Assembly (NCBI RefSeq): GCF_022788635.1
Contig: NZ_CP076024.1
Coordinates: 1,798,001 to 1,862,000 of the forward strand
Reading direction: 5' to 3'
Length of the DNA stretch: 64,000 nt
Source of the DNA: Methylobacter sp. S3L5C
GTDB lineage: Bacteria; Pseudomonadota; Gammaproteobacteria; Methylococcales; Methylomonadaceae
This document shows, piece after piece, positions 1 to 64,000 of this stretch. Positions within the stretch are counted from its first letter, which is position 1, and the number at the start of each line of letters is the position of its first letter. The notes below the pieces were generated by a model that ran no database searches, was not told where the DNA came from, and saw only the letters and a program-made list of their open reading frames with translations. The position numbers were made by a program, and so were the translations under genes.

Positions 1-1182
1 AAACATGCAGGCACTTCCATCCACTAAAGTTGGACTACCCGGCAAAATAAAAAAACCGCTGGTGGGTGCTGTACTTCCATAAACCAGTGTTGTCCAATTC
101 CCGTTGCTATCCTGGCTTTCCGTAGACAGGAAGTATGTTCCATCGTGGAACATCATATTGGGAGCCGCCAAAATATTAGTCGGTGCCATAATAAGGCTAT
201 TTTGTAGAACAATGGTCTCTGAAGTTGGATCGTCCAGGTTTTCTATTGTAGTTGCGCTACGTGCACGGATGTAATTACTTGATGCTACGCCATTAAACCA
301 GTAAATATAATAATTGCCGTCGTTTGTATTGTAGAAAAGATTGGGGTTTTGATTAGTCGTATCAACCTCAGATTCTACAATAGTCTTCACATCAATAAAG
401 TTGATGCCATCGCTGCTCTCCGCAAGAACAATATAACTTGTGGCGCAGAAGTCCTTGGTATAGAGCATGTAGAATATATCGCCGACTTTTAAGACAGAAG
501 GCCATCTGCCGTTCAGGAATAAAGGGGAAGTTTGTTTAGTCCAGGTTTTCAGGTCATTACTTAAGGCCAGACCAACACCGCCGCAGTCAGCCTGAAGACC
601 ATAGTAACCGGAGTAGGCATAACCGCCACTATTGTTCTGCACCACGCTCATAGTATGTGGTGCTGCTGTCTCCCAAGGTTGATCCTGGACCATTACCGTG
701 TCGGGAGCACCAAGGTTGTAATAGCCAAATGCCGGTGTGTCTACTTCAAAATCATCAAAAAACTCGAAAGTAGTTTCACCGCTTGAGGTACTTGCAGCGT
801 TAGCATTACCATAGTACATGTAAAGATTAATACCACCGACTGGAACCATTGGTGCTTTTAACCACAAACTTGCAGTATGATTGACGGCGTCCCAAGTTTC
901 TATCCAGAATGAAATCTCGGTAACGCCATCGTCAGTAGTGAAACGTATATCGCTGCCATCACTGTTTGTCTTGGTAAAGTCGAAGGTACTGCCCAACGTA
1001 ACATGAACCTGAAAATTACTGAGTTGTGTATTTCCTGAGTTGATAACTGTAACGATATTGCGATCGCTCCATTGCGTATCAAGCCAGCCCTGATTGGACT
1101 GTACTGGCATGGATGACATTAGCAGCATTGTCAGAGCCACTTTGAAAACAAATGGTAATTTGCAAAAGTACGAAATTAGCAT
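1..1182 (-). CDS. Secreted DUF2341 / five-bladed-propeller-like protein, 3' part beyond window
   Basis: An open frame of 394 codons runs from an ATG at 1182 to the window edge without a stop, so the C-terminus is missing. The start is preceded by AGGTG about nine bases upstream and followed by a hydrophobic segment (residues 1-30) that looks like a signal peptide. Residues about 35-130 match the DUF2341 pattern (FQVHVTLGS, DGSDIRF, FWIETWD, LYMYYGNA), followed by a region rich in aromatic and Asp residues like glycosidase-type five-bladed propellers. It is clearly paralogous to residues about 50-445 of the protein at 10925-14662, in opposite orientation. Probably an extracellular glycan-binding or matrix protein next to polysaccharide genes; the catalytic role is unknown. 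Gene and partial status are firm, function is not. Confidence 0.8.
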   Translation of the reverse strand, partial: MLISYFCKLPFVFKVALTMLLMSSMPVQSNQGWLDTQWSDRNIVTVINSGNTQLSNFQVHVTLGSTFDFTKTNSDGSDIRFTTDDGVTEISFWIETWDAVNHTASLWLKAPMVPVGGINLYMYYGNANAASTSSGETTFEFFDDFEVDTPAFGYYNLGAPDTVMVQDQPWETAAPHTMSVVQNNSGGYAYSGYYGLQADCGGVGLALSNDLKTWTKQTSPLFLNGRWPSVLKVGDIFYMLYTKDFCATSYIVLAESSDGINFIDVKTIVESEVDTTNQNPNLFYNTNDGNYYIYWFNGVASSNYIRARSATTIENLDDPTSETIVLQNSLIMAPTNILAAPNMMFHDGTYFLSTESQDSNGNWTTLVYGSTAPTSGFFILPGSPTLVDGSACMF

Positions 1183-1412
1183 GATACGAAACACCTATAG
1201 TTTTTCAGAAAGTACACTTCCAGATTCGCTAGGGGGGTCCGAGAATAGAAAAACTACTGCGGAAAAGCTATTTCTGCCATACTCCGCTCATTTTTGTTAA
1301 ATAGCATAACTATTCGCCTCGAATGACCAAAAAATCTGACTAAAAAAAGCTTCTCCCGGCTACGTTTCCCATTCTCGGATAACCCTCGTGAGTTTTAAAT
1401 TCTGAATTAAAT

Positions 1413-2525
1413 TTAAACAGATTCTGTTTTTCTTGAAAGTATTGAAATGGCATCACTCACTTCTTCACATTGCGCTCTGCTTAAATTGGCGTGCATAGGC
1501 AACGAAAGAACTTCATTTGCTGCCTGTTCGGAATGGGGGAAATCGCCTTTGGTATAGCCCAAGTCCGCATAGGCAGGCAAAAGATGCACGGGAATTGGAT
1601 AATGGATGCCGGTCTGAATACCTTTGGCTTCTAATGTTTGCTGCCATTTGCTTCTTTGTCGAGTGCGGATCGCATAGATATGATACACGTGCCGGGCATA
1701 TGACATTGCCTCTGGTGTCTGTACGTCGCTATCGGCCAAGAGTTCGTTGTAATGCGCTGCTGTTGCTCGCCGTGCTTCGGTCCATTTTTCCAGGTGACGT
1801 AGTTTGACTCTTAGCACCGCACCCTGAATACCTTCCATGCGATAGTTATAGCCTTTGAGCACATGCTGATATTTCTGCTCTGCACCCCAGTCACGCAGCA
1901 TACGGATGGTGCGGGTATATTCGGCATTGTTGGTTACCACCATGCCGCCTTCTCCATAAGCACCCAGGTTTTTGCCGGGATAAAAACTAAAACAGCCCAT
2001 GTCACCCAAGCTACCTACACGTTTGCCTTTATACTCTGCGCCATGAGCCTGTGCGGCATCTTCAATGACTACCAAACCATGGCGCTTGGCGATTTCCAGA
2101 ATAGGATCCATGTCCGCCGGTTGACCATACAGATGCACAGGAATTATGGCTTTGGTTTTTTCGGTGATTGCCTTTTCGATTGCCTTTACATCAATAGTGA
2201 AAGTGCCCGGATCAATATCCACAAATACGGTCTTGGCACCGGTATAGTCAATTGCCGCTACGGTCGCCACAAAGGTAAAGGGGACGGTAATTACCTCGTC
2301 GTTTTGACCTACACCCGCTGCGAGCAGGGCAAGATGTAATGCACTCGTTCCGGTGTTTACGCCAATCCCGTATTGGGCCTGGCTATAGGTGGCAAATTCC
2401 TGTTCAAATAAGGCTACTTCGGTGCCCAAAGTAAACTGACAGCTTTCCAATACACCTTGAATGGCTGCATTGACTTCATCTTTAATTTCGGTGTATTGGG
2501 TTTTCAGATCGACGAACGGTATCAT
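1413..2525 (-). CDS. DegT/DnrJ/EryC1/StrS-type sugar aminotransferase (WbpE-like)
   Basis: A 370-residue PLP-dependent nucleotide-sugar aminotransferase of normal family length. It starts MIPFVDLKTQY, typical of this family, has the GTSALHLAL cofactor loop near residue 59, the EDAAQAHGA motif near residue 155, and the Schiff-base lysine in the SFYPGKNLGA segment near residue 184. It converts a 3-keto nucleotide sugar to the 3-amino sugar with glutamate as usual donor. Its start overlaps the stop of the Gfo/Idh oxidoreductase by four bases, so the two are translationally coupled. With that dehydrogenase and the acetyltransferase upstream it forms the B, E and D steps of a UDP-2,3-diacetamido-2,3-dideoxyuronate route as known from P. 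aeruginosa wbp genes. The substrate is inferred from the neighbours; the enzyme class is secure. Confidence 0.88.
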   Translation of the reverse strand: MIPFVDLKTQYTEIKDEVNAAIQGVLESCQFTLGTEVALFEQEFATYSQAQYGIGVNTGTSALHLALLAAGVGQNDEVITVPFTFVATVAAIDYTGAKTVFVDIDPGTFTIDVKAIEKAITEKTKAIIPVHLYGQPADMDPILEIAKRHGLVVIEDAAQAHGAEYKGKRVGSLGDMGCFSFYPGKNLGAYGEGGMVVTNNAEYTRTIRMLRDWGAEQKYQHVLKGYNYRMEGIQGAVLRVKLRHLEKWTEARRATAAHYNELLADSDVQTPEAMSYARHVYHIYAIRTRQRSKWQQTLEAKGIQTGIHYPIPVHLLPAYADLGYTKGDFPHSEQAANEVLSLPMHANLSRAQCEEVSDAISILSRKTESV

Positions 2526-3565
2526 GCTACTTTCCTGCCTTGATGCATATGTATGCCGTTAAGTTCGACACATCGGCCACGCTCGTTCATTGAGCGGGTA
2601 GCGGCTTCGATTAATTTTATTACTCGCAAGCCTAGTGCGCCGTCGGTTAATGGCGTCTTGCCATTTTCAATACAGTCGACAAAATGTTTGCCCTCGACGC
2701 TGAGTGCCTCGCTGGCATCCAACTTGGGAGCTCTCATATCTCCGGTGCGGTAGCCAACCCGCATTTCGTAAATTTGCCGGGGGTCATCGGTAAAGCTGAC
2801 ACCTTTGTCGTAAATCTTAATTTTTTCACTCGGTTCAAGATCGTCATAAATGATCATTTGTTTGCTGCCGCCGATGAGTATCTGCCGTACTTTTACCGGT
2901 GCCAGCCAACTGGCATTGATATGCGCGATAATTCCCGAATCATAGAACAAGGTAAGGTAGGCCAGGTTTTCCGGTGTGCCGGGAAAGTGGTTGGTACCCA
3001 CAGCAGATACTGCGATTGGCTGTTCTCCGAGTAGATAGTCAAGAATTGAGAAGTCATGTACCGCTAAATCAGAGATGACGTTAACATCCCGCTGAAACAA
3101 ACCGAGATTGATTCGGGTAGAATCGTAGTAAAGAATATCACCGAGTTCACCTGCCTTTACCATATCCCCCATCCTGCATACCGCACCAGTGTAAAGGAAA
3201 GTATGGTCGACCATGAGTACTAGCTTACGCTTTTCAGCTTCATCAACCAGCATGCGTGCCTGAATCGATGTCTCGGTCATGGGTTTTTCCATCCACAAAT
3301 GCTTGCCAGCCTTGAGGGCAGCCATTCCCAGTTCAAAATGGGTACTGACTGGTGTCGCCACTGCAATGGCATCGATTTCTTTATTCTCGATCAGATCCTG
3401 AAAACGCGTAGTAGTCTTAATCCCTGGATAGCGATTCTGCATTAATTCTAGTCTTTTCGGATCAAGATCAGCAACACTTTCAACTTTAATTCCCGGGGTC
3501 TCGCTGAAGTTCCTTACCAAATTAGGACCCCAGTAACCGTACCCAATAACGCCTATTTTAATCAT
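2522..3565 (-). CDS. Gfo/Idh/MocA-family nucleotide-sugar dehydrogenase (WbpB-like)
   Basis: An NAD(P)-dependent oxidoreductase with an N-terminal Rossmann motif (IGVIGYGYWGPNLVRN) and the family signature WMEKPMTET near residue 94, where the lysine is catalytic. I place the start at 3565, where AAGGAAAG sits at ribosome-binding distance; the frame is open to 3643 but the extra 26 residues do not look like the family. From 3565 the protein has 347 residues, normal for the family. It probably oxidises the 3-hydroxyl of a UDP-N-acetyl-glucuronate-type sugar, supplying the keto sugar to the aminotransferase encoded directly downstream. The four-base overlap with that gene supports one operon with the acetyltransferase. 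Exact substrate is inferred from context. Confidence 0.87.
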   Translation of the reverse strand: MIKIGVIGYGYWGPNLVRNFSETPGIKVESVADLDPKRLELMQNRYPGIKTTTRFQDLIENKEIDAIAVATPVSTHFELGMAALKAGKHLWMEKPMTETSIQARMLVDEAEKRKLVLMVDHTFLYTGAVCRMGDMVKAGELGDILYYDSTRINLGLFQRDVNVISDLAVHDFSILDYLLGEQPIAVSAVGTNHFPGTPENLAYLTLFYDSGIIAHINASWLAPVKVRQILIGGSKQMIIYDDLEPSEKIKIYDKGVSFTDDPRQIYEMRVGYRTGDMRAPKLDASEALSVEGKHFVDCIENGKTPLTDGALGLRVIKLIEAATRSMNERGRCVELNGIHMHQGRKVA

Positions 3566-3683
3566 GATAGCTTTCCTTAAATCGAATAAAAAAATTGTAT
3601 TATTTATGTCGGCATGTTTGCTTGGTTTTGATAATCCAGGCAACAGCGAGAACCGATAGAACGGCTATCAAAGATATCGTTAG

Positions 3684-4160
3684 TTACTCTTGAGTTCGTG
3701 TATGTCCAATCACACGTGCAGGAACGCCGGCAACAATTGCATAATCGGGGACATCCTTGGTAACTACCGCGCCGGCACCGATCAGAGCATTTTTTCCGAT
3801 AGTTATGCCGCACAGGATAGTTGCATTACTGCCGATTGAGGCACCTGATTTAATGCGGGTGCGAATTAATTGCCAATCAGCTTCCGTTTGTAATTCGCCG
3901 TCTTCACCGACTGCTTTTGGGTAGGTGTCATTAATAAACATGACACCATGGCCTACGAATACACACTCCTCAATTTCTACACCCTCACAGATGAAGCTGT
4001 GGCTTGAAATTTTGCATCGGGCACCAATCGAGGCACCTTTCTGTATTTCCACAAAGGTGCCAATCTTGGTATCAGCGCCAATTTTGCAACCATACAGGTT
4101 AACGAGATCGGGGTGAAATATAACGACACCTTCACCTAACTGAACATCTTGGTTTATCAT
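3684..4160 (-). CDS. Left-handed beta-helix N-acetyltransferase (WbpD-like)
   Basis: A 158-residue protein built almost wholly of hexapeptide repeats (for example IGADTKIGTFVEI, ISSHSFICEGVEI, IGKNALIGAGAVV), ending in the VTKDVPDYAIVAGVPARVIG signature of sugar O/N-acetyltransferases. It would use acetyl-CoA to acetylate the 3-amino group made by the aminotransferase. It is the first gene of the three-gene minus-strand set and starts after a GGAG-type site. It is slightly shorter than P. aeruginosa WbpD but complete at both ends. The acyltransferase fold is certain; the sugar specificity is inferred from its partners. Confidence 0.86.
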   Translation of the reverse strand: MINQDVQLGEGVVIFHPDLVNLYGCKIGADTKIGTFVEIQKGASIGARCKISSHSFICEGVEIEECVFVGHGVMFINDTYPKAVGEDGELQTEADWQLIRTRIKSGASIGSNATILCGITIGKNALIGAGAVVTKDVPDYAIVAGVPARVIGHTRTQE

Positions 4161-4591
4161 TGATTACTTGCTCCGAAGGTAACGGGTCAATAGCAGGGTT
4201 AAGTTATACATGGGGTTATCCAATTATCCATAATTAACATTATTTTTAAATTTTTCATTTTAAAGTATAGATCAAACTTATTGCTTTATGGTTAACGATT
4301 CCCCATAAATCATCTGAAAATGTTATTTGTTAACAAATTCGGTATTGTCTTAAATTATAGTTTTTTAAACCAACTAAACAATTGGTATAAGTACCTACGT
4401 AAAAATACTGACAGCTGATGCTTACATATCTAACAAAAAAAATCAGTTGTCTTTGCTTTCAAGCATCGAAATATCATCGGTAGATAAAAAATAGTTAACG
4501 ACTAGCAACTAACTGACTGTAAAAATTGCCAGGTTGTCGGATTTAAACTCAGCATTGACTGTAGTTAGAATTAAACCATACGGTGTATGGA
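4161..4591. other. Gene-free AT-rich spacer with probable promoter of the sugar operon
   Basis: This 431-base stretch between the acetyltransferase start and the end of the sugar transferase has no plausible coding frame in either direction. It is strongly AT-rich and should hold the promoter for the minus-strand acetyltransferase operon. I see no clear hairpin terminator for the upstream sugar transferase gene and no recognisable operator. Confidence 0.5.
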
Positions 4592-5767
4592 TTACACCCC
4601 ACCTCTGCACTTTAAAACAGTCTCAATCGTTCTGAATAATATATTTATATCCAATAGAAGAGACCAGTTCTGAATATACCGAATATCGAGCCTCACCGAA
4701 TCATCCCATTCGGTCTTGCTTCGACCTTCTACTTGCCAAAGCCCTGTAATACCTGGTTTCATCTCAAGTATTCGCTGGAGATGCCACGCTTGGTATTTCT
4801 CGACTTCGTAAGGAAGAGGTGGCCTCGGTCCAACCAGGCTCATATCCCCCTTTAATACATTAAAAAACTGCGGCAATTCATCAATACTGGTTTTTCGAAT
4901 GAATCTTCCAACCTTGGTTATTCTGGGATCCGATTTAATTTTATAGAATGGTTTTTCCGTATCCCCCTGATTGACTTTAGTGTGGCTACCTTTAATAAAA
5001 TTGTGGATGTATTCACGGTGTATTTTGTCATCCAAATTCACCTGCATGGAGCGAAATTTGTAAAAGTTGAAAGGAGTGCCTTGTCTGCCCAATCGGATTT
5101 GCCTGAAAATCATGGGGCCCGGTGATGTTGCTTTAACAGCCAATGCTGTTACTAACATAACCGGCAGGAAAATAATGATACCGATAATCGAACCTATGAT
5201 GTCGACGCCTCTTTTTAATAGTAATTTAAACCATGAACTGCTTTTTGAATTCTTTAACTTAAAAGGGAAAGCATCTGGCCGAATAGAGCCAATTTTTTCA
5301 AGGCTTTCAAAAATATGATCAGGATAACTTGAGGTAGTCGCAGAAAATTGTGGCTTTTTATTGCCATTAACTAATTTTTCACAGAGTTCTTTCGCGCCTT
5401 TTTCGTCAGTATGAGGAAGAAGGACTCCTATAGTTCGATTATTGACAAAGCCGCTAATGTCGGTATCTCGAATCTTTTTTCGAATGATATCCAAGATGTT
5501 TTTCATATTAACGGCTTCGCTTTCGGTCTCTTTTTCAAGGGTCAGTAAGATAATTGATAGCGTGGACTTGGACCGTTGCGCCCTAAGCTTCTCAAGACGT
5601 AACTGGTCAATAAAATATGAATCGAAAAATAGCTCATCGGAAGCAATCCGATATTGGCTCGAATTATTCGGCAGAGCGGACGATGGTTCAAATTCTTCCA
5701 GGAAAGAGCCGGTATTTTTTATTTTCATTTCAATGCTATGTGGTTTCATATAATCCAAATCCTGCAA
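4592..5767 (-). CDS. Priming glycosyl-1-phosphate transferase with GGDEF-like N-terminal domain
   Basis: A 391-residue protein with two parts. Residues about 185-391 are a bacterial sugar transferase (WcaJ/ExoY/PglC superfamily): a membrane helix or reentrant segment (about 190-215), then SPGPMIFRQIRLGRQG, FYKFRSMQ, DELPQFFNVLKGDMSLVGPRP and PGITGLWQV. These enzymes move a sugar phosphate onto undecaprenyl phosphate to begin exopolysaccharide or O-unit synthesis. Residues about 45-150 look like a degenerate GGDEF/nucleotide-cyclase-type fold (FDSYFIDQLRLEKLRAQRSK, then IRDTDISGFVNNRTIGVLLPHT), with the GGDEF signature lost. The start at 5767 is uncertain; Met-7 is an alternative. It probably belongs to the neighbouring sugar genes. 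Transferase call is strong; the N-terminal assignment is moderate. Confidence 0.85.
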   Translation of the reverse strand: MQDLDYMKPHSIEMKIKNTGSFLEEFEPSSALPNNSSQYRIASDELFFDSYFIDQLRLEKLRAQRSKSTLSIILLTLEKETESEAVNMKNILDIIRKKIRDTDISGFVNNRTIGVLLPHTDEKGAKELCEKLVNGNKKPQFSATTSSYPDHIFESLEKIGSIRPDAFPFKLKNSKSSSWFKLLLKRGVDIIGSIIGIIIFLPVMLVTALAVKATSPGPMIFRQIRLGRQGTPFNFYKFRSMQVNLDDKIHREYIHNFIKGSHTKVNQGDTEKPFYKIKSDPRITKVGRFIRKTSIDELPQFFNVLKGDMSLVGPRPPLPYEVEKYQAWHLQRILEMKPGITGLWQVEGRSKTEWDDSVRLDIRYIQNWSLLLDINILFRTIETVLKCRGGV

Positions 5768-7047
5768 GTTCCAAGAACTTGTTTATGATTTTTTAGTTAC
5801 CTGTTTGTTTAAAGCATTTTTTTAACATAAACAGGCCGATATTATTTACCTGCTTTTCTAATTACCTGATTACCCGAGTGCTTCAGTCTGCAATAAAACG
5901 TCGTTATACCTGCAGGGAAGCCGAAATTCAGAATTATGCGTGATAACTTTAGCGTAATTTTAAAGTTTAGACAGGCTTCCGCATTTAAACCAACATGACT
6001 GAGATTTCTTGATGATCAGGTCTACTTACTCACTTCTGTTTTTTATCATTTTAGATTTTGTGTGCTTGATTTACGCCCCGCTATTTTATGGGTTTGTTTT
6101 TTGAATAATATTGAAAAATGATATTTGTTTTTAGGTGCATGGGCATTTTTTTAATCAGGACAAACTATGTTAAATAATCCAACAGCTGGTTGTTTGTATG
6201 AAAGTCTACAATTGATCAAATTTTTGCCCGTTTACGATGGCCAACTATAAAAAGACTGACGATGTAACCTTCCAAATCGGTGATGCAGGTTTTGGTAAAC
6301 ACTATCGAATATGGTAATTCGTTTGTATTAAAAATATATGGCTAGTCGTTCTGATTTGCGATTTTTTGAAAAATTATAACTTCAGCCCTATCTCTTTGGA
6401 GAATACGTAGTAAGACTATCTATAGATATGTAGCTTTCGAGATAGCAAGAGAAAAGTCGCAATTCGTGTCTGTTAATGAGTATAGTAGATTAAAAAAATA
6501 ATTAGCAGGTTCTAAAAAAATCAGGCAACAATTTTTTTTAAATCCTCATATTTTGATTTGCCGCAAAAAACTCATTAATAAAATCACCCTGAATTGTAAA
6601 AGTTAATTTACGTCAGTAATATATTTTTCTGATTTTAAAAAATAACAGGCCATAAGAATATTTATGTAGCGAAGTGAAGCATAAAAAAACTGACACTTTT
6701 TTGGTAAACACAGCGAGATAGTTAGCTTGTTGAAATGTGAATAGGCGTTGGATATGTAAAACGACTAACTTGTTCTGTTAGATCATATTAGGTATTTATA
6801 CGTATTGTGATTAAGTTCAAAATATTATAATTTGTGCTTAAAGTGGCTAAGCAGGGTATTAACTTTTTATCAGATCGCTGTTTATAGTATTGCCGGTTAG
6901 ACGCGATTTATGCAACTTTGGCTCATGCTTTTTGTAAATCTACCATAGAACATAGTTAGTTAGCAGAAAATTTACATTATAATTTTTTTACGCAAATGTC
7001 CTTTAGGATAAATGCCTCGTCATTATAATTAGATAGGATATTTTTTT
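5768..7047. other. Long AT-rich region without recognisable genes
   Basis: Nearly 1.3 kb separates two divergently transcribed genes. Frames in both directions are broken by frequent stops and I find no protein-like stretch, tRNA or clear hairpin terminator. It must contain the promoters of the minus-strand sugar transferase and the plus-strand propeller gene, the latter with an AGGATA ribosome-binding site just before 7048. Its base composition is more AT-rich than the flanking genes. It could hold an unrecognised small RNA or the decayed remains of lost genes. Confidence 0.45.
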
Positions 7048-10000
7048 ATGTACAGTTTATCTCGACAATGTGGCTGTATGAGTTCGATGCGCATTGCGTG
7101 CCGTCTACTAATAAATTTATTTGTAATTACCTTGATGGCCTTTCTTGCAGTTGACTCCGTATCGGCATTATCGAACGTCGTTACGTATCATTATGATATC
7201 AGTCGCTCCGGTTTGAATGCGAACGAAGTTACTCTCACTCCAGCTAATGTCAATTCGGGACAGTTTGGTAAGCTTTTTTCCCATACTGTTGATGGACCGG
7301 TGTATCCCCAACCGCTATACGTTGAAAATCTGATAATTCCAGATCAGGGAATCCACAATGTCGTCTTTGTGGCGACAGATAACGACACGGTGTATGCCTT
7401 CGATGCCGATTCAAACGCTGATTCAAATGCGAGCCCGCTTTGGAGTGTCAGCCTCATCGATACCGCCCATGGTGCAGCTCCGGGAGCCACGGCTGTGGCG
7501 GGTACTGATATTGATTGCCTGGATACTTTTGCCAGTGGAGTCACCGGCACACCGGTGATTGACACCACTACAGGTACGATGTATCTCGACGCGACTTCCA
7601 AGGAGAATGGGGCAATCGTGCATCGCCTGCACGCCCTCGACATTACTACAGGCGCAGAAAAGGCACCTGGGCCGATTCTTGTAAAGCCGACTGTTGGCTC
7701 AACTAATTTTGATCCAGCCAAGGAACATCAAAAGGCTGGCCTTCTACTGGTGAATGGTACTTTGTTTGTGGCCTTCGGCTCGCATTGTGATGCCAATCCG
7801 TTTCATGGTTGGTTAGTCGCTTATGATGTTGCAACATTTACCCAAAAAGCAGCCTTTAACTCCACACCGAACAGTAGCGTAGGGGGCGGGATATGGATGA
7901 GTGGAGGGGGTATTGCTGCGGATGCCAATTCGAGCATTTACTTTGGCACGGGAAATGGTACCTACTTCGACGTGACATCACCTACATCATTTGGCAACTC
8001 GGTGATGAAATTAGGGCAGCCAATCAACGGGTCGCTTCCTGTACTTGACTGGTTTACACCCTATAATCAAAGCCAACTAGATACTCAAAATCTTGATCAG
8101 GGCGGTGGAGGCATCTTGTTGTTGCCTGACCAGCCTGCAGGATCGCCCAAACAGCATTTACTGCTTACAGGCGGTAAAGATGGGACCATTTACCTGCTCG
8201 ATAGGGATAATATGGGACACTATAATGTCAACAATAATAATGCAGCCTGGCAGAGTATTCCCAATGCAACACCTGGCTTATGGTCGACACCGGCATGGTG
8301 GAACAACAATGTCTATTTGGCCGGCAGCGGTGATGCCGGAGAAGCCAGCGATTATTTGAGGGCTTATCGTTTTAATCCTTCCACAGGGTTACTCTCTGAT
8401 GTTCCTACGTCTCATACTTCGGCGCTATTCTCGTTCCCCGGACCGACACCCTCTGTATCATCGAACGGGACAAATAACGCCATCGTATGGGCCTTGCAAA
8501 CCGACCAATTCGGCCTTGAGGGCGTTAATAACGGCCCGGCTGTTCTTCATGCTTATGATGCGACAAATCTGGCGATCGAGCTGTATAACTCAGCACAGAA
8601 TTTATCGCGCGACAATCCAGGGCTTGCCGTAAAAATGGCGGTTCCGACCGTGATCAACGGTAAAGTTTATGTGGGTACGCAGACACAACTGAGCGTTTTT
8701 GGCGAACTGCCCTTGTTTGCGAGTGTAAGTGTGAATCCGGCCAGTGTGGTGGGCGGCGCTTCCTCAACGGGAACGATAACGCTTTCGACAGGTGCGCCAG
8801 CGGGCGGTATGATTGTGACGCTTGGCAGTAACTCTCCAATCGCAAGCGTTCCAGCCAGCGTTGCCATTGCTGCCGGGGCAACCAGCACCACTTTTCCCAT
8901 AACTACGCTTGCCGTTATGAGTGCCACTACGGTAACTATTTCAGCGACTGACGGCATCACGCCACAAAGTGCGAACCTGAGGGTGAATCCTGTTTCGGCG
9001 GGAGGTGCTGTTAGCTTTGTCCAAGCTGCCGGGAACTTCGGCGAGTCAGTGCCCTACACGGTAAATATAACACCAACTCCGGGAGATTTTCTTGCCGTGT
9101 TTGTCTGGCAGATTGAAGCGTCAACGACTCCCTCAGTCATGACTGACGATGTCGGAAGCGTCTACACAAAAGATTGCGACTTTACTTTCGAACAGGGCAA
9201 CGGCGTCAGGCGTCTAACTGTTTATCATTTGGCAAATGCACCCAGTGGAATTACGGGGGTCAACATCACTCCGAACAAGCCATCGCGTACAATCGTTGCC
9301 GAGTACTCGGGAATGCCAACCAGCGGAGCAATGCTTGATGGATGCGGTACGGTAAACAATCAGACTGTTGCAAGTACAGTCTGGTCTTCCTTGTCCATCC
9401 CCACCACAGCTAACGATTTAGTCTTTGGGCTGACTGAAACCGGATACTCGGGTAATGCCGGCTTTGCTCCGACCGGGGCCTGGACGGGCCGATTTACGCA
9501 ACACGACCCGGTCGACATTGACGATAGCTATTTTGGGGATCAGATCAATGTGGCACCAGGGAGTTACACGGCAACCGGTACTTCCACGGTTTCAGTTCCA
9601 AAATCCTCTGTTGTAGTCGCGTTTAAAACTACCGCAAGCCCTGTGGCCTTGGCCTTGGCGTCGGTGACCCTGAGTCCGGCGAGTGTACCAGGTGGTAGTT
9701 TATCGACGGGAACTGTGGCACTGAACGCGGTAGCACCTTCCGGCGGTGCGATCGTCGCGTTATCAAGTTCAAATTCTTCGGTCACGGTACCATCGAGCGT
9801 GACTGTTGCCGCTAATGCAACAAGTGCGACGTTTCCCGTGGCTACAAGTGGAGTCAGTGCGGTGACTCCGGTCACGATAACGGGCACTTACAACGGAACG
9901 CAAACCGGGACACTGACGGTGAATCCACTTCCAGCAGCCGCATTATCCTCGGTGAGCATCAGTCCCACGGCGGTGATCGGAGGTGTTTCTTCGACCGGGA

Positions 10001-10503
10001 CTGTAGCATTGACCGGTGCGGCCCCCATCGGTGGCATCGTGGTGACTTTGTCGGACAATAGCGCAGTTGTCTCTGAGCCTGCCACTGTCACGGTGCCGGC
10101 GGGAGCTAGCAGTACAACTTTCATCATAGCAACGACGCCGGTGGCAAGCAACACCACGGCGACACTTTCTGCAGCGCTGAACAGTATAACTAAAACGGCA
10201 ACGTTGACGGTCAATCGGCCTGCACTTGCTTCGGTATCGGTCAATCCTGCCACCGTAAAGGGTGGAACTTCCTCGACTGGAACCGTAACCCTGACTGGTG
10301 CGGCACCCGCAGCAGGAACCGCTGTGGTTTTGTCGGACAACAACACAGCTACCTCTGAACCTGCCAGTGTCACCGTTCCGAGGGGAGCGACTAACGCGAT
10401 GTTCACCATAACTACGATCAATGTGACCAGATCGAGAAATGTGACAATTTCAGGCAAGCTTAACGGTACGACAAAGACAGCGACACTGAGCATCACACGA
10501 TAG
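7048..10503 (+). CDS. Giant secreted protein: PQQ-like beta-propeller plus Ig-like repeats
   Basis: A 1151-residue protein with an N-terminal signal peptide (hydrophobic residues about 18-38, then VSALS). Residues about 45-560 show propeller-blade features of PQQ-like repeat proteins (VVFVATDNDTVYAFDAD, LLLTGGKDGTIYLLDRD, KVYVGTQTQLSVFG). Residues about 565-655, 865-955, 960-1055 and 1060-1151 are repeats of an Ig-like module with the pattern SVxxxPxxVxGGxSSTGTVxLxxxAP and an SxPxSVTVxAGAxSxTF segment. Between the first and second Ig-like module sits a roughly 200-residue module beginning AAGNFGESVPYTV. The whole tail from there is paralogous to that of the protein at 10925. There is no PEP-CTERM or LPXTG anchor. 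Probably exported to the cell surface or medium; substrate unknown. AGGATA before the ATG supports this start. Confidence 0.8.
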   Translation: MYSLSRQCGCMSSMRIACRLLINLFVITLMAFLAVDSVSALSNVVTYHYDISRSGLNANEVTLTPANVNSGQFGKLFSHTVDGPVYPQPLYVENLIIPDQGIHNVVFVATDNDTVYAFDADSNADSNASPLWSVSLIDTAHGAAPGATAVAGTDIDCLDTFASGVTGTPVIDTTTGTMYLDATSKENGAIVHRLHALDITTGAEKAPGPILVKPTVGSTNFDPAKEHQKAGLLLVNGTLFVAFGSHCDANPFHGWLVAYDVATFTQKAAFNSTPNSSVGGGIWMSGGGIAADANSSIYFGTGNGTYFDVTSPTSFGNSVMKLGQPINGSLPVLDWFTPYNQSQLDTQNLDQGGGGILLLPDQPAGSPKQHLLLTGGKDGTIYLLDRDNMGHYNVNNNNAAWQSIPNATPGLWSTPAWWNNNVYLAGSGDAGEASDYLRAYRFNPSTGLLSDVPTSHTSALFSFPGPTPSVSSNGTNNAIVWALQTDQFGLEGVNNGPAVLHAYDATNLAIELYNSAQNLSRDNPGLAVKMAVPTVINGKVYVGTQTQLSVFGELPLFASVSVNPASVVGGASSTGTITLSTGAPAGGMIVTLGSNSPIASVPASVAIAAGATSTTFPITTLAVMSATTVTISATDGITPQSANLRVNPVSAGGAVSFVQAAGNFGESVPYTVNITPTPGDFLAVFVWQIEASTTPSVMTDDVGSVYTKDCDFTFEQGNGVRRLTVYHLANAPSGITGVNITPNKPSRTIVAEYSGMPTSGAMLDGCGTVNNQTVASTVWSSLSIPTTANDLVFGLTETGYSGNAGFAPTGAWTGRFTQHDPVDIDDSYFGDQINVAPGSYTATGTSTVSVPKSSVVVAFKTTASPVALALASVTLSPASVPGGSLSTGTVALNAVAPSGGAIVALSSSNSSVTVPSSVTVAANATSATFPVATSGVSAVTPVTITGTYNGTQTGTLTVNPLPAAALSSVSISPTAVIGGVSSTGTVALTGAAPIGGIVVTLSDNSAVVSEPATVTVPAGASSTTFIIATTPVASNTTATLSAALNSITKTATLTVNRPALASVSVNPATVKGGTSSTGTVTLTGAAPAAGTAVVLSDNNTATSEPASVTVPRGATNAMFTITTINVTRSRNVTISGKLNGTTKTATLSITR

Positions 10504-10924
10504 CTGATTTTCAAGAGAAAGACAGTGAATCGTTATTTTGAGCTTAAAAATAAAGTTGTAGCAATACATTAGTAAGAATGGAAAGAGCGTCACCCATTTT
10601 TCGCAAAATCTGAAATGGTTATATTTAATTTCAGAAACAGGAAATAGGCGATGCAAGAAATATAAGTACTTCGAACACGGGTTTATGAAAAGCAGCACGC
10701 AGAGCTCGAAGCTCCAATAGCATTAGCTGTGTAACAGCAGGGAAGCATTGCTTTGCCCATAAAGCCTGGTACTTCAATACCTGGGGGCCAGTTTGCTTAT
10801 ACCAATTTACAAAGTGCTTTAACATTGATTTAAATCACACCTATTTATTGGTAGGGATTTGGACGGCGTTAATTAGTCTGTTGTTTTTGCTTTTTTATCT
10901 ATAGCCATTTGAAGGAAAAATAAA
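10504..10924. other. Intergenic region between the two giant surface-protein genes
   Basis: About 420 bases with no convincing coding frame. It separates two same-strand genes and contains an FNR/ANR-like palindrome at 10825-10838 and a GAAGGAAAAA ribosome-binding site just before 10925, so the second gene probably has its own promoter. No strong terminator for the upstream gene was seen. Confidence 0.5.
10825..10838. promoter_or_regulatory. Candidate FNR/ANR (or CRP-family) binding site
   Basis: TTGATTTAAATCAC matches the FNR-family consensus TTGAT-N4-ATCAA at nine of ten defined positions. It lies 87 bases upstream of the start codon at 10925, a usual place for an activator site. It suggests oxygen-responsive control of the DUF2341 surface protein. 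No binding data exist here; chance occurrence in AT-rich DNA is possible. Confidence 0.45.
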
Positions 10925-13900
10925 ATGAATTTAATATTCTGTTATCGTTATATTCGCTATTCATGTCTTTTTTTGCTCCTACCTGTTTTGCTGCTTTGGC
11001 TTGGCTTGCATGCTTCGGCTTTCTCTACGACAGTAATCGATACGGGAAAAACAGGTTCGTACCCGGTAGCATCGCCAATTAATTCTCGATCATTGGCTTC
11101 CGAAAATGCATTGGTTTCCGGAAATTGGCTTGACCCTGCATGGATTGACCGCAGTGTAGTTACAATTAATAGCTCAAGCGCTATTGAGTTGAGTAATTTT
11201 CAGGTGCAGGTAAAACTGGATAGCACTTTTGACTTTAGCAAGGTAAAGAGTGATGGCAGTGATATACGTTTTACTCTTGGCGATGGTGTTACCCAGATTC
11301 CATTCTGGATCGAGACTTGGGATGTCGGCAATCGGAAGGCAAGTTTGTGGATCAAAGTGCCAACGGTTCCGATAACAGGGACGACTTTATATATGTACTA
11401 TGGAAATCTAGCGGCTACAGGGGCTTCCAGTGGAGCTAATACCTTTGAGTTTTTTGACGATTTTAATTCCGGATCTACACTGCTTGGTTATTATAACCTT
11501 GGAGCGCCCACTACGGTTTTAGTGCAGGATCAACCTTGGGAGAATGGTGCATTAGATGCGCCACATACAATGAGCGTTATCGAGAACAATAACGGCGGCT
11601 ATGTCTATTGGGGATATTATGGTCTTCAGAAAGGTTGTTCCGGGATTGGGCTGGCTTTTAGCAATGATTTGGTTAGCTGGACAAAGTATGACCAAAATCC
11701 ATTGATTAACACCGGTAGATGGCCTACGGTCTTAAAAGTCGGGAGCATCTTTTATATGCTTTATACTAAAGATTATTGTACTTCCACCCCTTATATCGTG
11801 CTTGCGACCAGCACAGATGGTATTAACTTCGCGGATCAGAAGATTATCGTGCAGCCGCAACCCGGCTTTAAGAACCAAAATCCCAACCTCTACTTTAACC
11901 CGAATGACGGTAATTATTACATTTATTGGTTTAACTACGGGGGGGCACCGACTGACACTATCAGGACAAGAAGTGCGAGCACCATTGAAGGACTCGATAA
12001 CCCCGCTTCAGAAACTATTGTGCTGCAATCCAATGATGTTTTGGCAGCTCCCAATATGATGTTTCGTGATGGCACATACTTTCTTTCGACGGAAAGCCTG
12101 GATGCCAATTCGGCCTGGATTACAAACATTTACTCCAGCACTAATCCTACCAGCGGTTTTTCTCTTTTACCAAACAATCCAATCCTGGCACAGGGATCAG
12201 CCTGTCTGTTTCAGCACATCTTCGGAACCGAACTCCATGAGTATTACTGTAAACAAGACGGAGGAACCGGCATCTGGACTTTGGAACATCGGCTTGCCGA
12301 CCTGACTTTGGGTAGAGTACAGTTTCAAGATGGTATAGACCCTGGTAAATGGGCAGTGACTGGCGGTTCGTGGGCAGTTATCAACGATACCCAACAGGAT
12401 GGCACTGTCGGTGGTGTATTACGGGGTACGATTGGTAGCAGTATGAGGCAGGTTTTACTGTCTAAATATAGCGGCAGTGATTATGTGGTTGAGGTGTATG
12501 GCAAGCAACTTAACGGTCCGGTTTGGGGTATTGGAACACGGGCTTTGGATCAGAATAATCTTTACTCTATTAATTTGTACGAGAATCTTGATGATACCAA
12601 CAACCTCTATGTCTATGATTGGGTAAACGGGGGCGCATCAACGCTCAATAATATAGCGGTCGGAGCGGTAAATGCTAATGCATGGTACAAGCTTTCGGTA
12701 CAAATGCATGGCAACGCCATTGATGTTTATAAGGACGACAGTTTGACGCTTCAGGCGTCATCTTCTTTGTATACGGCAGGAACCATAGCGCTTTATGGGG
12801 AAAAAAATACAGTCGCCGAGTTTAATAATGTTCTGGTACGTAAATATGCGGCAGTCGAGCCATCAACCACTGTAGTATCGGAAATGCCATTGACACTGGG
12901 TTCATTACAACTGAATCCGAATAGTGTATTAGGGGGAGACTTATCTCAGGGGACTGTGGTTTTGCAACGTCCTGCCCCGATTGGGGGAGTAATTGTCACG
13001 CTATCAAGTTCTGATCCTTCGGTCACGATACCCTCCAGCGTAACTGTTGCCGCCAATGCAACAAGCGCGACTTTCTCCGTAACTACAAGTGCAGTGAGTG
13101 TGGTGACTCCGGTCACGATAACGGGTACTTACAACGGAACTCAAAATGCGACGCTTACCGTTAATCCTGCTCCTGTTGCCTTTGTTAAAGCTGCCGGCAA
13201 CTTCGGTGAGTCAGTTCCCTACACCGTTGGTATCGCACCAACTCCAGGGAATTTTCTTGCTGTATTTGTCTGGCAGATTGAAGGAGCAGCGACGCCGGCA
13301 GTCATGACAGATAATCTTGGAAGTATCTACACAAAGGATTGCGACTTAACTTTCAACCAGGGTAACGGTTTGCGACGCCTTACTGTGTTCCATCTATTAA
13401 ATGCGCCTGGCGGAATTACAAAGGTCAATATCACTCCGAACAGGCCATCACGAACAATCGTTGCCGAGTATTCAGGAATGCCGGTTAGCGGGGCGATGTT
13501 TGATGTTTGCGGAATGGTAAACAACCAGACGACTGCGAGTAATACTTGGTCTTCTTTGGCCACCACTACCACAGCGGTCGATTTGGTTTTTGGACTGACC
13601 GACACGGGATTCTCCGGCAATGCCGGCTTTGGTGCGAGTGGAGCCTGGATAGGGCGTCTGGCACAACACGATACAATCGACGCAGATGATAGTTATTTAG
13701 TCGATCACATCAATGCAGCACCAGGGAGTTACACGGCAACCGGTACTTCAACTATCTCGCTGGCAACATCATCTGTCGTAGTCGCGTTTAAAACTATCTC
13801 AAGCCCTGCGGCCTTGGCATCGGTAACACTCAATCCGGCGAGCGTTCCAGGTGGAAGTTCTTCAACGGGAACGGTAGCGCTGAATGCGGCAGCGCCTTCC

Positions 13901-14662
13901 GGCGGAGCGATGATTGCGTTATTAAGTTCGGATCCTTCGGTTACGGTACCATCAAACGTGACTGTTGGTGCCAACGCGACGACCGCTACTTTTGGGGTGA
14001 CGACGACCACTGTAAGTGCGGTGACTCCAGTTACAATAACGGGCACTTACAACGGAACGCAAACCGGGACACTGACTGTGAATCCACTTCCAGCGGTCGC
14101 ATTATCCTCTGTAAGCGTGAATCCTTCGGCGGTGACAGGAGGTATTTCCACGACAGGGACTGTGACGTTGACCGGTACGGCCCCGATTGGTGGCATTGTG
14201 GTGACTTTGTCGAATAATAATTCCATTGTCTCGGAACCTGCTTCCGTCACCGTGCCGGCAGGAGCTTCCAGCGCAACTTTTACCATAGCAACGACACCGG
14301 TGGCAAGTAACACTACGGTGACACTTTCTGCTGCGTTGAACAGTATAACGAAGACCTCTACGATGGTAGTCAATCGGCCGGCGCTTGCTTCGGTGTCGGT
14401 TAATCCTGCCAGCGTGAAGGGTGGAACTTCCTCGACTGGAACCGTAACCCTGACAGGTGCAGCACCCGCAGCAGGAACCGTTGTGGCTTTGTCGGACAAC
14501 AACACCGCTGCGTCTGTACCTGCCAGTGTTACTGTGCCAATGGGAGCAACTGGCGCGACGTTTACCATCACTACCACTAGGGTGAACAGTTCGAGAAATG
14601 TGACGATTTCAGGCAAACTTAACGGCACGACAAAGACAGCCACGCTGGGCATCACCAGGTAG
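10925..14662 (+). CDS. Giant secreted DUF2341 / propeller-like protein with Ig-like repeats
   Basis: A 1245-residue protein with a clear signal peptide (residues about 11-35, LLLPVLLLWLGLHASAFS). Residues about 60-150 are a DUF2341 domain (FQVQVKLDSTFDFSK, DGSDIRFTLGDG, FWIETWD, LYMYYGNL). Residues about 180-445 resemble a glycoside-hydrolase-type five-bladed propeller (YYGLQKGCSGIGLAFSNDL, IFYMLYTKDYC, YIYWFNYGG). Residues about 450-640 resemble a concanavalin-like sandwich. The rest consists of the same Ig-like modules and the AAGNFGESVPYTV module found in the protein at 7048. Head domains are paralogous to the gene cut at 1-1182. A GAAGGA site precedes the start. Likely an exported, glycan-interacting surface protein; glycosidase activity is possible but not shown by catalytic residues I can name. 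Confidence 0.8.
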   Translation: MNLIFCYRYIRYSCLFLLLPVLLLWLGLHASAFSTTVIDTGKTGSYPVASPINSRSLASENALVSGNWLDPAWIDRSVVTINSSSAIELSNFQVQVKLDSTFDFSKVKSDGSDIRFTLGDGVTQIPFWIETWDVGNRKASLWIKVPTVPITGTTLYMYYGNLAATGASSGANTFEFFDDFNSGSTLLGYYNLGAPTTVLVQDQPWENGALDAPHTMSVIENNNGGYVYWGYYGLQKGCSGIGLAFSNDLVSWTKYDQNPLINTGRWPTVLKVGSIFYMLYTKDYCTSTPYIVLATSTDGINFADQKIIVQPQPGFKNQNPNLYFNPNDGNYYIYWFNYGGAPTDTIRTRSASTIEGLDNPASETIVLQSNDVLAAPNMMFRDGTYFLSTESLDANSAWITNIYSSTNPTSGFSLLPNNPILAQGSACLFQHIFGTELHEYYCKQDGGTGIWTLEHRLADLTLGRVQFQDGIDPGKWAVTGGSWAVINDTQQDGTVGGVLRGTIGSSMRQVLLSKYSGSDYVVEVYGKQLNGPVWGIGTRALDQNNLYSINLYENLDDTNNLYVYDWVNGGASTLNNIAVGAVNANAWYKLSVQMHGNAIDVYKDDSLTLQASSSLYTAGTIALYGEKNTVAEFNNVLVRKYAAVEPSTTVVSEMPLTLGSLQLNPNSVLGGDLSQGTVVLQRPAPIGGVIVTLSSSDPSVTIPSSVTVAANATSATFSVTTSAVSVVTPVTITGTYNGTQNATLTVNPAPVAFVKAAGNFGESVPYTVGIAPTPGNFLAVFVWQIEGAATPAVMTDNLGSIYTKDCDLTFNQGNGLRRLTVFHLLNAPGGITKVNITPNRPSRTIVAEYSGMPVSGAMFDVCGMVNNQTTASNTWSSLATTTTAVDLVFGLTDTGFSGNAGFGASGAWIGRLAQHDTIDADDSYLVDHINAAPGSYTATGTSTISLATSSVVVAFKTISSPAALASVTLNPASVPGGSSSTGTVALNAAAPSGGAMIALLSSDPSVTVPSNVTVGANATTATFGVTTTTVSAVTPVTITGTYNGTQTGTLTVNPLPAVALSSVSVNPSAVTGGISTTGTVTLTGTAPIGGIVVTLSNNNSIVSEPASVTVPAGASSATFTIATTPVASNTTVTLSAALNSITKTSTMVVNRPALASVSVNPASVKGGTSSTGTVTLTGAAPAAGTVVALSDNNTAASVPASVTVPMGATGATFTITTTRVNSSRNVTISGKLNGTTKTATLGITR

Positions 14663-14864
14663 CTGATTATCAGTGGACCAGGAAGTGAGTTTTGTATTTT
14701 CTGAGCTGAAAAATAAAAGCCTGGCAAGGCAGTTGAGGAACTGAAAGAACGTTGCCATTTTTCGTGAAACCCGAAAAGTTTTCTACCCGATTCGGGAGCG
14801 AAAAATTGGCTGCGTTCTTTTCAGTTAACGTTGTTCTGGTGACTCCTCGATAAATAATTGTTCT

Positions 14865-14913
14865 GCCGAATAGATACCATCTCTTTAAAGAATGGTTTCT
14901 GTTCGGCTTTTTT
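14865..14913 (+). terminator. Rho-independent terminator of the giant surface-protein gene
   Basis: A stem of sixteen pairs (one T-T mismatch and one G-T pair) joins the arms at 14865-14880 and 14892-14907. It is followed on the plus strand by TTTTTT. It ends the 10925-14662 transcript and sits just before the end of the converging metallophosphatase gene. Confidence 0.8.
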
Positions 14914-14926
14914 GTGAGGGATTGAT

Positions 14927-16873
14927 TTAGTTGGGTATCACGCCTTTTAGCGGTTGAATCTCTGGATTACCAAAACCGGGGCTTGCCAGTGGATAGAGTA
15001 GATTGATACGGTGTCCTTGAGGGTTCGCCATCATTCCAGGTTGGGTTTTTAAATAACGCACGACAATTTCGCTAACATCCAGCGGGTTACCTTTTTCGTC
15101 TTTTACAACATCAATAGCACTGCCGGGTGTTGCGCAAGCTCCGCAGTTGTTAATGGTCTCGGGATCATCTGCGTACCAGTAACCTGCGACGGAATACGGC
15201 ACTGATGGGGCATGCGGGGCAACATATTTGCCCTCATCTTTTGGATTAATCGATTTCCCGCCGATCTTGATATTCGAGCCACTTGAGCCATAAGGTGCAT
15301 AGACATCCAAATCAAAAGTCACGTTACTATAGCCAAACATCCAACCGCCGGTCCAAAGGCCGGGAACGGTAGAGAATGAGCCGCGGGTAGAATTTTCAAT
15401 CTGTCTTTTAAGCTGGCCACCATAGATAGGATAAACCTTGGCAATGCGGGCACCTATAGGCAAGTAATGGTAAATATCCGACATGGTTATCGGGCCGGGT
15501 GCAACATGGGTGCCGTAGCGAAAACCGCGAATGGTCGCAAAATCGGAACCGGCAGCCCAGCGCATGGCATCAACAATCAAATCGTGAGAGCTGCCCTCAA
15601 TGACGCCCGGATTATCCGTTTTGCTATCGGTAAAATTTGAACGGTGTAAAGCGTTAGCGGTATAGCCTACAACCGTATCGACAGGACGCAGCAGGGTGCT
15701 GGTATTACCGCCAATGGTTGCAGTCTGGCCGGCAACAAAAGTATTACTTACAAAAGGAGTCCGTACTTCGGCAACCTTGCTTGCAACTGCTGCATCTTCC
15801 TTAATTTTGTCGGTGATGATGTGCGGCGTCCATTTCCAGGTCAATTTACCGTCACCTGGAAGTTTATGGCCTTTTTTAACCTTGAGACGAATCTCACCCA
15901 GCATAGTGCCGTCCTGGCCTTCTTCTACCAATACGGTACCGGTTTTAAGTACCACAGGCTCTATGGTGCGTTCGTGCATATCGGCATTCAAAATAAAATC
16001 AACGCCAGGATAGCGGGTAGCAAGATCAATCGTTCTGGATAATTCAAGTTCCGATATCATGACAATGATGTCAACCTGCATGATATTACGTAATTCGTTG
16101 ATGTAGTAAGGCATTTCGTTTTCACCGTCGGTGTACACGAAGCCTTTGGTAACAACCGGTCCGACTGCGCGAATGGCGCGTGCTGTTGTCATACCCAGAA
16201 CGCCGACTTTTATGCCATTGATTGTTTTGATAATATAAGGCGGTAATGGACGCTGACCTGCCAACTGTGGATAAGGCGTAGTAGTATCAGTCGATGGAAA
16301 GTCGATATAGCCCGGTGCTCCGAGCGTTTTGTGGTCGACACCCAGTGCCGGGCGATCTGATCTTCCTGGTTCATCAGAAACCTGATCGGGACAAAGTGGT
16401 TTGGATATGCCTGCACAGACATAATAAAGATTGGCAGCGACTGTTTGGGTATTAAATAATGGCGGTTTACCGGGCGTGCCTACGAATGTTTGCAGAAATC
16501 GTTCCGGCCCGTAAAGATAGTCCCAGTTGCCCGGCTCATTAAAATCAGGTTTTAGCAGATTCATAACATCAATCAAGGCTTGGCCACGGGTGAACATCGC
16601 TTCGGCAGAGCCTTGCAGGGTATCGCCTGTATTGAAATAGAGCGTCTGGCCGGGATTGGCTTTGCGGATATGGTTGATAACTGTTGCCATACGCGCAAGA
16701 CCGCCTTCCATCCTGCCTGTGCTGTCGCTACGCACATTGGGTCTGGGCACAAGATGGCCGTGGATATCGCCGGAATGAATGAGGGTGAGCTCACCTTTTC
16801 CTGCAAAAGCCGTTCCGGAAAGTATCAACCCGGTAAGTACGATTAATTTTTTTAACAAACCATTTCTAGTCAT
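14927..16873 (-). CDS. SoxB-like / 5'-nucleotidase-family metallophosphoesterase, exported
   Basis: A 648-residue protein counted from the ATG at 16873, which has AGGGGTG at ribosome-binding distance and is followed directly by a signal peptide (residues 1-24, ending GTAFA). The frame is open to 16948 but the added residues do not fit a leader. An N-terminal metallophosphoesterase domain shows SGDIHGHL (metal ligands D36, H38), FNTGDTLQGS and GNWDYLYGPERF, the last resembling the SoxB version of the usual GNHE motif. A 5'-nucleotidase C-terminal domain follows (GVIEGSSHDLIVDAMRWAAGSDFATIRGF). The usual GHTH motif reads ADMH. SoxB hydrolyses sulfate from thiosulfate bound to SoxYZ, but no other sox gene is present here, so a nucleotidase role remains possible. 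Confidence 0.72.
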   Translation of the reverse strand: MTRNGLLKKLIVLTGLILSGTAFAGKGELTLIHSGDIHGHLVPRPNVRSDSTGRMEGGLARMATVINHIRKANPGQTLYFNTGDTLQGSAEAMFTRGQALIDVMNLLKPDFNEPGNWDYLYGPERFLQTFVGTPGKPPLFNTQTVAANLYYVCAGISKPLCPDQVSDEPGRSDRPALGVDHKTLGAPGYIDFPSTDTTTPYPQLAGQRPLPPYIIKTINGIKVGVLGMTTARAIRAVGPVVTKGFVYTDGENEMPYYINELRNIMQVDIIVMISELELSRTIDLATRYPGVDFILNADMHERTIEPVVLKTGTVLVEEGQDGTMLGEIRLKVKKGHKLPGDGKLTWKWTPHIITDKIKEDAAVASKVAEVRTPFVSNTFVAGQTATIGGNTSTLLRPVDTVVGYTANALHRSNFTDSKTDNPGVIEGSSHDLIVDAMRWAAGSDFATIRGFRYGTHVAPGPITMSDIYHYLPIGARIAKVYPIYGGQLKRQIENSTRGSFSTVPGLWTGGWMFGYSNVTFDLDVYAPYGSSGSNIKIGGKSINPKDEGKYVAPHAPSVPYSVAGYWYADDPETINNCGACATPGSAIDVVKDEKGNPLDVSEIVVRYLKTQPGMMANPQGHRINLLYPLASPGFGNPEIQPLKGVIPN

Positions 16874-17053
16874 TATGCACCCCTGACTTATTAACAATAG
16901 CCAAGCACTTTGTTTTATCAGTGTAGCGGCAGGCCAGGTCAGTGGCATTAAGTTTCTTAAGGTTCAGTATTTCGTTCATAACGGCATTTCCAAGTGTATT
17001 TATTATGTGAAAGTCAGGTTGTTGTAACTATCTCACGGCTACACAATACTCTT

Positions 17054-17069
17054 AGCTAAAACCATGCCA
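17054..17069 (-). promoter_or_regulatory. Candidate sigma-54 promoter for the SoxB-like gene
   Basis: Read on the minus strand, TGGCATGGTTTTAGCT matches the sigma-54 pattern TGGCACG-N4-TTGCW with two mismatches, and keeps the essential GG and GC pairs exactly ten bases apart. The expected transcript start is near 17043, about 170 bases before the ATG at 16873. Two TGTTTCA/TGAAACA palindromes lie about 108 and 151 bases further upstream, the usual place for enhancer sites of a sigma-54 activator. Confidence 0.5.
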
Positions 17070-17143
17070 ATAAACATTGGATTTTATAATTCATTGTTTT
17101 TGTTATTAAAAATATATTAATTTGATCCTGATGTTTCATGTAT

Positions 17144-17210
17144 TGTTTCAGTGAAACAGTAATGAAAAATTTGATACGTTAATGAAACAAACGATAGCCT
17201 GTTTCATTAA
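17144..17210. promoter_or_regulatory. Two TGTTTCA/TGAAACA palindromes, probable activator sites
   Basis: TGTTTCA-G-TGAAACA occupies 17144-17158, a perfect seven-base palindrome around one base. TTAATGAAACA (17179-17189) pairs perfectly with TGTTTCATTAA (17200-17210) across ten bases. Both use the same half-site, and a further TGTTTCAT half-site lies just before them near 17132. Their position upstream of the candidate sigma-54 promoter suggests binding sites of an enhancer-binding protein that controls the SoxB-like gene. The second could instead act as a hairpin behind the methyltransferase gene that ends at 17309. Confidence 0.5.
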
Positions 17211-17308
17211 CAATCCTGTCTGGATTTTTGTAATTCGGTGATACAACCTGAGGAGATCTGTCTTGCCGTACTTGTTGGCTTAAGAAGCTTTGGACTTAAG
17301 GTTTGAAT

Positions 17309-17980
17309 TTATTCAGCGTTTCTTTGGCGTGGCTTTAATAGGTAGATTTTCTCCTGCAAACGTTTGAGTCCCTGGGTTTGAAGTTGGGGATATTCATCCA
17401 GTACATCTTGTTTGCAGAGTAGTATGATTTCATGGTTGTCCTGATAAAGGTCGCGAATCTCGTTTTCACTGACAGAAAAAGGCGGACCATTCATTTCTTT
17501 TTGTTCGTAGTCAAATGTCACCAGTAAAGTTTTCACGTTATCCGGCAAAATGCTTTTCAAATGTTGAACGTATTGTTGACGAAGTTCGACAGGCAAGGCG
17601 ACCAGTGAAGCACGATCAAAAACACAGGCTATGTCCTGAACCTGATCGCTATTAATATTGAAAAAATCACCTTGAAGAATGACTAAACCATCGGCTTCCC
17701 AACAGTAAAAGTTATCCTGCTGAACGATTTCAGGATTTAAACTGTTTTCAGTAAAAAAATCGCGTACGGCGAGCGGGCTTATTTCGACGCCAAGAACCCT
17801 GTGTCCTTGTCCGCATAGCCATAACATATCACTCGTTTTTCCGCACAATGGAACCAACACACGACAATTTGGGGTAGCGTTTAAATGCTGCCAATACGAT
17901 TTAAGATGACTATTGATTTCCTGTTGGTGAAAACCAATTTTATTTTTTTCCCAAATTTCAAGCCAGAATTCAGTATTCAT
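17309..17980 (-). CDS. tpm: Thiopurine S-methyltransferase family protein
   Basis: A 223-residue SAM-dependent methyltransferase, the usual length for bacterial TPMT. Diagnostic motifs are FWLEIWEKNKIGFHQQEIN at the N-terminus, VLVPLCGKTSDMLWL near residue 43 (SAM loop), VLGVEISPLAVRDFF, and CVFDRASLVALP in the middle. I use the ATG at 17980 because the family begins at this point; the frame extends twelve codons further upstream. No strong ribosome-binding site is visible. Bacterial members methylate thiols and selenium or tellurium oxyanions, giving volatile products. It stands alone between the SoxB-like gene and the peroxidase, on the same strand. Confidence 0.88.
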   Translation of the reverse strand: MNTEFWLEIWEKNKIGFHQQEINSHLKSYWQHLNATPNCRVLVPLCGKTSDMLWLCGQGHRVLGVEISPLAVRDFFTENSLNPEIVQQDNFYCWEADGLVILQGDFFNINSDQVQDIACVFDRASLVALPVELRQQYVQHLKSILPDNVKTLLVTFDYEQKEMNGPPFSVSENEIRDLYQDNHEIILLCKQDVLDEYPQLQTQGLKRLQEKIYLLKPRQRNAE

Positions 17981-18095
17981 AAGTATAGTTTGTTGTAGGT
18001 TTGTAAAATGGCACAATCCAGCTACACGGATAAGGCCAAACCAGTTCAGTTTGATCGAGCTTTATCCGTGCTGTATTAGCTTGATGTCGTGGGAT

Positions 18096-19499
18096 TTATT
18101 TGGCATCTTTTGCAGTTAACTGCGCGAGTGGTTTATTGTTATATTCCCCGGTCAGTGTTTTGAGGAAAGCAACTATTTTTCCAATTTCATCGCTGGTAAA
18201 ATTCTTGTCGACTTGAACCTTACCCATAATCCGAACGGCATCGGCGAGGTTATCAACCGAACCATCGTGAAAATAAGGGTGAGTCAGTTCTATATTACGC
18301 AATAGGGGTACTTTGAAAAAATAGCGGTCTTTTTCCTGCTTGGTTACGTTGAAACGACCATTATCAACGTCTGTTAATTTACCTCCGCGCAGTTTGAAAT
18401 AATCTTGTTTGACACCCATTTTTTCGTAAGATAATCCACCGAGTACCGGGCCGAAGTGGCAGGAGGCGCAATTCGCTTTAAACAAGTTGTATCCAGCCTT
18501 TTCATCCTTTGTTAGAACGTCTTGTTTACCGCGCAGATACTCATCGAAACGGGCATTGGGCGTTATCAGTGATTGTTCAAAAACAGCAATCGCATCGGTC
18601 ACTGTCGTTTTAGTCAGACCTAGTGCCGGGTACAGTTTGCCAAAAGTATTTTGATAGTCACTGGCTTGCTTAAGTTTTTCGACAACGTTATCCCATTGCG
18701 CTCCCATTTCCATAGGATTGGCGACAGGACCTGCGGCTTGTTCCTGAAGGTCTTTGGCACGGCCATCCCAGAATTGAGCGATGTTGTACATTGCATTATA
18801 GACGGTCGGAGAATTGATTGGCCCCTGCTGCCCGCGAATGCCGGTGGACACTTTGGCCTGATCGGTGCCGCCCCGAGTTAAATCGTGGCAGGAAGCGCAA
18901 TTTAAAGTATCGTCTCCCGACAGCAGGCGATCGTGGAATAGTTTGTCACCTAGAGCGACTTTGTCCGGATTGAGGTCAACCTTTAATGGAATCGGTTGTA
19001 TGGGTTCGCCTTTTAGCGTTTTTGCAGAGTCAAGACTCCAGGGCGATTCTGCCCGCTCTTCGGAAATCCAGGTCAGGATGTTTGCTTTCTCATCATCGTT
19101 TAAATTGTCCGTCCAGTGCATTAGCAGAAATTGTGCGGGCGGCATGCTGCCGTTGTTAATAACCTTTTCCAATCTGGCTAGCATTAGCGGGGTAAAAGCT
19201 TCTGCACCGCTGTAAAGCTCTTTAGATAAAATCAGTCTAGCCCCTGCTTCTTCTATATCTTTTGCCATGAGTTGTTTGGCTATTGGCAGTTCTGAATAGA
19301 ACGGCAGTCGGGTCATGCCGGGTGAGTGACAATCCACACATTTATTCTGCAAAATTTGAGTAACTTTGATGAAGTTATCGGATTTTCCGGAAACAGGCAA
19401 AATGGGCTTATTTTTACCCGTCAAACCAACCAGGTTGGAAACGGGAAAAAATAAAACTACGGCCAGAAGTAATAGTAAAAATAAGGGTAATTTTTTCAT
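18096..19499 (-). CDS. Tri-heme cytochrome c peroxidase (YhjA/Ccp type)
   Basis: A 467-residue protein with an N-terminal hydrophobic anchor (residues about 4-27) and three c-type heme motifs: CVDCH at 54-58, CASCH at 201-205 and CASCH at 344-348. The last two belong to the classical MauG/CcpA di-heme peroxidase fold (NSPTVYNAMYNIAQFWDGRA, VPLLRNIELTHPYFHDGS). The first lies in an extra N-terminal heme domain. Length and layout match the E. coli YhjA-type peroxidase, which draws electrons from the quinol pool or small cytochromes to reduce hydrogen peroxide in the periplasm. Its neighbours, cytochrome bd and sulfide oxidation genes, fit low-oxygen respiration and oxidative defence. Monocistronic by spacing. 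Confidence 0.87.
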   Translation of the reverse strand: MKKLPLFLLLLLAVVLFFPVSNLVGLTGKNKPILPVSGKSDNFIKVTQILQNKCVDCHSPGMTRLPFYSELPIAKQLMAKDIEEAGARLILSKELYSGAEAFTPLMLARLEKVINNGSMPPAQFLLMHWTDNLNDDEKANILTWISEERAESPWSLDSAKTLKGEPIQPIPLKVDLNPDKVALGDKLFHDRLLSGDDTLNCASCHDLTRGGTDQAKVSTGIRGQQGPINSPTVYNAMYNIAQFWDGRAKDLQEQAAGPVANPMEMGAQWDNVVEKLKQASDYQNTFGKLYPALGLTKTTVTDAIAVFEQSLITPNARFDEYLRGKQDVLTKDEKAGYNLFKANCASCHFGPVLGGLSYEKMGVKQDYFKLRGGKLTDVDNGRFNVTKQEKDRYFFKVPLLRNIELTHPYFHDGSVDNLADAVRIMGKVQVDKNFTSDEIGKIVAFLKTLTGEYNNKPLAQLTAKDAK

Positions 19500-19640
19500 G
19501 TGTGCTTAAGATGTTTATTGGTTGGGAAAATGCGGCTTGCTCAAGAGCCATTACTATAGATTCGGTAACTCATGAAATACAAATGATTGTCTTAAAAAGC
19601 GACTGTTTATTGACAATACATTTACCTGTACTCGCCGGGC

Positions 19641-20075
19641 TTATTTTTTGTCTTTAAGGTCGTTGTCTTCAGGGCAGCCATAATTTTTGGCGGTGTAAGA
19701 CAAGATTAAAATGGCAATACTGAGCAGGGCAATGGCAACCGTGATGCTCAGTAGTAAATAAAGATGAAAACTATCAGCCACTTTTTGTACGTCAATAACC
19801 AAATGGCGTGATAATGCGGTAATGGCGATATAAATCAGAAACTGTACCGGTAGTCGACGGGTTTTAAAATAGGTACCGACCATCGCACCTAATTCAAGGT
19901 AAATAAATAATAACAGTATTTCTTCAAGGCTGGCATGTCCTGATTTCATCATCGCGATATAGTCATAAACAGCAGATCAGACTATCGTGGCACCTATGCC
20001 AAATAATGCGAGATAGTGAAAGCTATCGACCAGGATGTCGCCAATTTTATGAATAATAACCGTCTTATTGTGCAT
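19641..20075 (-). pseudogene. psiE: psiE with an in-frame TGA at codon 33
   Basis: Starting at the ATG at 20075, the frame reads MHNKTVIIHKIGDILVDSFH, then YLALFGIGATIV, a TGA at 19979-19977, and continues SAVYDYIAMMKSGHASLEEIL to a stop at 19641. The whole 144-codon frame matches the PsiE family of small four-helix membrane proteins, in which Trp is expected at the TGA (TGG to TGA). The part after the stop (from 19952) could be made only by re-initiation. It follows the cydAB-cydX operon on the same strand after 51 bases. Either a recent nonsense mutation, a sequencing error, or read-through; the surrounding codons are undamaged. Confidence 0.8.
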
Positions 20076-20126
20076 GGGTTACCTTACGCTTTAATCTGAC
20101 TGGTTTTGTAAGATTGTCGGTAGCGG

Positions 20127-20708
20127 TTATGCCAGTTTTTGCAGACTACTTTTTGCGGTTGCAATGTTGATTAATTTGTTGACTTCATGGGCGGTATTAT
20201 CTGATGCATTCGACAATGCAGAAAATTCAGCAACGCCGGTAGTTACTACAACAGCAAGATCTTTATGCGCTTTGATATGTTCGATGATTTCATTTTTTAC
20301 TTGTGCAGCAATTTCCTCGGCTTTTTTCAAGGGCGAACCCGGCATGGCAATAAGAAAATCCTGATTATCCATTCTCGCTGCAATATCAACACCCAGTCTG
20401 ATATTTTCTTTAAAGCAGTCGACGACGCTACGTAACAGAGCCTCCATTTCATAAGCCGGTAAAGGGTTACCGGATTTAAAATCTTTTAAGCTGATAAAAA
20501 GAATGGAAAAAGGAAAGCCGTTACGTTTGGAGTTATCCACTTTTTCCTGTAGGCGGCCCAACATGGTTTCTTTGGTGATTAATTGTGTTATCGGATCTAA
20601 ATCAATATGTTCTTTATCCCAGGTTTCTTGGGCTTCCAGTCTAAGTACGTTGATAATGCCTAATGAGCAGGCCAGTAATAATCCAAGTATCCAGGTAAAA
20701 TACCACAT
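20127..20708 (-). CDS. cydX: CydX fused to a degenerate GGDEF domain
   Basis: A 193-residue protein. Residues 1-27 are a complete CydX, the small third subunit of cytochrome bd: MWYFTWILGLLLACSLGIIN, then Glu at position 25 as in E. coli CydX. Residues about 37-190 are a GGDEF-type fold: LDPITQLITKETMLGRL matches the DPLTGLPNR opening, FSILFISLKDFK matches the next strand, and RMDNQDFLIAM at 112-122 stands where RFGGDEF belongs. The catalytic signature is therefore DNQDF, so diguanylate cyclase activity is unlikely. The gene starts ten bases after cydB. The helix should sit in the oxidase with the domain facing the cytoplasm, where it might bind a nucleotide or partner and tune the oxidase. 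That role is inference; the fusion itself is visible. Confidence 0.85.
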   Translation of the reverse strand: MWYFTWILGLLLACSLGIINVLRLEAQETWDKEHIDLDPITQLITKETMLGRLQEKVDNSKRNGFPFSILFISLKDFKSGNPLPAYEMEALLRSVVDCFKENIRLGVDIAARMDNQDFLIAMPGSPLKKAEEIAAQVKNEIIEHIKAHKDLAVVVTTGVAEFSALSNASDNTAHEVNKLINIATAKSSLQKLA

Positions 20709-20717
20709 AATAATCTC

Positions 20718-21857
20718 CTAATAAGCGGTATGGTCGTTCTGATGAATGTGTTCTACCGTTATTTTGCCGCGCAACACACGGAACACCCAGGTGGTGTAAG
20801 TAATAACAATAGGCAAAAGAATAACTGTCACCCAGAACATGATTTTCAAGGTGCCAAAGCTGGAACTGGCATCCCATACGGTTAAAGAGCTGTTGATGGC
20901 AGAACTTGACGGTATCAGAAAAGGAAACATGGACACGCCGGCGGTTAAAATAACCGCAGCCAAGGTTAATGAGCTGGTTATAAATGCCAAACCCGGACGT
21001 CTGATTGTTGATAGCGCCATCGTTAATGCTCCGGCACAAAATGCCAGTCCTGGAACCGCCCACAATACCGGATAATGCGCATAGTTGGCTAGCCATAAGC
21101 CCGTTTCTTTATTGACTATTTTTGCCAGCGGGTTAGACGGTGCATTAGGCAAAACTTCACTGCTGATCTGGTAACCATCAATATTGGCAATCCAGATGCC
21201 CGCCAAAGCAAAAATGGCCAGTGTTATTATGGCAAAAATAGTGACAACTTTTTTACAACGGCGATTAATATCGCCGGTGGTCTTGATTTGCAAAAATACT
21301 GCCCCGTGCATAACTATCATGGACAAGCTAACAAGCCCTGCCGCCAAGGCAAACGGATTTAATAAATCCCAGAATGAACCAGTGTAAAAAATACGCATAT
21401 CGTTGTCAAAATAAAACGGTACACCTTTTAATAAATTGCCAAAGGCCACGCCAAAAATTAACGCAGGGACAAAGCCGCCGACAAACAAGGCGATATCCCA
21501 GTTGTTACGCCATTTTTGACTGGGTAATTTACTCCGGTAATCAAAGCCTATCGGACGCATAAACAACGCAAACAAGGTTAACAGCAAGGCAAAATAAAAT
21601 CCTGAAAATGCCACTGAATAGGCCACAGGCCAAGCGGCAAACAACGAAGCGCCGGCAGTGATAAACCAAACCTGATTACCTTCCCAGGTAGCGCCGATGG
21701 AGTTAATAATCACGCGGCGTTCGGTATCATTTTTACCTAAAAAAGGTAACAAGATGGCGACGCCCAAGTCAAAACCGCCGGTAATGGCAAAGCCGATCAA
21801 TAAGACACCTAAAAATCCCCACCAGATCAAGCGCATGGTTTCATAATCAAACATCAT
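20718..21857 (-). CDS. cydB: Cytochrome bd quinol oxidase subunit II
   Basis: A 379-residue integral membrane protein, the normal length for CydB. It begins MMFDYETMRLIWWGFLGVLL and contains GFDLGVAILLPFLGKND, RRVIINSIGATWEGNQVWFI and the closing VFRVLRGKI pattern, all typical of the family. It has about eight to nine membrane helices and supports heme assembly in the high-affinity oxidase. Its ATG overlaps the cydA stop (CCATGATG, with AGGAG upstream), so the two are translationally coupled. cydX::GGDEF follows. Confidence 0.96.
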   Translation of the reverse strand: MMFDYETMRLIWWGFLGVLLIGFAITGGFDLGVAILLPFLGKNDTERRVIINSIGATWEGNQVWFITAGASLFAAWPVAYSVAFSGFYFALLLTLFALFMRPIGFDYRSKLPSQKWRNNWDIALFVGGFVPALIFGVAFGNLLKGVPFYFDNDMRIFYTGSFWDLLNPFALAAGLVSLSMIVMHGAVFLQIKTTGDINRRCKKVVTIFAIITLAIFALAGIWIANIDGYQISSEVLPNAPSNPLAKIVNKETGLWLANYAHYPVLWAVPGLAFCAGALTMALSTIRRPGLAFITSSLTLAAVILTAGVSMFPFLIPSSSAINSSLTVWDASSSFGTLKIMFWVTVILLPIVITYTTWVFRVLRGKITVEHIHQNDHTAY

Positions 21858-23416
21858 GGTGTGACTCCTGAAGCAATTTCAAAATGGTAACGGCCTTTAT
21901 GCAGGCTGCTGGGGCCTAACTTGATAAATTTAAGCATCAAGAACATTTCGATGACCAAAAATACCGTATATAAACCGATATAACCAGCCAGACTGAGATA
22001 TAAATCCAGTTCGGTTAAGGAGGATGCACTTAAAAAAGTCGGTAAAATTTCTGCAATCGACCAGGGTTGTCGGCCAAACTCGGCGACAAACCAACCCATT
22101 TCGCAAGCAATCCACGGTAAAGGCATCATTAAAAGACTGGCGCGTAATAACCAGGTTTGCCGGCATTTTCGAATGGAACTGGCAATAACGGCCATAACAA
22201 ATATCGCCAGCATAATAAAGCCGCAAACGACCATGATCCGAAAAGTCCAGAATAATGGTACGACTCTGGGCAGCGAATATTGCGCCGCCGACTCTATTTG
22301 TGCCTCAGTGGCATCGACAATTTTGTCCGTATAACGTTTGAGTAACAAGCCATAGCCTAAGTCTTGTTTATAACGGTCAAATTCTGCCAGGGTAATTGCA
22401 TTCCGGTTACCGGATCTTAATGTTTGCAACGCGGCATAAGCTTTAATGCCCTCACGTACCCGTAAACGATTTTTTTCCAGAATTTCCGATAATCCGGTGA
22501 TGGGTTCATCAATAGAACGTGTACCGATCAAGCCAAGCACCCAAGGAATTTTTACCGCATAACGTGTTTCCATGGTTTCCTGATCAGGAATACCGATTAC
22601 GGTAAATGCTGCCGGCGGTAGTTCGGTGTGCCATTCGGCTTCAATCGCAGCGAGTTTGGCTTTTTGTACCTCGCCATCGGTATAGCCACTTTCATCACCT
22701 AAAATAATGACTGACAATACGGCGGCCAGACCAAAACCTGCCGCAATGGTATAAGAGCGTTGTGCAAAAGCGGCATCACGACCTTTTAACATGTAATAAG
22801 CACTGATGCCGAGTACAAAAGCAGAGGCAGTTGTGTAACCTGCAGCAACGGTATGAACAAATTTAACCTGGGCAGACGGATTAAATAACAGCGAGCCAAA
22901 GCTGGAAAGTTCCATGCGCATGGTTTCATAATTAAAGTCGGCGCCGACCGGATTTTGCATCCAGCCATTAGCGACCAGAATCCATAATGCGGATAAATTG
23001 GAGCCTAAAGCCACCAGCCAGGTCACTGTCAAATGTTGGCCTTTACCGAGTTTATCCCAGCCAAAGAAAAACAGGCCGACAAAAGTCGATTCCAGAAAAA
23101 ATGCCATCAAGCCTTCAATGGCCAGCGGCGCACCAAAAACATCACCGACATAATGTGAAAAATAAGACCAGTTCATGCCGAATTGAAATTCCATAGTCAA
23201 ACCGGTCGTCACACCCAGCGCAAAATTTATCCCGAATAATTTCCCCCAAAACTGGGTCATATCCTTGTAAATTTCTTTGCCGGTCATGACATAGGTTGAT
23301 TCCATAATCGCCAGTAAAAACGATAAGCCCAAGGTCAAAGGAACAAACAAAAAATGGTATAAAGAGGTTACTGCAAATTGCCAGCGAGATAAATCAACGA
23401 CGGCTTCTGAAATCAT
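21854..23416 (-). CDS. cydA: Cytochrome bd quinol oxidase subunit I (long Q-loop)
   Basis: A 520-residue protein from the ATG at 23416, which follows AGGGGAAG; the frame is open to 23479 but the extra residues are not family-like. It begins MISEAVVDLSRWQFAVTSLYH with the heme b595 histidine at residue 21, and carries GMNWSYFSHYVGDVFGAPLA, FVHTVAAGYTTASAFV and LGDESGY. The Q-loop is of the long E. coli type (GTRSIDEPITGLSEILEKNR region). With CydB and CydX it oxidises quinol and reduces oxygen to water with high affinity and is resistant to sulfide, which fits the sulfide oxidase encoded divergently. First gene of a minus-strand operon. Confidence 0.96.
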   Translation of the reverse strand: MISEAVVDLSRWQFAVTSLYHFLFVPLTLGLSFLLAIMESTYVMTGKEIYKDMTQFWGKLFGINFALGVTTGLTMEFQFGMNWSYFSHYVGDVFGAPLAIEGLMAFFLESTFVGLFFFGWDKLGKGQHLTVTWLVALGSNLSALWILVANGWMQNPVGADFNYETMRMELSSFGSLLFNPSAQVKFVHTVAAGYTTASAFVLGISAYYMLKGRDAAFAQRSYTIAAGFGLAAVLSVIILGDESGYTDGEVQKAKLAAIEAEWHTELPPAAFTVIGIPDQETMETRYAVKIPWVLGLIGTRSIDEPITGLSEILEKNRLRVREGIKAYAALQTLRSGNRNAITLAEFDRYKQDLGYGLLLKRYTDKIVDATEAQIESAAQYSLPRVVPLFWTFRIMVVCGFIMLAIFVMAVIASSIRKCRQTWLLRASLLMMPLPWIACEMGWFVAEFGRQPWSIAEILPTFLSASSLTELDLYLSLAGYIGLYTVFLVIEMFLMLKFIKLGPSSLHKGRYHFEIASGVTP

Positions 23417-23782
23417 AAACTTCCCCTGTGAGTTGCCGTTCTGTAAGCCAGAACCTGAGATAAACAACAGTAAATACAAAGTAAATCAACACGTTTTGTG
23501 TGTAAATTAAATGTCTTGTTAAAAGCATACTTTTTGTCCGGGTTTACCCTGACTAATTAGTATTGTATGCTAGGGTTAATTTATGTTATTGTCTAGCAAT
23601 ATTAACAAATACTAATATATATTTTTGCTTTCCCGGTGCCTTTATCTGATCAAGTGCAGGTTAATGATTTTTTCGTTGTTCAGGGTATGTGCCGATTCAC
23701 TTTAATGGGGATGTCAATTGGCAGCACGTCAATTGAAAAAATGTAACGCACGTAATAATAACTATTAATAAGGAGAATAATC
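23417..23782. promoter_or_regulatory. Divergent promoter region between cydA and sqr
   Basis: About 366 bases lie between two divergent starts and must carry both promoters. ACTAATTAGT at 23552-23561 is a perfect ten-base palindrome, enclosed by GCATAC at 23525-23530 and GTATGC at 23565-23570, and by TTTACCCT and AGGGTTAA. The nested symmetry suggests a regulator site shared by both genes. I found no good FNR box. AAGGAG just before 23783 is the sqr ribosome-binding site. Confidence 0.45.
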
Positions 23783-25063
23783 ATGGCTCGTATTGTAATT
23801 TTAGGTGCCGGTATTGGTGGCGTACCAATGGCTTATGAAATGAAGGAAACCGTAGGAAAAAAACACGATGTTATTGTAATTTCCGACTCACCTACTTTTC
23901 ATTTTGTACCTTCAAATCCTTGGGTTCCACCACGATGGCGAACACCTGAAGACTTAAAGATTGAGTTGGCGCCGGTGATGAAAAAGAAAGGTATTGAATT
24001 TATTCAAAAAGCGGCAGCAAAAGTTGATCCGGTTAATAATCAGGTTCAGTTGGTTGATGGTTCAGCCGTTGCCTACGATTTTTTGATTATAGCGACAGGG
24101 CCGCGACTGGCCTTTGATGAAATTCCGGGCTTGGGGCCGGACGGCTTTACTTCATCCGTCTGTCATGTCGATCATGCCGCTGTGGCTGCAGAAGATTGGG
24201 ACAGATTTATGGAAAATCCCGGCCCCATTGTTATCGGTGCAGTACAGGGCGCTTCCTGCTATGGTCCTGCGTATGAATACTTAATGATTCTTGAAACGGA
24301 GTTACGTAATAAAAAAGTACGCGATAAAGTACCGATGACTTTTGTTACTTCAGAACCTTATATCGGCCATTTAGGTTTAGGGGGTGTTGGCGATACTAAA
24401 GGTTTGATGGAAAGTGCCTTGCGTGAGAAGTCCATTAAATGGATAACGAATGCCAAGGTCGATAAAGTTGAATCCGGCATGATGTTTGTAACTGAAGTTG
24501 ATGAAGACGGCAACGACAAGAAAAAACATGAGCTGCCTTTTAAGCATTCAATGATGTTGCCCGCCTTTACCGGCGTTGATGCGGTGCGTCATGTCGGTGT
24601 TGAAGGATTGGTCAATCCGCGCGGCTTTGTGTTGGTGGATGAGCACCAGCGTAACGCAACATTTAAAAATATCTATTCTGTTGGTGTTTGTATTGCCATT
24701 CCGCCCATAGAAAAAACACCCGTACCGGTGGGGGTGCCAAAAACCGGTTATATGATTGAATCAATGGTGACTACCACCGCACATAATATTGCCGATGAAC
24801 TGGCCGGTAAAGAACCAACACATATAGCGACTTGGAATGCTTTGTGTCTGGCTGATTTTGGTGATTCCGGAGTGGCTTTTCTGGCTATGCCCCAAATTCC
24901 TCCGCGTAACACAACCTGGTCGGCAGAAGGCAGATGGGTGCATCTGGCTAAAATCGGTTTCGAGAAGTACTTCATGCGTAAAATACGCAAAGGTATTAGT
25001 GAGCCTTATTATGAAAAGTTAATGCTCAAATTAATGGGCGTAGTACGCATAAAAGGTGAGTAA
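23783..25063 (+). CDS. sqr: Sulfide:quinone oxidoreductase
   Basis: A 426-residue FAD protein with the dinucleotide motif [17 protein letters not shown] at its N-terminus and the second motif [17 protein letters not shown] near residue 100. Cysteines at 127 (SSVCHVDH), 159 (GASCYGP) and 303 (VGVCIAIPP) match the three redox cysteines of sulfide:quinone reductases. The [15 protein letters not shown] segment and the C-terminal amphipathic region with basic residues fit membrane attachment. It oxidises sulfide to polysulfide and passes electrons to quinone, which cytochrome bd next door can reoxidise. AAGGAG precedes the ATG. The exact SQR type is not certain. Confidence 0.9.
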
Positions 25064-25064
25064 G

Positions 25065-25265
25065 ATGAGTATTGATCGAATCGTGTTTGCCGTTGCCGGC
25101 AGTTTTATCCTGATCAGTTTGTTGCTGGCGCATTATCATTCTGATTTGTGGCTATGGTTTACGGCTTTTGTTGGCGCTAATTTGTTGCAATCAGCCTTTA
25201 CGGGGTTTTGTCCGATGGCAATGCTACTTAAAAAGTTGGGTGTTAAACCGGGTTGTGCTTTTTGA
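25065..25265 (+). CDS. Small DUF2892-type membrane protein
   Basis: A 66-residue protein with two hydrophobic helices ([17 protein letters not shown] and [18 protein letters not shown]) and the [16 protein letters not shown] ending typical of DUF2892/YgaP-type rhodanese-associated membrane proteins. I use the ATG at 25065, one base after the sqr stop, with AGGTGAG in front; a GTG at 25056 would overlap sqr. Such proteins occur with sulfide oxidation genes, and the two cysteines could take part in sulfur handling. It is co-transcribed with sqr. Confidence 0.85.
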
Positions 25266-25305
25266 TTACAGTGTTGGCAGACAGTCTTAAATAAAGTACT
25301 GTAAA

Positions 25306-25380
25306 TTTTCACCACGAAGGCACGAAGAGCACGAAGAGCACGAAGAGCACGAAGAAAAATATAACTCTTCGTGGTGAAAA
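25306..25380. repeat. Four 9-bp tandem repeats inside a perfect 14-bp inverted repeat
   Basis: GCACGAAGA is repeated exactly four times at 25320-25355. It is flanked by TTTTCACCACGAAG (25306-25319) and its perfect reverse complement at 25367-25380. The element lies between the sqr pair and the efflux operon and could fold into a long hairpin that works as a terminator. Variable-number 9-mers of this kind occur as dispersed elements in many bacterial genomes. A partial relative, TTCGTGGTGAAA, occurs near 53474. Confidence 0.85.
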
Positions 25381-25444
25381 ATGTTGGAAGACTTCCGTCT
25401 ATTTCTTAACAGGTATTGTTAGACGTGACACTTACGTGAAGATT

Positions 25445-26845
25445 ATGCTTAAAATAATAAAAAAGAGCTTGGCATTAAGTCTGTTACCGGTACTGTTGCT
25501 ATCAGGCTTGTCGTCAGTCGTAGCTGATCCTGTTACTAAAAGTGCTGTCGATAAAGCAGTGCCGGAAAAATTAACCAGCCAATCTTATACGCTGGATCAG
25601 GCTATTGACTATGCAATCGCCAACAATCCTGACTTGCAAATCGCCATTGAACGCATCAATCAGGCTCAAGCTCAATTAGGTGTGGCGCTGTCTGCTTTTT
25701 ATCCGCAAGTAACGGCCAGAGTGGGTTATGAAACGTCCAACAATCCGGCTCAGGTCTTTGCAATGATTGTCTCGCAAAGGGATTTTGAGCCCAATAACAT
25801 CAATAATATTAATAATCCGGGCTACCGACAAAATTTTCGTCCTGAAATCATAGGAAAGCTGTCACTGTTTCGTGGTGGTCAGGATTATCAAAACAGTAAA
25901 GCTGCGGAGCTAGGCATAGACGCGGCCGAGTTTGAGCGCTCAACCGTTCATAATGCCTTGATTGAAGCGGTAACGGCTTCTTATTATGCTTATTTGGCCG
26001 CTATAGAAGCGCAAAAAGTCGCCCAGGATTCTATTTCCGCAATCACCAGTGAGTTAAATCAAACAAAACGACAGTACGAAGCCGGAACCGTACTTAAATC
26101 AGATGTATTGTCACTGGAAGTAAAATTGGCTGAAGTAGAGGATGCCAAAATCAGGGCGACCAACGGTATTGAATTATCCAACGCCGGTATCGCCAACTTG
26201 CTGGGTCTGTCCAGTTATCAAACCTTTACGGTGGCACCGTCAGCTTCGCTGTTAACCAAGCCCAAGTTGACTGGATCGTTTAATAATTTGCTTGAACTTG
26301 CCATGACTCAGCGTCCTGAAGTAAAAGCTGCCGCCAAACAGGTAGAAATTAGTTTACGCAAGTTGAAAAGTGAGCAGGGTGCTTATTTACCCAAGGCTGA
26401 TGCTTATGTCAGTTACGGGCAAAATAGCCAGTCGCCCGGATTTTCCGGTAACAAAGATAATGTTACCGCTGGCGTTACTGTCGAAATGGATTTATTTTCA
26501 GGGTTTAGTACCCAACAACGGGTTAGTGCGGCAGAGCGAAAAGCCGCCGAAGTTCGGGAAATAGAAAGAAAAACCAGGCTGGGTATTGAGCAGGAAGTAA
26601 AAATTGCCTATTTAAAATTGGAGGAAGGTTTGGCGCGTTTGCGTGTTACCGAAGTCTCGGTGCTCGCCGCCGACGAGGCCTTACGGCTGGTAAATGAAGA
26701 AAGACGCGCTGAAGTGGTTACGGTCACCCGTTATATCGAATCGGAAGTTGCCAGAAATAAAGCGCAATCGAGTACTATCGCAGCGCATTACGATGCCCTG
26801 AGTGCAGAAGCGGCATTAAAAAAAGCGGTCGGCGACTGGAAATAA
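25445..26845 (+). CDS. TolC-family outer-membrane efflux protein
   Basis: A 466-residue protein with a signal peptide (LALSLLPVLLLSGLSSVVA) and two outer-membrane efflux protein repeats. Evidence includes YTLDQAIDYAIANNPDLQIA at the start of the mature protein, long amphipathic coiled-coil helices rich in Ala, Glu and Gln, and internal duplication typical of TolC/NodT. It forms the outer-membrane channel of a tripartite pump with the adaptor and permease encoded next. I prefer the ATG at 25445; a GTG at 25436 is in frame. Neither has a strong ribosome-binding site. Confidence 0.9.
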   Translation: MLKIIKKSLALSLLPVLLLSGLSSVVADPVTKSAVDKAVPEKLTSQSYTLDQAIDYAIANNPDLQIAIERINQAQAQLGVALSAFYPQVTARVGYETSNNPAQVFAMIVSQRDFEPNNINNINNPGYRQNFRPEIIGKLSLFRGGQDYQNSKAAELGIDAAEFERSTVHNALIEAVTASYYAYLAAIEAQKVAQDSISAITSELNQTKRQYEAGTVLKSDVLSLEVKLAEVEDAKIRATNGIELSNAGIANLLGLSSYQTFTVAPSASLLTKPKLTGSFNNLLELAMTQRPEVKAAAKQVEISLRKLKSEQGAYLPKADAYVSYGQNSQSPGFSGNKDNVTAGVTVEMDLFSGFSTQQRVSAAERKAAEVREIERKTRLGIEQEVKIAYLKLEEGLARLRVTEVSVLAADEALRLVNEERRAEVVTVTRYIESEVARNKAQSSTIAAHYDALSAEAALKKAVGDWK

Positions 26846-26894
26846 CAGCGATTTTTCGTAGCCCCAATGATTTATCCAAAATACAGGAGTTCTC

Positions 26895-27980
26895 ATGTCA
26901 CAACCTGAACGCAAAAACCGTAACAAAATTATCGCTATTGCCATCGCCGTTTTAGTCTTGATTTTGTTGCTGCTTTACATGCAAGGGACTTTTGTCAGTA
27001 AAGTATCGCCCGGCTTAAGCCCACTGGTCAACGATGCAAATACGCCCAAAAGCGAAACTGCTGTGGTTGAAAAAAAACAGGTTGACGATATTCTTAACTG
27101 GCCTGGCACGGTAAGATCAAGAATCGTGGCTAATATTGCTCCCAAAATGACAGCTCGCATTATCGATATTAAGGTTCATGCCAGCGATAAAGTCAAAAAA
27201 GGCGAGGTAATTGCCATTCTGGATGAGCGTGAACTCAGAGCTCAGGAAAATATCGCCCTTGCCGCGCTTGCCGGTGCAACTGCGCAAGCCGGTCGTGCCA
27301 AAGCAGACGAACAACGTACCAAAAGCTTGTACGTTAAGGAGGCGGCAACCCGCGAAAATTTTGATGCCGTCGTCGCCCGTGCAAAAGAGGCGCAAGCGGC
27401 GGTCAGTCAGGCAACCAGTACGGTGAGTGAAATCAGAACCCATTTGGCGGATACGCTATTACTGGCACCATTTGACGGTACTGTCGTCAAGCGCCTTAAA
27501 GAGCCCGGTGACATGGGCTTGCCCGGTGTGCCGGTGGTCACTTTGCAGATACCACAAGGCTTAAGGCTTGAGGCCGACGTACCCGGCACTTGTGCCGGAC
27601 GTTATCGCACGGGCATGGAGGTTAGGGTGCGCATTGATACCCTGGGCCAAACGGTTACGGCTCAAGTCGATGAGATCAGTCCTGATGTCGACTCGCAAAC
27701 CCGCACTCAATTGATTAAAATTGCCTTGCCGGCAATGGCAGGTTTGCAAGCCGGATCTTTTGGTTGGCTGGAACAAGCTTGCGGCCAACATGAAGCCTTA
27801 TTGATTCCTGCCAGTGCAGTGCAGCATATCGGTCAACTGGAAGTGGTTACGGTCTGGTCAGAAGGCCGGCAGCTTATGCGCCATATCAGAACAGCTAAAA
27901 CTTTTGGCAACAGGATTGAAGTTATTTCCGGTTTACACGCCGGTGAAATCGTCATCGTTAATCCACAGCAGGTACCATAA
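26895..27980 (+). CDS. RND efflux periplasmic adaptor (HlyD/MFP family)
   Basis: A 361-residue membrane-fusion protein. It has an N-terminal membrane anchor (IIAIAIAVLVLILLLLYM, residues about 10-28), a lipoyl/barrel-sandwich half (IDIKVHASDKVKKGEVIAILDERELR), an alpha hairpin and the second lipoyl half (DTLLLAPFDGTVVKRLKEPGDM). The C-terminal beta-barrel part ends IEVISGLHAGEIVIVNPQQV. It links the inner-membrane pump to the outer channel. An AGGAG site precedes the ATG. Its TAA overlaps the permease start (TAATG), showing coupling. Confidence 0.92.
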   Translation: MSQPERKNRNKIIAIAIAVLVLILLLLYMQGTFVSKVSPGLSPLVNDANTPKSETAVVEKKQVDDILNWPGTVRSRIVANIAPKMTARIIDIKVHASDKVKKGEVIAILDERELRAQENIALAALAGATAQAGRAKADEQRTKSLYVKEAATRENFDAVVARAKEAQAAVSQATSTVSEIRTHLADTLLLAPFDGTVVKRLKEPGDMGLPGVPVVTLQIPQGLRLEADVPGTCAGRYRTGMEVRVRIDTLGQTVTAQVDEISPDVDSQTRTQLIKIALPAMAGLQAGSFGWLEQACGQHEALLIPASAVQHIGQLEVVTVWSEGRQLMRHIRTAKTFGNRIEVISGLHAGEIVIVNPQQVP

Positions 27981-30900
27981 TGGACGAGCTGCAAAATCAA
28001 AAACCGAAACGTGGCTTGACGACCAAGATTGTCGAAATTTTTACCACCTCACAGTTATCCATTTTATTTCTGATTATTTCGCTGTTGGCTGGAGCTGCAG
28101 CACTGGTTCTTACACCACGTGAAGAAGATCCACAGATTGTCGTGCCGGTTATGGATGTGCTGATTGAATATCCGGGGGCTTCCAGCGAAGAAGTTGAAAA
28201 GCTGGTGTCGACACCGCTGGAGGTTTTGCTCAAACAAATTGAAGGCGTGGAATACGTCTATTCCATCTCCAAGCCCGGTGCGGCGATGGTGACCGTGCGT
28301 TATTTTGTCGGCCAGGATTTTGAAGACAGTCTGGTTAAAACCTGGGACCGGCTTATGTCCAACCAGAACCTTATTCCGCCCGGGGTTACGCACTGGAAAG
28401 TAAGTCCTGTAGAAATTGATAACGTGCCTATCGTATTACTGACACTTTCTGCACAGAATAATAATTATGATTCTATGGCGTTACGCCGCATTGCCGATGA
28501 GCTGATTATTTCTCTGAGAAGTGTGGGCGATGTGGGTAAAAGTTGGGTGGTTGGCGGCGAACAACGGCAAGTATCCATTTATGCCAACCCGGCCAGTCTG
28601 GCGGCGCATGGCGTAACGCTGATTGAAGTGACTCAGGCGCTGGCCAATGCCAATGTTAATTTACAAGCGGGTAGCTTTGAAAGTAATAACCGTGAAATTC
28701 TACTGGAAGCCGGCCCGCATTTTAGTTCATCACCAGAAGTCGGCGCGACCGTTATAAAAAGTGTTGCCGGACGTCCTGTTTATCTGCGGGATGTGGCGCG
28801 TATTGAAGATGGCCCGGCAGATGTCGACCATTACACGCGTATCGGCTTTGGCCCTGCGGTCGATGAAATGCCTACGATTGGCAAAGCTACCGGTAATCCG
28901 CCGCAAGTCGGGCAAGAACGGCCAATGGTCACTATTGCCGTTGCCAAACGTAAAGGCAGTAATGCCGTTCATGTCGCCGAAGCCGTTATTGCCAACGCAG
29001 AAAAGATGCGCGGTACGCTGATCCCCGAAGATGTTTTGTTAACCGTTACCCGTGATTATGGCGAAACCGCTAACGATAAAGTGAACGAACTGGTTAAACA
29101 TTTAAGCTTTGCCATCGTCATTATCGTGGTGTTACTGGCTTTTTCGTTGGGGCTGAAAGAGTCATTTATTGTGTCCATTGCCGTACCGATGACCTTGGCG
29201 CTGACTTTGTTACTGGATTATATTTCCGGTTACACCATTAATCGCGTTACTCTGTTTGCCTTGATTCTATCGTTGGGCTTATTGGTGGATGATCCGATAG
29301 TGGATGTTGAAAATATCCACAGGCACTATAAATTACGCAAAGAATCACCGCTGGAAGCGCTATTGACGGCGGTCGATGAAGTCAGGCCGCCGACTATTCT
29401 GGCGACTTTTACGGTGATTGTGTCATTTCTGCCAATGTTTTATATCACAGGCATGATGGGCCCCTATATGGCACCCATGGCTTTTAACGTGCCGATCGCC
29501 ATGATTGTCTCGTTAATTGTGGCTTTTACCGTAACTCCCTGGGCCAGTTTCAAATTGCTGCAAAGCGAATATCACAAGCATAGCGACGAATTACCGGAAG
29601 TACTCGAAAAAACCTTTATCTATCAGGCCTATCGCGCGGCACTCGGTCCGCTGTTGGCGACCCCGGGGCGTGCCAAATTATTTTTACTGATTGTGCTGAT
29701 AGCCTTTTTAGGCTCAACCATGCTGGCTATTACTCGTGCCGTGCCGCTTAAACTATTGCCTTTTGATAATAAAAACGAATTGCAAATCATGATTGATATG
29801 CCGCGTGGCTCAACCCTGGAAAAAACCGATGAAGTTGTGCGTGCCTTGGGTAGCTATTTGGCGACAGTCAATGAAGTGACTGATTATCAAACCTATACCG
29901 GCCTGGCTGCACCGATGGATTTTAACGGCATGGTTCGCCATTATTATCTACGCAGTGGTGGTTATGTGGGTGAAGTCAGAATCAATTTATTACCTAAAGA
30001 TAAACGGGAACAGCAGTCGCATGAAATCGCTTTACGTATTCGCTCTGACATAGAAAAAATCGGTAAGCAATACGGCGCCAACCTTAAAATTGTCGAAATT
30101 CCACCCGGGCCACCGGTACTTTCCGGTTTGGTTGCTGAAATCTATGGCCCGCCTGAAGCGACTATTGACGGTTTGATAGCGGTATCCAAGCGCGTTAGAG
30201 CCGATATGGAAAAAACCGAAGGCGTAGTTGATGTGGATGATTTTTCCGAAGCGCCGCATGATAAAGTGCATTTTCAGTTAAATCGGGAAAAAGCGGCCTT
30301 GTCGGGTGTCAGCGTTGCGCAAGTTGCCGAAACATTGCGTATCGCTTTGGCAGGTCAAACCTTGGGTATCGTACATGCGGACAGGGAGCGCCAGCCGCTG
30401 GAAATTAACCTGCAATTACCCCGTGCACTACGTTCGTCTATTGCCGATTTATTGGCATTACGGGTAAAAACAGATCAAGGTGAGTTAATACCCTTAAGTG
30501 AGCTAGGCACTGCCACTATGGAAAATGAAGATCAGCCTATTTATCATAAGAATCTGCAACGGGTCAGTTACGTCATTGCCGAAATGGCAGGACGCAGTCC
30601 GGTAGAAGCGGTTTTTGATCTTAATGATACGTTTGCCGAACATCCCTTGCTGCAAGGTTATCGCGCCGAACTAGCGGGGGAGGGCGAATGGAAAATTACC
30701 GTTGATGTCTTTCGTGACCTTGGACTTGCTTTTGCAGCCGCGTTAGTGATGATTTATGTTTTATTGGTCGGGCAAACCGGATCATTGACCGTGCCGCTGG
30801 TTATGATGATCGCTATTCCCTTAACGGTGATTGGCATCATGCCGGGATTTTGGTTGCTTAACCAGTTTATGGCGACGCCTGTTGCAGGTTACCCCAATCC

Positions 30901-31228
30901 GATCTATTTTACCGCCACCGCCATGATAGGCATGATTGCCCTGGCGGGTATTGTTGTGCGCAACTCCATTATCCTGATTGATTTTATCGAACGCATCCGC
31001 GCCCGTGCCGATGTAACGCTTGCCGATGCCCTGATTGAAGCGGGTGCAATTCGCTTGCGGCCGATCTTTCTGACTGCGGGAGCGGCCATGTTCGGTGCCT
31101 TTGTCATTATCCTTGATCCGATATTTTCAGGACTGGCCTGGAGCTTTATTTTCGGTATTTTTGCTTCGACTTTGTTTTCATTGCTGGTAATTCCGGTGGT
31201 TTATTTTTTGATTAATAAGGAAAACTGA
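27980..31228 (+). CDS. RND efflux permease
   Basis: A 1082-residue proton-driven inner-membrane transporter with the usual twelve-helix, two-porter-domain layout. The N-terminus (FLIISLLAGAAALVLTPREEDPQI) is the first helix and porter entry; LILSLGLLVDDPIVDVENIHRH holds the conserved acidic pair in helix 4; GMIALAGIVVRNSIILIDFIE is in the second half. The sequence resembles the hydrophobe/amphiphile RND branch more than the CzcA metal branch, judged by motifs only. It works with the TolC-like channel and adaptor of the same operon. Substrate is unknown. Confidence 0.93.
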   Translation: MDELQNQKPKRGLTTKIVEIFTTSQLSILFLIISLLAGAAALVLTPREEDPQIVVPVMDVLIEYPGASSEEVEKLVSTPLEVLLKQIEGVEYVYSISKPGAAMVTVRYFVGQDFEDSLVKTWDRLMSNQNLIPPGVTHWKVSPVEIDNVPIVLLTLSAQNNNYDSMALRRIADELIISLRSVGDVGKSWVVGGEQRQVSIYANPASLAAHGVTLIEVTQALANANVNLQAGSFESNNREILLEAGPHFSSSPEVGATVIKSVAGRPVYLRDVARIEDGPADVDHYTRIGFGPAVDEMPTIGKATGNPPQVGQERPMVTIAVAKRKGSNAVHVAEAVIANAEKMRGTLIPEDVLLTVTRDYGETANDKVNELVKHLSFAIVIIVVLLAFSLGLKESFIVSIAVPMTLALTLLLDYISGYTINRVTLFALILSLGLLVDDPIVDVENIHRHYKLRKESPLEALLTAVDEVRPPTILATFTVIVSFLPMFYITGMMGPYMAPMAFNVPIAMIVSLIVAFTVTPWASFKLLQSEYHKHSDELPEVLEKTFIYQAYRAALGPLLATPGRAKLFLLIVLIAFLGSTMLAITRAVPLKLLPFDNKNELQIMIDMPRGSTLEKTDEVVRALGSYLATVNEVTDYQTYTGLAAPMDFNGMVRHYYLRSGGYVGEVRINLLPKDKREQQSHEIALRIRSDIEKIGKQYGANLKIVEIPPGPPVLSGLVAEIYGPPEATIDGLIAVSKRVRADMEKTEGVVDVDDFSEAPHDKVHFQLNREKAALSGVSVAQVAETLRIALAGQTLGIVHADRERQPLEINLQLPRALRSSIADLLALRVKTDQGELIPLSELGTATMENEDQPIYHKNLQRVSYVIAEMAGRSPVEAVFDLNDTFAEHPLLQGYRAELAGEGEWKITVDVFRDLGLAFAAALVMIYVLLVGQTGSLTVPLVMMIAIPLTVIGIMPGFWLLNQFMATPVAGYPNPIYFTATAMIGMIALAGIVVRNSIILIDFIERIRARADVTLADALIEAGAIRLRPIFLTAGAAMFGAFVIILDPIFSGLAWSFIFGIFASTLFSLLVIPVVYFLINKEN

Positions 31229-31249
31229 GCCGATTTTTAGCAATGCAGG

Positions 31250-31275
31250 TTGGGTTGCCTTTTTTCGCAACCCAA
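31250..31275 (+). terminator. Hairpin behind the RND operon
   Basis: TTGGGTTGC (31250-31258) pairs with GCAACCCAA (31267-31275) across a CTTTTTTC loop. It lies 22 bases after the permease stop. The following bases are TAAAAT, so T-richness is weak on this strand; the second hairpin just downstream may complete termination. Confidence 0.6.
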
Positions 31276-31285
31276 TAAAATAGAT

Positions 31286-31330
31286 GCAGCGTAGATTGGT
31301 TTGAAACAGTATTAATTCAATCTACGCTGC
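31286..31330. terminator. Bidirectional terminator between RND operon and PEP-CTERM gene
   Basis: GCAGCGTAGATTG (31286-31298) and CAATCTACGCTGC (31318-31330) form a perfect 13-pair stem around a 19-base loop, followed by TTTATT. It lies just beyond the stop of the converging PEP-CTERM gene at 31339 and can end transcripts from both sides. Confidence 0.75.
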
Positions 31331-31338
31331 TTTATTGC

Positions 31339-31914
31339 TTAAGCCTTTTTACGTAAAGCGGCTAAACCCAACAGGCCGGATACAAACAGCCAGATTGCGC
31401 CGGGAACTGGTACAGCAGCGACAGATGATTCGGTTACAGAAACACGGGCGAAGGTTGCTAGACCAGGGGTGTTGTTGCCAAATTGTTCAAGCATTATGTG
31501 GACGGCGGTTACGCCTAAGCTTGCCGAATCAAAGGCGATACTGTAAGTGTGAAATAGGCCGTCATTGACCAAGTTGACTGGTGTTAGAGCTAAGCTTGAG
31601 CTACCTGCTATCCAAGTATGATCTCCTGCGAAAGCGGTACTGATACCAAAATAACCGCCGGCATCATTACCGGCAACACCACTATAATCAAAATTGAAAT
31701 AACCTTTGTTAAAGGTCGCGGTGGTAAAAATGTCACCTTGTGAATTGCCCGATGTAAAGCTCAATTTGTTATTGCTGACGGAAGCGTAAGAGCCGCCGGA
31801 TTTGAGGGTCCATGCACTTAAATTGTCAAAGTTGTCGCTAAAATAAGTAACGTTAGCCATGGCTTGCGAGCAAAAACCAACCGCGAATAATATAGCTAAA
31901 AAGAGTTTTTTCAT
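31339..31914 (-). CDS. PEP-CTERM sorting-domain exported protein
   Basis: A 191-residue protein from the ATG at 31914, with AGGA upstream and an immediate signal peptide (KKLFLAILFAVGFCSQAMA). The C-terminus VPVPGAIWLFVSGLLGLAAL followed by RKKA is a PEP-CTERM sorting signal: VPxPG motif, membrane helix, basic tail. Exosortase would recognise it and cut near the motif, releasing or modifying the protein for the extracellular matrix. The middle (residues about 22-165) is a beta-rich domain with a Ser/Gly-rich, aromatic pattern of secreted proteins; no enzyme motif is seen. Usually linked with exopolysaccharide production, which fits the sugar genes at the left of the window. Confidence 0.88.
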   Translation of the reverse strand: MKKLFLAILFAVGFCSQAMANVTYFSDNFDNLSAWTLKSGGSYASVSNNKLSFTSGNSQGDIFTTATFNKGYFNFDYSGVAGNDAGGYFGISTAFAGDHTWIAGSSSLALTPVNLVNDGLFHTYSIAFDSASLGVTAVHIMLEQFGNNTPGLATFARVSVTESSVAAVPVPGAIWLFVSGLLGLAALRKKA

Positions 31915-32597
31915 TATGTTCAGTCCTAAAGGTGAATATCTATGATAAGTTGTGATAAATAAATTAAGTAACATTTGTATACGATCTACTTAAGGTCAGT
32001 CACGAAGCTGACCTTCTGTAGTTCAATTTAAGTGTAGTCTAAGACTTACTGTATGGTACGAATTGACTTACAATTAAATGTAACAGATCGATGTGGGCAG
32101 CCTAGTCTGGCAACAGCTTTTTTGTTGCCCGACATTACGGCATTAGCTTAAGAACTGGTGGTGTAAGCTGAAGCGGACAAGTTCATTAAGTTAAGCAAAG
32201 TGAATATAAAAAAATGAAACGAGCGGCGAAGCTATTGCGAAAAAGTTTTTTAATTTAACGAGCTATAAAGGCCATGGTTTCGGAAATTTACCCGTCCCTG
32301 CAGATACGTTAGACCGGTTAGCAAGATAAACATAAACTTATGCTGCAGTTTTGCTACGCTGGACATTTACTGCAGAATGGGTTTTATTAAGTGGATGAAA
32401 GCCTTTGGTTGGCTTGTTGGGCTGTTATCGTCGTTGACTACATCTTCAAATGCTTGAGGAAACTTCCAGGCAATTTTTAATCAATACAAAACAGTCCGAA
32501 GTAGAGTTTTTAATAAAATGAATAAGTTTTTTCTTGTTGCCGAGCTCTTAATTGGGAACGGTTAATTTACGTAAAAAAGCTAAAATACATATTAATT
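31915..32597. other. Gene-free region with two short hairpins
   Basis: This stretch has no convincing coding frame. AAGGTCAG (31992-31999) pairs with CTGACCTT (32008-32015), about 80 bases upstream of the PEP-CTERM start. GGCAACA (32109-32115) pairs with TGTTGCC (32123-32129). The rest of the region is broken in every frame and may be decayed sequence. Promoters of the two divergent genes must lie here. Confidence 0.45.
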
Positions 32598-33383
32598 ATG
32601 AATCGTACATTTGCTAACATCATCATCGACATAATTGCGGCATTTCTACTTTTAGGTATGATTGCGACAGGATACATACTGCGTTTTCCATTGCCACCAG
32701 GTAGCAACAAAATGTTGAGCTTATGGGGCTATACCCGCCATCAATGGGGTGATGGCCATTTTTGGATCAGTCTGGGGCTTTTGATAGTCCTTATTAGTCA
32801 TTTGGTTTTGCATTGGAACTGGATAGTTACCGTAATCGGTAAGCGCTGTCATTTGTTACAAACTGCGCACCCTTCACTAATTCGCAGTGGGATATTAACA
32901 GGCGGTATAGTTGTTTTCCTTATAGCGCTTTTTGCCTGGGCTGCTGAAAATAGCGTTAAAGAAATAGCCGGTCCAATGCGAGGAAAACACTTGGGGCATA
33001 ATGGGAATACTGATCCGGTTAACGAATCTTTAGCCGCTTCGCCGATATCAAATAGTGTTGATCAACAAGCGATCGGGTTCTGGAAAGATGTCTACCCAAT
33101 ATTCGAGAATAATTGCCTGTCTTGCCATGGCCCACAAAAACAGTTGGCCAATTTTCGTGTTGATCGCCAGGAAGATTTCTTCACAAGTAATGGGCGAGCA
33201 CCTTTAATTTTACCGGGACAGAGCGCTGTAAGCCCGTTGATTGCTATTGTATCGGGAACAAGAAAGGACATGCCGATGGCGAATGTGCATAAGCTTTCTG
33301 ATCAAGATGTTTTGAAACTGAAAGCCTGGATAGATTCGGGAGCAGAGTGGACGGTAAAAGCTGATGTTAATATATTGCATTGA
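32598..33383 (+). CDS. DUF4405 membrane domain fused to a c-type cytochrome domain
   Basis: A 261-residue protein. The N-terminus has helices at about residues 10-30, 53-72 and 101-121, with LLGMIATGYILRFPLPPG, the tryptophan-rich RHQWGDGHFWISL and SHLVLHWNW; this is the DUF4405 pattern with histidines that may bind heme b. The C-terminal domain has one c-heme motif, CLSCHGPQ near residue 175, with PLILPGQSAVSPLI and MPMANVHKLSDQDVLKLKAWIDSGAEW, which is the planctomycete-type cytochrome c domain. It may carry electrons across the membrane to periplasmic acceptors. No partner gene is adjacent, so its pathway is unknown. Confidence 0.82.
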   Translation: MNRTFANIIIDIIAAFLLLGMIATGYILRFPLPPGSNKMLSLWGYTRHQWGDGHFWISLGLLIVLISHLVLHWNWIVTVIGKRCHLLQTAHPSLIRSGILTGGIVVFLIALFAWAAENSVKEIAGPMRGKHLGHNGNTDPVNESLAASPISNSVDQQAIGFWKDVYPIFENNCLSCHGPQKQLANFRVDRQEDFFTSNGRAPLILPGQSAVSPLIAIVSGTRKDMPMANVHKLSDQDVLKLKAWIDSGAEWTVKADVNILH

Positions 33384-33558
33384 TTAATTTTCACTATTTA
33401 TAATAACGTATCTCATAGATACCAGAATCCGGTTACCCGATCTTCGGTTGTACTACCAGTGTAATTAAGCTATAGCTATACCCAAGAAATATTGGTTTGC
33501 CAAACAGGTGGTAATCCATTATTGTTTATAAGTAATGTCCTCAGGAACCGATATCTTT

Positions 33559-34965
33559 ATGCGCACCAAGCTTCAAACTCATTATCCGGCTACCTGTCAA
33601 TGGCTGGCTAAAGTCGCTTTACTAATCGTCCTAACCTTAAGTGCCAATGGTTGTAGTTTACTCAAAAGCACTCTGGAATTACCTGAAAAGGGCATACGCT
33701 CGCTATTTTCGCTCCATAACGATAACGCTGCACCGGATCCCGTTGAACTTCAATCGCTGTTGCTTCGTTTTGCGGACGATTATATTGATGCACTCAGTAT
33801 CGCTTTTAGCAAATTGCAGGAAGCCGATGGACAGCCCTCCCAACGGCGCAATATGCTGATGCGTCGCATCGCCACCACCAATGATGTGTTGGGCACCGCC
33901 ACTGGTGCGAACGCCTACGCTAATCTTCTGGATATGGTCATCCTCGTCACCTTGAATCGGATGAATATTGAGGACTATTGGATGCCCAAGCGCTTCGGTA
34001 ACTCGGCCAAACCTTTGCTACTTGCATCGCAGGAAACCGAGAAGGAGATTTGGCGTATTGCTGCATTGACACTAAAACCTCTACAGATTAAGGAACTCCG
34101 CGCTGCCATAAAAGCTTGGCACGAGCAATATCCTGATGGGCGTTCGCCCAGTGATGTCGGTTCACTCGGTTTTGCGGCCGAAGTTGGTCAGATGAACCGT
34201 AGCGCTCAGCAAGGGATGACCAGTAGTGTTTTTAACCTGCTAGACATCGACCCATTAGCGGGGCTTGATCCCGCTACTCTCGAACTGGCTAATACCCGTT
34301 TGTTTGCTGAACGTGGCTTATTCTTGGGGCGACATATGCCGACCCTGATTCGCTGGGAAACTGAATTGTTGGTCATCCAGACCGTCGAAACGCCGCAGAT
34401 GGAACAACTATTAGCCAATACAACACAACTGTCCGAATCAGCAGATCGTTTCAGTCAGACGGCAGAGCGCCTACCCGAACTCATTAGCGCAGAGCGCGAA
34501 CAAATCGTTCAAGCCTTGAATGCGCAGCAGCCAGGCCTTACCAGTCTTGCGGCACAAACCGAGAAAGCACTGGACGCAGGACAACAGATGTCCACTGCGT
34601 CCACCGCTACCTTAAAGTCTTTTCAAGACGTACTGCGGCAAATTGATGCCAGTCCATCAAACCCGAACACTGAGCCTTTCCACATCAACGATTACACCGC
34701 AGCAGCTGCACAGATCAACGTTGCAGCACAAGATTTGGTGAAATTGTTACAAGCTTTTGACCAGATACTGGCTCCCGGCAAGTTTGACGAACTATCAACC
34801 CGATTGGATGCACTGACCCAAAAAACACAAATCAGTGGTAAAGAATTGGTGGACTATACGATTAAGCAAACTTTATTTTTTGGTTTGATACTGATTGGTT
34901 TGGCTTGCGTGATGGTATTGATTTCTTCCGTGGTTTTTTGGCAGTTGAAGAAGAAATTTGCCTGA
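33559..34965 (+). CDS. Hypothetical lipoprotein-like protein with C-terminal membrane helix
   Basis: A 468-residue protein that I do not recognise as a named family. From the ATG at 33559 (AGGA upstream; an in-frame ATG at 33535 lacks a site) it begins with a hydrophobic leader followed by LSANGC, a possible lipobox with Cys-32. Most of the rest is predicted helical; residues about 275-430 are rich in Gln, Ala, Thr and Ser in heptad-like spacing (QLSESADRFSQTAERLPEL, LAAQTEKALDAGQQMSTAST), suggesting coiled coils. A final membrane helix (TLFFGLILIGLACVMVLISS) ends in WQLKKKFA. It could span the periplasm between two membranes; function unknown. Confidence 0.72.
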   Translation: MRTKLQTHYPATCQWLAKVALLIVLTLSANGCSLLKSTLELPEKGIRSLFSLHNDNAAPDPVELQSLLLRFADDYIDALSIAFSKLQEADGQPSQRRNMLMRRIATTNDVLGTATGANAYANLLDMVILVTLNRMNIEDYWMPKRFGNSAKPLLLASQETEKEIWRIAALTLKPLQIKELRAAIKAWHEQYPDGRSPSDVGSLGFAAEVGQMNRSAQQGMTSSVFNLLDIDPLAGLDPATLELANTRLFAERGLFLGRHMPTLIRWETELLVIQTVETPQMEQLLANTTQLSESADRFSQTAERLPELISAEREQIVQALNAQQPGLTSLAAQTEKALDAGQQMSTASTATLKSFQDVLRQIDASPSNPNTEPFHINDYTAAAAQINVAAQDLVKLLQAFDQILAPGKFDELSTRLDALTQKTQISGKELVDYTIKQTLFFGLILIGLACVMVLISSVVFWQLKKKFA

Positions 34966-35324
34966 GCCAGGATACTTGGCTCAAGCAATCTGGCAAGGGC
35001 TATATTTTTTGTATCTGTTACTTGTATCTCGGACAGCCTGCCTACGTCAGATGACGCTTATAAAAAAGCAAAGAATGGTTAAAGAAAGTGAAGTGATGTA
35101 TATTGCACGACACAATGCTGTAGCGCTGTATTTCAGTATTTAGTAATTTTAAAAAACCACTCGTTTAACCTTACTTATCCCTTCGGTAGTGAAAGAAAAT
35201 TTACCCTTATTTGCAGAAAAATATCGTGGCCTAATAAGTCTATGGCTATTTACGTAAGTGCCTTTAGGTTTTAGTCATTAACTGCACACAGCCACCTGTT
35301 TTTAATAGAGAACGTCAAATTATT
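34966..35324. other. Gene-free spacer
   Basis: About 360 bases between two plus-strand genes. A short frame at 34958-35143 overlaps the end of the previous gene but has no family features, so I do not call it. No clear terminator or operator was found. Confidence 0.45.
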
Positions 35325-35981
35325 ATGAATGATCAAGTTATGAGTATTGCAAAAAGAGAGCTGGAGTTATCTTATTATTTGGATAGGCAGCCTTACAGTG
35401 CGGAGTTGGATGGTATCTCCCTGACAATTGCAAAAAATGTATTTCCCTCCTGTTTTGGTATCACCAGTTCATTTTTTGGTAATTTTATACTCCAGCAAAA
35501 ACCGGCAGCTACGGCACTGGATATGGGCTGTGGGAGTGGCTATTTTGCTTTCTTATTAAAAAAAATTGGCTGTGAAATCGTATTGGGAGTCGATTTTAAT
35601 AGCGATGCCGTAAAATGTGCGACTGAAAACTCCGGCCTTAATCCGTCATTAGCACCGATTGCTTTTATATATAGCGATTTGTTTGATGACGTGCCCGTAA
35701 CGAAATTTGATATTATCGTATTTAATTTTAATTACTATCCTTCCAACGGCGATTTTGGTTTAAATGACGATGGAGGACGGCAAATATTGCAACGGTTTTT
35801 CAGTCAGGTAAGTGCTTTTTGTGATTCTGAAACAAGAATTTACATTCCCTATTCGGAGTTTGTAGGGCTTGATCATGATCCTAAAATGATTTGCCAGGAC
35901 TTCGGTTTTACGTATGAAATAATGACGACTACAGTCAATGAGACTGGTGAACATTGCATCTATAAGATAATGAAACAATAA
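35325..35981 (+). CDS. Class I SAM-dependent methyltransferase
   Basis: A 218-residue protein with the classical SAM-binding loop ALDMGCGSGYFAFLL near residue 66, the acidic end of strand 2 in VLGVDFNSDAVKCA, and FDIIVFNFNYYPSNGDF near residue 129. The NFNYYP sequence occupies the place of the NPPY motif of small-domain methyltransferases acting on amino groups of nucleobases or glutamines. The substrate cannot be told. Met-6 at 35340 is an alternative start. It is followed by a small cysteine-rich gene on the same strand. Confidence 0.82.
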   Translation: MNDQVMSIAKRELELSYYLDRQPYSAELDGISLTIAKNVFPSCFGITSSFFGNFILQQKPAATALDMGCGSGYFAFLLKKIGCEIVLGVDFNSDAVKCATENSGLNPSLAPIAFIYSDLFDDVPVTKFDIIVFNFNYYPSNGDFGLNDDGGRQILQRFFSQVSAFCDSETRIYIPYSEFVGLDHDPKMICQDFGFTYEIMTTTVNETGEHCIYKIMKQ

Positions 35982-36050
35982 GGCTTTACAAGGCAGTAAA
36001 TACTGCCGGGCAATGCAAACTATAGTCATAATCAACCAAGAGAACAACGC

Positions 36051-36257
36051 ATGAAATTTAATCCCTGTATTGATAAATGTACGTCCGGAGGTAGTCATTG
36101 CCAAGGTTGTGGTCGTTCATTTGAAGAAATTGCCGGTACTAAAAAATTGGTGATGTCGATTGTCAGTTTTATACAAAGCCAAGACTATGAGAATAGTGAA
36201 GAATTTATCAACAAGATTAGCAAAAGCGTAATTAAAAAATTACAAAAACCGGAGTAA
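36051..36257 (+). CDS. Small DUF1289-like cysteine-motif protein
   Basis: A 68-residue protein with N-terminal CIDKCTSGGSHCQGCGRSFEEI, resembling the CxxxC...CxGCxR motif of DUF1289 proteins, followed by a helical tail. The four cysteines could hold a metal ion or iron-sulfur cluster. It starts 70 bases after the methyltransferase, probably in the same transcript. The family match is by motif only and the function is unknown. Confidence 0.7.
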   Translation: MKFNPCIDKCTSGGSHCQGCGRSFEEIAGTKKLVMSIVSFIQSQDYENSEEFINKISKSVIKKLQKPE

Positions 36258-36477
36258 AGTTACCAAGCTAAAGGAGTCGATATAGAAACATGAATTAACT
36301 AAGTACGTACGTCGTGCTGTGCGGGCCTCAGTTTTCAAGACTCACACCGCAAGCCCTACAGAAAGTATGTCACTTAATCAACTTTGTTTTCTATCGCTTA
36401 GATTTTCCTTGCTTAAAATTTTAACCAATAAAATCAGATACGAGCGACTTAAAAATTGAATAAATTATCAGGTTATT

Positions 36478-37407
36478 TCATTTCTGCCTGAGATTTTTTA
36501 GTATTTCTTCCAAAGGAACGAGGTTCATGGTCATTCTGAATAAAACGTCATTATTCTGTAACAGGCCATAACAATGATAAGTTCTTAGCATAATATTGGT
36601 CTGGTTTAAGGTGTTCTCACGTGATTCAGGGAGTTGCCTGACCAGAATATGCAGCTTGTCATTATTTTTAAGTTGGTTTACATAACGCCGGTCTACTGAA
36701 ATTTCATGGGATGTGTAAACCATAGGGTTAAGTTTGAAATCATGGTTTTCCATTTGCGCTTTTTCCAGTAGAGCCCCTGAGGTAAGGCTGCAAGGGAATA
36801 TTTCCGGGTAGTGTGCGACATTGGCTAGTTCATCAAAATAATCGGATTGCTCTGCTAATGACCCGGACAAAAAGTTTTTAGCAGAACCATTATTCATAAA
36901 TTTTCGTTTAAGAAAATAGTCGGTACCCGAAATGATTGTACGATCAGGTATTTCGTTAAGATCAGGTAGCTGGTTAAATTTCGTATCGGCCAAGAACAGC
37001 GGAAATTGTGTTTCTTTTTTAAATCCCAGTAATACGGTTTTGTCATCAGATTTCATGGCAATACGGTTGCCCAGCGTCAGGCCGGGAATCGTTTTAATCA
37101 GGGTTTTTTTAATATCCAGATAAACAGGCATTCGTGGCCTGACCGCGTTAACAAAGGTAATTTGGTAATTACTGAAATGCAGATTATTTTCGGCAATGAT
37201 CCGGTTTTCATGATGCGCTTGCCGGTATAGACGCATTTGATATTCAATAAGTGTGTTCAGTTGATAGCCCAGAACAATAGGACCTTTAAACGGATTATGA
37301 GTAACCTGTAACCATTTATGCTTGTCATGAAACAAATTAAAGTCATCAGTGGCGTTACGGGCCACTTCGATATGAATTTGGTCAAAGGTGAATGACTGAT
37401 TTTTCAT
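36478..37407 (-). CDS. Unknown protein with MaoC/hotdog-like N-terminus
   Basis: A 309-residue protein. Residues about 10-60 (IEVARNATDDFNLFHDKHKW, then GPIVLGYQLNTLI) resemble the start of MaoC-like hydratases, where the pattern is a D-x-N-x-x-H motif followed by a pIvhG helix. The length would allow two hotdog domains, with a second one over about 195-300 (SLTSGALLEKAQM, YTSHEISVDRRYV). The expected catalytic Asp and His are present at DDFNLFH. It may bind or hydrate an acyl thioester; no partner gene is adjacent. I am unsure of the family. Confidence 0.62.
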   Translation of the reverse strand: MKNQSFTFDQIHIEVARNATDDFNLFHDKHKWLQVTHNPFKGPIVLGYQLNTLIEYQMRLYRQAHHENRIIAENNLHFSNYQITFVNAVRPRMPVYLDIKKTLIKTIPGLTLGNRIAMKSDDKTVLLGFKKETQFPLFLADTKFNQLPDLNEIPDRTIISGTDYFLKRKFMNNGSAKNFLSGSLAEQSDYFDELANVAHYPEIFPCSLTSGALLEKAQMENHDFKLNPMVYTSHEISVDRRYVNQLKNNDKLHILVRQLPESRENTLNQTNIMLRTYHCYGLLQNNDVLFRMTMNLVPLEEILKNLRQK

Positions 37408-37731
37408 GTTTCTTTCATTGGGAATGGTGTTATTAATAGTCAGGTGTTCAGGGTCACCGATTAGCCTGCTGTTGTCAATAAATCGGCTAAATCTCTCAAC
37501 TATTAATAGTTGTATTGCTCCATTGCTGTCGCTGTCAGAATAAAATGGCTATTTTGATTTGTAATAAACAGTACTTAAGAGCGCATTAAATAGCTCGTTG
37601 TTGACGGTATGTTGAAAAATGTTGAAGAGTAGTGTATTTAATTAGGTCATGTTCTGTTACGTTTAATAGATTTAGTAAAAATACTGTGTGATGTTATGAT
37701 GCGTATACCAATTTAATAATAAAAAAATTGA
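37408..37731. promoter_or_regulatory. Divergent promoter region with a repeated TATTAATAGT operator
   Basis: CAACTATTAATAGTTG at 37497-37512 is a perfect 16-base palindrome. Its core TATTAATAGT also occurs at 37431-37440, exactly 70 bases away on the same strand. Both lie upstream of the minus-strand gene that starts at 37407 and also upstream of the sensor gene at 37732. Two sites about seven helical turns apart suggest a regulator that loops or binds cooperatively. No known regulator is recognised. Confidence 0.5.
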
Positions 37732-39774
37732 ATGCCTAAGTCTGAGTCCACTAAGAATAGCGATCTGCTTTCTCCATTTTTACCAGAAGAGCGGGTATTG
37801 CAAACTACGGATATATTGCAATATTGCTTCGAGAAAATGCCTGACGGTGTCGCTTACTGCAAGATGTTTTACCAAAACGGTAAGCCAACAGATTTCATTT
37901 ATCTCTATACCAATCCTTCGTTTCATAAGCACACCGGCCTCGGTGCAGTAGTTGGTAAACGTGTCAGCGAGGTCATTCCAGGGCTTTTCGAGTCCAATCC
38001 GGAACTCTTCAACATTTACGGTACTGTTGCCAATGGCGGCGCTGCAGAAAGCTTCGAAATTTTTCTCAATGATTTACAACTATGGTTTTTAGTACAAGTT
38101 TTTAGTCCAAAATCTGAGCATTTTGTCGCCACATTTAAAGTTATCCATCAACGCAAAGCTGCCGAGCAGTCATTAGTCGCAAGTGAAAAACTTTACAAAG
38201 CTTTACTGGAAGATCAAACGGAAACCATTTGTCGCTTCAAAGCCGATGGCACTATCCTTTATGTAAACGATGCTTTTTGCAAAGTGTTTGACCAATCAAG
38301 AAAATCCTTGATTGGTCAAACATGGTATCCAAGAGTATTTTCCGAAGACCTTCCTTTAATCAATGAAAAACTGAAATCTCTTTCCCCTGACAATCCTGTT
38401 GTAGTCATTGAAAACCGTATTATTACCGCAGGTGGTTTTTTGCGTTGGGGTCAGTTTATCAATCATGCTTTTTTTGATGACAATGGTGTATTGTTGGAAA
38501 TGCAAGTCGTCGGACATGACATTACCGAAAATAAGCAAGCTCAGGCGGCTAATCTTGAGCTGAACACCCGGCTTACGCAAATTTCCTCCCGCCTTCCTGG
38601 TGTTATTTACCAATATAAATTACGTCCCGATGGAAGTTCTTGTTTTCCTTATGCCAGTACTACCATTCAAGAAATTTACGGAGTTACACCGGAAGAAGTA
38701 AAAGAAGATGCGACCAGCGCTTTTGCCTGTCTTCATCCTGAGGATTATGACGGCGTTGTTGAGTCAATCAGACAATCGGCAGTAACGCTTGAGCCTTGGC
38801 AGTATGAGTACCGTGTACTATTTCCTGGTGAAACAGTTCGTTGGTTATATGGTAATGCTGTTCCCGATAGAGAGTCTGACGGGTCGATTCTCTGGCATGG
38901 TTTTATTACCGACGTTACCGACAGCAAGCGAATAGAAATAGCTTTACTGGCGGAAAGTCAGAAAAACGCTGCATTATTGCGTCATGCCAGTGATGGTATA
39001 ACCATTATGGATAGTGAGGGTAAGCTGCTTGAAGCCAGCGATGCCTTTTGTAACATGCTGGGCTATAGCCATGAAGAAATGATGGGTATGCACGTTTCAC
39101 AGTGGGATGCCGGTACTTGTGAAAGTGAGCCCATGAACATAGTAAGAGCTCAATTTGAAAAGCCTGTTCGCTCTCAGTTTGAAACGCGTCATCGCCGTAA
39201 GGATGGCACGATCTACGATGCGGAAATCAGCGGTTATCCGATTGATCTTAATGGGCAACCGGTATTATTTAATTCCACACGCGACATCACTGAGCGCAAG
39301 TTTATCCAGCAAGCCCTACAAAGGGAAAGCGAGAAAAATTCATTATTCCTGCGAAGTGCAAGTGATGGTTTTCATATTCTGGACATTCATGGCAATATTA
39401 TTGAAGTAAGCAATACTTTTTGTCACATGTTGGGCTATGGACGTGAAGAATTGATCGGTATGAACGTTTATCAGTGGGATGCAACATTCACAAAAAATGA
39501 AGTCGCGGAAAGACTAAAACAACAAATCATAAGCTCTGCACGTTCGCAATTCGAGACACGTCATCGGCGTAAAGACGGCAGCATTTTCGATGTTGAAATC
39601 AGTGGTTTTACACTTGAGCTGAATCATGTTCCTTTAGTTTTCTACTCATCACGCGACATTACACAACGTAAGTTTTTGGAAGCAGCGCTCGCAACATCGA
39701 CAAAAGAAATTGAGGATCTCTATAACTATGCTCCCTGCCCCCTGCGTCAGAATAGTTGTCGCCTCAACTTTTAA
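37732..39774 (+). pseudogene. N-terminal part of a multi-PAS diguanylate cyclase, cut by an IS3 element
   Basis: The frame encodes 680 residues, of which the last twelve (LRQNSCRLNF and adjoining codons) come from the insertion sequence. It carries five PAS domains at about 30-140, 150-275, 280-400, 410-530 and 535-655; the last two are very alike (SDGITIMDSEGKLLEASDAF against SDGFHILDIHGNIIEVSNTF), a recent internal duplication, each followed by a PAC-type RDITxRK. The sixth PAS domain is broken after NYAPC. Its remainder, another PAS and a GGDEF domain lie at 41417-42633. The intact protein would have had about 1070 residues and sensed a small ligand or redox state to control c-di-GMP. Whether this half is expressed is unknown. 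Confidence 0.88.
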
Positions 39775-39799
39775 GAAAAAATAAAATTTGAGAGTAGAA

Positions 39800-40300
39800 A
39801 TGAAAAAATATAAAAGGTATTCAGTAGGCTTCAGAGAGCAGGCCCTGGTAAAAGTATACAATCGTAGTAATGACCAATCAGTTCAGTCCGTCGCAAACGA
39901 ATTGAATATCCATTTAACAACCTTGAAGGCTTGGATGAAACAGAAGGAACAGGACGTCAAACTTGCACCGCTAAAATCAAAGCGTCCCGAAGATTGGAGC
40001 TCTGAAGAACGCTTTACTGCTTTACAAAAAACCTATAATTTGATCGGTGAAGACTTAAATGCCTGGTGTCGTGAACGCGGCGTTTTTATTCATCAGTTGG
40101 AACAATGGAAAGCTGATTTCTGCCGCCAGGATGACTTAGTAGACAAGCGTGAAGAAGCGCGGGTCCTGCGTATATTGAAAGAAGAAGTCCAAAGCCTTGA
40201 GCGCAATTTATTGCGTAAAGACAAAGCCTTAGCAGAAGCCGCAGCGCTGTTGGTACTGCAAAAAAAGTTCCGGGCGCTCTTGGGGGGAGAGGTCGAATGA
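39800..40300 (+). CDS. IS3-family transposase OrfA (helix-turn-helix)
   Basis: A 166-residue protein with the N-terminal transposase DNA-binding helix-turn-helix (YSVGFREQALVKVYNR, VANELNIHLTTLKAWMKQ) and a long helical, charged C-terminus with leucine heptads (EEVQSLERNLLRKDKALAEAAAL) typical of OrfA dimerisation. I use the ATG at 39800, preceded by GAGAG; an in-frame TTG lies at 39788. Its stop overlaps the OrfB start by four bases (ATGA), so OrfB is probably made by translational coupling rather than by frameshifting. Confidence 0.87.
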   Translation: MKKYKRYSVGFREQALVKVYNRSNDQSVQSVANELNIHLTTLKAWMKQKEQDVKLAPLKSKRPEDWSSEERFTALQKTYNLIGEDLNAWCRERGVFIHQLEQWKADFCRQDDLVDKREEARVLRILKEEVQSLERNLLRKDKALAEAAALLVLQKKFRALLGGEVE

Positions 40301-41325
40301 CTGGCCACGAAGAGCGCGAACAAGTGATTGCTTTACTTAATGAATCAGTAACTGCGGGAGCACGTCAAGCTAAAGCCTGTGAAGTATTAGGACTTAGTGA
40401 GCGTACCTTACAACGCTGGCAGACAGGTGAGACGATTCACTGCGATCAACGCCCCTTGCGTGACTATCAACCGCCACACAAACTAACAGCAATCGAGCGT
40501 GCCGAGGTGCTGATCGTCGCTAATTCAGATGAATTTGGTCATCTGCCACCGAGTCAGATCGTGCCACGACTGGCCGACCAAGGTAGCTATCTGGCGTCTG
40601 AGTCGACCTTCTATCGCATCCTGCGCGAGGAAAAACAGCTTACCCATCGGCGTAGCGAACGTCCGGCTCAAACACGAACAAAGCCACGCGCGGCATGTGC
40701 TACAGCACCTAATCAACTGTACAGTTGGGACATTACTTATCTGCCATCACTGATCCGTGGACAGTTTTTCTATCTGTATCTATTTGTTGATATTTTCAGC
40801 CGAAAGATCGTCGGTTGGCAGGTGTATGAAGAAGAAAACAGCGCCTTGGCTGGCGAATTGTTACGTGATCTCTGTCATCGTGAAGGGATACAGGCAGAAC
40901 AGCTTATCCTGCATTCTGACAACGGCAGTCCGATGAAGGGATCGACTATGCTGGCGACCTTGCAACAACTGGGTGTCATGCCTTCGTTTAGTCGGCCATC
41001 GGTTAGCAACGATAATCCGTACTCAGAATCGTTGTTTAAGACCTTGAAATATCGTCCTAACTATCCGCTAAAGCCGTTCGCCGATGTTACGGAAGCGCGT
41101 CAGTGGGTCACAAGCTTAGTGGAATGGTACAACCATGAGCATCGTCACAGCGCTATTCGGTTTATTACTCCAGCGCAACGCCATGAAGGCTTGGACGACA
41201 AGCTTCTGGATAACCGTAAAGTCGTCTACGAAGCAGCACGTGCTAAACATCCGCAACGCTGGACTGGAAGTTCCCGTAATTGGGAAAAAATCCAGACAGC
41301 CCACCTTAACCCAGACAAGGTCTAA
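40297..41325 (+). CDS. IS3-family transposase OrfB (DDE integrase)
   Basis: A 342-residue transposase. The N-terminal third holds a helix-turn-helix (ACEVLGLSERTLQRWQTG) and the IS3 helper region (PSQIVPRLADQGSYLASESTFYRILRE). The rve-type catalytic core has the acid triad in WDITYLPS, LHSDNGSPMKGS and DNPYSESLFKTLK, with WYNHEHRHSAI behind it. All three acids are present and the frame is whole, so the element could still be active. Confidence 0.92.
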   Translation: MTGHEEREQVIALLNESVTAGARQAKACEVLGLSERTLQRWQTGETIHCDQRPLRDYQPPHKLTAIERAEVLIVANSDEFGHLPPSQIVPRLADQGSYLASESTFYRILREEKQLTHRRSERPAQTRTKPRAACATAPNQLYSWDITYLPSLIRGQFFYLYLFVDIFSRKIVGWQVYEEENSALAGELLRDLCHREGIQAEQLILHSDNGSPMKGSTMLATLQQLGVMPSFSRPSVSNDNPYSESLFKTLKYRPNYPLKPFADVTEARQWVTSLVEWYNHEHRHSAIRFITPAQRHEGLDDKLLDNRKVVYEAARAKHPQRWTGSSRNWEKIQTAHLNPDKV

Positions 41326-41416
41326 ACAAAAAAATGCTACCAAGGAAGTGATTATTTAGAAAACAAACCAGAGTAAGATTTAACCGTCGAGGCGACAACT
41401 ACATTGACAATTACCG

Positions 41417-42633
41417 CCTGTGGCTATCACTCGCTTGATAGCGATGGCGTTTTCATTCGCATCAATGATACCGAGTTGCAATGGCTTGGATACGAGCGTG
41501 ATGAGGTGATCGGTAAAATGAAATTTACCGATTTTATTAACGATGCCGGTAAAGCGCAGTTTTCGGATATGTACCCTCGTTTTATAGAAGAGGGACATAT
41601 TGAAGATTTGGAATTTGATTTGATCTGTAAAAACGGAGATAACCGTCAAATCAGTCTAAGGGCACGCTCTATCAGGGATACTGAAGGGCGTTTTGTAATG
41701 AGTCTTACTGTTCTATACGATATTACCCAGCTTAAGAAAATTCAAAGTGAACTAAGTCTGTTAACTATTGAGCAACAAGTGATGCTGGATAGTGAATTAG
41801 TTGGCATTATAAAGTTAAGAAATAAACATATAGTCTGGATAAATACGGCAATGGAACGTATTTTTGGATATGACGCCGATGAATTGGATGGGTTACCGAG
41901 CAGTATTTTATTCCTGGATGATTGCTCCTTCGAAACATTTGAAGCGACTGCGGATGCCATTTTTAATACACAGAGTACTTACCGAACTCAATTGGAAATG
42001 CGAGCGAAGAGCGGAGAAAATATCTGGGTTGACATTAGTGGCGTGCAATTAGCCGATAATAGTGATGAATCAATGTGGATGATGTTAGATATTACGCTGA
42101 TGAAGCAACATCAACATGAAGTTGAGCGAATGGCTTATCACGATATTTTGACCGGCTTGCCGAATCGATTGCTGGTTGCTGATCGACTGCAACAAGCGTT
42201 GGTTCAAGCAGAAAGGGCAAATCAGTCCGTCGCGGTTTGCTATCTGGATCTTGATGGCTTTAAGGCTGTTAACGATCGATTCGGTCATGCTGCCGGAGAT
42301 AAGTTGCTAATTGAAATTGCTGGACGAATACAAGAATCAGTTCGAGCAAATGATACTGTCGGTCGTTTTGGTGGCGATGAGTTTGTATTGTTACTGACTA
42401 ATATTAAAAATATCGATGAATATCAGTTTGTATTACAAAGAGTCATTGATGCGATCAACATACCTATTTTAATAGATGATGCTACTGAAGTCTCCGTAGG
42501 AGCCAGTATTGGTGTTACGCTATTTCCTTATGACCGCGATGATCCTGATAAACTGCTGCGGCACGCAGATCAAGCGATGTACCAAGCCAAAAAATCAGGG
42601 CGTAATCGTGTTTGTCTCTACGAAATAGTATAG
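41417..42633 (+). pseudogene. C-terminal part of the split PAS-GGDEF sensor, GGDEF intact
   Basis: Translation is open from inside the element (a TTG at 41404) to 42633. After the junction it reads CGYHSLDSDGVFIRINDTEL, the rest of the broken PAS domain, then a second PAS (about residues 125-240) and a complete GGDEF domain at about 245-405: DILTGLPNRLLVADRL, VCYLDLDGFKAVNDRFGH and RFGGDEFVLLL. RAND, five residues before GGDEF, is an inhibitory I-site (RxxD). It could make c-di-GMP if expressed from an outward promoter of the element, but without its sensor half. No EAL domain follows. Confidence 0.87.
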
Positions 42634-42883
42634 TCAGGACATTACGTCGATCGCCCATTATCGGGTCTGTATCAGTCGTTGATTACTGCAAGGGAAGCAA
42701 AATAACTGTTAGATGATCTGCCAAAATATTTGCCCAAGTTGTTAATTTATCGACTTTAGGCTGATGTTATTCTCGTTCGAGATCTTCTGTATTTCGGCAT
42801 TAACTTAAAATTTTTGCGATGTAAGCGTATTTAGGGTAAAACCGTAAGGGGTACTTTTGCCCTGGATAATTTTTGGAGAAAAA

Positions 42884-43579
42884 ATGGCTACCGTATTAAT
42901 TACCGGTGCAAATCGCGGCTTGGGATTTGAGTTTTGCAAACAATATGCCTCTGAAGGTTGGCGAGTATTAGCCTGTTGCAGAATGCCGGAAGCGGCATCC
43001 GAATTATTGAATCTTGCCGAACAATCTCCGCATGTTTCCATATTTGCTTTGGACGTGGGAAATTTTGAGCAAATTGAACAATTGGCTGCACAGCTTGAAG
43101 GTACTGCTATTGATGTGTTGGTTAATAATGCCGGGGTTTATGGCGATAGTAATGAACGGGGCTTTGGAAAGCTGGATTATGAAGCTTGGACTAAAACACT
43201 GGTCATCAACATACAGGCTCCAGTAAAAATGGCAGAAGCGTTTTTACCACATCTGCAACGAGGCGATAAAAAATTGCTGGTTGCGATCAGTAGTTTAATG
43301 GGCAGTATTGGCGATAATAGCAGTGGCGGTAGTGTTATTTACCGTTCCAGTAAAGCGGGGCTTAATGCGGTAATGAAAACCTTGGCGATTGGTCTTAAGG
43401 AGCAAGAAGTTGGTGTATTGATATTTCATCCGGGTTGGGTAAGAACCGATATGGGCGGCGAAAAGGCACCGCTTGAAGCCGTTGAGAGCGTTGCCGGAAT
43501 GCGCCAAACCATCGCAGAATTTTTACCTGAACAGAGCGGTAGCTTTGTAAAATACGACGGCACTGCGCTACCTTGGTAA
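42884..43579 (+). CDS. Short-chain dehydrogenase/reductase
   Basis: A 231-residue SDR counted from the ATG at 42884, which has GGAG seven bases upstream; the frame reaches back to 42857 without a site. It has the cofactor motif TGANRGLGFEF, the NNAG motif in VLVNNAGVYGD, and the active-site Ser in ISSLMGS and YRSSK (Tyr and Lys) near residue 150. It probably reduces a carbonyl with NAD(P)H; the substrate is unknown. The overall pattern resembles the CsgA/C-factor-like SDR branch. It is not part of the Zur-controlled operon downstream, since the Zur box lies between them. Confidence 0.88.
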   Translation: MATVLITGANRGLGFEFCKQYASEGWRVLACCRMPEAASELLNLAEQSPHVSIFALDVGNFEQIEQLAAQLEGTAIDVLVNNAGVYGDSNERGFGKLDYEAWTKTLVINIQAPVKMAEAFLPHLQRGDKKLLVAISSLMGSIGDNSSGGSVIYRSSKAGLNAVMKTLAIGLKEQEVGVLIFHPGWVRTDMGGEKAPLEAVESVAGMRQTIAEFLPEQSGSFVKYDGTALPW

Positions 43580-43800
43580 GGAATGTATCCGGCAAGCAGG
43601 CCATATATTGGTTGTTTGCCGAATAGACGTTCATAGCAGGCTAGTATACAGCTGTTTATGATTCGACCAGCTCACCAAGAATGTCTTAACCCCAGACGGT
43701 CACTGTTTTAAGTTGCTGGCCGTTAAAAAAATTTCCTAAAACACAGTCGTTAACGCTTTATCTTTAGTCCTGAAAAGTAAGAAAGCAGTTGTTATTTGTT

Positions 43801-43817
43801 ATGTTATATTATAACAT
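43801..43817. promoter_or_regulatory. Zur box (zinc uptake regulator operator)
   Basis: ATGTTATATTATAACAT is a perfect palindrome around one central base and matches the gammaproteobacterial Zur consensus core ATGTTATANTATAACAT at every position. It sits 44 bases upstream of the GTPase start at 43861, over the expected promoter. Zinc-bound Zur would repress the operon, so the genes should turn on under zinc shortage. The longer frame beginning at 43789 would place this operator inside a coding region, which argues for the later start. Confidence 0.9.
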
Positions 43818-43860
43818 CTCAGTCAATGTAATAACCTTTTCTAACTGCTCACACTACTCA

Positions 43861-45069
43861 ATGACTTCAAAATTATTACCAGTAACTGTTCTTTCCGGTT
43901 TTTTAGGCGCCGGAAAAACCACCCTGCTTAATCACATTCTCTCTAATCGCGAGGGCTTGAAAATAGCCGTTATCGTTAACGATATGAGCGAAATTAACAT
44001 TGATGCCGCACTGGTAAAAAATGAAGTGACTCTTAATCGTGCTGAAGAAAAACTGGTGGAAATGAGCAATGGCTGTATCTGTTGCACATTACGCGAGGAT
44101 TTGTTGGTGGAAGTCGGTAAATTGGCTAAAGCGGGGCGTTTCGATTATTTGTTGATTGAATCAACCGGTATTGCAGAGCCCATGCCGATCGCTGAAACGT
44201 TTACTTTTCGGGATGACGATGGTGTCAGTTTATCAGATATTGCCAGACTCGATACCATGGTGACAGTGGTTGATGCCGTTAATTTCATGCGTGATTATCT
44301 GGAAGCGCAATCACTAAAAGACATTAATGCCGAGTTGGGCATTGATGATGAACGCAATATCGCTGATTTACTGGCTGAGCAGGTTGAGTTTAGTAACGTT
44401 ATTTTAATTTCAAAAGCCGATTTGGTCTGTAGTGATGAGCTTGATAATTTAGTCGCCATTCTTAAATCCCTGAACCGGGATGCCGAGATCATTCCTATGG
44501 TTATGGGTAACGCCCCACTGCATAAAATATTGAATACGGGTCGTTTTGATTTTGAACAAGCAGAGCAGGCATCGGGTTGGCTGCAAGAAATGCGTGGCAG
44601 CCATAAGCCTGAGACTGAAGAATACGGCATAGCCAGTTTTATTTATGCCGCCCGCCGGCCATTTCATCCAGAGCGTTTTTATGATTATTTATATCGTAGT
44701 GATTGGGATAACGGCACCTTACTACGCTCCAAAGGCTTTTTTTGGCTGGCCTCTCGGCCGGAGTGGGTAGGTAATTGGTCACAAGCTGGCGGCACCATGC
44801 AACATGGCTGTGCCGGTCGCTGGTGGGCATCGGTGCCGGAGGCCGAATGGCCCGAAGAGATGGTTGCTGACATTCAAGCCAGTTGGCAAATGCCTTTTGG
44901 CGACTGTCGGCAGGAACTGGTTTTTATTGGCCAAAATATCGATGCCGAGCAAACACGTAGGGAACTGGATCAATGTTTATTGAGTGATACAGAATTATCT
45001 GTTGGTCAAGAAGAATGGAAAACCTACCGGGATAGTTTTCCGGAATGGCTTGCTGATGAGCAATCCTGA
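43861..45069 (+). CDS. COG0523 GTPase/metallochaperone, Zur-controlled (ZigA-like)
   Basis: A 402-residue G3E-family GTPase. Walker A is GFLGAGKTT (13-21), the metal motif is GCICC (Cys 72, 74, 75), the Switch II/Walker B region is ESTGIAEP, and ISKADL is the guanine-specificity segment. The C-terminal CobW_C domain ([21 protein letters not shown]) is of the long form, and the total length matches ZigA-type, Zur-regulated members. These bind zinc and hydrolyse GTP to pass metal to client enzymes. I start at 43861 because the operator lies upstream and [14 protein letters not shown] is the family start. First gene of the operon; the small ZIP-like gene overlaps its end by fourteen bases. Confidence 0.93.
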
Positions 45070-45295
45070 TTACATTATTCATATCACAGGCGCAGTCTTG
45101 CTGATGGTTTTGGGTTTGTTATGGCAGCGGATTGACAGCAAATATTTACAACGGATGGTATCCAATTTATTTGTTTTAGTATTGGGTATGTTATTAGTCG
45201 ATGTGTTCGTGCATCTGTTACCTAATACGCTTGCTGACTTTATTTACAGGACACACAAGCATGCTGTTCCAGGAAATTTTCGGAGTGGCCAATAA
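45056..45295 (+). CDS. Small half-ZIP membrane protein
   Basis: A 79-residue protein with two hydrophobic helices ([15 protein letters not shown] and [19 protein letters not shown]). Residues about 30-60 align with residues 34-64 of the ZIP transporter encoded directly downstream: the patterns [14 protein letters not shown] and LLGDAFIHLIPDAV match, as do the helix before them. So it looks like a copy of the first two helices of a ZIP protein. Its start at 45056 overlaps the GTPase stop, and its end lies one base before the ATG of the transporter. Either a real small partner subunit or the remnant of a partial duplication. The tight spacing favours expression. Confidence 0.7.
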
Positions 45296-45296
45296 C

Positions 45297-46082
45297 ATGA
45301 ATCTTTCCTTTGAAGTAGTTGCGGGCGCTATTGGCGCAAGTTGTTTGGTTAGTCTTACCTCGATGAGTGGATTGTTTGCCTTATGGATTGAACCGGAGCG
45401 TCTTAAGCGCATTATTCCTTATCTGGTTGCCTTGGCGGTAGGTGTCTTGTTGGGTGATGCTTTTATTCATCTGATTCCTGATGCCGTTCAGCGTCAGGGT
45501 TCAATTTCTACAGTCTGTTTGACGGCATTGCTGGGTATGTTTTTATTCTTTGTACTGGAAAAACTGGTACGTTGGCGTCATGACCATAGGGTCAATTTAT
45601 CTGATCAAAACATTGCTATTCGCCCGATTGCCAAGATGAATTTGATGGGTGATGCCGTGCATAATTTTGTCGATGGTATTTTAATAGGCGGTAGCTTTTT
45701 GGTGGATCCCGTGCTGGGTTTTACCACGACATTGGCGATTATTGCCCATGAGATTCCCCAAGAAATAGGCGATGTTGGAGCCTTGGTGTATGGCGGTTAT
45801 TCTCCTGCTAAAGCAGTACTGTACAATTTTTATTGCTCGTTGAGTGTGGTAGTTGGTGCCGTTTTTGCCCTGTTATTCAGCCAGTTGGCCGAGTCATCGC
45901 TGGTCTTTTTATTGCCGATTGCTGCCGGAGGCTTTATCTATATTGCCGCTACCGACATGATACCGGCGTTGCATGAGCATTCTACGATACCCAATCTGAT
46001 CGGGCAAACCACTATTTTCGGTTTGGGGATTGGCTTTATGCAGTCAATCATTATTCTTGAAAACACTTTATTGAGTCAATGA
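45297..46082 (+). CDS. ZIP-family metal transporter
   Basis: A 261-residue membrane protein with about eight helices. Metal-site motifs are HNFVDG (His 122, Asn 123, Asp 126) in helix 4 and HEIPQEIGD (His 151, Glu 152, Glu 156) in helix 5, with a His/charged loop (RWRHDHRVN) before them. These place it among zinc or iron/zinc importers of the ZIP family, in line with Zur control. The ATG at 45297 has GGAG twelve bases upstream; an ATG at 45261 with AGGA is an alternative. Its stop overlaps the next reading frame (ATGA), and the DUF1826 gene follows. Confidence 0.9.
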   Translation: MNLSFEVVAGAIGASCLVSLTSMSGLFALWIEPERLKRIIPYLVALAVGVLLGDAFIHLIPDAVQRQGSISTVCLTALLGMFLFFVLEKLVRWRHDHRVNLSDQNIAIRPIAKMNLMGDAVHNFVDGILIGGSFLVDPVLGFTTTLAIIAHEIPQEIGDVGALVYGGYSPAKAVLYNFYCSLSVVVGAVFALLFSQLAESSLVFLLPIAAGGFIYIAATDMIPALHEHSTIPNLIGQTTIFGLGIGFMQSIIILENTLLSQ

Positions 46083-46090
46083 GGCCCACC

Positions 46091-46669
46091 ATGGTTGCCA
46101 ATCCAAAATATATTTTTATGCCCCGAAACGTACATGCCTTTCTTTCCCCTGAGATGGTTGATTTGTCGAATATTTACCAACCGGACATCAACATTTGTTT
46201 GGTTGAGCGAAACGTCGATAGTACCCTGGAGGCCTTTGTTAACAGACTTTTATTGACTAAAAAAGAAGTCAGTGTTGTGGAGAATTTAGAACCTGCAACA
46301 TTTGATTTTTTTAAGCTGATTCCCCATGCCGGGGATTTGCCGGGTTATCGTACGTTTTGTCGAGACGTTGCGCGACTGGCGATAATATTTAGTGACTTAT
46401 TTGATTTAAAACGGGTTGGTTTACGTTTACGAACTATGGATCATCCAATGTGTCCACGCTTTCATGTGGATTCGGTTACTTGTCGGCTGGTTTGCACCTA
46501 TGGCGGTGTGGGTACCGAATGGCTGGAAAGCGCTTATGTTGATCGCAGTAAATTAGGTAAAAGATCTGCCGGATTTACAGACGAGCAATCAGGACTTATT
46601 TTAGATCCTAATGCCCTTTATATCATGCCTGCCTATGCAGTGGGATTATTAGACATCTTTCCTAAATAA
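46091..46669 (+). pseudogene. DUF1826 gene, body truncated by an IS5-type element
   Basis: The frame begins at 46091 (GAGG eight bases before) and stops at 46669, but its last five codons DIFPK come from the terminal repeat of the insertion sequence. The true sequence runs to 46651 and continues at 47584-47694. The protein shows RFHVDSVTCRLVCTYGGVGTEW near residue 128, an H-x-D arrangement like a metal site, as in the DUF1826 family, which in my knowledge is often found with COG0523 and Zur-linked genes. The loss of about 35 C-terminal residues probably damages it. It is in the same operon as the ZIP transporter, whose stop overlaps its upstream codons. Confidence 0.85.
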
Positions 46670-47581
46670 TTGACATAGAATTTGGCTTTGATAGGGTTAA
46701 AATAGCGATCTACCTCTGAAAACACGGATAGCCATGACTCCTTATGCCCAATTGCCAAGACACAAGCCTGAAGAATTTTTAAGGACTGTCGGCCTGTCAC
46801 CAGAAGATTTTCTGCATCTTCACGGTAAGCTGGTGACTTACCTGGACGAACAAAAAGTCCTTAATCCACTGACTAGACGGGGACGAAAAGACTCCAAGAT
46901 GGCTTTGGAAGACCGCTTGTTACTGACACTCTATTATCTTCGTCACTATCCGACGTTGATAAATCTGGCTGCGGTCTTCGACATCAGCGAATCGTATTGC
47001 CATAAAATCTATACTCGCACTGTAAGACTATTGATCAAAATCGAAAAACTGCCCAACCGCAAAGCACTGTTGGAAGATCCCGCAGCTACCGTGGTCATTG
47101 ATGTTTCGGAGCAGCCTATCGAGCGCCCTGTTAAAAACCAGAAAGCGTACTTTTCAGGAAAAAAAACGCCACACGATCAAAGTCCAACTCGTGATCTGCC
47201 TATTGACGATGACTATACTCTCCGTAGTGATAGGTAAAGGTCAACAGCATGATTTTTCGATCTTCAAAGATAGCCGTCTATTGTTACATCCTGATGCCCT
47301 GTTGTTGGCGGATTCCGGATACCAAGGGATAAAGAAACACCATCAGAACTCGACTCTACCGGTTAAAAAGAAAAAAGGCCAACCGCTTTCGGCAGAAGAC
47401 AAAGCCGATAATAAGGCACTATCAAAACAGCGTATTTTTATTGAGCATGTTAATCGCCGATGCAAAATTTTCAGGATTGCCAAAGATGTTTATCGGGGCA
47501 AACACAAGCATTACTCCTTGACATGGAATTTAGTGGCTGCTCTTGTTAACTTACGCTATGGCTGTATTTAGGAAAGATGTC
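46652..47581 (+). mobile_element. IS5-type insertion sequence inside the DUF1826 gene
   Basis: The ends GACATCTTTCCTAAATA (46652-46668) and its reverse complement (47565-47581) are perfect 17-base inverted repeats. The dinucleotide TA flanks both sides (46650-46651 and 47582-47583), an apparent target duplication. The 930-base element carries one transposase, split by a frameshift at eight adenines. Excision would restore the DUF1826 reading frame exactly. It lies in the same direction as the operon and separates the Zur box from the second half of the genes. Confidence 0.92.
46734..47571 (+). CDS. IS5-type DDE transposase made by frameshift
   Basis: Two overlapping frames (46734-47237 and 47098-47571) together encode one transposase of about 275 residues. 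The first has a helix-turn-helix (LAAVFDISESYCHKIYTR) and the first catalytic Asp (VVIDVSEQPIER). The second has LLADSGYQGIKKHH with the second Asp and IEHVNRRCKIFRI with the Glu. They join at AAAAAAAA (47159-47166), a slippery run that allows a programmed -1 shift, as known for several IS5-group elements. A plain mutation cannot be excluded. Confidence 0.85.
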
Positions 47582-47583
47582 TA

Positions 47584-47694
47584 TTGAAAGGCAGTGCTTG
47601 GGAAGGTAATGAACAGCACGGCGCAGTCCACCGTTCGCCGCAGGTTAGTCAGGAATTGCCACGCCGGTTATTGTTAACGCTTGATTTTGGCTAG
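47584..47694 (+). pseudogene. Detached 3' end of the DUF1826 gene
   Basis: Immediately after the insertion sequence the frame reads LKGSAWEGNEQHGAVHRSP, then QVSQELPRRLLLTLDFG and a TAG at 47692-47694. This resembles the usual ending of DUF1826 proteins and is in phase with the truncated body once the element and one TA are removed. It has no start codon of its own. It shows that the next GTPase gene originally lay only 54 bases beyond DUF1826. Confidence 0.85.
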
Positions 47695-47748
47695 AAAACT
47701 CACGCGCGATGCGCACCAAATAATTTCTTATCACTTACAGGATTTTTA

Positions 47749-48738
47749 ATGTTTGATCATAACCGCTCTACACCAGTCCCCGTCACGATTTTAACAGGTT
47801 TTTTAGGTGCAGGAAAAACGACTCTTCTAAATCGTATTCTGTCTGAGGAGCATAGTCACCGTATTGCCGTTATTGAAAATGAATTTGGCGAAGCCGGTAT
47901 TGATAATGACTTGCTTATTCAGGGTAAGGAGCAAATCGTTGAAATGAACAATGGCTGTATTTGCTGCACTGTGCGCGGCGATTTGGTACGTATTTTGGGC
48001 GAGTTGGCCGAGAAACGTGATCAAGGCTTACTGCATTTTGAGCGGGTCATTATAGAAACGACAGGCTTGGCAGATCCTGCTCCAGTTGCGCAAACGTTTT
48101 TTGTTGAAGAAGAGATTAATGCATATTATTTGCTGGATGCGATTATTACTGTCGTAGATGCCAAGCATGCCCTTAAACAACTTGACGACAATCATGAGGC
48201 AGAAGAACAGGTTGGCTTTGCTGATCGATTATTGATATCCAAGACCGACTTGATAACACCGACAGAAGTCATTGAGTTGGAAACAAGATTACGTGCAATC
48301 AATGCCAGAGCACCTATCGCGCAGGTTCATTTTGGTAAAACCGATATTAGTGAAATTCTTGATATACGTGGCTTTAATCTTAATGCCATTTTAGATATTG
48401 AACCCGATTTTCTGGACGATGTCAGCCATGAGCATGATGCGGGTATATCATCGTTTGTGTACCGTACCGACAAGCCCTTGGACGCTGTTAAGTATATGGC
48501 CTTTATGGATATTATGATGCGTAAATATGGCAACGATTTATTGCGTTATAAGGGCATCATACATATTGCCGGTTGTGAAAAAAAGCTGATATGCCAAGGT
48601 GTACACATGCTTATGACAGAAGATCTTGGGACTGCTTGGCCAAAGAATGAAGCACGCGAGTCGGTGCTGGTATTTATTGGTCGTAATTTGCCCAAGCAAG
48701 AAATACATGACGCTTTAGATAGCTGTAGAATTATTTAA
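47749..48738 (+). CDS. COG0523 GTPase/metallochaperone, second copy (YjiA-like)
   Basis: A 329-residue G3E GTPase with Walker [10 protein letters not shown] (17-25), metal motif GCICC (Cys 70, 72, 73), ETTGLADP, and ISKTDLI for guanine. The CobW_C domain ([19 protein letters not shown]) is of the short form, like YjiA. A His/Glu-rich stretch, DDNHEAEEQ and SHEHDAG, may help bind metal. It ends one base before the FhcA start, so the two are certainly co-transcribed, which points to FhcA as its client. It now lies behind the insertion sequence, so its expression may depend on read-through or on a promoter within 47584-47748; AGGA lies before the ATG. Confidence 0.92.
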
Positions 48739-48739
48739 A

Positions 48740-50419
48740 ATGTTAACACGCTTAAAAGGCGGGCAGCTATTCGATCCCGCACAAGGTTTAAATGGCACCG
48801 TTCAAGATCTGTATTATCGTGATGGCGTGCTTATTGCAATGCCCGATTTGGGAGCTGTGATTGACGTGGACTATGATGTCTCCGGTAAAGTCGTTATGGC
48901 CGGAGCAATTGATATTCATAGTCACATTGCTGGCGGCAATGTTAATACGGCACGCTTGTTACTGCCCGAACAACACCGAAATAGTATGGCTCGCAAGCTT
49001 GGACACGCGTTCAGTACCGCGCGTTGGTCAACTACGGAAACCGGTTATCGCTATGCAAAAATGGGTTATACCACGGTCGTTGAACCGGCTGTACTACCCG
49101 CTAATGCCTTGGATGCACATTTACAAATGGCTGATATTCCCATAATTGATACTGCAGGCCTTGCGATACTCGGCAACGATGATTTTTTATTGCGACTGTT
49201 ACGTGCCAAAGCCTCTCAAAACCAGATTAACGATTATGTTGCCTGGACATTACAGGCTACATGCTGTCTGGGTCTAAAAGTTATTAACGCCGGTGGCGCC
49301 AATGCTTTTAAATCGAATATGCGCAGTTTTGATCTGGATGATATAGTGCCGGATTACGGTGTCAGTTCGCGGCACATTTTGCAAACGCTGCAACGTGCCG
49401 CCTGCGATATACAGTTGCCACATCCGGTACATGTGCATTGTAATAATTTAGGGATTGCCGGTAATGTCGATACTGCGATAGCCACCATGGAAGCAGCACA
49501 GGGTTTGCCCATGCACTTGGCGCATATTCAATTTTATGGCTATGGGGCGGAAGGGGCACGAGGTTTTTCATCAGCAGCGGCAAAATTAATTGATGGCTTT
49601 AACAAGCATCTTAATATCACTATGGATGTCGGCCAGATTTTGTTTGGCCAGACAGTGACTATTTCGGGTGATGTCATTGCCCAATATAGTCGACGTAATA
49701 ACGCTACACCCAATAAATGGGTTATGTGGGATGCTGAAGGTGAGGGTAGTGGCGGCGTAGTACCTTATCGTTACAAGGAAAAAAGTTTTATTAATAGTCT
49801 GCAATGGCTGATTGGTTTGGAAGTTTTTTTGTTGGCCGAAGATCCCTGGCGTTTGTTCTTTACTACCGATCATCCCAACGGCGGGCCGTTTACGCGTTAT
49901 CCACATTTAATCAGATTATTGATGGATTATGATTTTCGTCTTGAATGTATGGCCGGGTTAAATCAGGAAGCGGTTGCCATGAGCTTGCTAAAAGACTTGA
50001 AAAAAGAATTTACCCTCTATGAAATAGCTATTATGACCCGCACCGCAGCGGCACGTATGTTGGGATTACATGATCGTGGGCATTTAATGCCGGGTGGTAT
50101 TGCTGATATTGCCGTATATTCTTTTAAAGATAATAAGGAAGAGATGTTTAGTGCTGCTGATCTGGTCTTTAACAATGGGGAATTAGTGGTGAAAAATGGC
50201 ATAGTACAGACACCGCGTAACGGTACCACACAAACCATACAGGTGCCTTTTGATGCTAAAATCAAACGTGATATACAAGCTTACTACGATCGATTTTATA
50301 ATCTGAGTCTGGATAATTTTAAGGTGGATGCCATTAGTTTCAGACAAACTGATAGCGAGCGTTTTGTCAGGCATAATGCCGGAGAACCTTATTTTGCAGG
50401 TCAGGCATCTCCAAAATGA
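48740..50419 (+). CDS. fhcA: FhcA: formyltransferase/hydrolase complex subunit A
   Basis: A 559-residue amidohydrolase-superfamily protein of the formylmethanofuran dehydrogenase A family. Likely zinc ligands are His 60 and His 62 (DIHSHIAGG), a carboxylated-type Lys 180 (LGLKVINAGG), His 231/233 (HVHCNNLG) and His 259/262 (PMHLAHIQFYGYG); Asp 377 (FFTTDHPNGGPF) is the catalytic acid. In methylotrophs the Fhc complex hydrolyses formylmethanofuran-type intermediates to formate in formaldehyde oxidation. Its usual partners fhcB, C and D are absent here; instead COG0523 genes flank it, one base before and 32 after. This suggests a zinc-stress paralogue or a displaced main copy. Confidence 0.9.
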   Translation: MLTRLKGGQLFDPAQGLNGTVQDLYYRDGVLIAMPDLGAVIDVDYDVSGKVVMAGAIDIHSHIAGGNVNTARLLLPEQHRNSMARKLGHAFSTARWSTTETGYRYAKMGYTTVVEPAVLPANALDAHLQMADIPIIDTAGLAILGNDDFLLRLLRAKASQNQINDYVAWTLQATCCLGLKVINAGGANAFKSNMRSFDLDDIVPDYGVSSRHILQTLQRAACDIQLPHPVHVHCNNLGIAGNVDTAIATMEAAQGLPMHLAHIQFYGYGAEGARGFSSAAAKLIDGFNKHLNITMDVGQILFGQTVTISGDVIAQYSRRNNATPNKWVMWDAEGEGSGGVVPYRYKEKSFINSLQWLIGLEVFLLAEDPWRLFFTTDHPNGGPFTRYPHLIRLLMDYDFRLECMAGLNQEAVAMSLLKDLKKEFTLYEIAIMTRTAAARMLGLHDRGHLMPGGIADIAVYSFKDNKEEMFSAADLVFNNGELVVKNGIVQTPRNGTTQTIQVPFDAKIKRDIQAYYDRFYNLSLDNFKVDAISFRQTDSERFVRHNAGEPYFAGQASPK

Positions 50420-50451
50420 TGTTCTCTAAATACCTTTAATCGCTCAATATC

Positions 50452-51432
50452 ATGAATCATTACAACTTATCTTCATCCGTTAAAGCGCTTGAACGGATCC
50501 CCGTGTTTATTATCAGCGGCTTTCTGGGTAGCGGTAAAACTACGCTACTTAATCAGTTGCTAACTCATGTACCGAGGTCTGCGGTTATTATTAATGAGTT
50601 TGGCGCTACCCCGATTGACCAACAATTACTGCGGGAGCATAAAATACCATTGTCGACGTTGGCAGGTGGCTGTTTATGCTGCCAGGTTAAAGGCTCGTTA
50701 ACGCCGCTGCTTAAAAATCTGCGCATGGCCTGGGATTCCGGGAATACACCTTTCGATCGGGTGATCATTGAAACCAGCGGTGTTGCCAATCCGGAACCGA
50801 TTCTGGATATTTTGTTAAGAGAGCGTTGGCTGTCCAAGCGCTATAGTTTGCAGGGCGTTATTAGTACCGTTTCAGCGATCATGGCTGAAGAGCATTTTGA
50901 CTACTTTCCTGAAGCACGAGCGCAGCTTGCCTGGGCAGATACCGTGGTAATGACCCAAACAGACTTGGCAAACGCTCAACAAATTGAACGAATAAGCACG
51001 CGACTTGATCAGTTGGCTCCTGCGGCGAACCGACTGGTTGTTGTTCAAGGCGATATTGCCCCTGACGTGTTACTTGATTTTCCAAAAAAATTCAGACAAC
51101 TGCGAAATTATAAATTATCTGATTTACCTGATCATGGCTTTAGCACTCTCTCTTTACAACTTGAACATCCGCTACCGTGGGAACGCGTACAAAAAGTATT
51201 GGACGACTTGATTACTCACTATCCCAGTCAGTTGGTGCGTGTTAAAGGCCTGATTTATACGCCGGAACAAAAAGAACCTTTGCTGGTACAAGCAACTTCG
51301 GGAAAAATTTATCCTCCCGCGAGACTGCCGATAAGAGCTTCTGATGACGGGATTGGCAGACTGGTTATTATTACTCGGGGCGAAGTCAGCGGTTTGGCAG
51401 AAGTGCTGATGGCAAAGTTACAGAGTATTTAA
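50452..51432 (+). CDS. COG0523 GTPase/metallochaperone, third copy
   Basis: A 326-residue G3E GTPase with Walker A GFLGSGKTT (23-31), the metal motif as GCLCC (Cys 74, 76, 77), ETSGVANPEPI and TQTDLAN for guanine. It differs from the other two copies in the C-terminal half, which is less typical of CobW_C (FSTLSLQLEHPLPWERVQK) and lacks His-rich stretches. It begins 32 bases after FhcA and is the last gene of the operon. It is more distant from the first two copies than they are from one another, judged by eye. Confidence 0.88.
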   Translation: MNHYNLSSSVKALERIPVFIISGFLGSGKTTLLNQLLTHVPRSAVIINEFGATPIDQQLLREHKIPLSTLAGGCLCCQVKGSLTPLLKNLRMAWDSGNTPFDRVIIETSGVANPEPILDILLRERWLSKRYSLQGVISTVSAIMAEEHFDYFPEARAQLAWADTVVMTQTDLANAQQIERISTRLDQLAPAANRLVVVQGDIAPDVLLDFPKKFRQLRNYKLSDLPDHGFSTLSLQLEHPLPWERVQKVLDDLITHYPSQLVRVKGLIYTPEQKEPLLVQATSGKIYPPARLPIRASDDGIGRLVIITRGEVSGLAEVLMAKLQSI

Positions 51433-51615
51433 ATAACTATCACTGTTCAGAAAACAGGCGTCTGTAAAGAATAGACGATCTATTAAATAAAAGATTATTA
51501 ATCTCTAAAAAATACAGGTATAGCTACAAATTATATTTATTTTAAATATAATGAGTTAAAAGTAAATCTTATTACCTGCCTGTTGGTGATGTTTGGAGAG
51601 AGAGGATAATTAAAT

Positions 51616-53109
51616 ATGGAACCGAGATCGTCAAGTCAGGAGCTTCATCATGAGATTTTTGGTTCAATTCTGGATCGAGCCGAGATGACGCCCTATTTAT
51701 TATTATCGGCTGATAATTATCAGACGGCGCTCAGGCAGGCGACCAAAATGATGAATAATCGCGGGTTTGATATTATTGGTAATGGTGAGCTTCAGGAAAG
51801 TGAGCAGAAGAGAGCCAAAGTTTATATTAACCGAACTTATAACTATTTTTTTAACTGGATGTTTGCTTTTGTCAAGCCGCAACTTGAAGGCCTTTTTGCC
51901 CTGGATTCCATCAACGCCGAACTCTACCGGGGCTGCCTACAAGCGATTGAGCAGGTAGAAGCTGTCCTTAATAATAAAGGCTTTCAGGACATAGTTCATG
52001 ACGATCCGCGACACCTCTTTTTGCTGGCTTCTTCAAGAAAATATCCAGCGGTGTTTCATGGTTATCAGGGGGAAAACCGGGATGTTTCTCTGGAATGGCA
52101 GCAAACAGCCTGTTCCTTGTTAAAGATGGGTTACCTGATCAAGTCTATTGAAGAAGAAAGTCAGGATATTAATGATTATGCGCAATTAGGCTTTTTTCTG
52201 GAAACAGAACATCAAAGTCTTGATGATCTTTTTAATTATGACTGGGAAAATCCAAAGCATATTCCTGCCAGCGAATCGGCGCAAAATGCCTTTGTGAAAA
52301 TATCCTCATTTTTTCATAAGCTAAAAGAATCTATAACGGTTGATGATGAACAAAACAGCTTTGTTTTTGATAGCGGTGATGGTGTTCGGGTTAATATCAC
52401 TGAAATTAAAGCCAGATTAAAAAGTCCGGAAAGTATGGTGACCAAATTAGGTAAAGATTTGGAGGGAGAAGCTTATGATATCAGGGATATTCTGGCGATT
52501 ACTTTTATACTGAAGGACAAGGATGATACGCTGAAACTGTTTCATGCCTTGCAAAAAAAAGGAGTCATTCTTCAGGAAAATACCAATTCTCAATCGATAA
52601 CCCAAACACTGTTCGATGATCCGAAAAGCATGATAGAAGCGGTGCGACGATTAATGATTAGTCTTTCAAAAAGTGCGGGTTATGAAGAAAGTTCTACAGA
52701 ACAGGATTTGCTCGCCAATGCAAAAACATTTTATGAGGCGCTGAGTATGAATGCAAAAAAAAACCAGCATTCCTCTTTAGGCCACCGGAAATTTCAATGC
52801 AAGATCAGTTTTTCATTACCGATCCATAGGGAAGCCGAAACTCATAAGATCATGATCCCCGGGACACCGATATATGCCCGAAGAAATCAGATTAATAAAC
52901 AAACCCAGGAACATACTTTGGGTGTGGAGTTACGTATATCCGATGAAGAGAGCTGGCGTACCTCTGAGCAAAAAGGCGATTCGCATCATGATGCTTACAA
53001 ATTCCGCCAGTTAATTTGGGTGATGAACAGGGTTTTAAAAAATGTTTTTCACCTGCCAAAAGAGAGTATTTCCCAGTTAAAAAAAGACCAGTCGATCCTT
53101 TTTTCTTAA
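51616..53109 (+). CDS. Large unknown protein with RelA/SpoT-like segment (TIGR04552-like)
   Basis: A 497-residue protein starting after a GGAGAGAGAGG-type site. Residues about 255-305 (GVRVNITEIKARLKSPESM, then VTKLGKDL, AYDIRDILAITFIL) resemble the core of RelA/SpoT nucleotidyltransferases, where a basic KSxxSxxxK segment is followed by DxxxxRI/F. The rest, including an N-terminal helical part (1-230) and a C-terminal part with KFQCKISFSLPI and GVELRI, fits a family I recall as TIGR04552/TIGR04562. I do not see a full (p)ppGpp synthetase domain. It stands alone behind the COG0523 operon, with an AT palindrome at 51530-51552 in the gap. Function unknown. Confidence 0.6.
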   Translation: MEPRSSSQELHHEIFGSILDRAEMTPYLLLSADNYQTALRQATKMMNNRGFDIIGNGELQESEQKRAKVYINRTYNYFFNWMFAFVKPQLEGLFALDSINAELYRGCLQAIEQVEAVLNNKGFQDIVHDDPRHLFLLASSRKYPAVFHGYQGENRDVSLEWQQTACSLLKMGYLIKSIEEESQDINDYAQLGFFLETEHQSLDDLFNYDWENPKHIPASESAQNAFVKISSFFHKLKESITVDDEQNSFVFDSGDGVRVNITEIKARLKSPESMVTKLGKDLEGEAYDIRDILAITFILKDKDDTLKLFHALQKKGVILQENTNSQSITQTLFDDPKSMIEAVRRLMISLSKSAGYEESSTEQDLLANAKTFYEALSMNAKKNQHSSLGHRKFQCKISFSLPIHREAETHKIMIPGTPIYARRNQINKQTQEHTLGVELRISDEESWRTSEQKGDSHHDAYKFRQLIWVMNRVLKNVFHLPKESISQLKKDQSILFS

Positions 53110-53131
53110 CACCTGTAGTCATTGATTAAGC

Positions 53132-53161
53132 CTGGCTCCCAAGCTTCAGCTTGGGAGCCAG
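53132..53161. terminator. Perfect 13-bp hairpin behind the RelA/SpoT-like gene
   Basis: CTGGCTCCCAAGC (53132-53144) pairs perfectly with GCTTGGGAGCCAG (53149-53161) over the tetraloop TTCA. It lies 22 bases past the stop at 53109. No T-run follows, so it may act as a Rho-dependent barrier, an RNA-stabilising end, or a dispersed palindrome. Confidence 0.65.
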
Positions 53162-53548
53162 TGTATGTAATAATGAAAGACCTGAACCATTTTTCTGCTG
53201 TTGTATTTCTTGGTTGGTGAGGCTACGCTTATCCACCCTACAGTTTTAATATTTTTAGTATCAAAAAATGCTTTTCTTCGTGTCTCGGCAATTGCTCCTG
53301 CATTGCTCTATCTCCTGCATCCATGCAGTCGTCGGTAACTGCTCCTGCGTTGCTCTCGATCGCTGTTCCAGACGCGATTCTACCTTCCGCCATCCATGGC
53401 TACGTACCTCCGGCATAATCCACAGGGATGTGGTGAATGCAGAGTTTGCAGGAGCAAATATCTGTCCATGCAGTCGTTCGTGGTGAAATCTTTTGCTTTT
53501 GTCTTTCGTAAACTCTTTTTGCCGGCAATCTTTTAAAGTTTTTCGGGC
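53162..53548. repeat. Non-coding stretch of dispersed-repeat-like DNA
   Basis: This 387-base gap has no gene. It contains recurring units: CTCCTGC followed by TTGCTCT at two places (53290 and 53342 areas), CCATGCAGTCGT twice (53320 and 53466 areas) and GCAGGAGCAA near 53449 in the other direction, plus TTCGTGGTGAAA near 53474 as in the repeat at 25367. The pattern suggests a mosaic of decayed dispersed repeats. Whether it is multi-copy in the genome cannot be seen here. Confidence 0.5.
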
Positions 53549-56209
53549 TTACAGCAACGCTTTAATTTCGGGTACACAGGATCCGCAGTTAGTACCTGCT
53601 TTAAGGCAAAGTCCCACTTCCTGATGAGTTTTCAGGTTTTTTTCCTTGATTGCCGCTTGTATGGTTTTTTCGCCGACATTAAAGCAGGCGCAGACGATAG
53701 TCCCGACATCAGGAACACCGACGGGTGGTCTGCCGGTTAGTAACGCCATTCGTTCCTGTGTTTCTAATTGCATCTTTGCAAAGAGACTGGTTAACCAACC
53801 GCGATCAGGAAGCGTGTTATCGGCAGCGATAAAAATAACGGTTTCCAACTGCCTATTAATAATTTGTGCGGCCCGGTAATTGCCCTTTGCCGAATCCTGG
53901 TATTCCTGCCATTGGGTATTTTCGGCGTTAGCACTACAGAGATTTTTTTGGACACTGCTACGCCAGTCTTCAGGCAAGCTAACTCCGGCCAGTTCATAAC
54001 GGTAAAACTGTTCACCCTTGATTTTGACCTGATATTCTGACTCGGTAATAGTCAGTTCTCGCCGGGATAAAATAAAGCCCTGCCAGACAGGTTGATAAGC
54101 TTTGATTCGAGCCGGTGTGTGTTTGCTTTCCGGTTGTTTGGAAACCGGGTCAACAACCGGATTGACCAATACGCCCATACGTCCCTGACTGGCATATTGG
54201 TTTGTCCAGTGCATAGGCACAAACAAGTTGCCCTGTTGTTGGCTGTCGGTAACCTGCACACGCGCAATCATTGAGCCCCACAGGCTTTCGATAACGGCCA
54301 GGGTATTGGCTGGTAGATTATAGTGCTGTGCATCGACTGGATGGACTTCGACAAAAGGCTCGGGTTTGTGTTGATTTAATTTGGCAGCGATGGCAGTACG
54401 GGTCATGGTATGCCATTGATCACGCAGGCGGCCGGTGTTTAATATCAGCGGGTAATCTTTATCCGGCAGATTAACGGGAAGTTTGGGTTTTATGGCAATA
54501 AACTGTGCCTTACCCGATCGGGTAAAAAATTGTCCATCATCAAAAAAACGTGCTTTGCCTTGTGGATAAGCCTGATTTACCGGCCATTGAATGGGTTGCA
54601 GGCGCTCATAATCCTGCTGGCTGATTTTTGCAAATGCGGATATATCAAAATCACGCAAGCCTTGTTCGGCATTATTTTCAAAACCTGAAAGTGCGGCATG
54701 CTCACAAAAAATTTCGCTGGCATTTTGGTAATGGAAAGCTTTTTCAAAGCCCATACGCCTTGCAACTTGAGTGATAATCCACCAGTCCGGTTTGGCACTG
54801 CCTGCCGGACTAAATAGTGCGCGCTGGCGAGAAATACAGCGTTCGGAATTGGTGATGGTGCCGTCTTTTTCGCTCCAGCCTTGTGCCGGTAACAATACAT
54901 GGGCCAATGCTGTGGTATCGGTATTGGCAATGCAATCCGAAACGACCACAAAATCACAGCGTTGCAAAGCTTGAGTGATTTTGTTGGCGTTAGGCATACT
55001 GACGGCGGGATTGGTACCCATGATCCACACGGCTTTTACTTTACCGTCGTAAATGGCATCAAACAAGTCGACAGCGGCAAGTCCGGGTTTCGTGGCAATA
55101 GTCTGCGTATCCCAAAATCGGGCCACACGATCTATATCGTCAGTACTGGAAAAATCCATGTGCGCGGCCAGTTGATGAGCCAATCCACCGACTTCACGGC
55201 CACCCATCGCGTTGGGTTGACCAGTTAGTGAAAATGGCCCCATGCCGGGCTTGCCAATTCTGCCGGTAGCAAGATGGCAATTGATAATGGCATTGACTTT
55301 GTCAGTGCCCGATGACGATTGATTGATGCCTTGACTGTAAAGGCTCATGACTTTTTCGTGGCTAGCAAACCATTGATAGAAGTGGTTCAAGTCTTCTACC
55401 TTTAAGTTGCATTGCGCAGCTATTTGTTCGATAGAATGACTGCTGTTGGTGGCGGCATTAAGGGCTTTTGAAAAACCTTCGGTATGGGCGTCGATGTAGG
55501 CCTGATTTAGCGTATTTTCCTGATGTAAGTAGTGTAGTAAGCCGTTAAACAAAACGCCGTCACTGCCGCTGGCGACCGGCAAATGCAGATCGGCAATGTC
55601 GCAAGTGGATGTGCGACGGGGATCAATTACCACGATTTTTAATGTGGGGTTGGCTTCTTTTGCCGCCCGTATACGCTGAAAACTAACCGGATGGCACCAT
55701 GCCGCATTGGAGCCGATCAGAATAATCATTTCGGCCTGTTCATAATCATCATAGCAACCTGGCACGGTATCAGAGCCAAAAGCCCGCTTATGCCCGGCGA
55801 CAGAAGAAGACATACATAAACGGCTATTGGTATCCATATTGCCGCTACCGATAAAACCTTTCATCAGTTTATTGGCGACATAATAGTCTTCGGTCAACAG
55901 TTGCCCCGAGCCATAAATAGCTACCGCATCAGGGCCGTATTGTTCAATCGTTTTGATAAAGGAGTTGGCAACCAGATCCAGTGCTTCAGTCCAGCTGGTG
56001 TCACGACCATAGGCTTGGGGGTTTAATAAGCGCCCTTCGAGTTCAATCGTTTCACCGAGTGCGGAACCTTTTGAGCAAAGACGACCAAAATTAGCCGGAT
56101 GTGATGGATCGCCACTGATAGTAACCTGGTGATTTTTATCGCTGACTAGTGCGCTAATGCCGCAGCCTACACCGCAGTAAGGACAGGTGGTTTTTATGGT
56201 GTTCTTCAT
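53549..56209 (-). CDS. nasA: Assimilatory nitrate reductase catalytic subunit
   Basis: An 886-residue molybdopterin oxidoreductase from the ATG at 56209; the frame reaches 56317, but TTCPYCGVGCG should lie near the N-terminus. The [4Fe-4S] cysteines are C9, C12, C16 and C45 (GRLCSKG). Mo-bis-MGD regions follow (YGSGQLLTEDYYVANKLMKG, NSRLCMSSSVAGHKRAFG, GIEVSE-type QGINQSSSGTDKVNAIINCH). At the C-terminus VCACFNVGEKTIQAAI and AGTNCGSCVPEI are a BFD-like [2Fe-2S] domain. Together these are the NasA/NarB pattern, cytoplasmic reduction of nitrate to nitrite. It lies last in the operon with the flavoprotein and mutarotase. Nitrite reductase is not in the window. Confidence 0.93.
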   Translation of the reverse strand: MKNTIKTTCPYCGVGCGISALVSDKNHQVTISGDPSHPANFGRLCSKGSALGETIELEGRLLNPQAYGRDTSWTEALDLVANSFIKTIEQYGPDAVAIYGSGQLLTEDYYVANKLMKGFIGSGNMDTNSRLCMSSSVAGHKRAFGSDTVPGCYDDYEQAEMIILIGSNAAWCHPVSFQRIRAAKEANPTLKIVVIDPRRTSTCDIADLHLPVASGSDGVLFNGLLHYLHQENTLNQAYIDAHTEGFSKALNAATNSSHSIEQIAAQCNLKVEDLNHFYQWFASHEKVMSLYSQGINQSSSGTDKVNAIINCHLATGRIGKPGMGPFSLTGQPNAMGGREVGGLAHQLAAHMDFSSTDDIDRVARFWDTQTIATKPGLAAVDLFDAIYDGKVKAVWIMGTNPAVSMPNANKITQALQRCDFVVVSDCIANTDTTALAHVLLPAQGWSEKDGTITNSERCISRQRALFSPAGSAKPDWWIITQVARRMGFEKAFHYQNASEIFCEHAALSGFENNAEQGLRDFDISAFAKISQQDYERLQPIQWPVNQAYPQGKARFFDDGQFFTRSGKAQFIAIKPKLPVNLPDKDYPLILNTGRLRDQWHTMTRTAIAAKLNQHKPEPFVEVHPVDAQHYNLPANTLAVIESLWGSMIARVQVTDSQQQGNLFVPMHWTNQYASQGRMGVLVNPVVDPVSKQPESKHTPARIKAYQPVWQGFILSRRELTITESEYQVKIKGEQFYRYELAGVSLPEDWRSSVQKNLCSANAENTQWQEYQDSAKGNYRAAQIINRQLETVIFIAADNTLPDRGWLTSLFAKMQLETQERMALLTGRPPVGVPDVGTIVCACFNVGEKTIQAAIKEKNLKTHQEVGLCLKAGTNCGSCVPEIKALL

Positions 56210-56371
56210 TAAAAATTCTCGTGGGGTGGGCAAAAAGCAGGTAAGCATTAATTGGAGCAATTTGCACAAATGAAGCGTTATAAGGTTTGCAACCCGGATC
56301 GGAACGTTTTTGAGCAAGACTATTCGTTACGCTTTTGTGTGATATGAAGTTTATCTTCGTTGTGAGATGCT

Positions 56372-57595
56372 TTAAGTCGATGCCAAGCAAGCTTTACCAA
56401 AAATCAGCCGGTCTCTTATTTCAGCAAGAGGCTCTTCTTTTTCCAGTAACTCTTGATACCAACTGCCATCGGTTGTATCGCCATAAAGCACGGCGCCGAT
56501 CAGCTTGTCGCCTCTGATAACCAGTTTTTTATAGATGCCTAAAGCGGTATCGGTGAAATGAATGTTTTCGCAGCTTTCATCCCCCATGAAATCACCGACA
56601 GAAAATAAATTTATCCCCGTCACTTTAAGCTTGGTGGCAGTAGGCAAGGTTATATATTCGGCTACGCCATGGGCGCTTAAATGATTGGCACACACTTTTG
56701 CCTGTTCAAAAAGCGGTGCGACCAAGCCAAAGGTATCGCCGCGATGTTGGATACATTCACCTACCGCGTAAATGCTGGGGTCGTAGCTTTGCAAGGTATC
56801 ATTGACCACGATGCCGCGTTCGCAATAAATGCCAGCTTCCTGAGCCAGAGTCATGTTGGGGCGCACGCCTATGGCCATAATAAACAGATCACAGGCGAGT
56901 TCGCTGCCATCTTCAAAACGAACGGCGGTGATGTGGCCATTTTTATCACCAAGTAATTGCTGTGTTTTGGCAGCCATCTTAAACTTTAAGTGCCGTTGTT
57001 CCAGTGCCTTTTGGAGCATTTTACCGGCTTGGGGATCCATTTGCCGATTAAGCAAAACGGCATTATTATGAATAACAGTCACATCCATGCCTCGGAGAGC
57101 CAGACCGTTAGCGGCTTCCAGGCCTAATAAGCCGCCACCCAGTACAACGGCTTTGTTGTGGCTTTTACTGTAACTCAACATTCTATTGACGTCGACAATA
57201 TCACGGAAACTGATAACACCTTCCAGATCATTGCCGGGAATGGCAGGGATTACCGGTCTTGAGCCGGTAGCAATTAACAATCGGTCATAGGCAGCACTGG
57301 TTCCGTCCTGAGCATATACTTTTTTGGTGATTCGATTGATCCGGACTACCGATTTGTCGGAACCGGTATAAAGACAAATACCCTTGTCGGCATACCACTG
57401 ACGATCATTAATAATAATGTCCTCAATAGTTTTTTCGCCGCACAGCACTGAAGACAGCATGATGCGATTGTAGTTACCGTAAGGTTCTGTACCAAATACG
57501 GTAATGTCGTATTTTTCAGGGGTTGCCGATAACAGTTCTTCAACCGTTCTTATGCCAGCCATACCATTACCTATAACAACTAATCGTTGCTTCAT
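56372..57595 (-). CDS. FAD/NAD(P)H oxidoreductase, NasB/NirB-N-terminal-like
   Basis: A 407-residue flavoprotein with FAD motif VVIGNGMAGIRTVEEL at the N-terminus, LLIATGSRPVIPAIPG near residue 106, the NAD motif VVLGGGLLGLEAANGLALRG near 149 and IYAVGECIQHRG near 278. It equals the N-terminal half of NirB in sequence style (NRIMLSSVLCGEKTIEDI) but ends before the siroheme and [2Fe-2S] parts, as in NasB-type electron donors. It most likely passes NAD(P)H electrons to the NasA encoded next. It follows the mutarotase after one base, and its stop is about 160 bases before NasA. Confidence 0.88.
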   Translation of the reverse strand: MKQRLVVIGNGMAGIRTVEELLSATPEKYDITVFGTEPYGNYNRIMLSSVLCGEKTIEDIIINDRQWYADKGICLYTGSDKSVVRINRITKKVYAQDGTSAAYDRLLIATGSRPVIPAIPGNDLEGVISFRDIVDVNRMLSYSKSHNKAVVLGGGLLGLEAANGLALRGMDVTVIHNNAVLLNRQMDPQAGKMLQKALEQRHLKFKMAAKTQQLLGDKNGHITAVRFEDGSELACDLFIMAIGVRPNMTLAQEAGIYCERGIVVNDTLQSYDPSIYAVGECIQHRGDTFGLVAPLFEQAKVCANHLSAHGVAEYITLPTATKLKVTGINLFSVGDFMGDESCENIHFTDTALGIYKKLVIRGDKLIGAVLYGDTTDGSWYQELLEKEEPLAEIRDRLIFGKACLAST

Positions 57596-57596
57596 G

Positions 57597-58502
57597 TCAG
57601 TCCCGTGTAATTTTAAAATTTGTTAGTAAGCTATATTCGCTGCCCGGTAGAATTTCTAGCACATCCGTGTCTACATTGCCTGCTTCAAGGCAAATAAAAT
57701 GTTGGTAATCATCAGGTTCCAGATCAGGAATTTTTGCCGATGTTGCTTCCCAAGGATTCCACACCACTGTTGTTTTATTACTGGTCGCGGTGATTTTAAT
57801 TTGGCGCTTAAAACTGGAGTCATCAATAATCCATTTGTTTTGTGTTCCTGTGTAGATACGGTCAACTTCCTCTAAAAAAGTCACTGCACCTGATTGGCGC
57901 TTTTGTACGCTATCATCCAGTTTATCGAGATAGTCAGCGTCTTCCAGCCCTAAAATCTGCACTTGATTGATGTCACCAACTTGTAAGTACGCGTGGAGTG
58001 CCTGGGTAATCGAAAATGCTTTGTCACCGGTATTACGGGTTACCAATTTGAGCGTCAGTGTGTTTCCGACTAAAATTTCAAGATCAAGAGTAAATGGTTG
58101 TCGCCAATAGTTATTACTTTGAATGGTTTCCTGAAATTGTAATGTCACCTTTGTTTCGTTATCGGCCATTGCTGCCGTCGCTAAAATTGCCCACAGTCCA
58201 TTACGAACAAAGCCATGATCGGGTCGATCCCTATCGTTGGGGTCGGGTCCAAACCACGGCCAACAAACCGGGATTCCGCCTCTGATTGCTTTGCCTTCTT
58301 CGTAATATGACTTTTGACTGAGAAATAGCAGATCTTCACATTCTGTTGTCGGTTGGAATGAAAGCACTTGAGCTGCATAGACAGAAATCAAAGCCGTCGC
58401 ACCGTGATTACTAATCAGAATAAATGGTAAGCCACCGTTTCCCTTGACGAATTTTAGTTGGTCGGCGATTCCATAATCGATGTTTAATTGGTCAATATCC
58501 AT
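57597..58502 (-). CDS. D-hexose-6-phosphate mutarotase (YeaD-like)
   Basis: A 301-residue aldose-1-epimerase-fold protein. Family features are GGIPVCWPWFGP near residue 76, DHGFVRNGLW (catalytic His in the HGF segment), HAYLQVGDI near residue 185 and WNPWEATSAKIPDL. The usual acid appears as the Glu in FICLEAGNV near residue 275. It interconverts alpha- and beta-glucose-6-phosphate. It is one base from the nitrate flavoprotein gene, an unusual pairing, while the glycogen enzyme GlgX lies just upstream as a separate unit. Its start agrees with the family N-terminus (IDYGIADQLKFVKGNGG). Confidence 0.87.
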   Translation of the reverse strand: MDIDQLNIDYGIADQLKFVKGNGGLPFILISNHGATALISVYAAQVLSFQPTTECEDLLFLSQKSYYEEGKAIRGGIPVCWPWFGPDPNDRDRPDHGFVRNGLWAILATAAMADNETKVTLQFQETIQSNNYWRQPFTLDLEILVGNTLTLKLVTRNTGDKAFSITQALHAYLQVGDINQVQILGLEDADYLDKLDDSVQKRQSGAVTFLEEVDRIYTGTQNKWIIDDSSFKRQIKITATSNKTTVVWNPWEATSAKIPDLEPDDYQHFICLEAGNVDTDVLEILPGSEYSLLTNFKITRD

Positions 58503-58687
58503 GTTATTTATTTTGAAGCTATTGCAGGATAATTAAGCACATATTATACCAAGCTTAATATATTAGGAGAGGATAGAAGTAGTGAGTTAGTTTTATATTT
58601 AAAAAACAGATAGATAGGAGTTTTAATGGTGATGCCGATAATTAAGTAATAGCTAAAGCGGTAGGATAATTACCTATTGATATGCCG

Positions 58688-58730
58688 ATTTTAGTTTCTT
58701 TGCCCCAAACTGGGGCAAAGAAACTAAAAT
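58688..58730. terminator. Perfect 20-bp stem, terminator of glgX
   Basis: ATTTTAGTTTCTTTGCCCCA (58688-58707) pairs perfectly with its complement at 58711-58730, around a three-base loop. It lies 36 bases past the glgX stop on the minus strand and upstream of the mutarotase operon, with T-runs at both bases of the stem, so it can terminate in either direction. The complete symmetry is greater than most terminators show. Confidence 0.75.
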
Positions 58731-58765
58731 ATCAGAGGACGAATACTATCCCCAAGTTATAAATT

Positions 58766-60853
58766 TCAAAAATTAACATTTTCTAAAGCGACTACCGTTT
58801 TGCTATTGATTGAATAAAAATTTTTACCCAATGGTTTTTGATCCTGCGGAGAAACGATATCCTGAGGCGATGGTAAGGAAGTATCTACAGCCAGGCACCA
58901 TTTTTTTCCCTTAATTGTGGGCAGTTCTATGGTAGCTATTTCATCTGACATATTCATGACAATATGCAGATCGGCTTCATTGTGGTCAATGCCGGCCAAG
59001 GTAAAAGCCAGGATTCTGGCGTCAGGATTATCCCATAATGGCTTGTTGATTTTGGTGCCATGCCATGAAATATCAGGCATGTTTTTTCCTTCGATGACGT
59101 TACCCGTTAAAAACCGTCTACGCATGATAGAGGGATGTCTTTTACGCAACGCGATCATGGATTTAACAAAACGTAAGATATCCACATTTTGGTTAACCAT
59201 ATTCCAGTCTATCCAGCTTAATTCGTTATCCTGGCAGTAACAATTATTATTACCTTGTTGGGAATGTAATATTTCATCACCTGCAAGTAACATCGGTACG
59301 CCCTGACTAAGAAGCAGAATAGAAAAAACATTTTTTGCCTGCTTTCTACGCAATGCCACAATAGCTGGTTTATTGGTATCGCCCTCAATGCCACAGTTGT
59401 AACTGATATTGTTGCTACAGCCATCCCGGTTATTTTCGCCGTTAGCTTCGTTATGTTTTTTGTTGTAACTAAACAAATCATGGAGAGTAAAGCCATCATG
59501 ACAGGTCACAAAGTTGATACTGTTTATAGGTAATCTACCCTGTGGCTCATACAAATCGCTACTGCCACAGATACGCGTTGCCAGTTCATTTAACAAGCCT
59601 TTATCACCACAGACAAATTGGCGGATGATATCCCGATATCGGCCATTCCATTCAGCCCAGCGATAGCCGGGAAAACTACCCACTTGGTAAAGCCCTGCCG
59701 CATCCCAGGCTTCGGCAATTAACTTGGTTTTTAGTAATTGTTCTGAAAGTTCAATACCCCAGAGCACCGGAGGATCTTGCAGGACTTCGCCACTTTCTCC
59801 GCGAGCCATTGCACTGGCCAGATCGAAGCGAAAACCGTCGACATGCATTTCCCTTACCCAGTACTCAAGGCAACTGATGATAAAGCGGGCGACCAAGGGA
59901 TGGTTGGCGTTTACCGTATTACCACAGCCGGTATAGTCTCGTAGAATACTTTTATCATACTGATCCAAATGATAAAAAGTCTTACCTCCTATGCCTCTAA
60001 AGTTAATAACCGGGCCGTCTGCACCCGCTTCTGCGGTATGGTTAAAAACCACATCCATAATGACACCCATGCCCGCTTTGTGCAGTGCTTTTACCAGATC
60101 TCTAAATTCCTGTGCATGAGTGCCCTGTTCAGGTGTTACGCAGTATCCCGGATGTGGGCTAAAAAAACTATGTGTACTGTATCCCCAGTAATTTTTTAAG
60201 CCCAGCTTGGCAGTTTTGTCAGGTACATCTTGCTCATCAAAAGCCATGACAGGCAATAACTCAACATGGGTAATACCCAAATCCTGAAGATAAGGGATTT
60301 TTTCAATCAGGCCTGAAAAAGTACCCGGATGGGTGACTTTTGATGAGGGATGTCGAGTAAAGCCACCGACATGCAGTTCATAAATAATGGCTTTTTCGCT
60401 TCTGATAGCCAGTGGTGTGTCACCTTCCCAGTCATATTTATCATCAATAACAGCACAACGCATGGAGGTGCGGCTGTTGTCGCCAGGTTGACAAGCGGCT
60501 TTACGGCTCCATTGTTTCTGACTGACTGCTCGCGCCCAGGGATCAACCAGATGCTTGTTTTTTTCAAAACGAAAACCGGAGTCACGGGCATGGCCTGGTC
60601 CGTCCATACGCCAGCTATACCAAGTACCTTCGGGTAATTTACTGACATAAATATGCCAGGAAAAAAAGGTTCGATTGACTTCTTTTTTTAACGGTATGAT
60701 TTGAAAAGCTTCAACGCTATCGGAGCTATCAAATAGCAAGAGTTCTACTTCTTCAGCATAACGACTGAAAATGGAGAAATTAACCCCTTTGAGAGTAAAT
60801 TTGGAACCCAATGGGTAGGTTTGCCCATGCCTTAATTTGTACTGTTGCTGCAT
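58766..60853 (-). CDS. glgX: Glycogen debranching enzyme
   Basis: A 695-residue isoamylase-type protein from the ATG at 60853; the frame is open to 60982 but the extra residues are not family-like. An N-terminal CBM48 domain (LGSKFTLKGVNFSIFSRYA) precedes the GH13 barrel with the nucleophile Asp in VDGFRFDLAS, the acid Glu in LIAEAWDAAG and the third acid in FVTCHDGFTL. VIMDVVFNHTAE and NYWGYSTHSFFSPH are GlgX/TreX signatures. It removes alpha-1,6 branches from glycogen. GAGATGA precedes the start. Other glg genes are not in the window. Consistent with glycogen storage in methanotrophs. Confidence 0.94.
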   Translation of the reverse strand: MQQQYKLRHGQTYPLGSKFTLKGVNFSIFSRYAEEVELLLFDSSDSVEAFQIIPLKKEVNRTFFSWHIYVSKLPEGTWYSWRMDGPGHARDSGFRFEKNKHLVDPWARAVSQKQWSRKAACQPGDNSRTSMRCAVIDDKYDWEGDTPLAIRSEKAIIYELHVGGFTRHPSSKVTHPGTFSGLIEKIPYLQDLGITHVELLPVMAFDEQDVPDKTAKLGLKNYWGYSTHSFFSPHPGYCVTPEQGTHAQEFRDLVKALHKAGMGVIMDVVFNHTAEAGADGPVINFRGIGGKTFYHLDQYDKSILRDYTGCGNTVNANHPLVARFIISCLEYWVREMHVDGFRFDLASAMARGESGEVLQDPPVLWGIELSEQLLKTKLIAEAWDAAGLYQVGSFPGYRWAEWNGRYRDIIRQFVCGDKGLLNELATRICGSSDLYEPQGRLPINSINFVTCHDGFTLHDLFSYNKKHNEANGENNRDGCSNNISYNCGIEGDTNKPAIVALRRKQAKNVFSILLLSQGVPMLLAGDEILHSQQGNNNCYCQDNELSWIDWNMVNQNVDILRFVKSMIALRKRHPSIMRRRFLTGNVIEGKNMPDISWHGTKINKPLWDNPDARILAFTLAGIDHNEADLHIVMNMSDEIATIELPTIKGKKWCLAVDTSLPSPQDIVSPQDQKPLGKNFYSINSKTVVALENVNF

Positions 60854-61138
60854 GTTATCATCTCTTATTTTTGTAAATATCAGGCAATCTACGTTATTTT
60901 TAAAATAAAAGATTGCTTTGTTCCCGATTGAAAACAGGCGTTTTAAGGCTTTATGAGAATGACTTAAGTGTAAATTCGCCATTCGCCAAGCATTTTATAA
61001 TAGCTACTATAATCTATAGTTGCGGTAGTAAAAGAATTATCTGCAATTATTACAGTTCCTGTAAGTGCAGGTCGTGTTTATAAAAGGCATTATCACTGCG
61101 GGGTTAAAAATCGCCTGTTTCGACCAGATAAAACCAAG

Positions 61139-62785
61139 CTAGAAATAGCGGCCATTAATAAGAAAGTGGGCAGCAATGCTACCGGCGTAACCCAAGGCGA
61201 TAGCCGGAGTCCATTTTAAATGACTGGTAAAAGTGTAGATACCTTTGGCTTGCCCCATTAATCCTACACCGGCAGCCGATCCTACGGCTAACAAGCTACC
61301 TCCTACACCGGCGGTTAACGTTACCAACAACCACTGACCTTGAGAAATATCCGGTGCCATGGTCAGTACGGATAGCATAATTGTGCCATTATCAACAAAT
61401 GCCGAGGCAATGCCTACCAGAATATTTGCTACGGTAGGATCAATGCTACCGTAAAGATGATGAGAAGCCATACCCAGATAACCGATGAAGCTTAAACCAC
61501 CGACGCCCACCATGACACCGTAAAAAAATAATAAAGTATCCCATTCCAAGTTAGCGACTTTCTGGAAAATATCAAAAGGTAGTTCTTTTTCCAACTGTTG
61601 GTCTGTTTCTGCTTGTGGATTATTCATGTATTTCATGGGGGCGAAATAGTCAATTTTGACATCAGTTAAATCCACAGGGATTAATGTTGAATGGGATTCG
61701 CGGGTTTTTTGCAGATAATAACTGAAAAACTTTAAATAGGTTAATCCCAGCATCATGCCGGCGGCAGGTGGCAGGCTCAGGAAATTTTCAAAGCAAGCCG
61801 ACGTTATAATGGTCAATATGAATAAAAAGATAATGACCCAGCCACCACGCTGCATAGTCTGAGCTTCCATTACCGCAGCTGGTCTTTCTTTTGGAATAAA
61901 GAAATGCATGATACCGGCAGGTATGACAAAATTGATAATGGCCGGGATCAACAATGAAAAGAAGTCCGTAAAGGGTACTACACCTTTTTGCCATACCAAT
62001 AACGTAGTGATATCGCCGAAGGGGCTAAATGACCCACCGGCATTGGAGGCGACCACGACATTGATGCAAGATAAGGTAACAAAGCGTGGATTATCCTTGC
62101 CCATAGCCAAAATAACCGAACCCATCAATAATGCGGTAGTGAGATTATTGCAGCCAGCTGAAATAAAGAACGACTGGAAGCCGGTAATCCAGAATAATTG
62201 CCGATAAGTAAAATTCTTGCTTAACAACCAGATCCGCAGGCTATCGAATACCCCTCGATCTTCCATGGCATTCAGGTAAGTCATTGACACCATAATGAAC
62301 AAAAACAGCTCTGCATAACTTTCCAGCGAAATGCGAAATGCCACGCCTGCCTGTTCGCTCATCCCATCACTGGCATAAACAGCAGCAATAAATATCCAGA
62401 TCAGACTTGCTGCAAACACCATCGGTTTTGATTTTTTTAACTCGGTCACTTCCTCTGTCATAGCCAGAATATAGGCCACAGCAAAGACAATCAAGGCAAG
62501 ATAACCTGCCCAATGCTGAGTCAAGTCAATGGATTTCGCAGGACTAACAATTTCCGTAAGCTCCGTTGCCCATGACAGGGAAGGTAAAAACAGAACTAAA
62601 AAAATGGCGCTGTATTTTAGGTGAAGTACTGGCTGTACTGTCTTAATGACTGAAGAAATCGTCAGCAATGGTTGTGTCTGGTCTTTAGTTTTAGCCAAGG
62701 TTAAGTGTGCATTGTTCGCTAACAATGTGTCACTTAATAAAATCAAGGTCCGGATAAAATGAGATAAAAACACGACAAGGTTCAT
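61139..62785 (-). CDS. nhaD: NhaD-type Na+/H+ antiporter
   Basis: A 548-residue membrane protein with about twelve helices. NhaD-type features are HWAGYLALIVFAVAYILAMTEE, FISAGCNNLTTALLMGSVILA, VVVASNAGGSFSPFGDITTLLVW and the C-terminal SAFVDNGTIMLSVLTM. The N-terminal 65 residues look unlike the family and may hold a cleaved leader (FLVLFLPSLSWA at about 60-72); the start at 62785 has no strong site and may be wrong, but no better ATG lies nearby. It exports sodium in exchange for protons. It follows the edge kinase gene at some distance on the same strand. Confidence 0.9.
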   Translation of the reverse strand: MNLVVFLSHFIRTLILLSDTLLANNAHLTLAKTKDQTQPLLTISSVIKTVQPVLHLKYSAIFLVLFLPSLSWATELTEIVSPAKSIDLTQHWAGYLALIVFAVAYILAMTEEVTELKKSKPMVFAASLIWIFIAAVYASDGMSEQAGVAFRISLESYAELFLFIMVSMTYLNAMEDRGVFDSLRIWLLSKNFTYRQLFWITGFQSFFISAGCNNLTTALLMGSVILAMGKDNPRFVTLSCINVVVASNAGGSFSPFGDITTLLVWQKGVVPFTDFFSLLIPAIINFVIPAGIMHFFIPKERPAAVMEAQTMQRGGWVIIFLFILTIITSACFENFLSLPPAAGMMLGLTYLKFFSYYLQKTRESHSTLIPVDLTDVKIDYFAPMKYMNNPQAETDQQLEKELPFDIFQKVANLEWDTLLFFYGVMVGVGGLSFIGYLGMASHHLYGSIDPTVANILVGIASAFVDNGTIMLSVLTMAPDISQGQWLLVTLTAGVGGSLLAVGSAAGVGLMGQAKGIYTFTSHLKWTPAIALGYAGSIAAHFLINGRYF

Positions 62786-63145
62786 TTGCGACTCTTAAAA
62801 ATGTACAAGGTTAGTAAGAAGAAAATGGTTTCATACTAATTTAATGTGAATATTGTATTAGATATGGCTTGACGATGCTTAATAAATAAGGGATTAAGTG
62901 AACTATTGTTCATGGCCGTGATGTTGTGGTTATCTGAAAGTCGAGATTCGTCTTGCTGGTTTGTTAGATAATAGCGCATTCATAAAGTTTTTGAGGTTTT
63001 CCAAAAGTCGATTTTACTATGCCATTTTTTTTGATAAAACCAACAGTCCGTTACTTTCCTGCAAAAAAACTATAAAAACAGGTTATCCGTTTTCAAGTTA
63101 ACCTGAAATTTGGCATCCTGTTTAGTTGGTTTGAAGTAATTTTAT
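62786..63145. other. Gene-free spacer between kinase and nhaD
   Basis: About 360 AT-rich bases with no coding frame. It must contain the nhaD promoter and the end of the kinase transcript. I see no clear hairpin or operator. Confidence 0.45.
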
Positions 63146-64000
63146 TTATGCTTGAACAAGCAAATACAGTAAAACCAGATTGGTTAATAATAGTATTACT
63201 GACAGGCATTTCCAAAATAACAAAGGATTTCGCTCTATCAATGGACTAAAGTTTTTGGTGTCTAGAAATCTTGGATTAGGTGTAGAGAGATCGTACAAGA
63301 ATTCCGATAAATTATCGTAACGAGTATCCGGATTTATTGACGTGCCTTTTTTTAATGCGCCATCAATCCATATTGGAACCATAGCATTTTTATGAAAACT
63401 AGGTACATATTGAAGCTTCGCAAGATTAATGGCGTTAGGTTTTTCGGGCATATCCTGACCAAAAGGGAGTGCACCGTTAATCATTTCATAGCTAATAACG
63501 GCTAGTGAAAACAAGTCGGATTTGGTAGTTCCCCGCTGCCCCAATTGATATTCCGGGGCGCTATAGTTTAAGGTGCCAAGGATATTCTCCTCACTGTCAT
63601 AATCGACCTGCGCTATTTCGGCTATTCCGGCAATTTTAACCGAGCCAAAATCGATGATTTTAACGATTCCCTGTTGATCAAGCATGATGTTTTCAGGCTT
63701 TAAATCCTGATGTAACATTTCCATGCGATGAAAAGCCCGGAGCCCTTTGGCGATTTGTTCTACTATTTTTCTGACCTCCCGGATATAAGGCTTAGGGTTG
63801 GCGACTAACCATTGTCTCAGGGTTTGGCCTTCGATAAATTCGGTAACATAATAAATACAGCTTTTTTGCCGGTCCGTAGTCAGCACTTTAAGGACATTTT
63901 CGTGATGAATACGTTTTCCTGCCCACTCTTCATGCAGAAAATGTTCTATGTAAAAGGTATCATCGTCAAAAAGTATTGACGGCGTTTTCAGGATGACGTG
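63146..64000 (-). CDS. Membrane-anchored Ser/Thr protein kinase, N-terminus beyond window
   Basis: The frame is open from the window edge at 64000 to a stop at 63146 (284 residues seen), so the start lies outside. It includes the ATP-site Lys in VILKTPS, an alpha-C Glu in HEEWAGKRIHH, the catalytic loop HQDLKPENIML, the DFG motif IIDFGSVK, and SAPEYQLGQRGTTKSDLFSL. A membrane helix (LSVILLLTNLVLLYLLVQA) ends the protein. The HQDLKPEN loop is typical of an active kinase. It looks like the C-terminal half of the bifunctional PP2C phosphatase/kinase proteins that in other proteobacteria accompany nitrate assimilation genes; that part would be outside the window. Confidence 0.88.
   Translation of the reverse strand, partial: HVILKTPSILFDDDTFYIEHFLHEEWAGKRIHHENVLKVLTTDRQKSCIYYVTEFIEGQTLRQWLVANPKPYIREVRKIVEQIAKGLRAFHRMEMLHQDLKPENIMLDQQGIVKIIDFGSVKIAGIAEIAQVDYDSEENILGTLNYSAPEYQLGQRGTTKSDLFSLAVISYEMINGALPFGQDMPEKPNAINLAKLQYVPSFHKNAMVPIWIDGALKKGTSINPDTRYDNLSEFLYDLSTPNPRFLDTKNFSPLIERNPLLFWKCLSVILLLTNLVLLYLLVQA

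Follow-up and report, generated by a model that had tools for sequence, protein, structure and literature searches.

The window analysed here, a stretch of 64,000 nt from Methylobacter sp. S3L5C, contains a cytochrome bd operon in which the gene following cydB encodes a CydX segment and a GGDEF-like domain in one open reading frame (Table 1). The full 27-position model of Pfam YbgT_YccB (PF08173) matched residues 1–27 at 55 bits (cut-off 26.2), and the protein scored 50.7 bits (cut-off 31.6) with NCBIfam TIGR02106, 'cytochrome bd-I oxidase subunit CydX', bearing out the claim of an earlier sequence-only reading that these residues are a CydX that includes Glu25. The same reading had described the remainder as a GGDEF fold with DNQDF for its signature, in agreement with the match of PF00990 (GGDEF) to residues 37–163 (46.9 bits, cut-off 23.8) and with the fold matches below. 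It had also placed the gene in a cytochrome bd operon, as confirmed by cydB and cydA directly upstream, with a cydB–fusion gap of 9 nt; it gave no strand for the frame, which lies on the minus strand. The ATG at 23416 is the likely start of cydA and our choice, the listed ORF starting at 23479. Both the CydX and the GGDEF families were matched at E ≤ 0.01 by 43/43 members of alignment A1, which comprises 43 fusions and leaves out L050 (164 aa) and the broken L074. Stand-alone CydX typically measures about 30–50 aa, although the family models set no such size; with its 193 aa the window protein is therefore a variant of CydX and not a typical one. Judged from its sequence, the window gene is predicted to encode CydX for a quinol oxidase of bd-I type, extended on the cytoplasmic side by a domain of GGDEF fold that would be enzymatically dead.

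Table 1 Features of the fusion gene and its cydABX operon, in window positions
Feature	Position	Strand	Basis or remark
CydX–GGDEF fusion ORF	20127-20708	-	193 aa, ATG start (ORF list)
CydX segment, residues 1–27 (transmembrane helix, Glu25)	20628..20708	-	PF08173 and TIGR02106
Linker, residues 28–37	20598..20627	-	Alignment; model helix 2–33
GGDEF-like domain, residues 38–193 and stop codon	20127..20597	-	PF00990, residues 37–163; fold matches
Degenerate signature DNQDF, residues 114–118	20355..20369	-	GG[DE]EF in 0/54 distinct fusions
R104-x-x-x-D108	20385..20399	-	Both residues invariant, 54/54; RxxD inhibitory site is one residue shorter
cydB	20718..21857	-	TIGR00203, 486.3 bits
cydA, long Q-loop bd-I type	21854..23416	-	PF01654; E. 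coli CydA (6rko_A) matched at 791.8 bits

The genome carries a second copy of the fusion (G000:C1:3143742-3144323; 97% protein identity), so the joined frame is no assembly slip confined to the window. An assembly error joining two genes, which the sequence-only reading had allowed for, is ruled out by this copy together with the fusions found in relatives. The two copies sit in a duplicated segment (window about 18095-28395 and G000:C1:3141710-3152000, the latter read as L111) of at least 10 kb and ~96% DNA identity, a length that is a lower bound as the right end lies beyond the compared stretch. Besides the cydX fusion, cydB and cydA, it contains psiE, genes for a di-haem peroxidase and a Pyr_redox_2 protein, and efflux-type genes. 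The PsiE-family gene that follows the fusion (window 19641-20075, minus strand) is interrupted in the window copy by a single in-frame stop codon; its counterpart in the second copy (L111:7257-7691) is an open frame and matches PF06146. The Pyr_redox_2 oxidoreductase gene (window 23783-25063, plus strand) is divergent from cydA and may encode a sulfide:quinone oxidoreductase that feeds the oxidase. In a comparison of the two copies the fusion gene has dN 0.0145 and dS 0.080 (dN/dS about 0.18), and dN/dS is 0.06 for cydB and 0.04 for cydA.

The fusion, scored as a match running from residue 1 into the domain, was found in 35 of the 101 genomes searched, our own included. In an organism-named scan, 44 of the best 80 loci were fused (L031–L074), 43 of them intact and L074 broken. 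Fused loci, where named, are nearly all labelled Methylococcales, with record titles of Methylobacter (including M. tundripaludum SV96), Methylomonas, Methylococcaceae or Methylococcales; L068 is from a Gammaproteobacteria MAG, and L065 is a short contig labelled Epsilonproteobacteria, which may be a binning fault. The loci read hold 65 intact fusions, 54 of them distinct after removal of exact or contained duplicates. CydB lies directly upstream in 64 of the 65 intact loci, the miss being L065, which starts near a contig end; the gap between cydB and the fusion is 8–15 nt in 63 of the 64 and 65 nt in one. In L074 the fusion gene (L074:5142-6130) is broken, its frame stopping at 75 aa with further domain pieces downstream at two places, perhaps through mis-assembly of two copies.

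In a midpoint-rooted CydB tree, built from 117 of 132 sequences after leaving out 3 under 300 aa and 12 duplicates and trimming one over-long sequence, the 52 rows with a fusion, among them the broken L074, made up one side of one branch (SH-aLRT 82), and the fused rows plus the plain-CydX Thiotrichaceae L101 formed a group with support 99. A single origin of the fusion would be the simplest reading of this tree, with modest support. Other Methylococcales have a plain CydX of 32–52 aa and a more distant CydB. The sequence-only reading had also allowed that relatives might keep cydX and the domain as separate genes. When the domain profile was run against 69 loci with a CydX of <100 aa (536 kb), 68 gave no match at E ≤ 1 and the sole match was L074, itself a broken fusion gene, ruling out separate genes within these loci, whose flank lengths differ and are in part <2 kb on a side, such that a distant separate gene would escape. 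In wider sampling, CydX was matched in 62/369 genomes of the class and 100/398 genomes of the phylum, our own included in both. The 17 rows whose open frames reach about 100 aa or longer (G233, G271, G264, G372, G373, G111 and G378 in the class sample and ten more in the phylum sample) were all plain CydX or CydX-like, 36–56 aa in length (38 aa in G378, counted from the match start), and the rows with shorter frames leave no room for a GGDEF-size domain. A Pararhodospirillum locus (L085), with a tblastn match reaching residue 109, was rejected as a fusion: its CydX ends at a stop after 35 aa, and the sequence beyond is unrelated.

The GG[DE]EF signature was found in none of the 54 distinct fusions, and its columns are variable. 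The column of the metal-binding Asp in the first strand (column 73, placed through the DosC alignment) holds Ser in 43 and Asn in 11 of the 54, and RxxD is missing in 53, that of the window included, being intact in L120 alone. These losses rule out an active diguanylate cyclase, and the domain is accordingly predicted to be none. R104 and D108, spaced RxxxD, are invariant in all 54 and are among the conserved columns outside the catalytic site, examples of which are K56, PFS 66–68, E87, R104, D108 and R112. Columns 81 and 89, which we take to be guanine contacts by PleD numbering transferred with the DosC alignment, carry for the most part Asn/His and Asp/Glu; as these contacts are partly kept, the domain may still bind a nucleotide.

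The AlphaFold model consists of one helix, residues 2–33, followed by a GGDEF fold (mean pLDDT 76.5, pTM 0.62), with pLDDT dropping to 64–71 around residues 21–40. Foldseek returned 108 PDB matches at E ≤ 0.001, and the 50 matches listed are GGDEF-containing entries, by title or as known proteins. In the VIA comparison the top rows were tied near Z 21, the first being 3i5c, a fusion of the GCN4 leucine zipper with the WspR GGDEF domain. With the helix included, the match to 3i5c had Z 21.6, rmsd 9.7 and 182 aligned residues, and the match of the domain alone to 3i5b had Z 21.6, rmsd 2.1 and 155 aligned residues; given this difference, the helix angle of the model is tentative. By sequence profile and predicted model, the domain is of the GGDEF fold.

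Pairwise dN/dS across domain residues 35–187 had a median of 0.18 and a maximum of 0.37 in 132 non-independent pairs with dS < 1.2, out of the 903 pairs of A1. These values lie well below 1: the domain is kept by purifying selection despite its lost catalytic site, under a weaker constraint than cydA and cydB. The mean frequency of the top residue is 0.97 for residues 1–28, 0.68 for residues 29–37 and 0.65 for residues 38–187. The spacing from E25 to D38 is 14 residues in all 54 distinct fusions; core segments of the domain likewise show no length changes in this set, so the constant linker length is weak evidence for rigidity.

Published work on the E. coli enzyme bears on what such a domain could do. 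Passages of a 2026 cryo-EM study describe a bd-I dimer with twofold turnover, the interface of which is formed by CydX with a leucine zipper; Trp2 of CydX rotates upon dimerisation and anchors the Q-loop through Asp239, Thr10 of CydX contacts a second quinone site, and dimerisation as a means of regulation is put forward as the authors' hypothesis (PMC13189123). The C terminus of CydX is exposed to the cytoplasm in a published structure, according to a passage of PMC6853902, which disagrees with an older prediction of a periplasmic C terminus (passage in PMC5322542). CydX is associated with the long Q-loop type of CydA in a passage of PMC4325964. The window CydA aligns with E. coli CydA without gaps through the Q-loop region, with a small gap later, and keeps its Ser233, Asp239, Tyr243 and Arg298. 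Trp2 of CydX is invariant in A1, and the position of E. coli Thr10 is Leu in the window.

By analogy with the published structures, it is plausible that the domain tunes the oxidase. As our best explanation, held tentatively and with somewhat less than even confidence, we propose that the dead GGDEF domain biases oxidase dimerisation, or where the CydX helix and Q-loop lie, and hence turnover, either constitutively or under the control of a ligand or partner. The CydX helix would pack against CydA at the interface used for dimerisation of bd-I protomers in E. coli, and would probably continue as one helix into the domain, like the stalk helix of dimeric diguanylate cyclases. The GGDEF-like domain would then project into the cytoplasm at the dimer axis, in the manner of paired GGDEF domains on a coiled-coil stalk. 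Such a pair of domains could shift the monomer–dimer equilibrium, or move the CydX helix and with it the Q-loop, and would change turnover in either way; the effect might be constitutive, or governed from the cytoplasm by a ligand or partner that is not c-di-GMP. We infer that the domain stabilises or gates the oxidase dimer, which would entail that the domain dimerises, that dimerisation changes activity and, for a governed effect, that something is sensed. This proposal is supported by the spread of the fusion over 35 of 101 genomes and its conserved place after cydB, purifying selection on the domain, the constant linker, the model helix and the match to the zipper–WspR fusion 3i5c, the kept CydA residues and Trp2, the published C-terminal location and dimer interface of CydX, the harmlessness of a C-terminal tag on E. 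coli CydX (PMC6005532), and by the two genomes described below that keep the fusion without another detected GGDEF. It is weakened by the lower constraint on the domain than on the oxidase in both dN/dS and top-residue frequency, by the low pLDDT near residues 21–40, the replacement of Thr10 by Leu, the broken L074 and the older periplasmic prediction.

A c-di-GMP or GTP signal, as suggested by the sequence-only reading, would make the domain a receptor on the oxidase whose nucleotide binding alters oxidase activity. The GGDEF fold, found by both Foldseek and VIA, the invariant R104 and D108, the character of columns 81 and 89 and the intact RxxD of L120 are in line with such a receptor, as is the presence of other GGDEF proteins in 65 of the 67 genomes scanned, where at least 3 GGDEF matches were found with the fusion included (range 3 to 59). 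The 67 comprised 35 fusion carriers from the 101-genome search and 15 more established by sequence, as well as 11 judged by open frame alone and 6 counted solely because their genus includes fusion carriers. Against it stand the Ser or Asn in the metal-Asp column, the variable signature and the missing RxxD in 53/54. Moreover, in two methanotroph drafts, G008 (99% complete) and G014 (84%), the single GGDEF match at E ≤ 1 was the fusion itself; neither a canonical GGDEF at E ≤ 1 nor an EAL over the cut-off was found in them, each having one EAL match below the cut-off and one PilZ match. The two drafts belong to a single genus and may reflect one evolutionary event, and a draft assembly does not prove absence. 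Even so, retention of the fusion as the sole detected GGDEF speaks against c-di-GMP as the ligand for which the domain is kept. The proposed nucleotide signal is thereby weakened by the loss of the metal Asp and RxxD and by these two genomes, the partly kept guanine-contact columns leaving some room for nucleotide binding, and we consider the receptor improbable. Protein sensing or scaffolding, which the sequence-only reading also raised, may still apply.

The main rival to the dimer proposal is partner docking, in which the domain serves as a docking or assembly platform that binds an assembly factor, a quinol-feeding dehydrogenase or a regulator without setting dimerisation; the two may also be combined. 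A domain that is non-catalytic yet selected would suit this role, and the conserved K56, PFS 66–68, E87, R104, D108 and R112 could form a partner surface. No constant neighbour gene was found around the 43 fused loci, where a PsiE-type gene lies downstream in 15/43 and a Pyr_redox_2-type gene upstream in 20/43 (labels taken from the window copies); this counts against docking as a weak test, and we judge docking rather unlikely. If, instead, the domain were a passenger or stability tag left from one fusion event and tolerated by the oxidase, its lower conservation than that of CydX, the weaker constraint on the fusion gene than on cydA and cydB, and the broken L074 would follow, and a passage of PMC6005532 reports that a C-terminal SPA tag on E. 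coli CydX was without effect. Yet dN/dS is well below 1 in 132/132 pairs used, the open frame is kept in 65 loci, and fold residues are kept while the catalytic site is gone, which makes a mere passenger distinctly improbable. A post-translational cut that frees CydX and a soluble GGDEF-like protein with a separate role would fit the greater variation of residues 29–37 than of residues 1–28, but the linker is constant in length in 54/54, the model helix runs unbroken through residue 33 and no relative with the two parts encoded apart was found among the 69 short-CydX loci; we regard such a cut as barely credible.

The novelty is one of domain architecture and of where this architecture occurs, on a terminal oxidase. 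Titles, abstract openings and passages of open-licence papers on CydX, cytochrome bd and GGDEF contain no description of a CydX–GGDEF fusion, and novelty is judged on this literature; domain-architecture lists at InterPro or NCBI may already hold the fusion. The main text of PMC4325964 does not use 'fusion', 'fused' or 'GGDEF', and passages of the 2025 paper on the genus Methylobacter (PMC12810054) speak of cydAB(X), and a text search of that paper gave no hit for 'cydX', 'diguanylate' or 'c-di-GMP'. Those passages name cytochrome bd as a high-affinity oxidase of most Methylobacter genomes examined, and its control therefore bears on methane oxidation at low oxygen. In this group of methane-eating bacteria the low-oxygen respiratory enzyme may have a built-in regulatory part that faces the cell interior. 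Passages of PMC13189123 propose that dimerisation may act as a regulatory switch of bd oxidases, and the cytoplasmic domain that these methanotrophs carry on the interface-forming subunit makes this proposal testable. The domain is also a possible case of a GGDEF fold that has outlived c-di-GMP signalling. That a covalently attached dead GGDEF module sets the oligomeric state, and so the turnover, of the oxidase in answer to a cytoplasmic signal other than c-di-GMP is, in our estimate, unlikely; if true, respiration would be controlled post-translationally and directly at the terminal oxidase.

Compared with known systems, the window protein is closest in its first part to E. coli CydX (YbgT; structure 6rko and the dimer of PMC13189123): residues 1–30 align without gaps and the gene likewise directly follows cydB, in keeping with the score of the window CydA against E. 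coli CydA and its four kept quinol or dimer residues. E. coli CydX, however, ends at residue 37, whereas the window protein, besides the change at Thr10, adds about 155 residues with a GGDEF fold. The plain CydX proteins of other Methylococcales (for example L148, L150 and L163) are of the same family and occupy the same place after cydB, but lack an extra domain, and their CydB falls on other branches of the tree. The GGDEF domains of the diguanylate cyclases WspR, DgcB, DosC and PleD share the fold (VIA Z 20–21.6) and also stand behind a helix; unlike them, the fusion domain is without GG[DE]EF and the metal Asp, has lost RxxD in nearly every member, and has an oxidase subunit for its helix. 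The non-catalytic GGDEF domains of FimX and LapD take part in c-di-GMP signalling and have an EAL domain next to them. Their folds (3hva and 6pwk in the Foldseek listing) are like that of the fusion domain, but the fusion has no EAL domain and persists in genomes where no other GGDEF was detected. Last, the ammonium transporter–GGDEF protein (PDB 8qj3; E 2.1e-9 to the fusion-domain profile) is a membrane transport protein with a GGDEF domain. Fusions of this kind are known as active cyclases that report transport and sit on a transporter, whereas the domain described here sits on an oxidase subunit.
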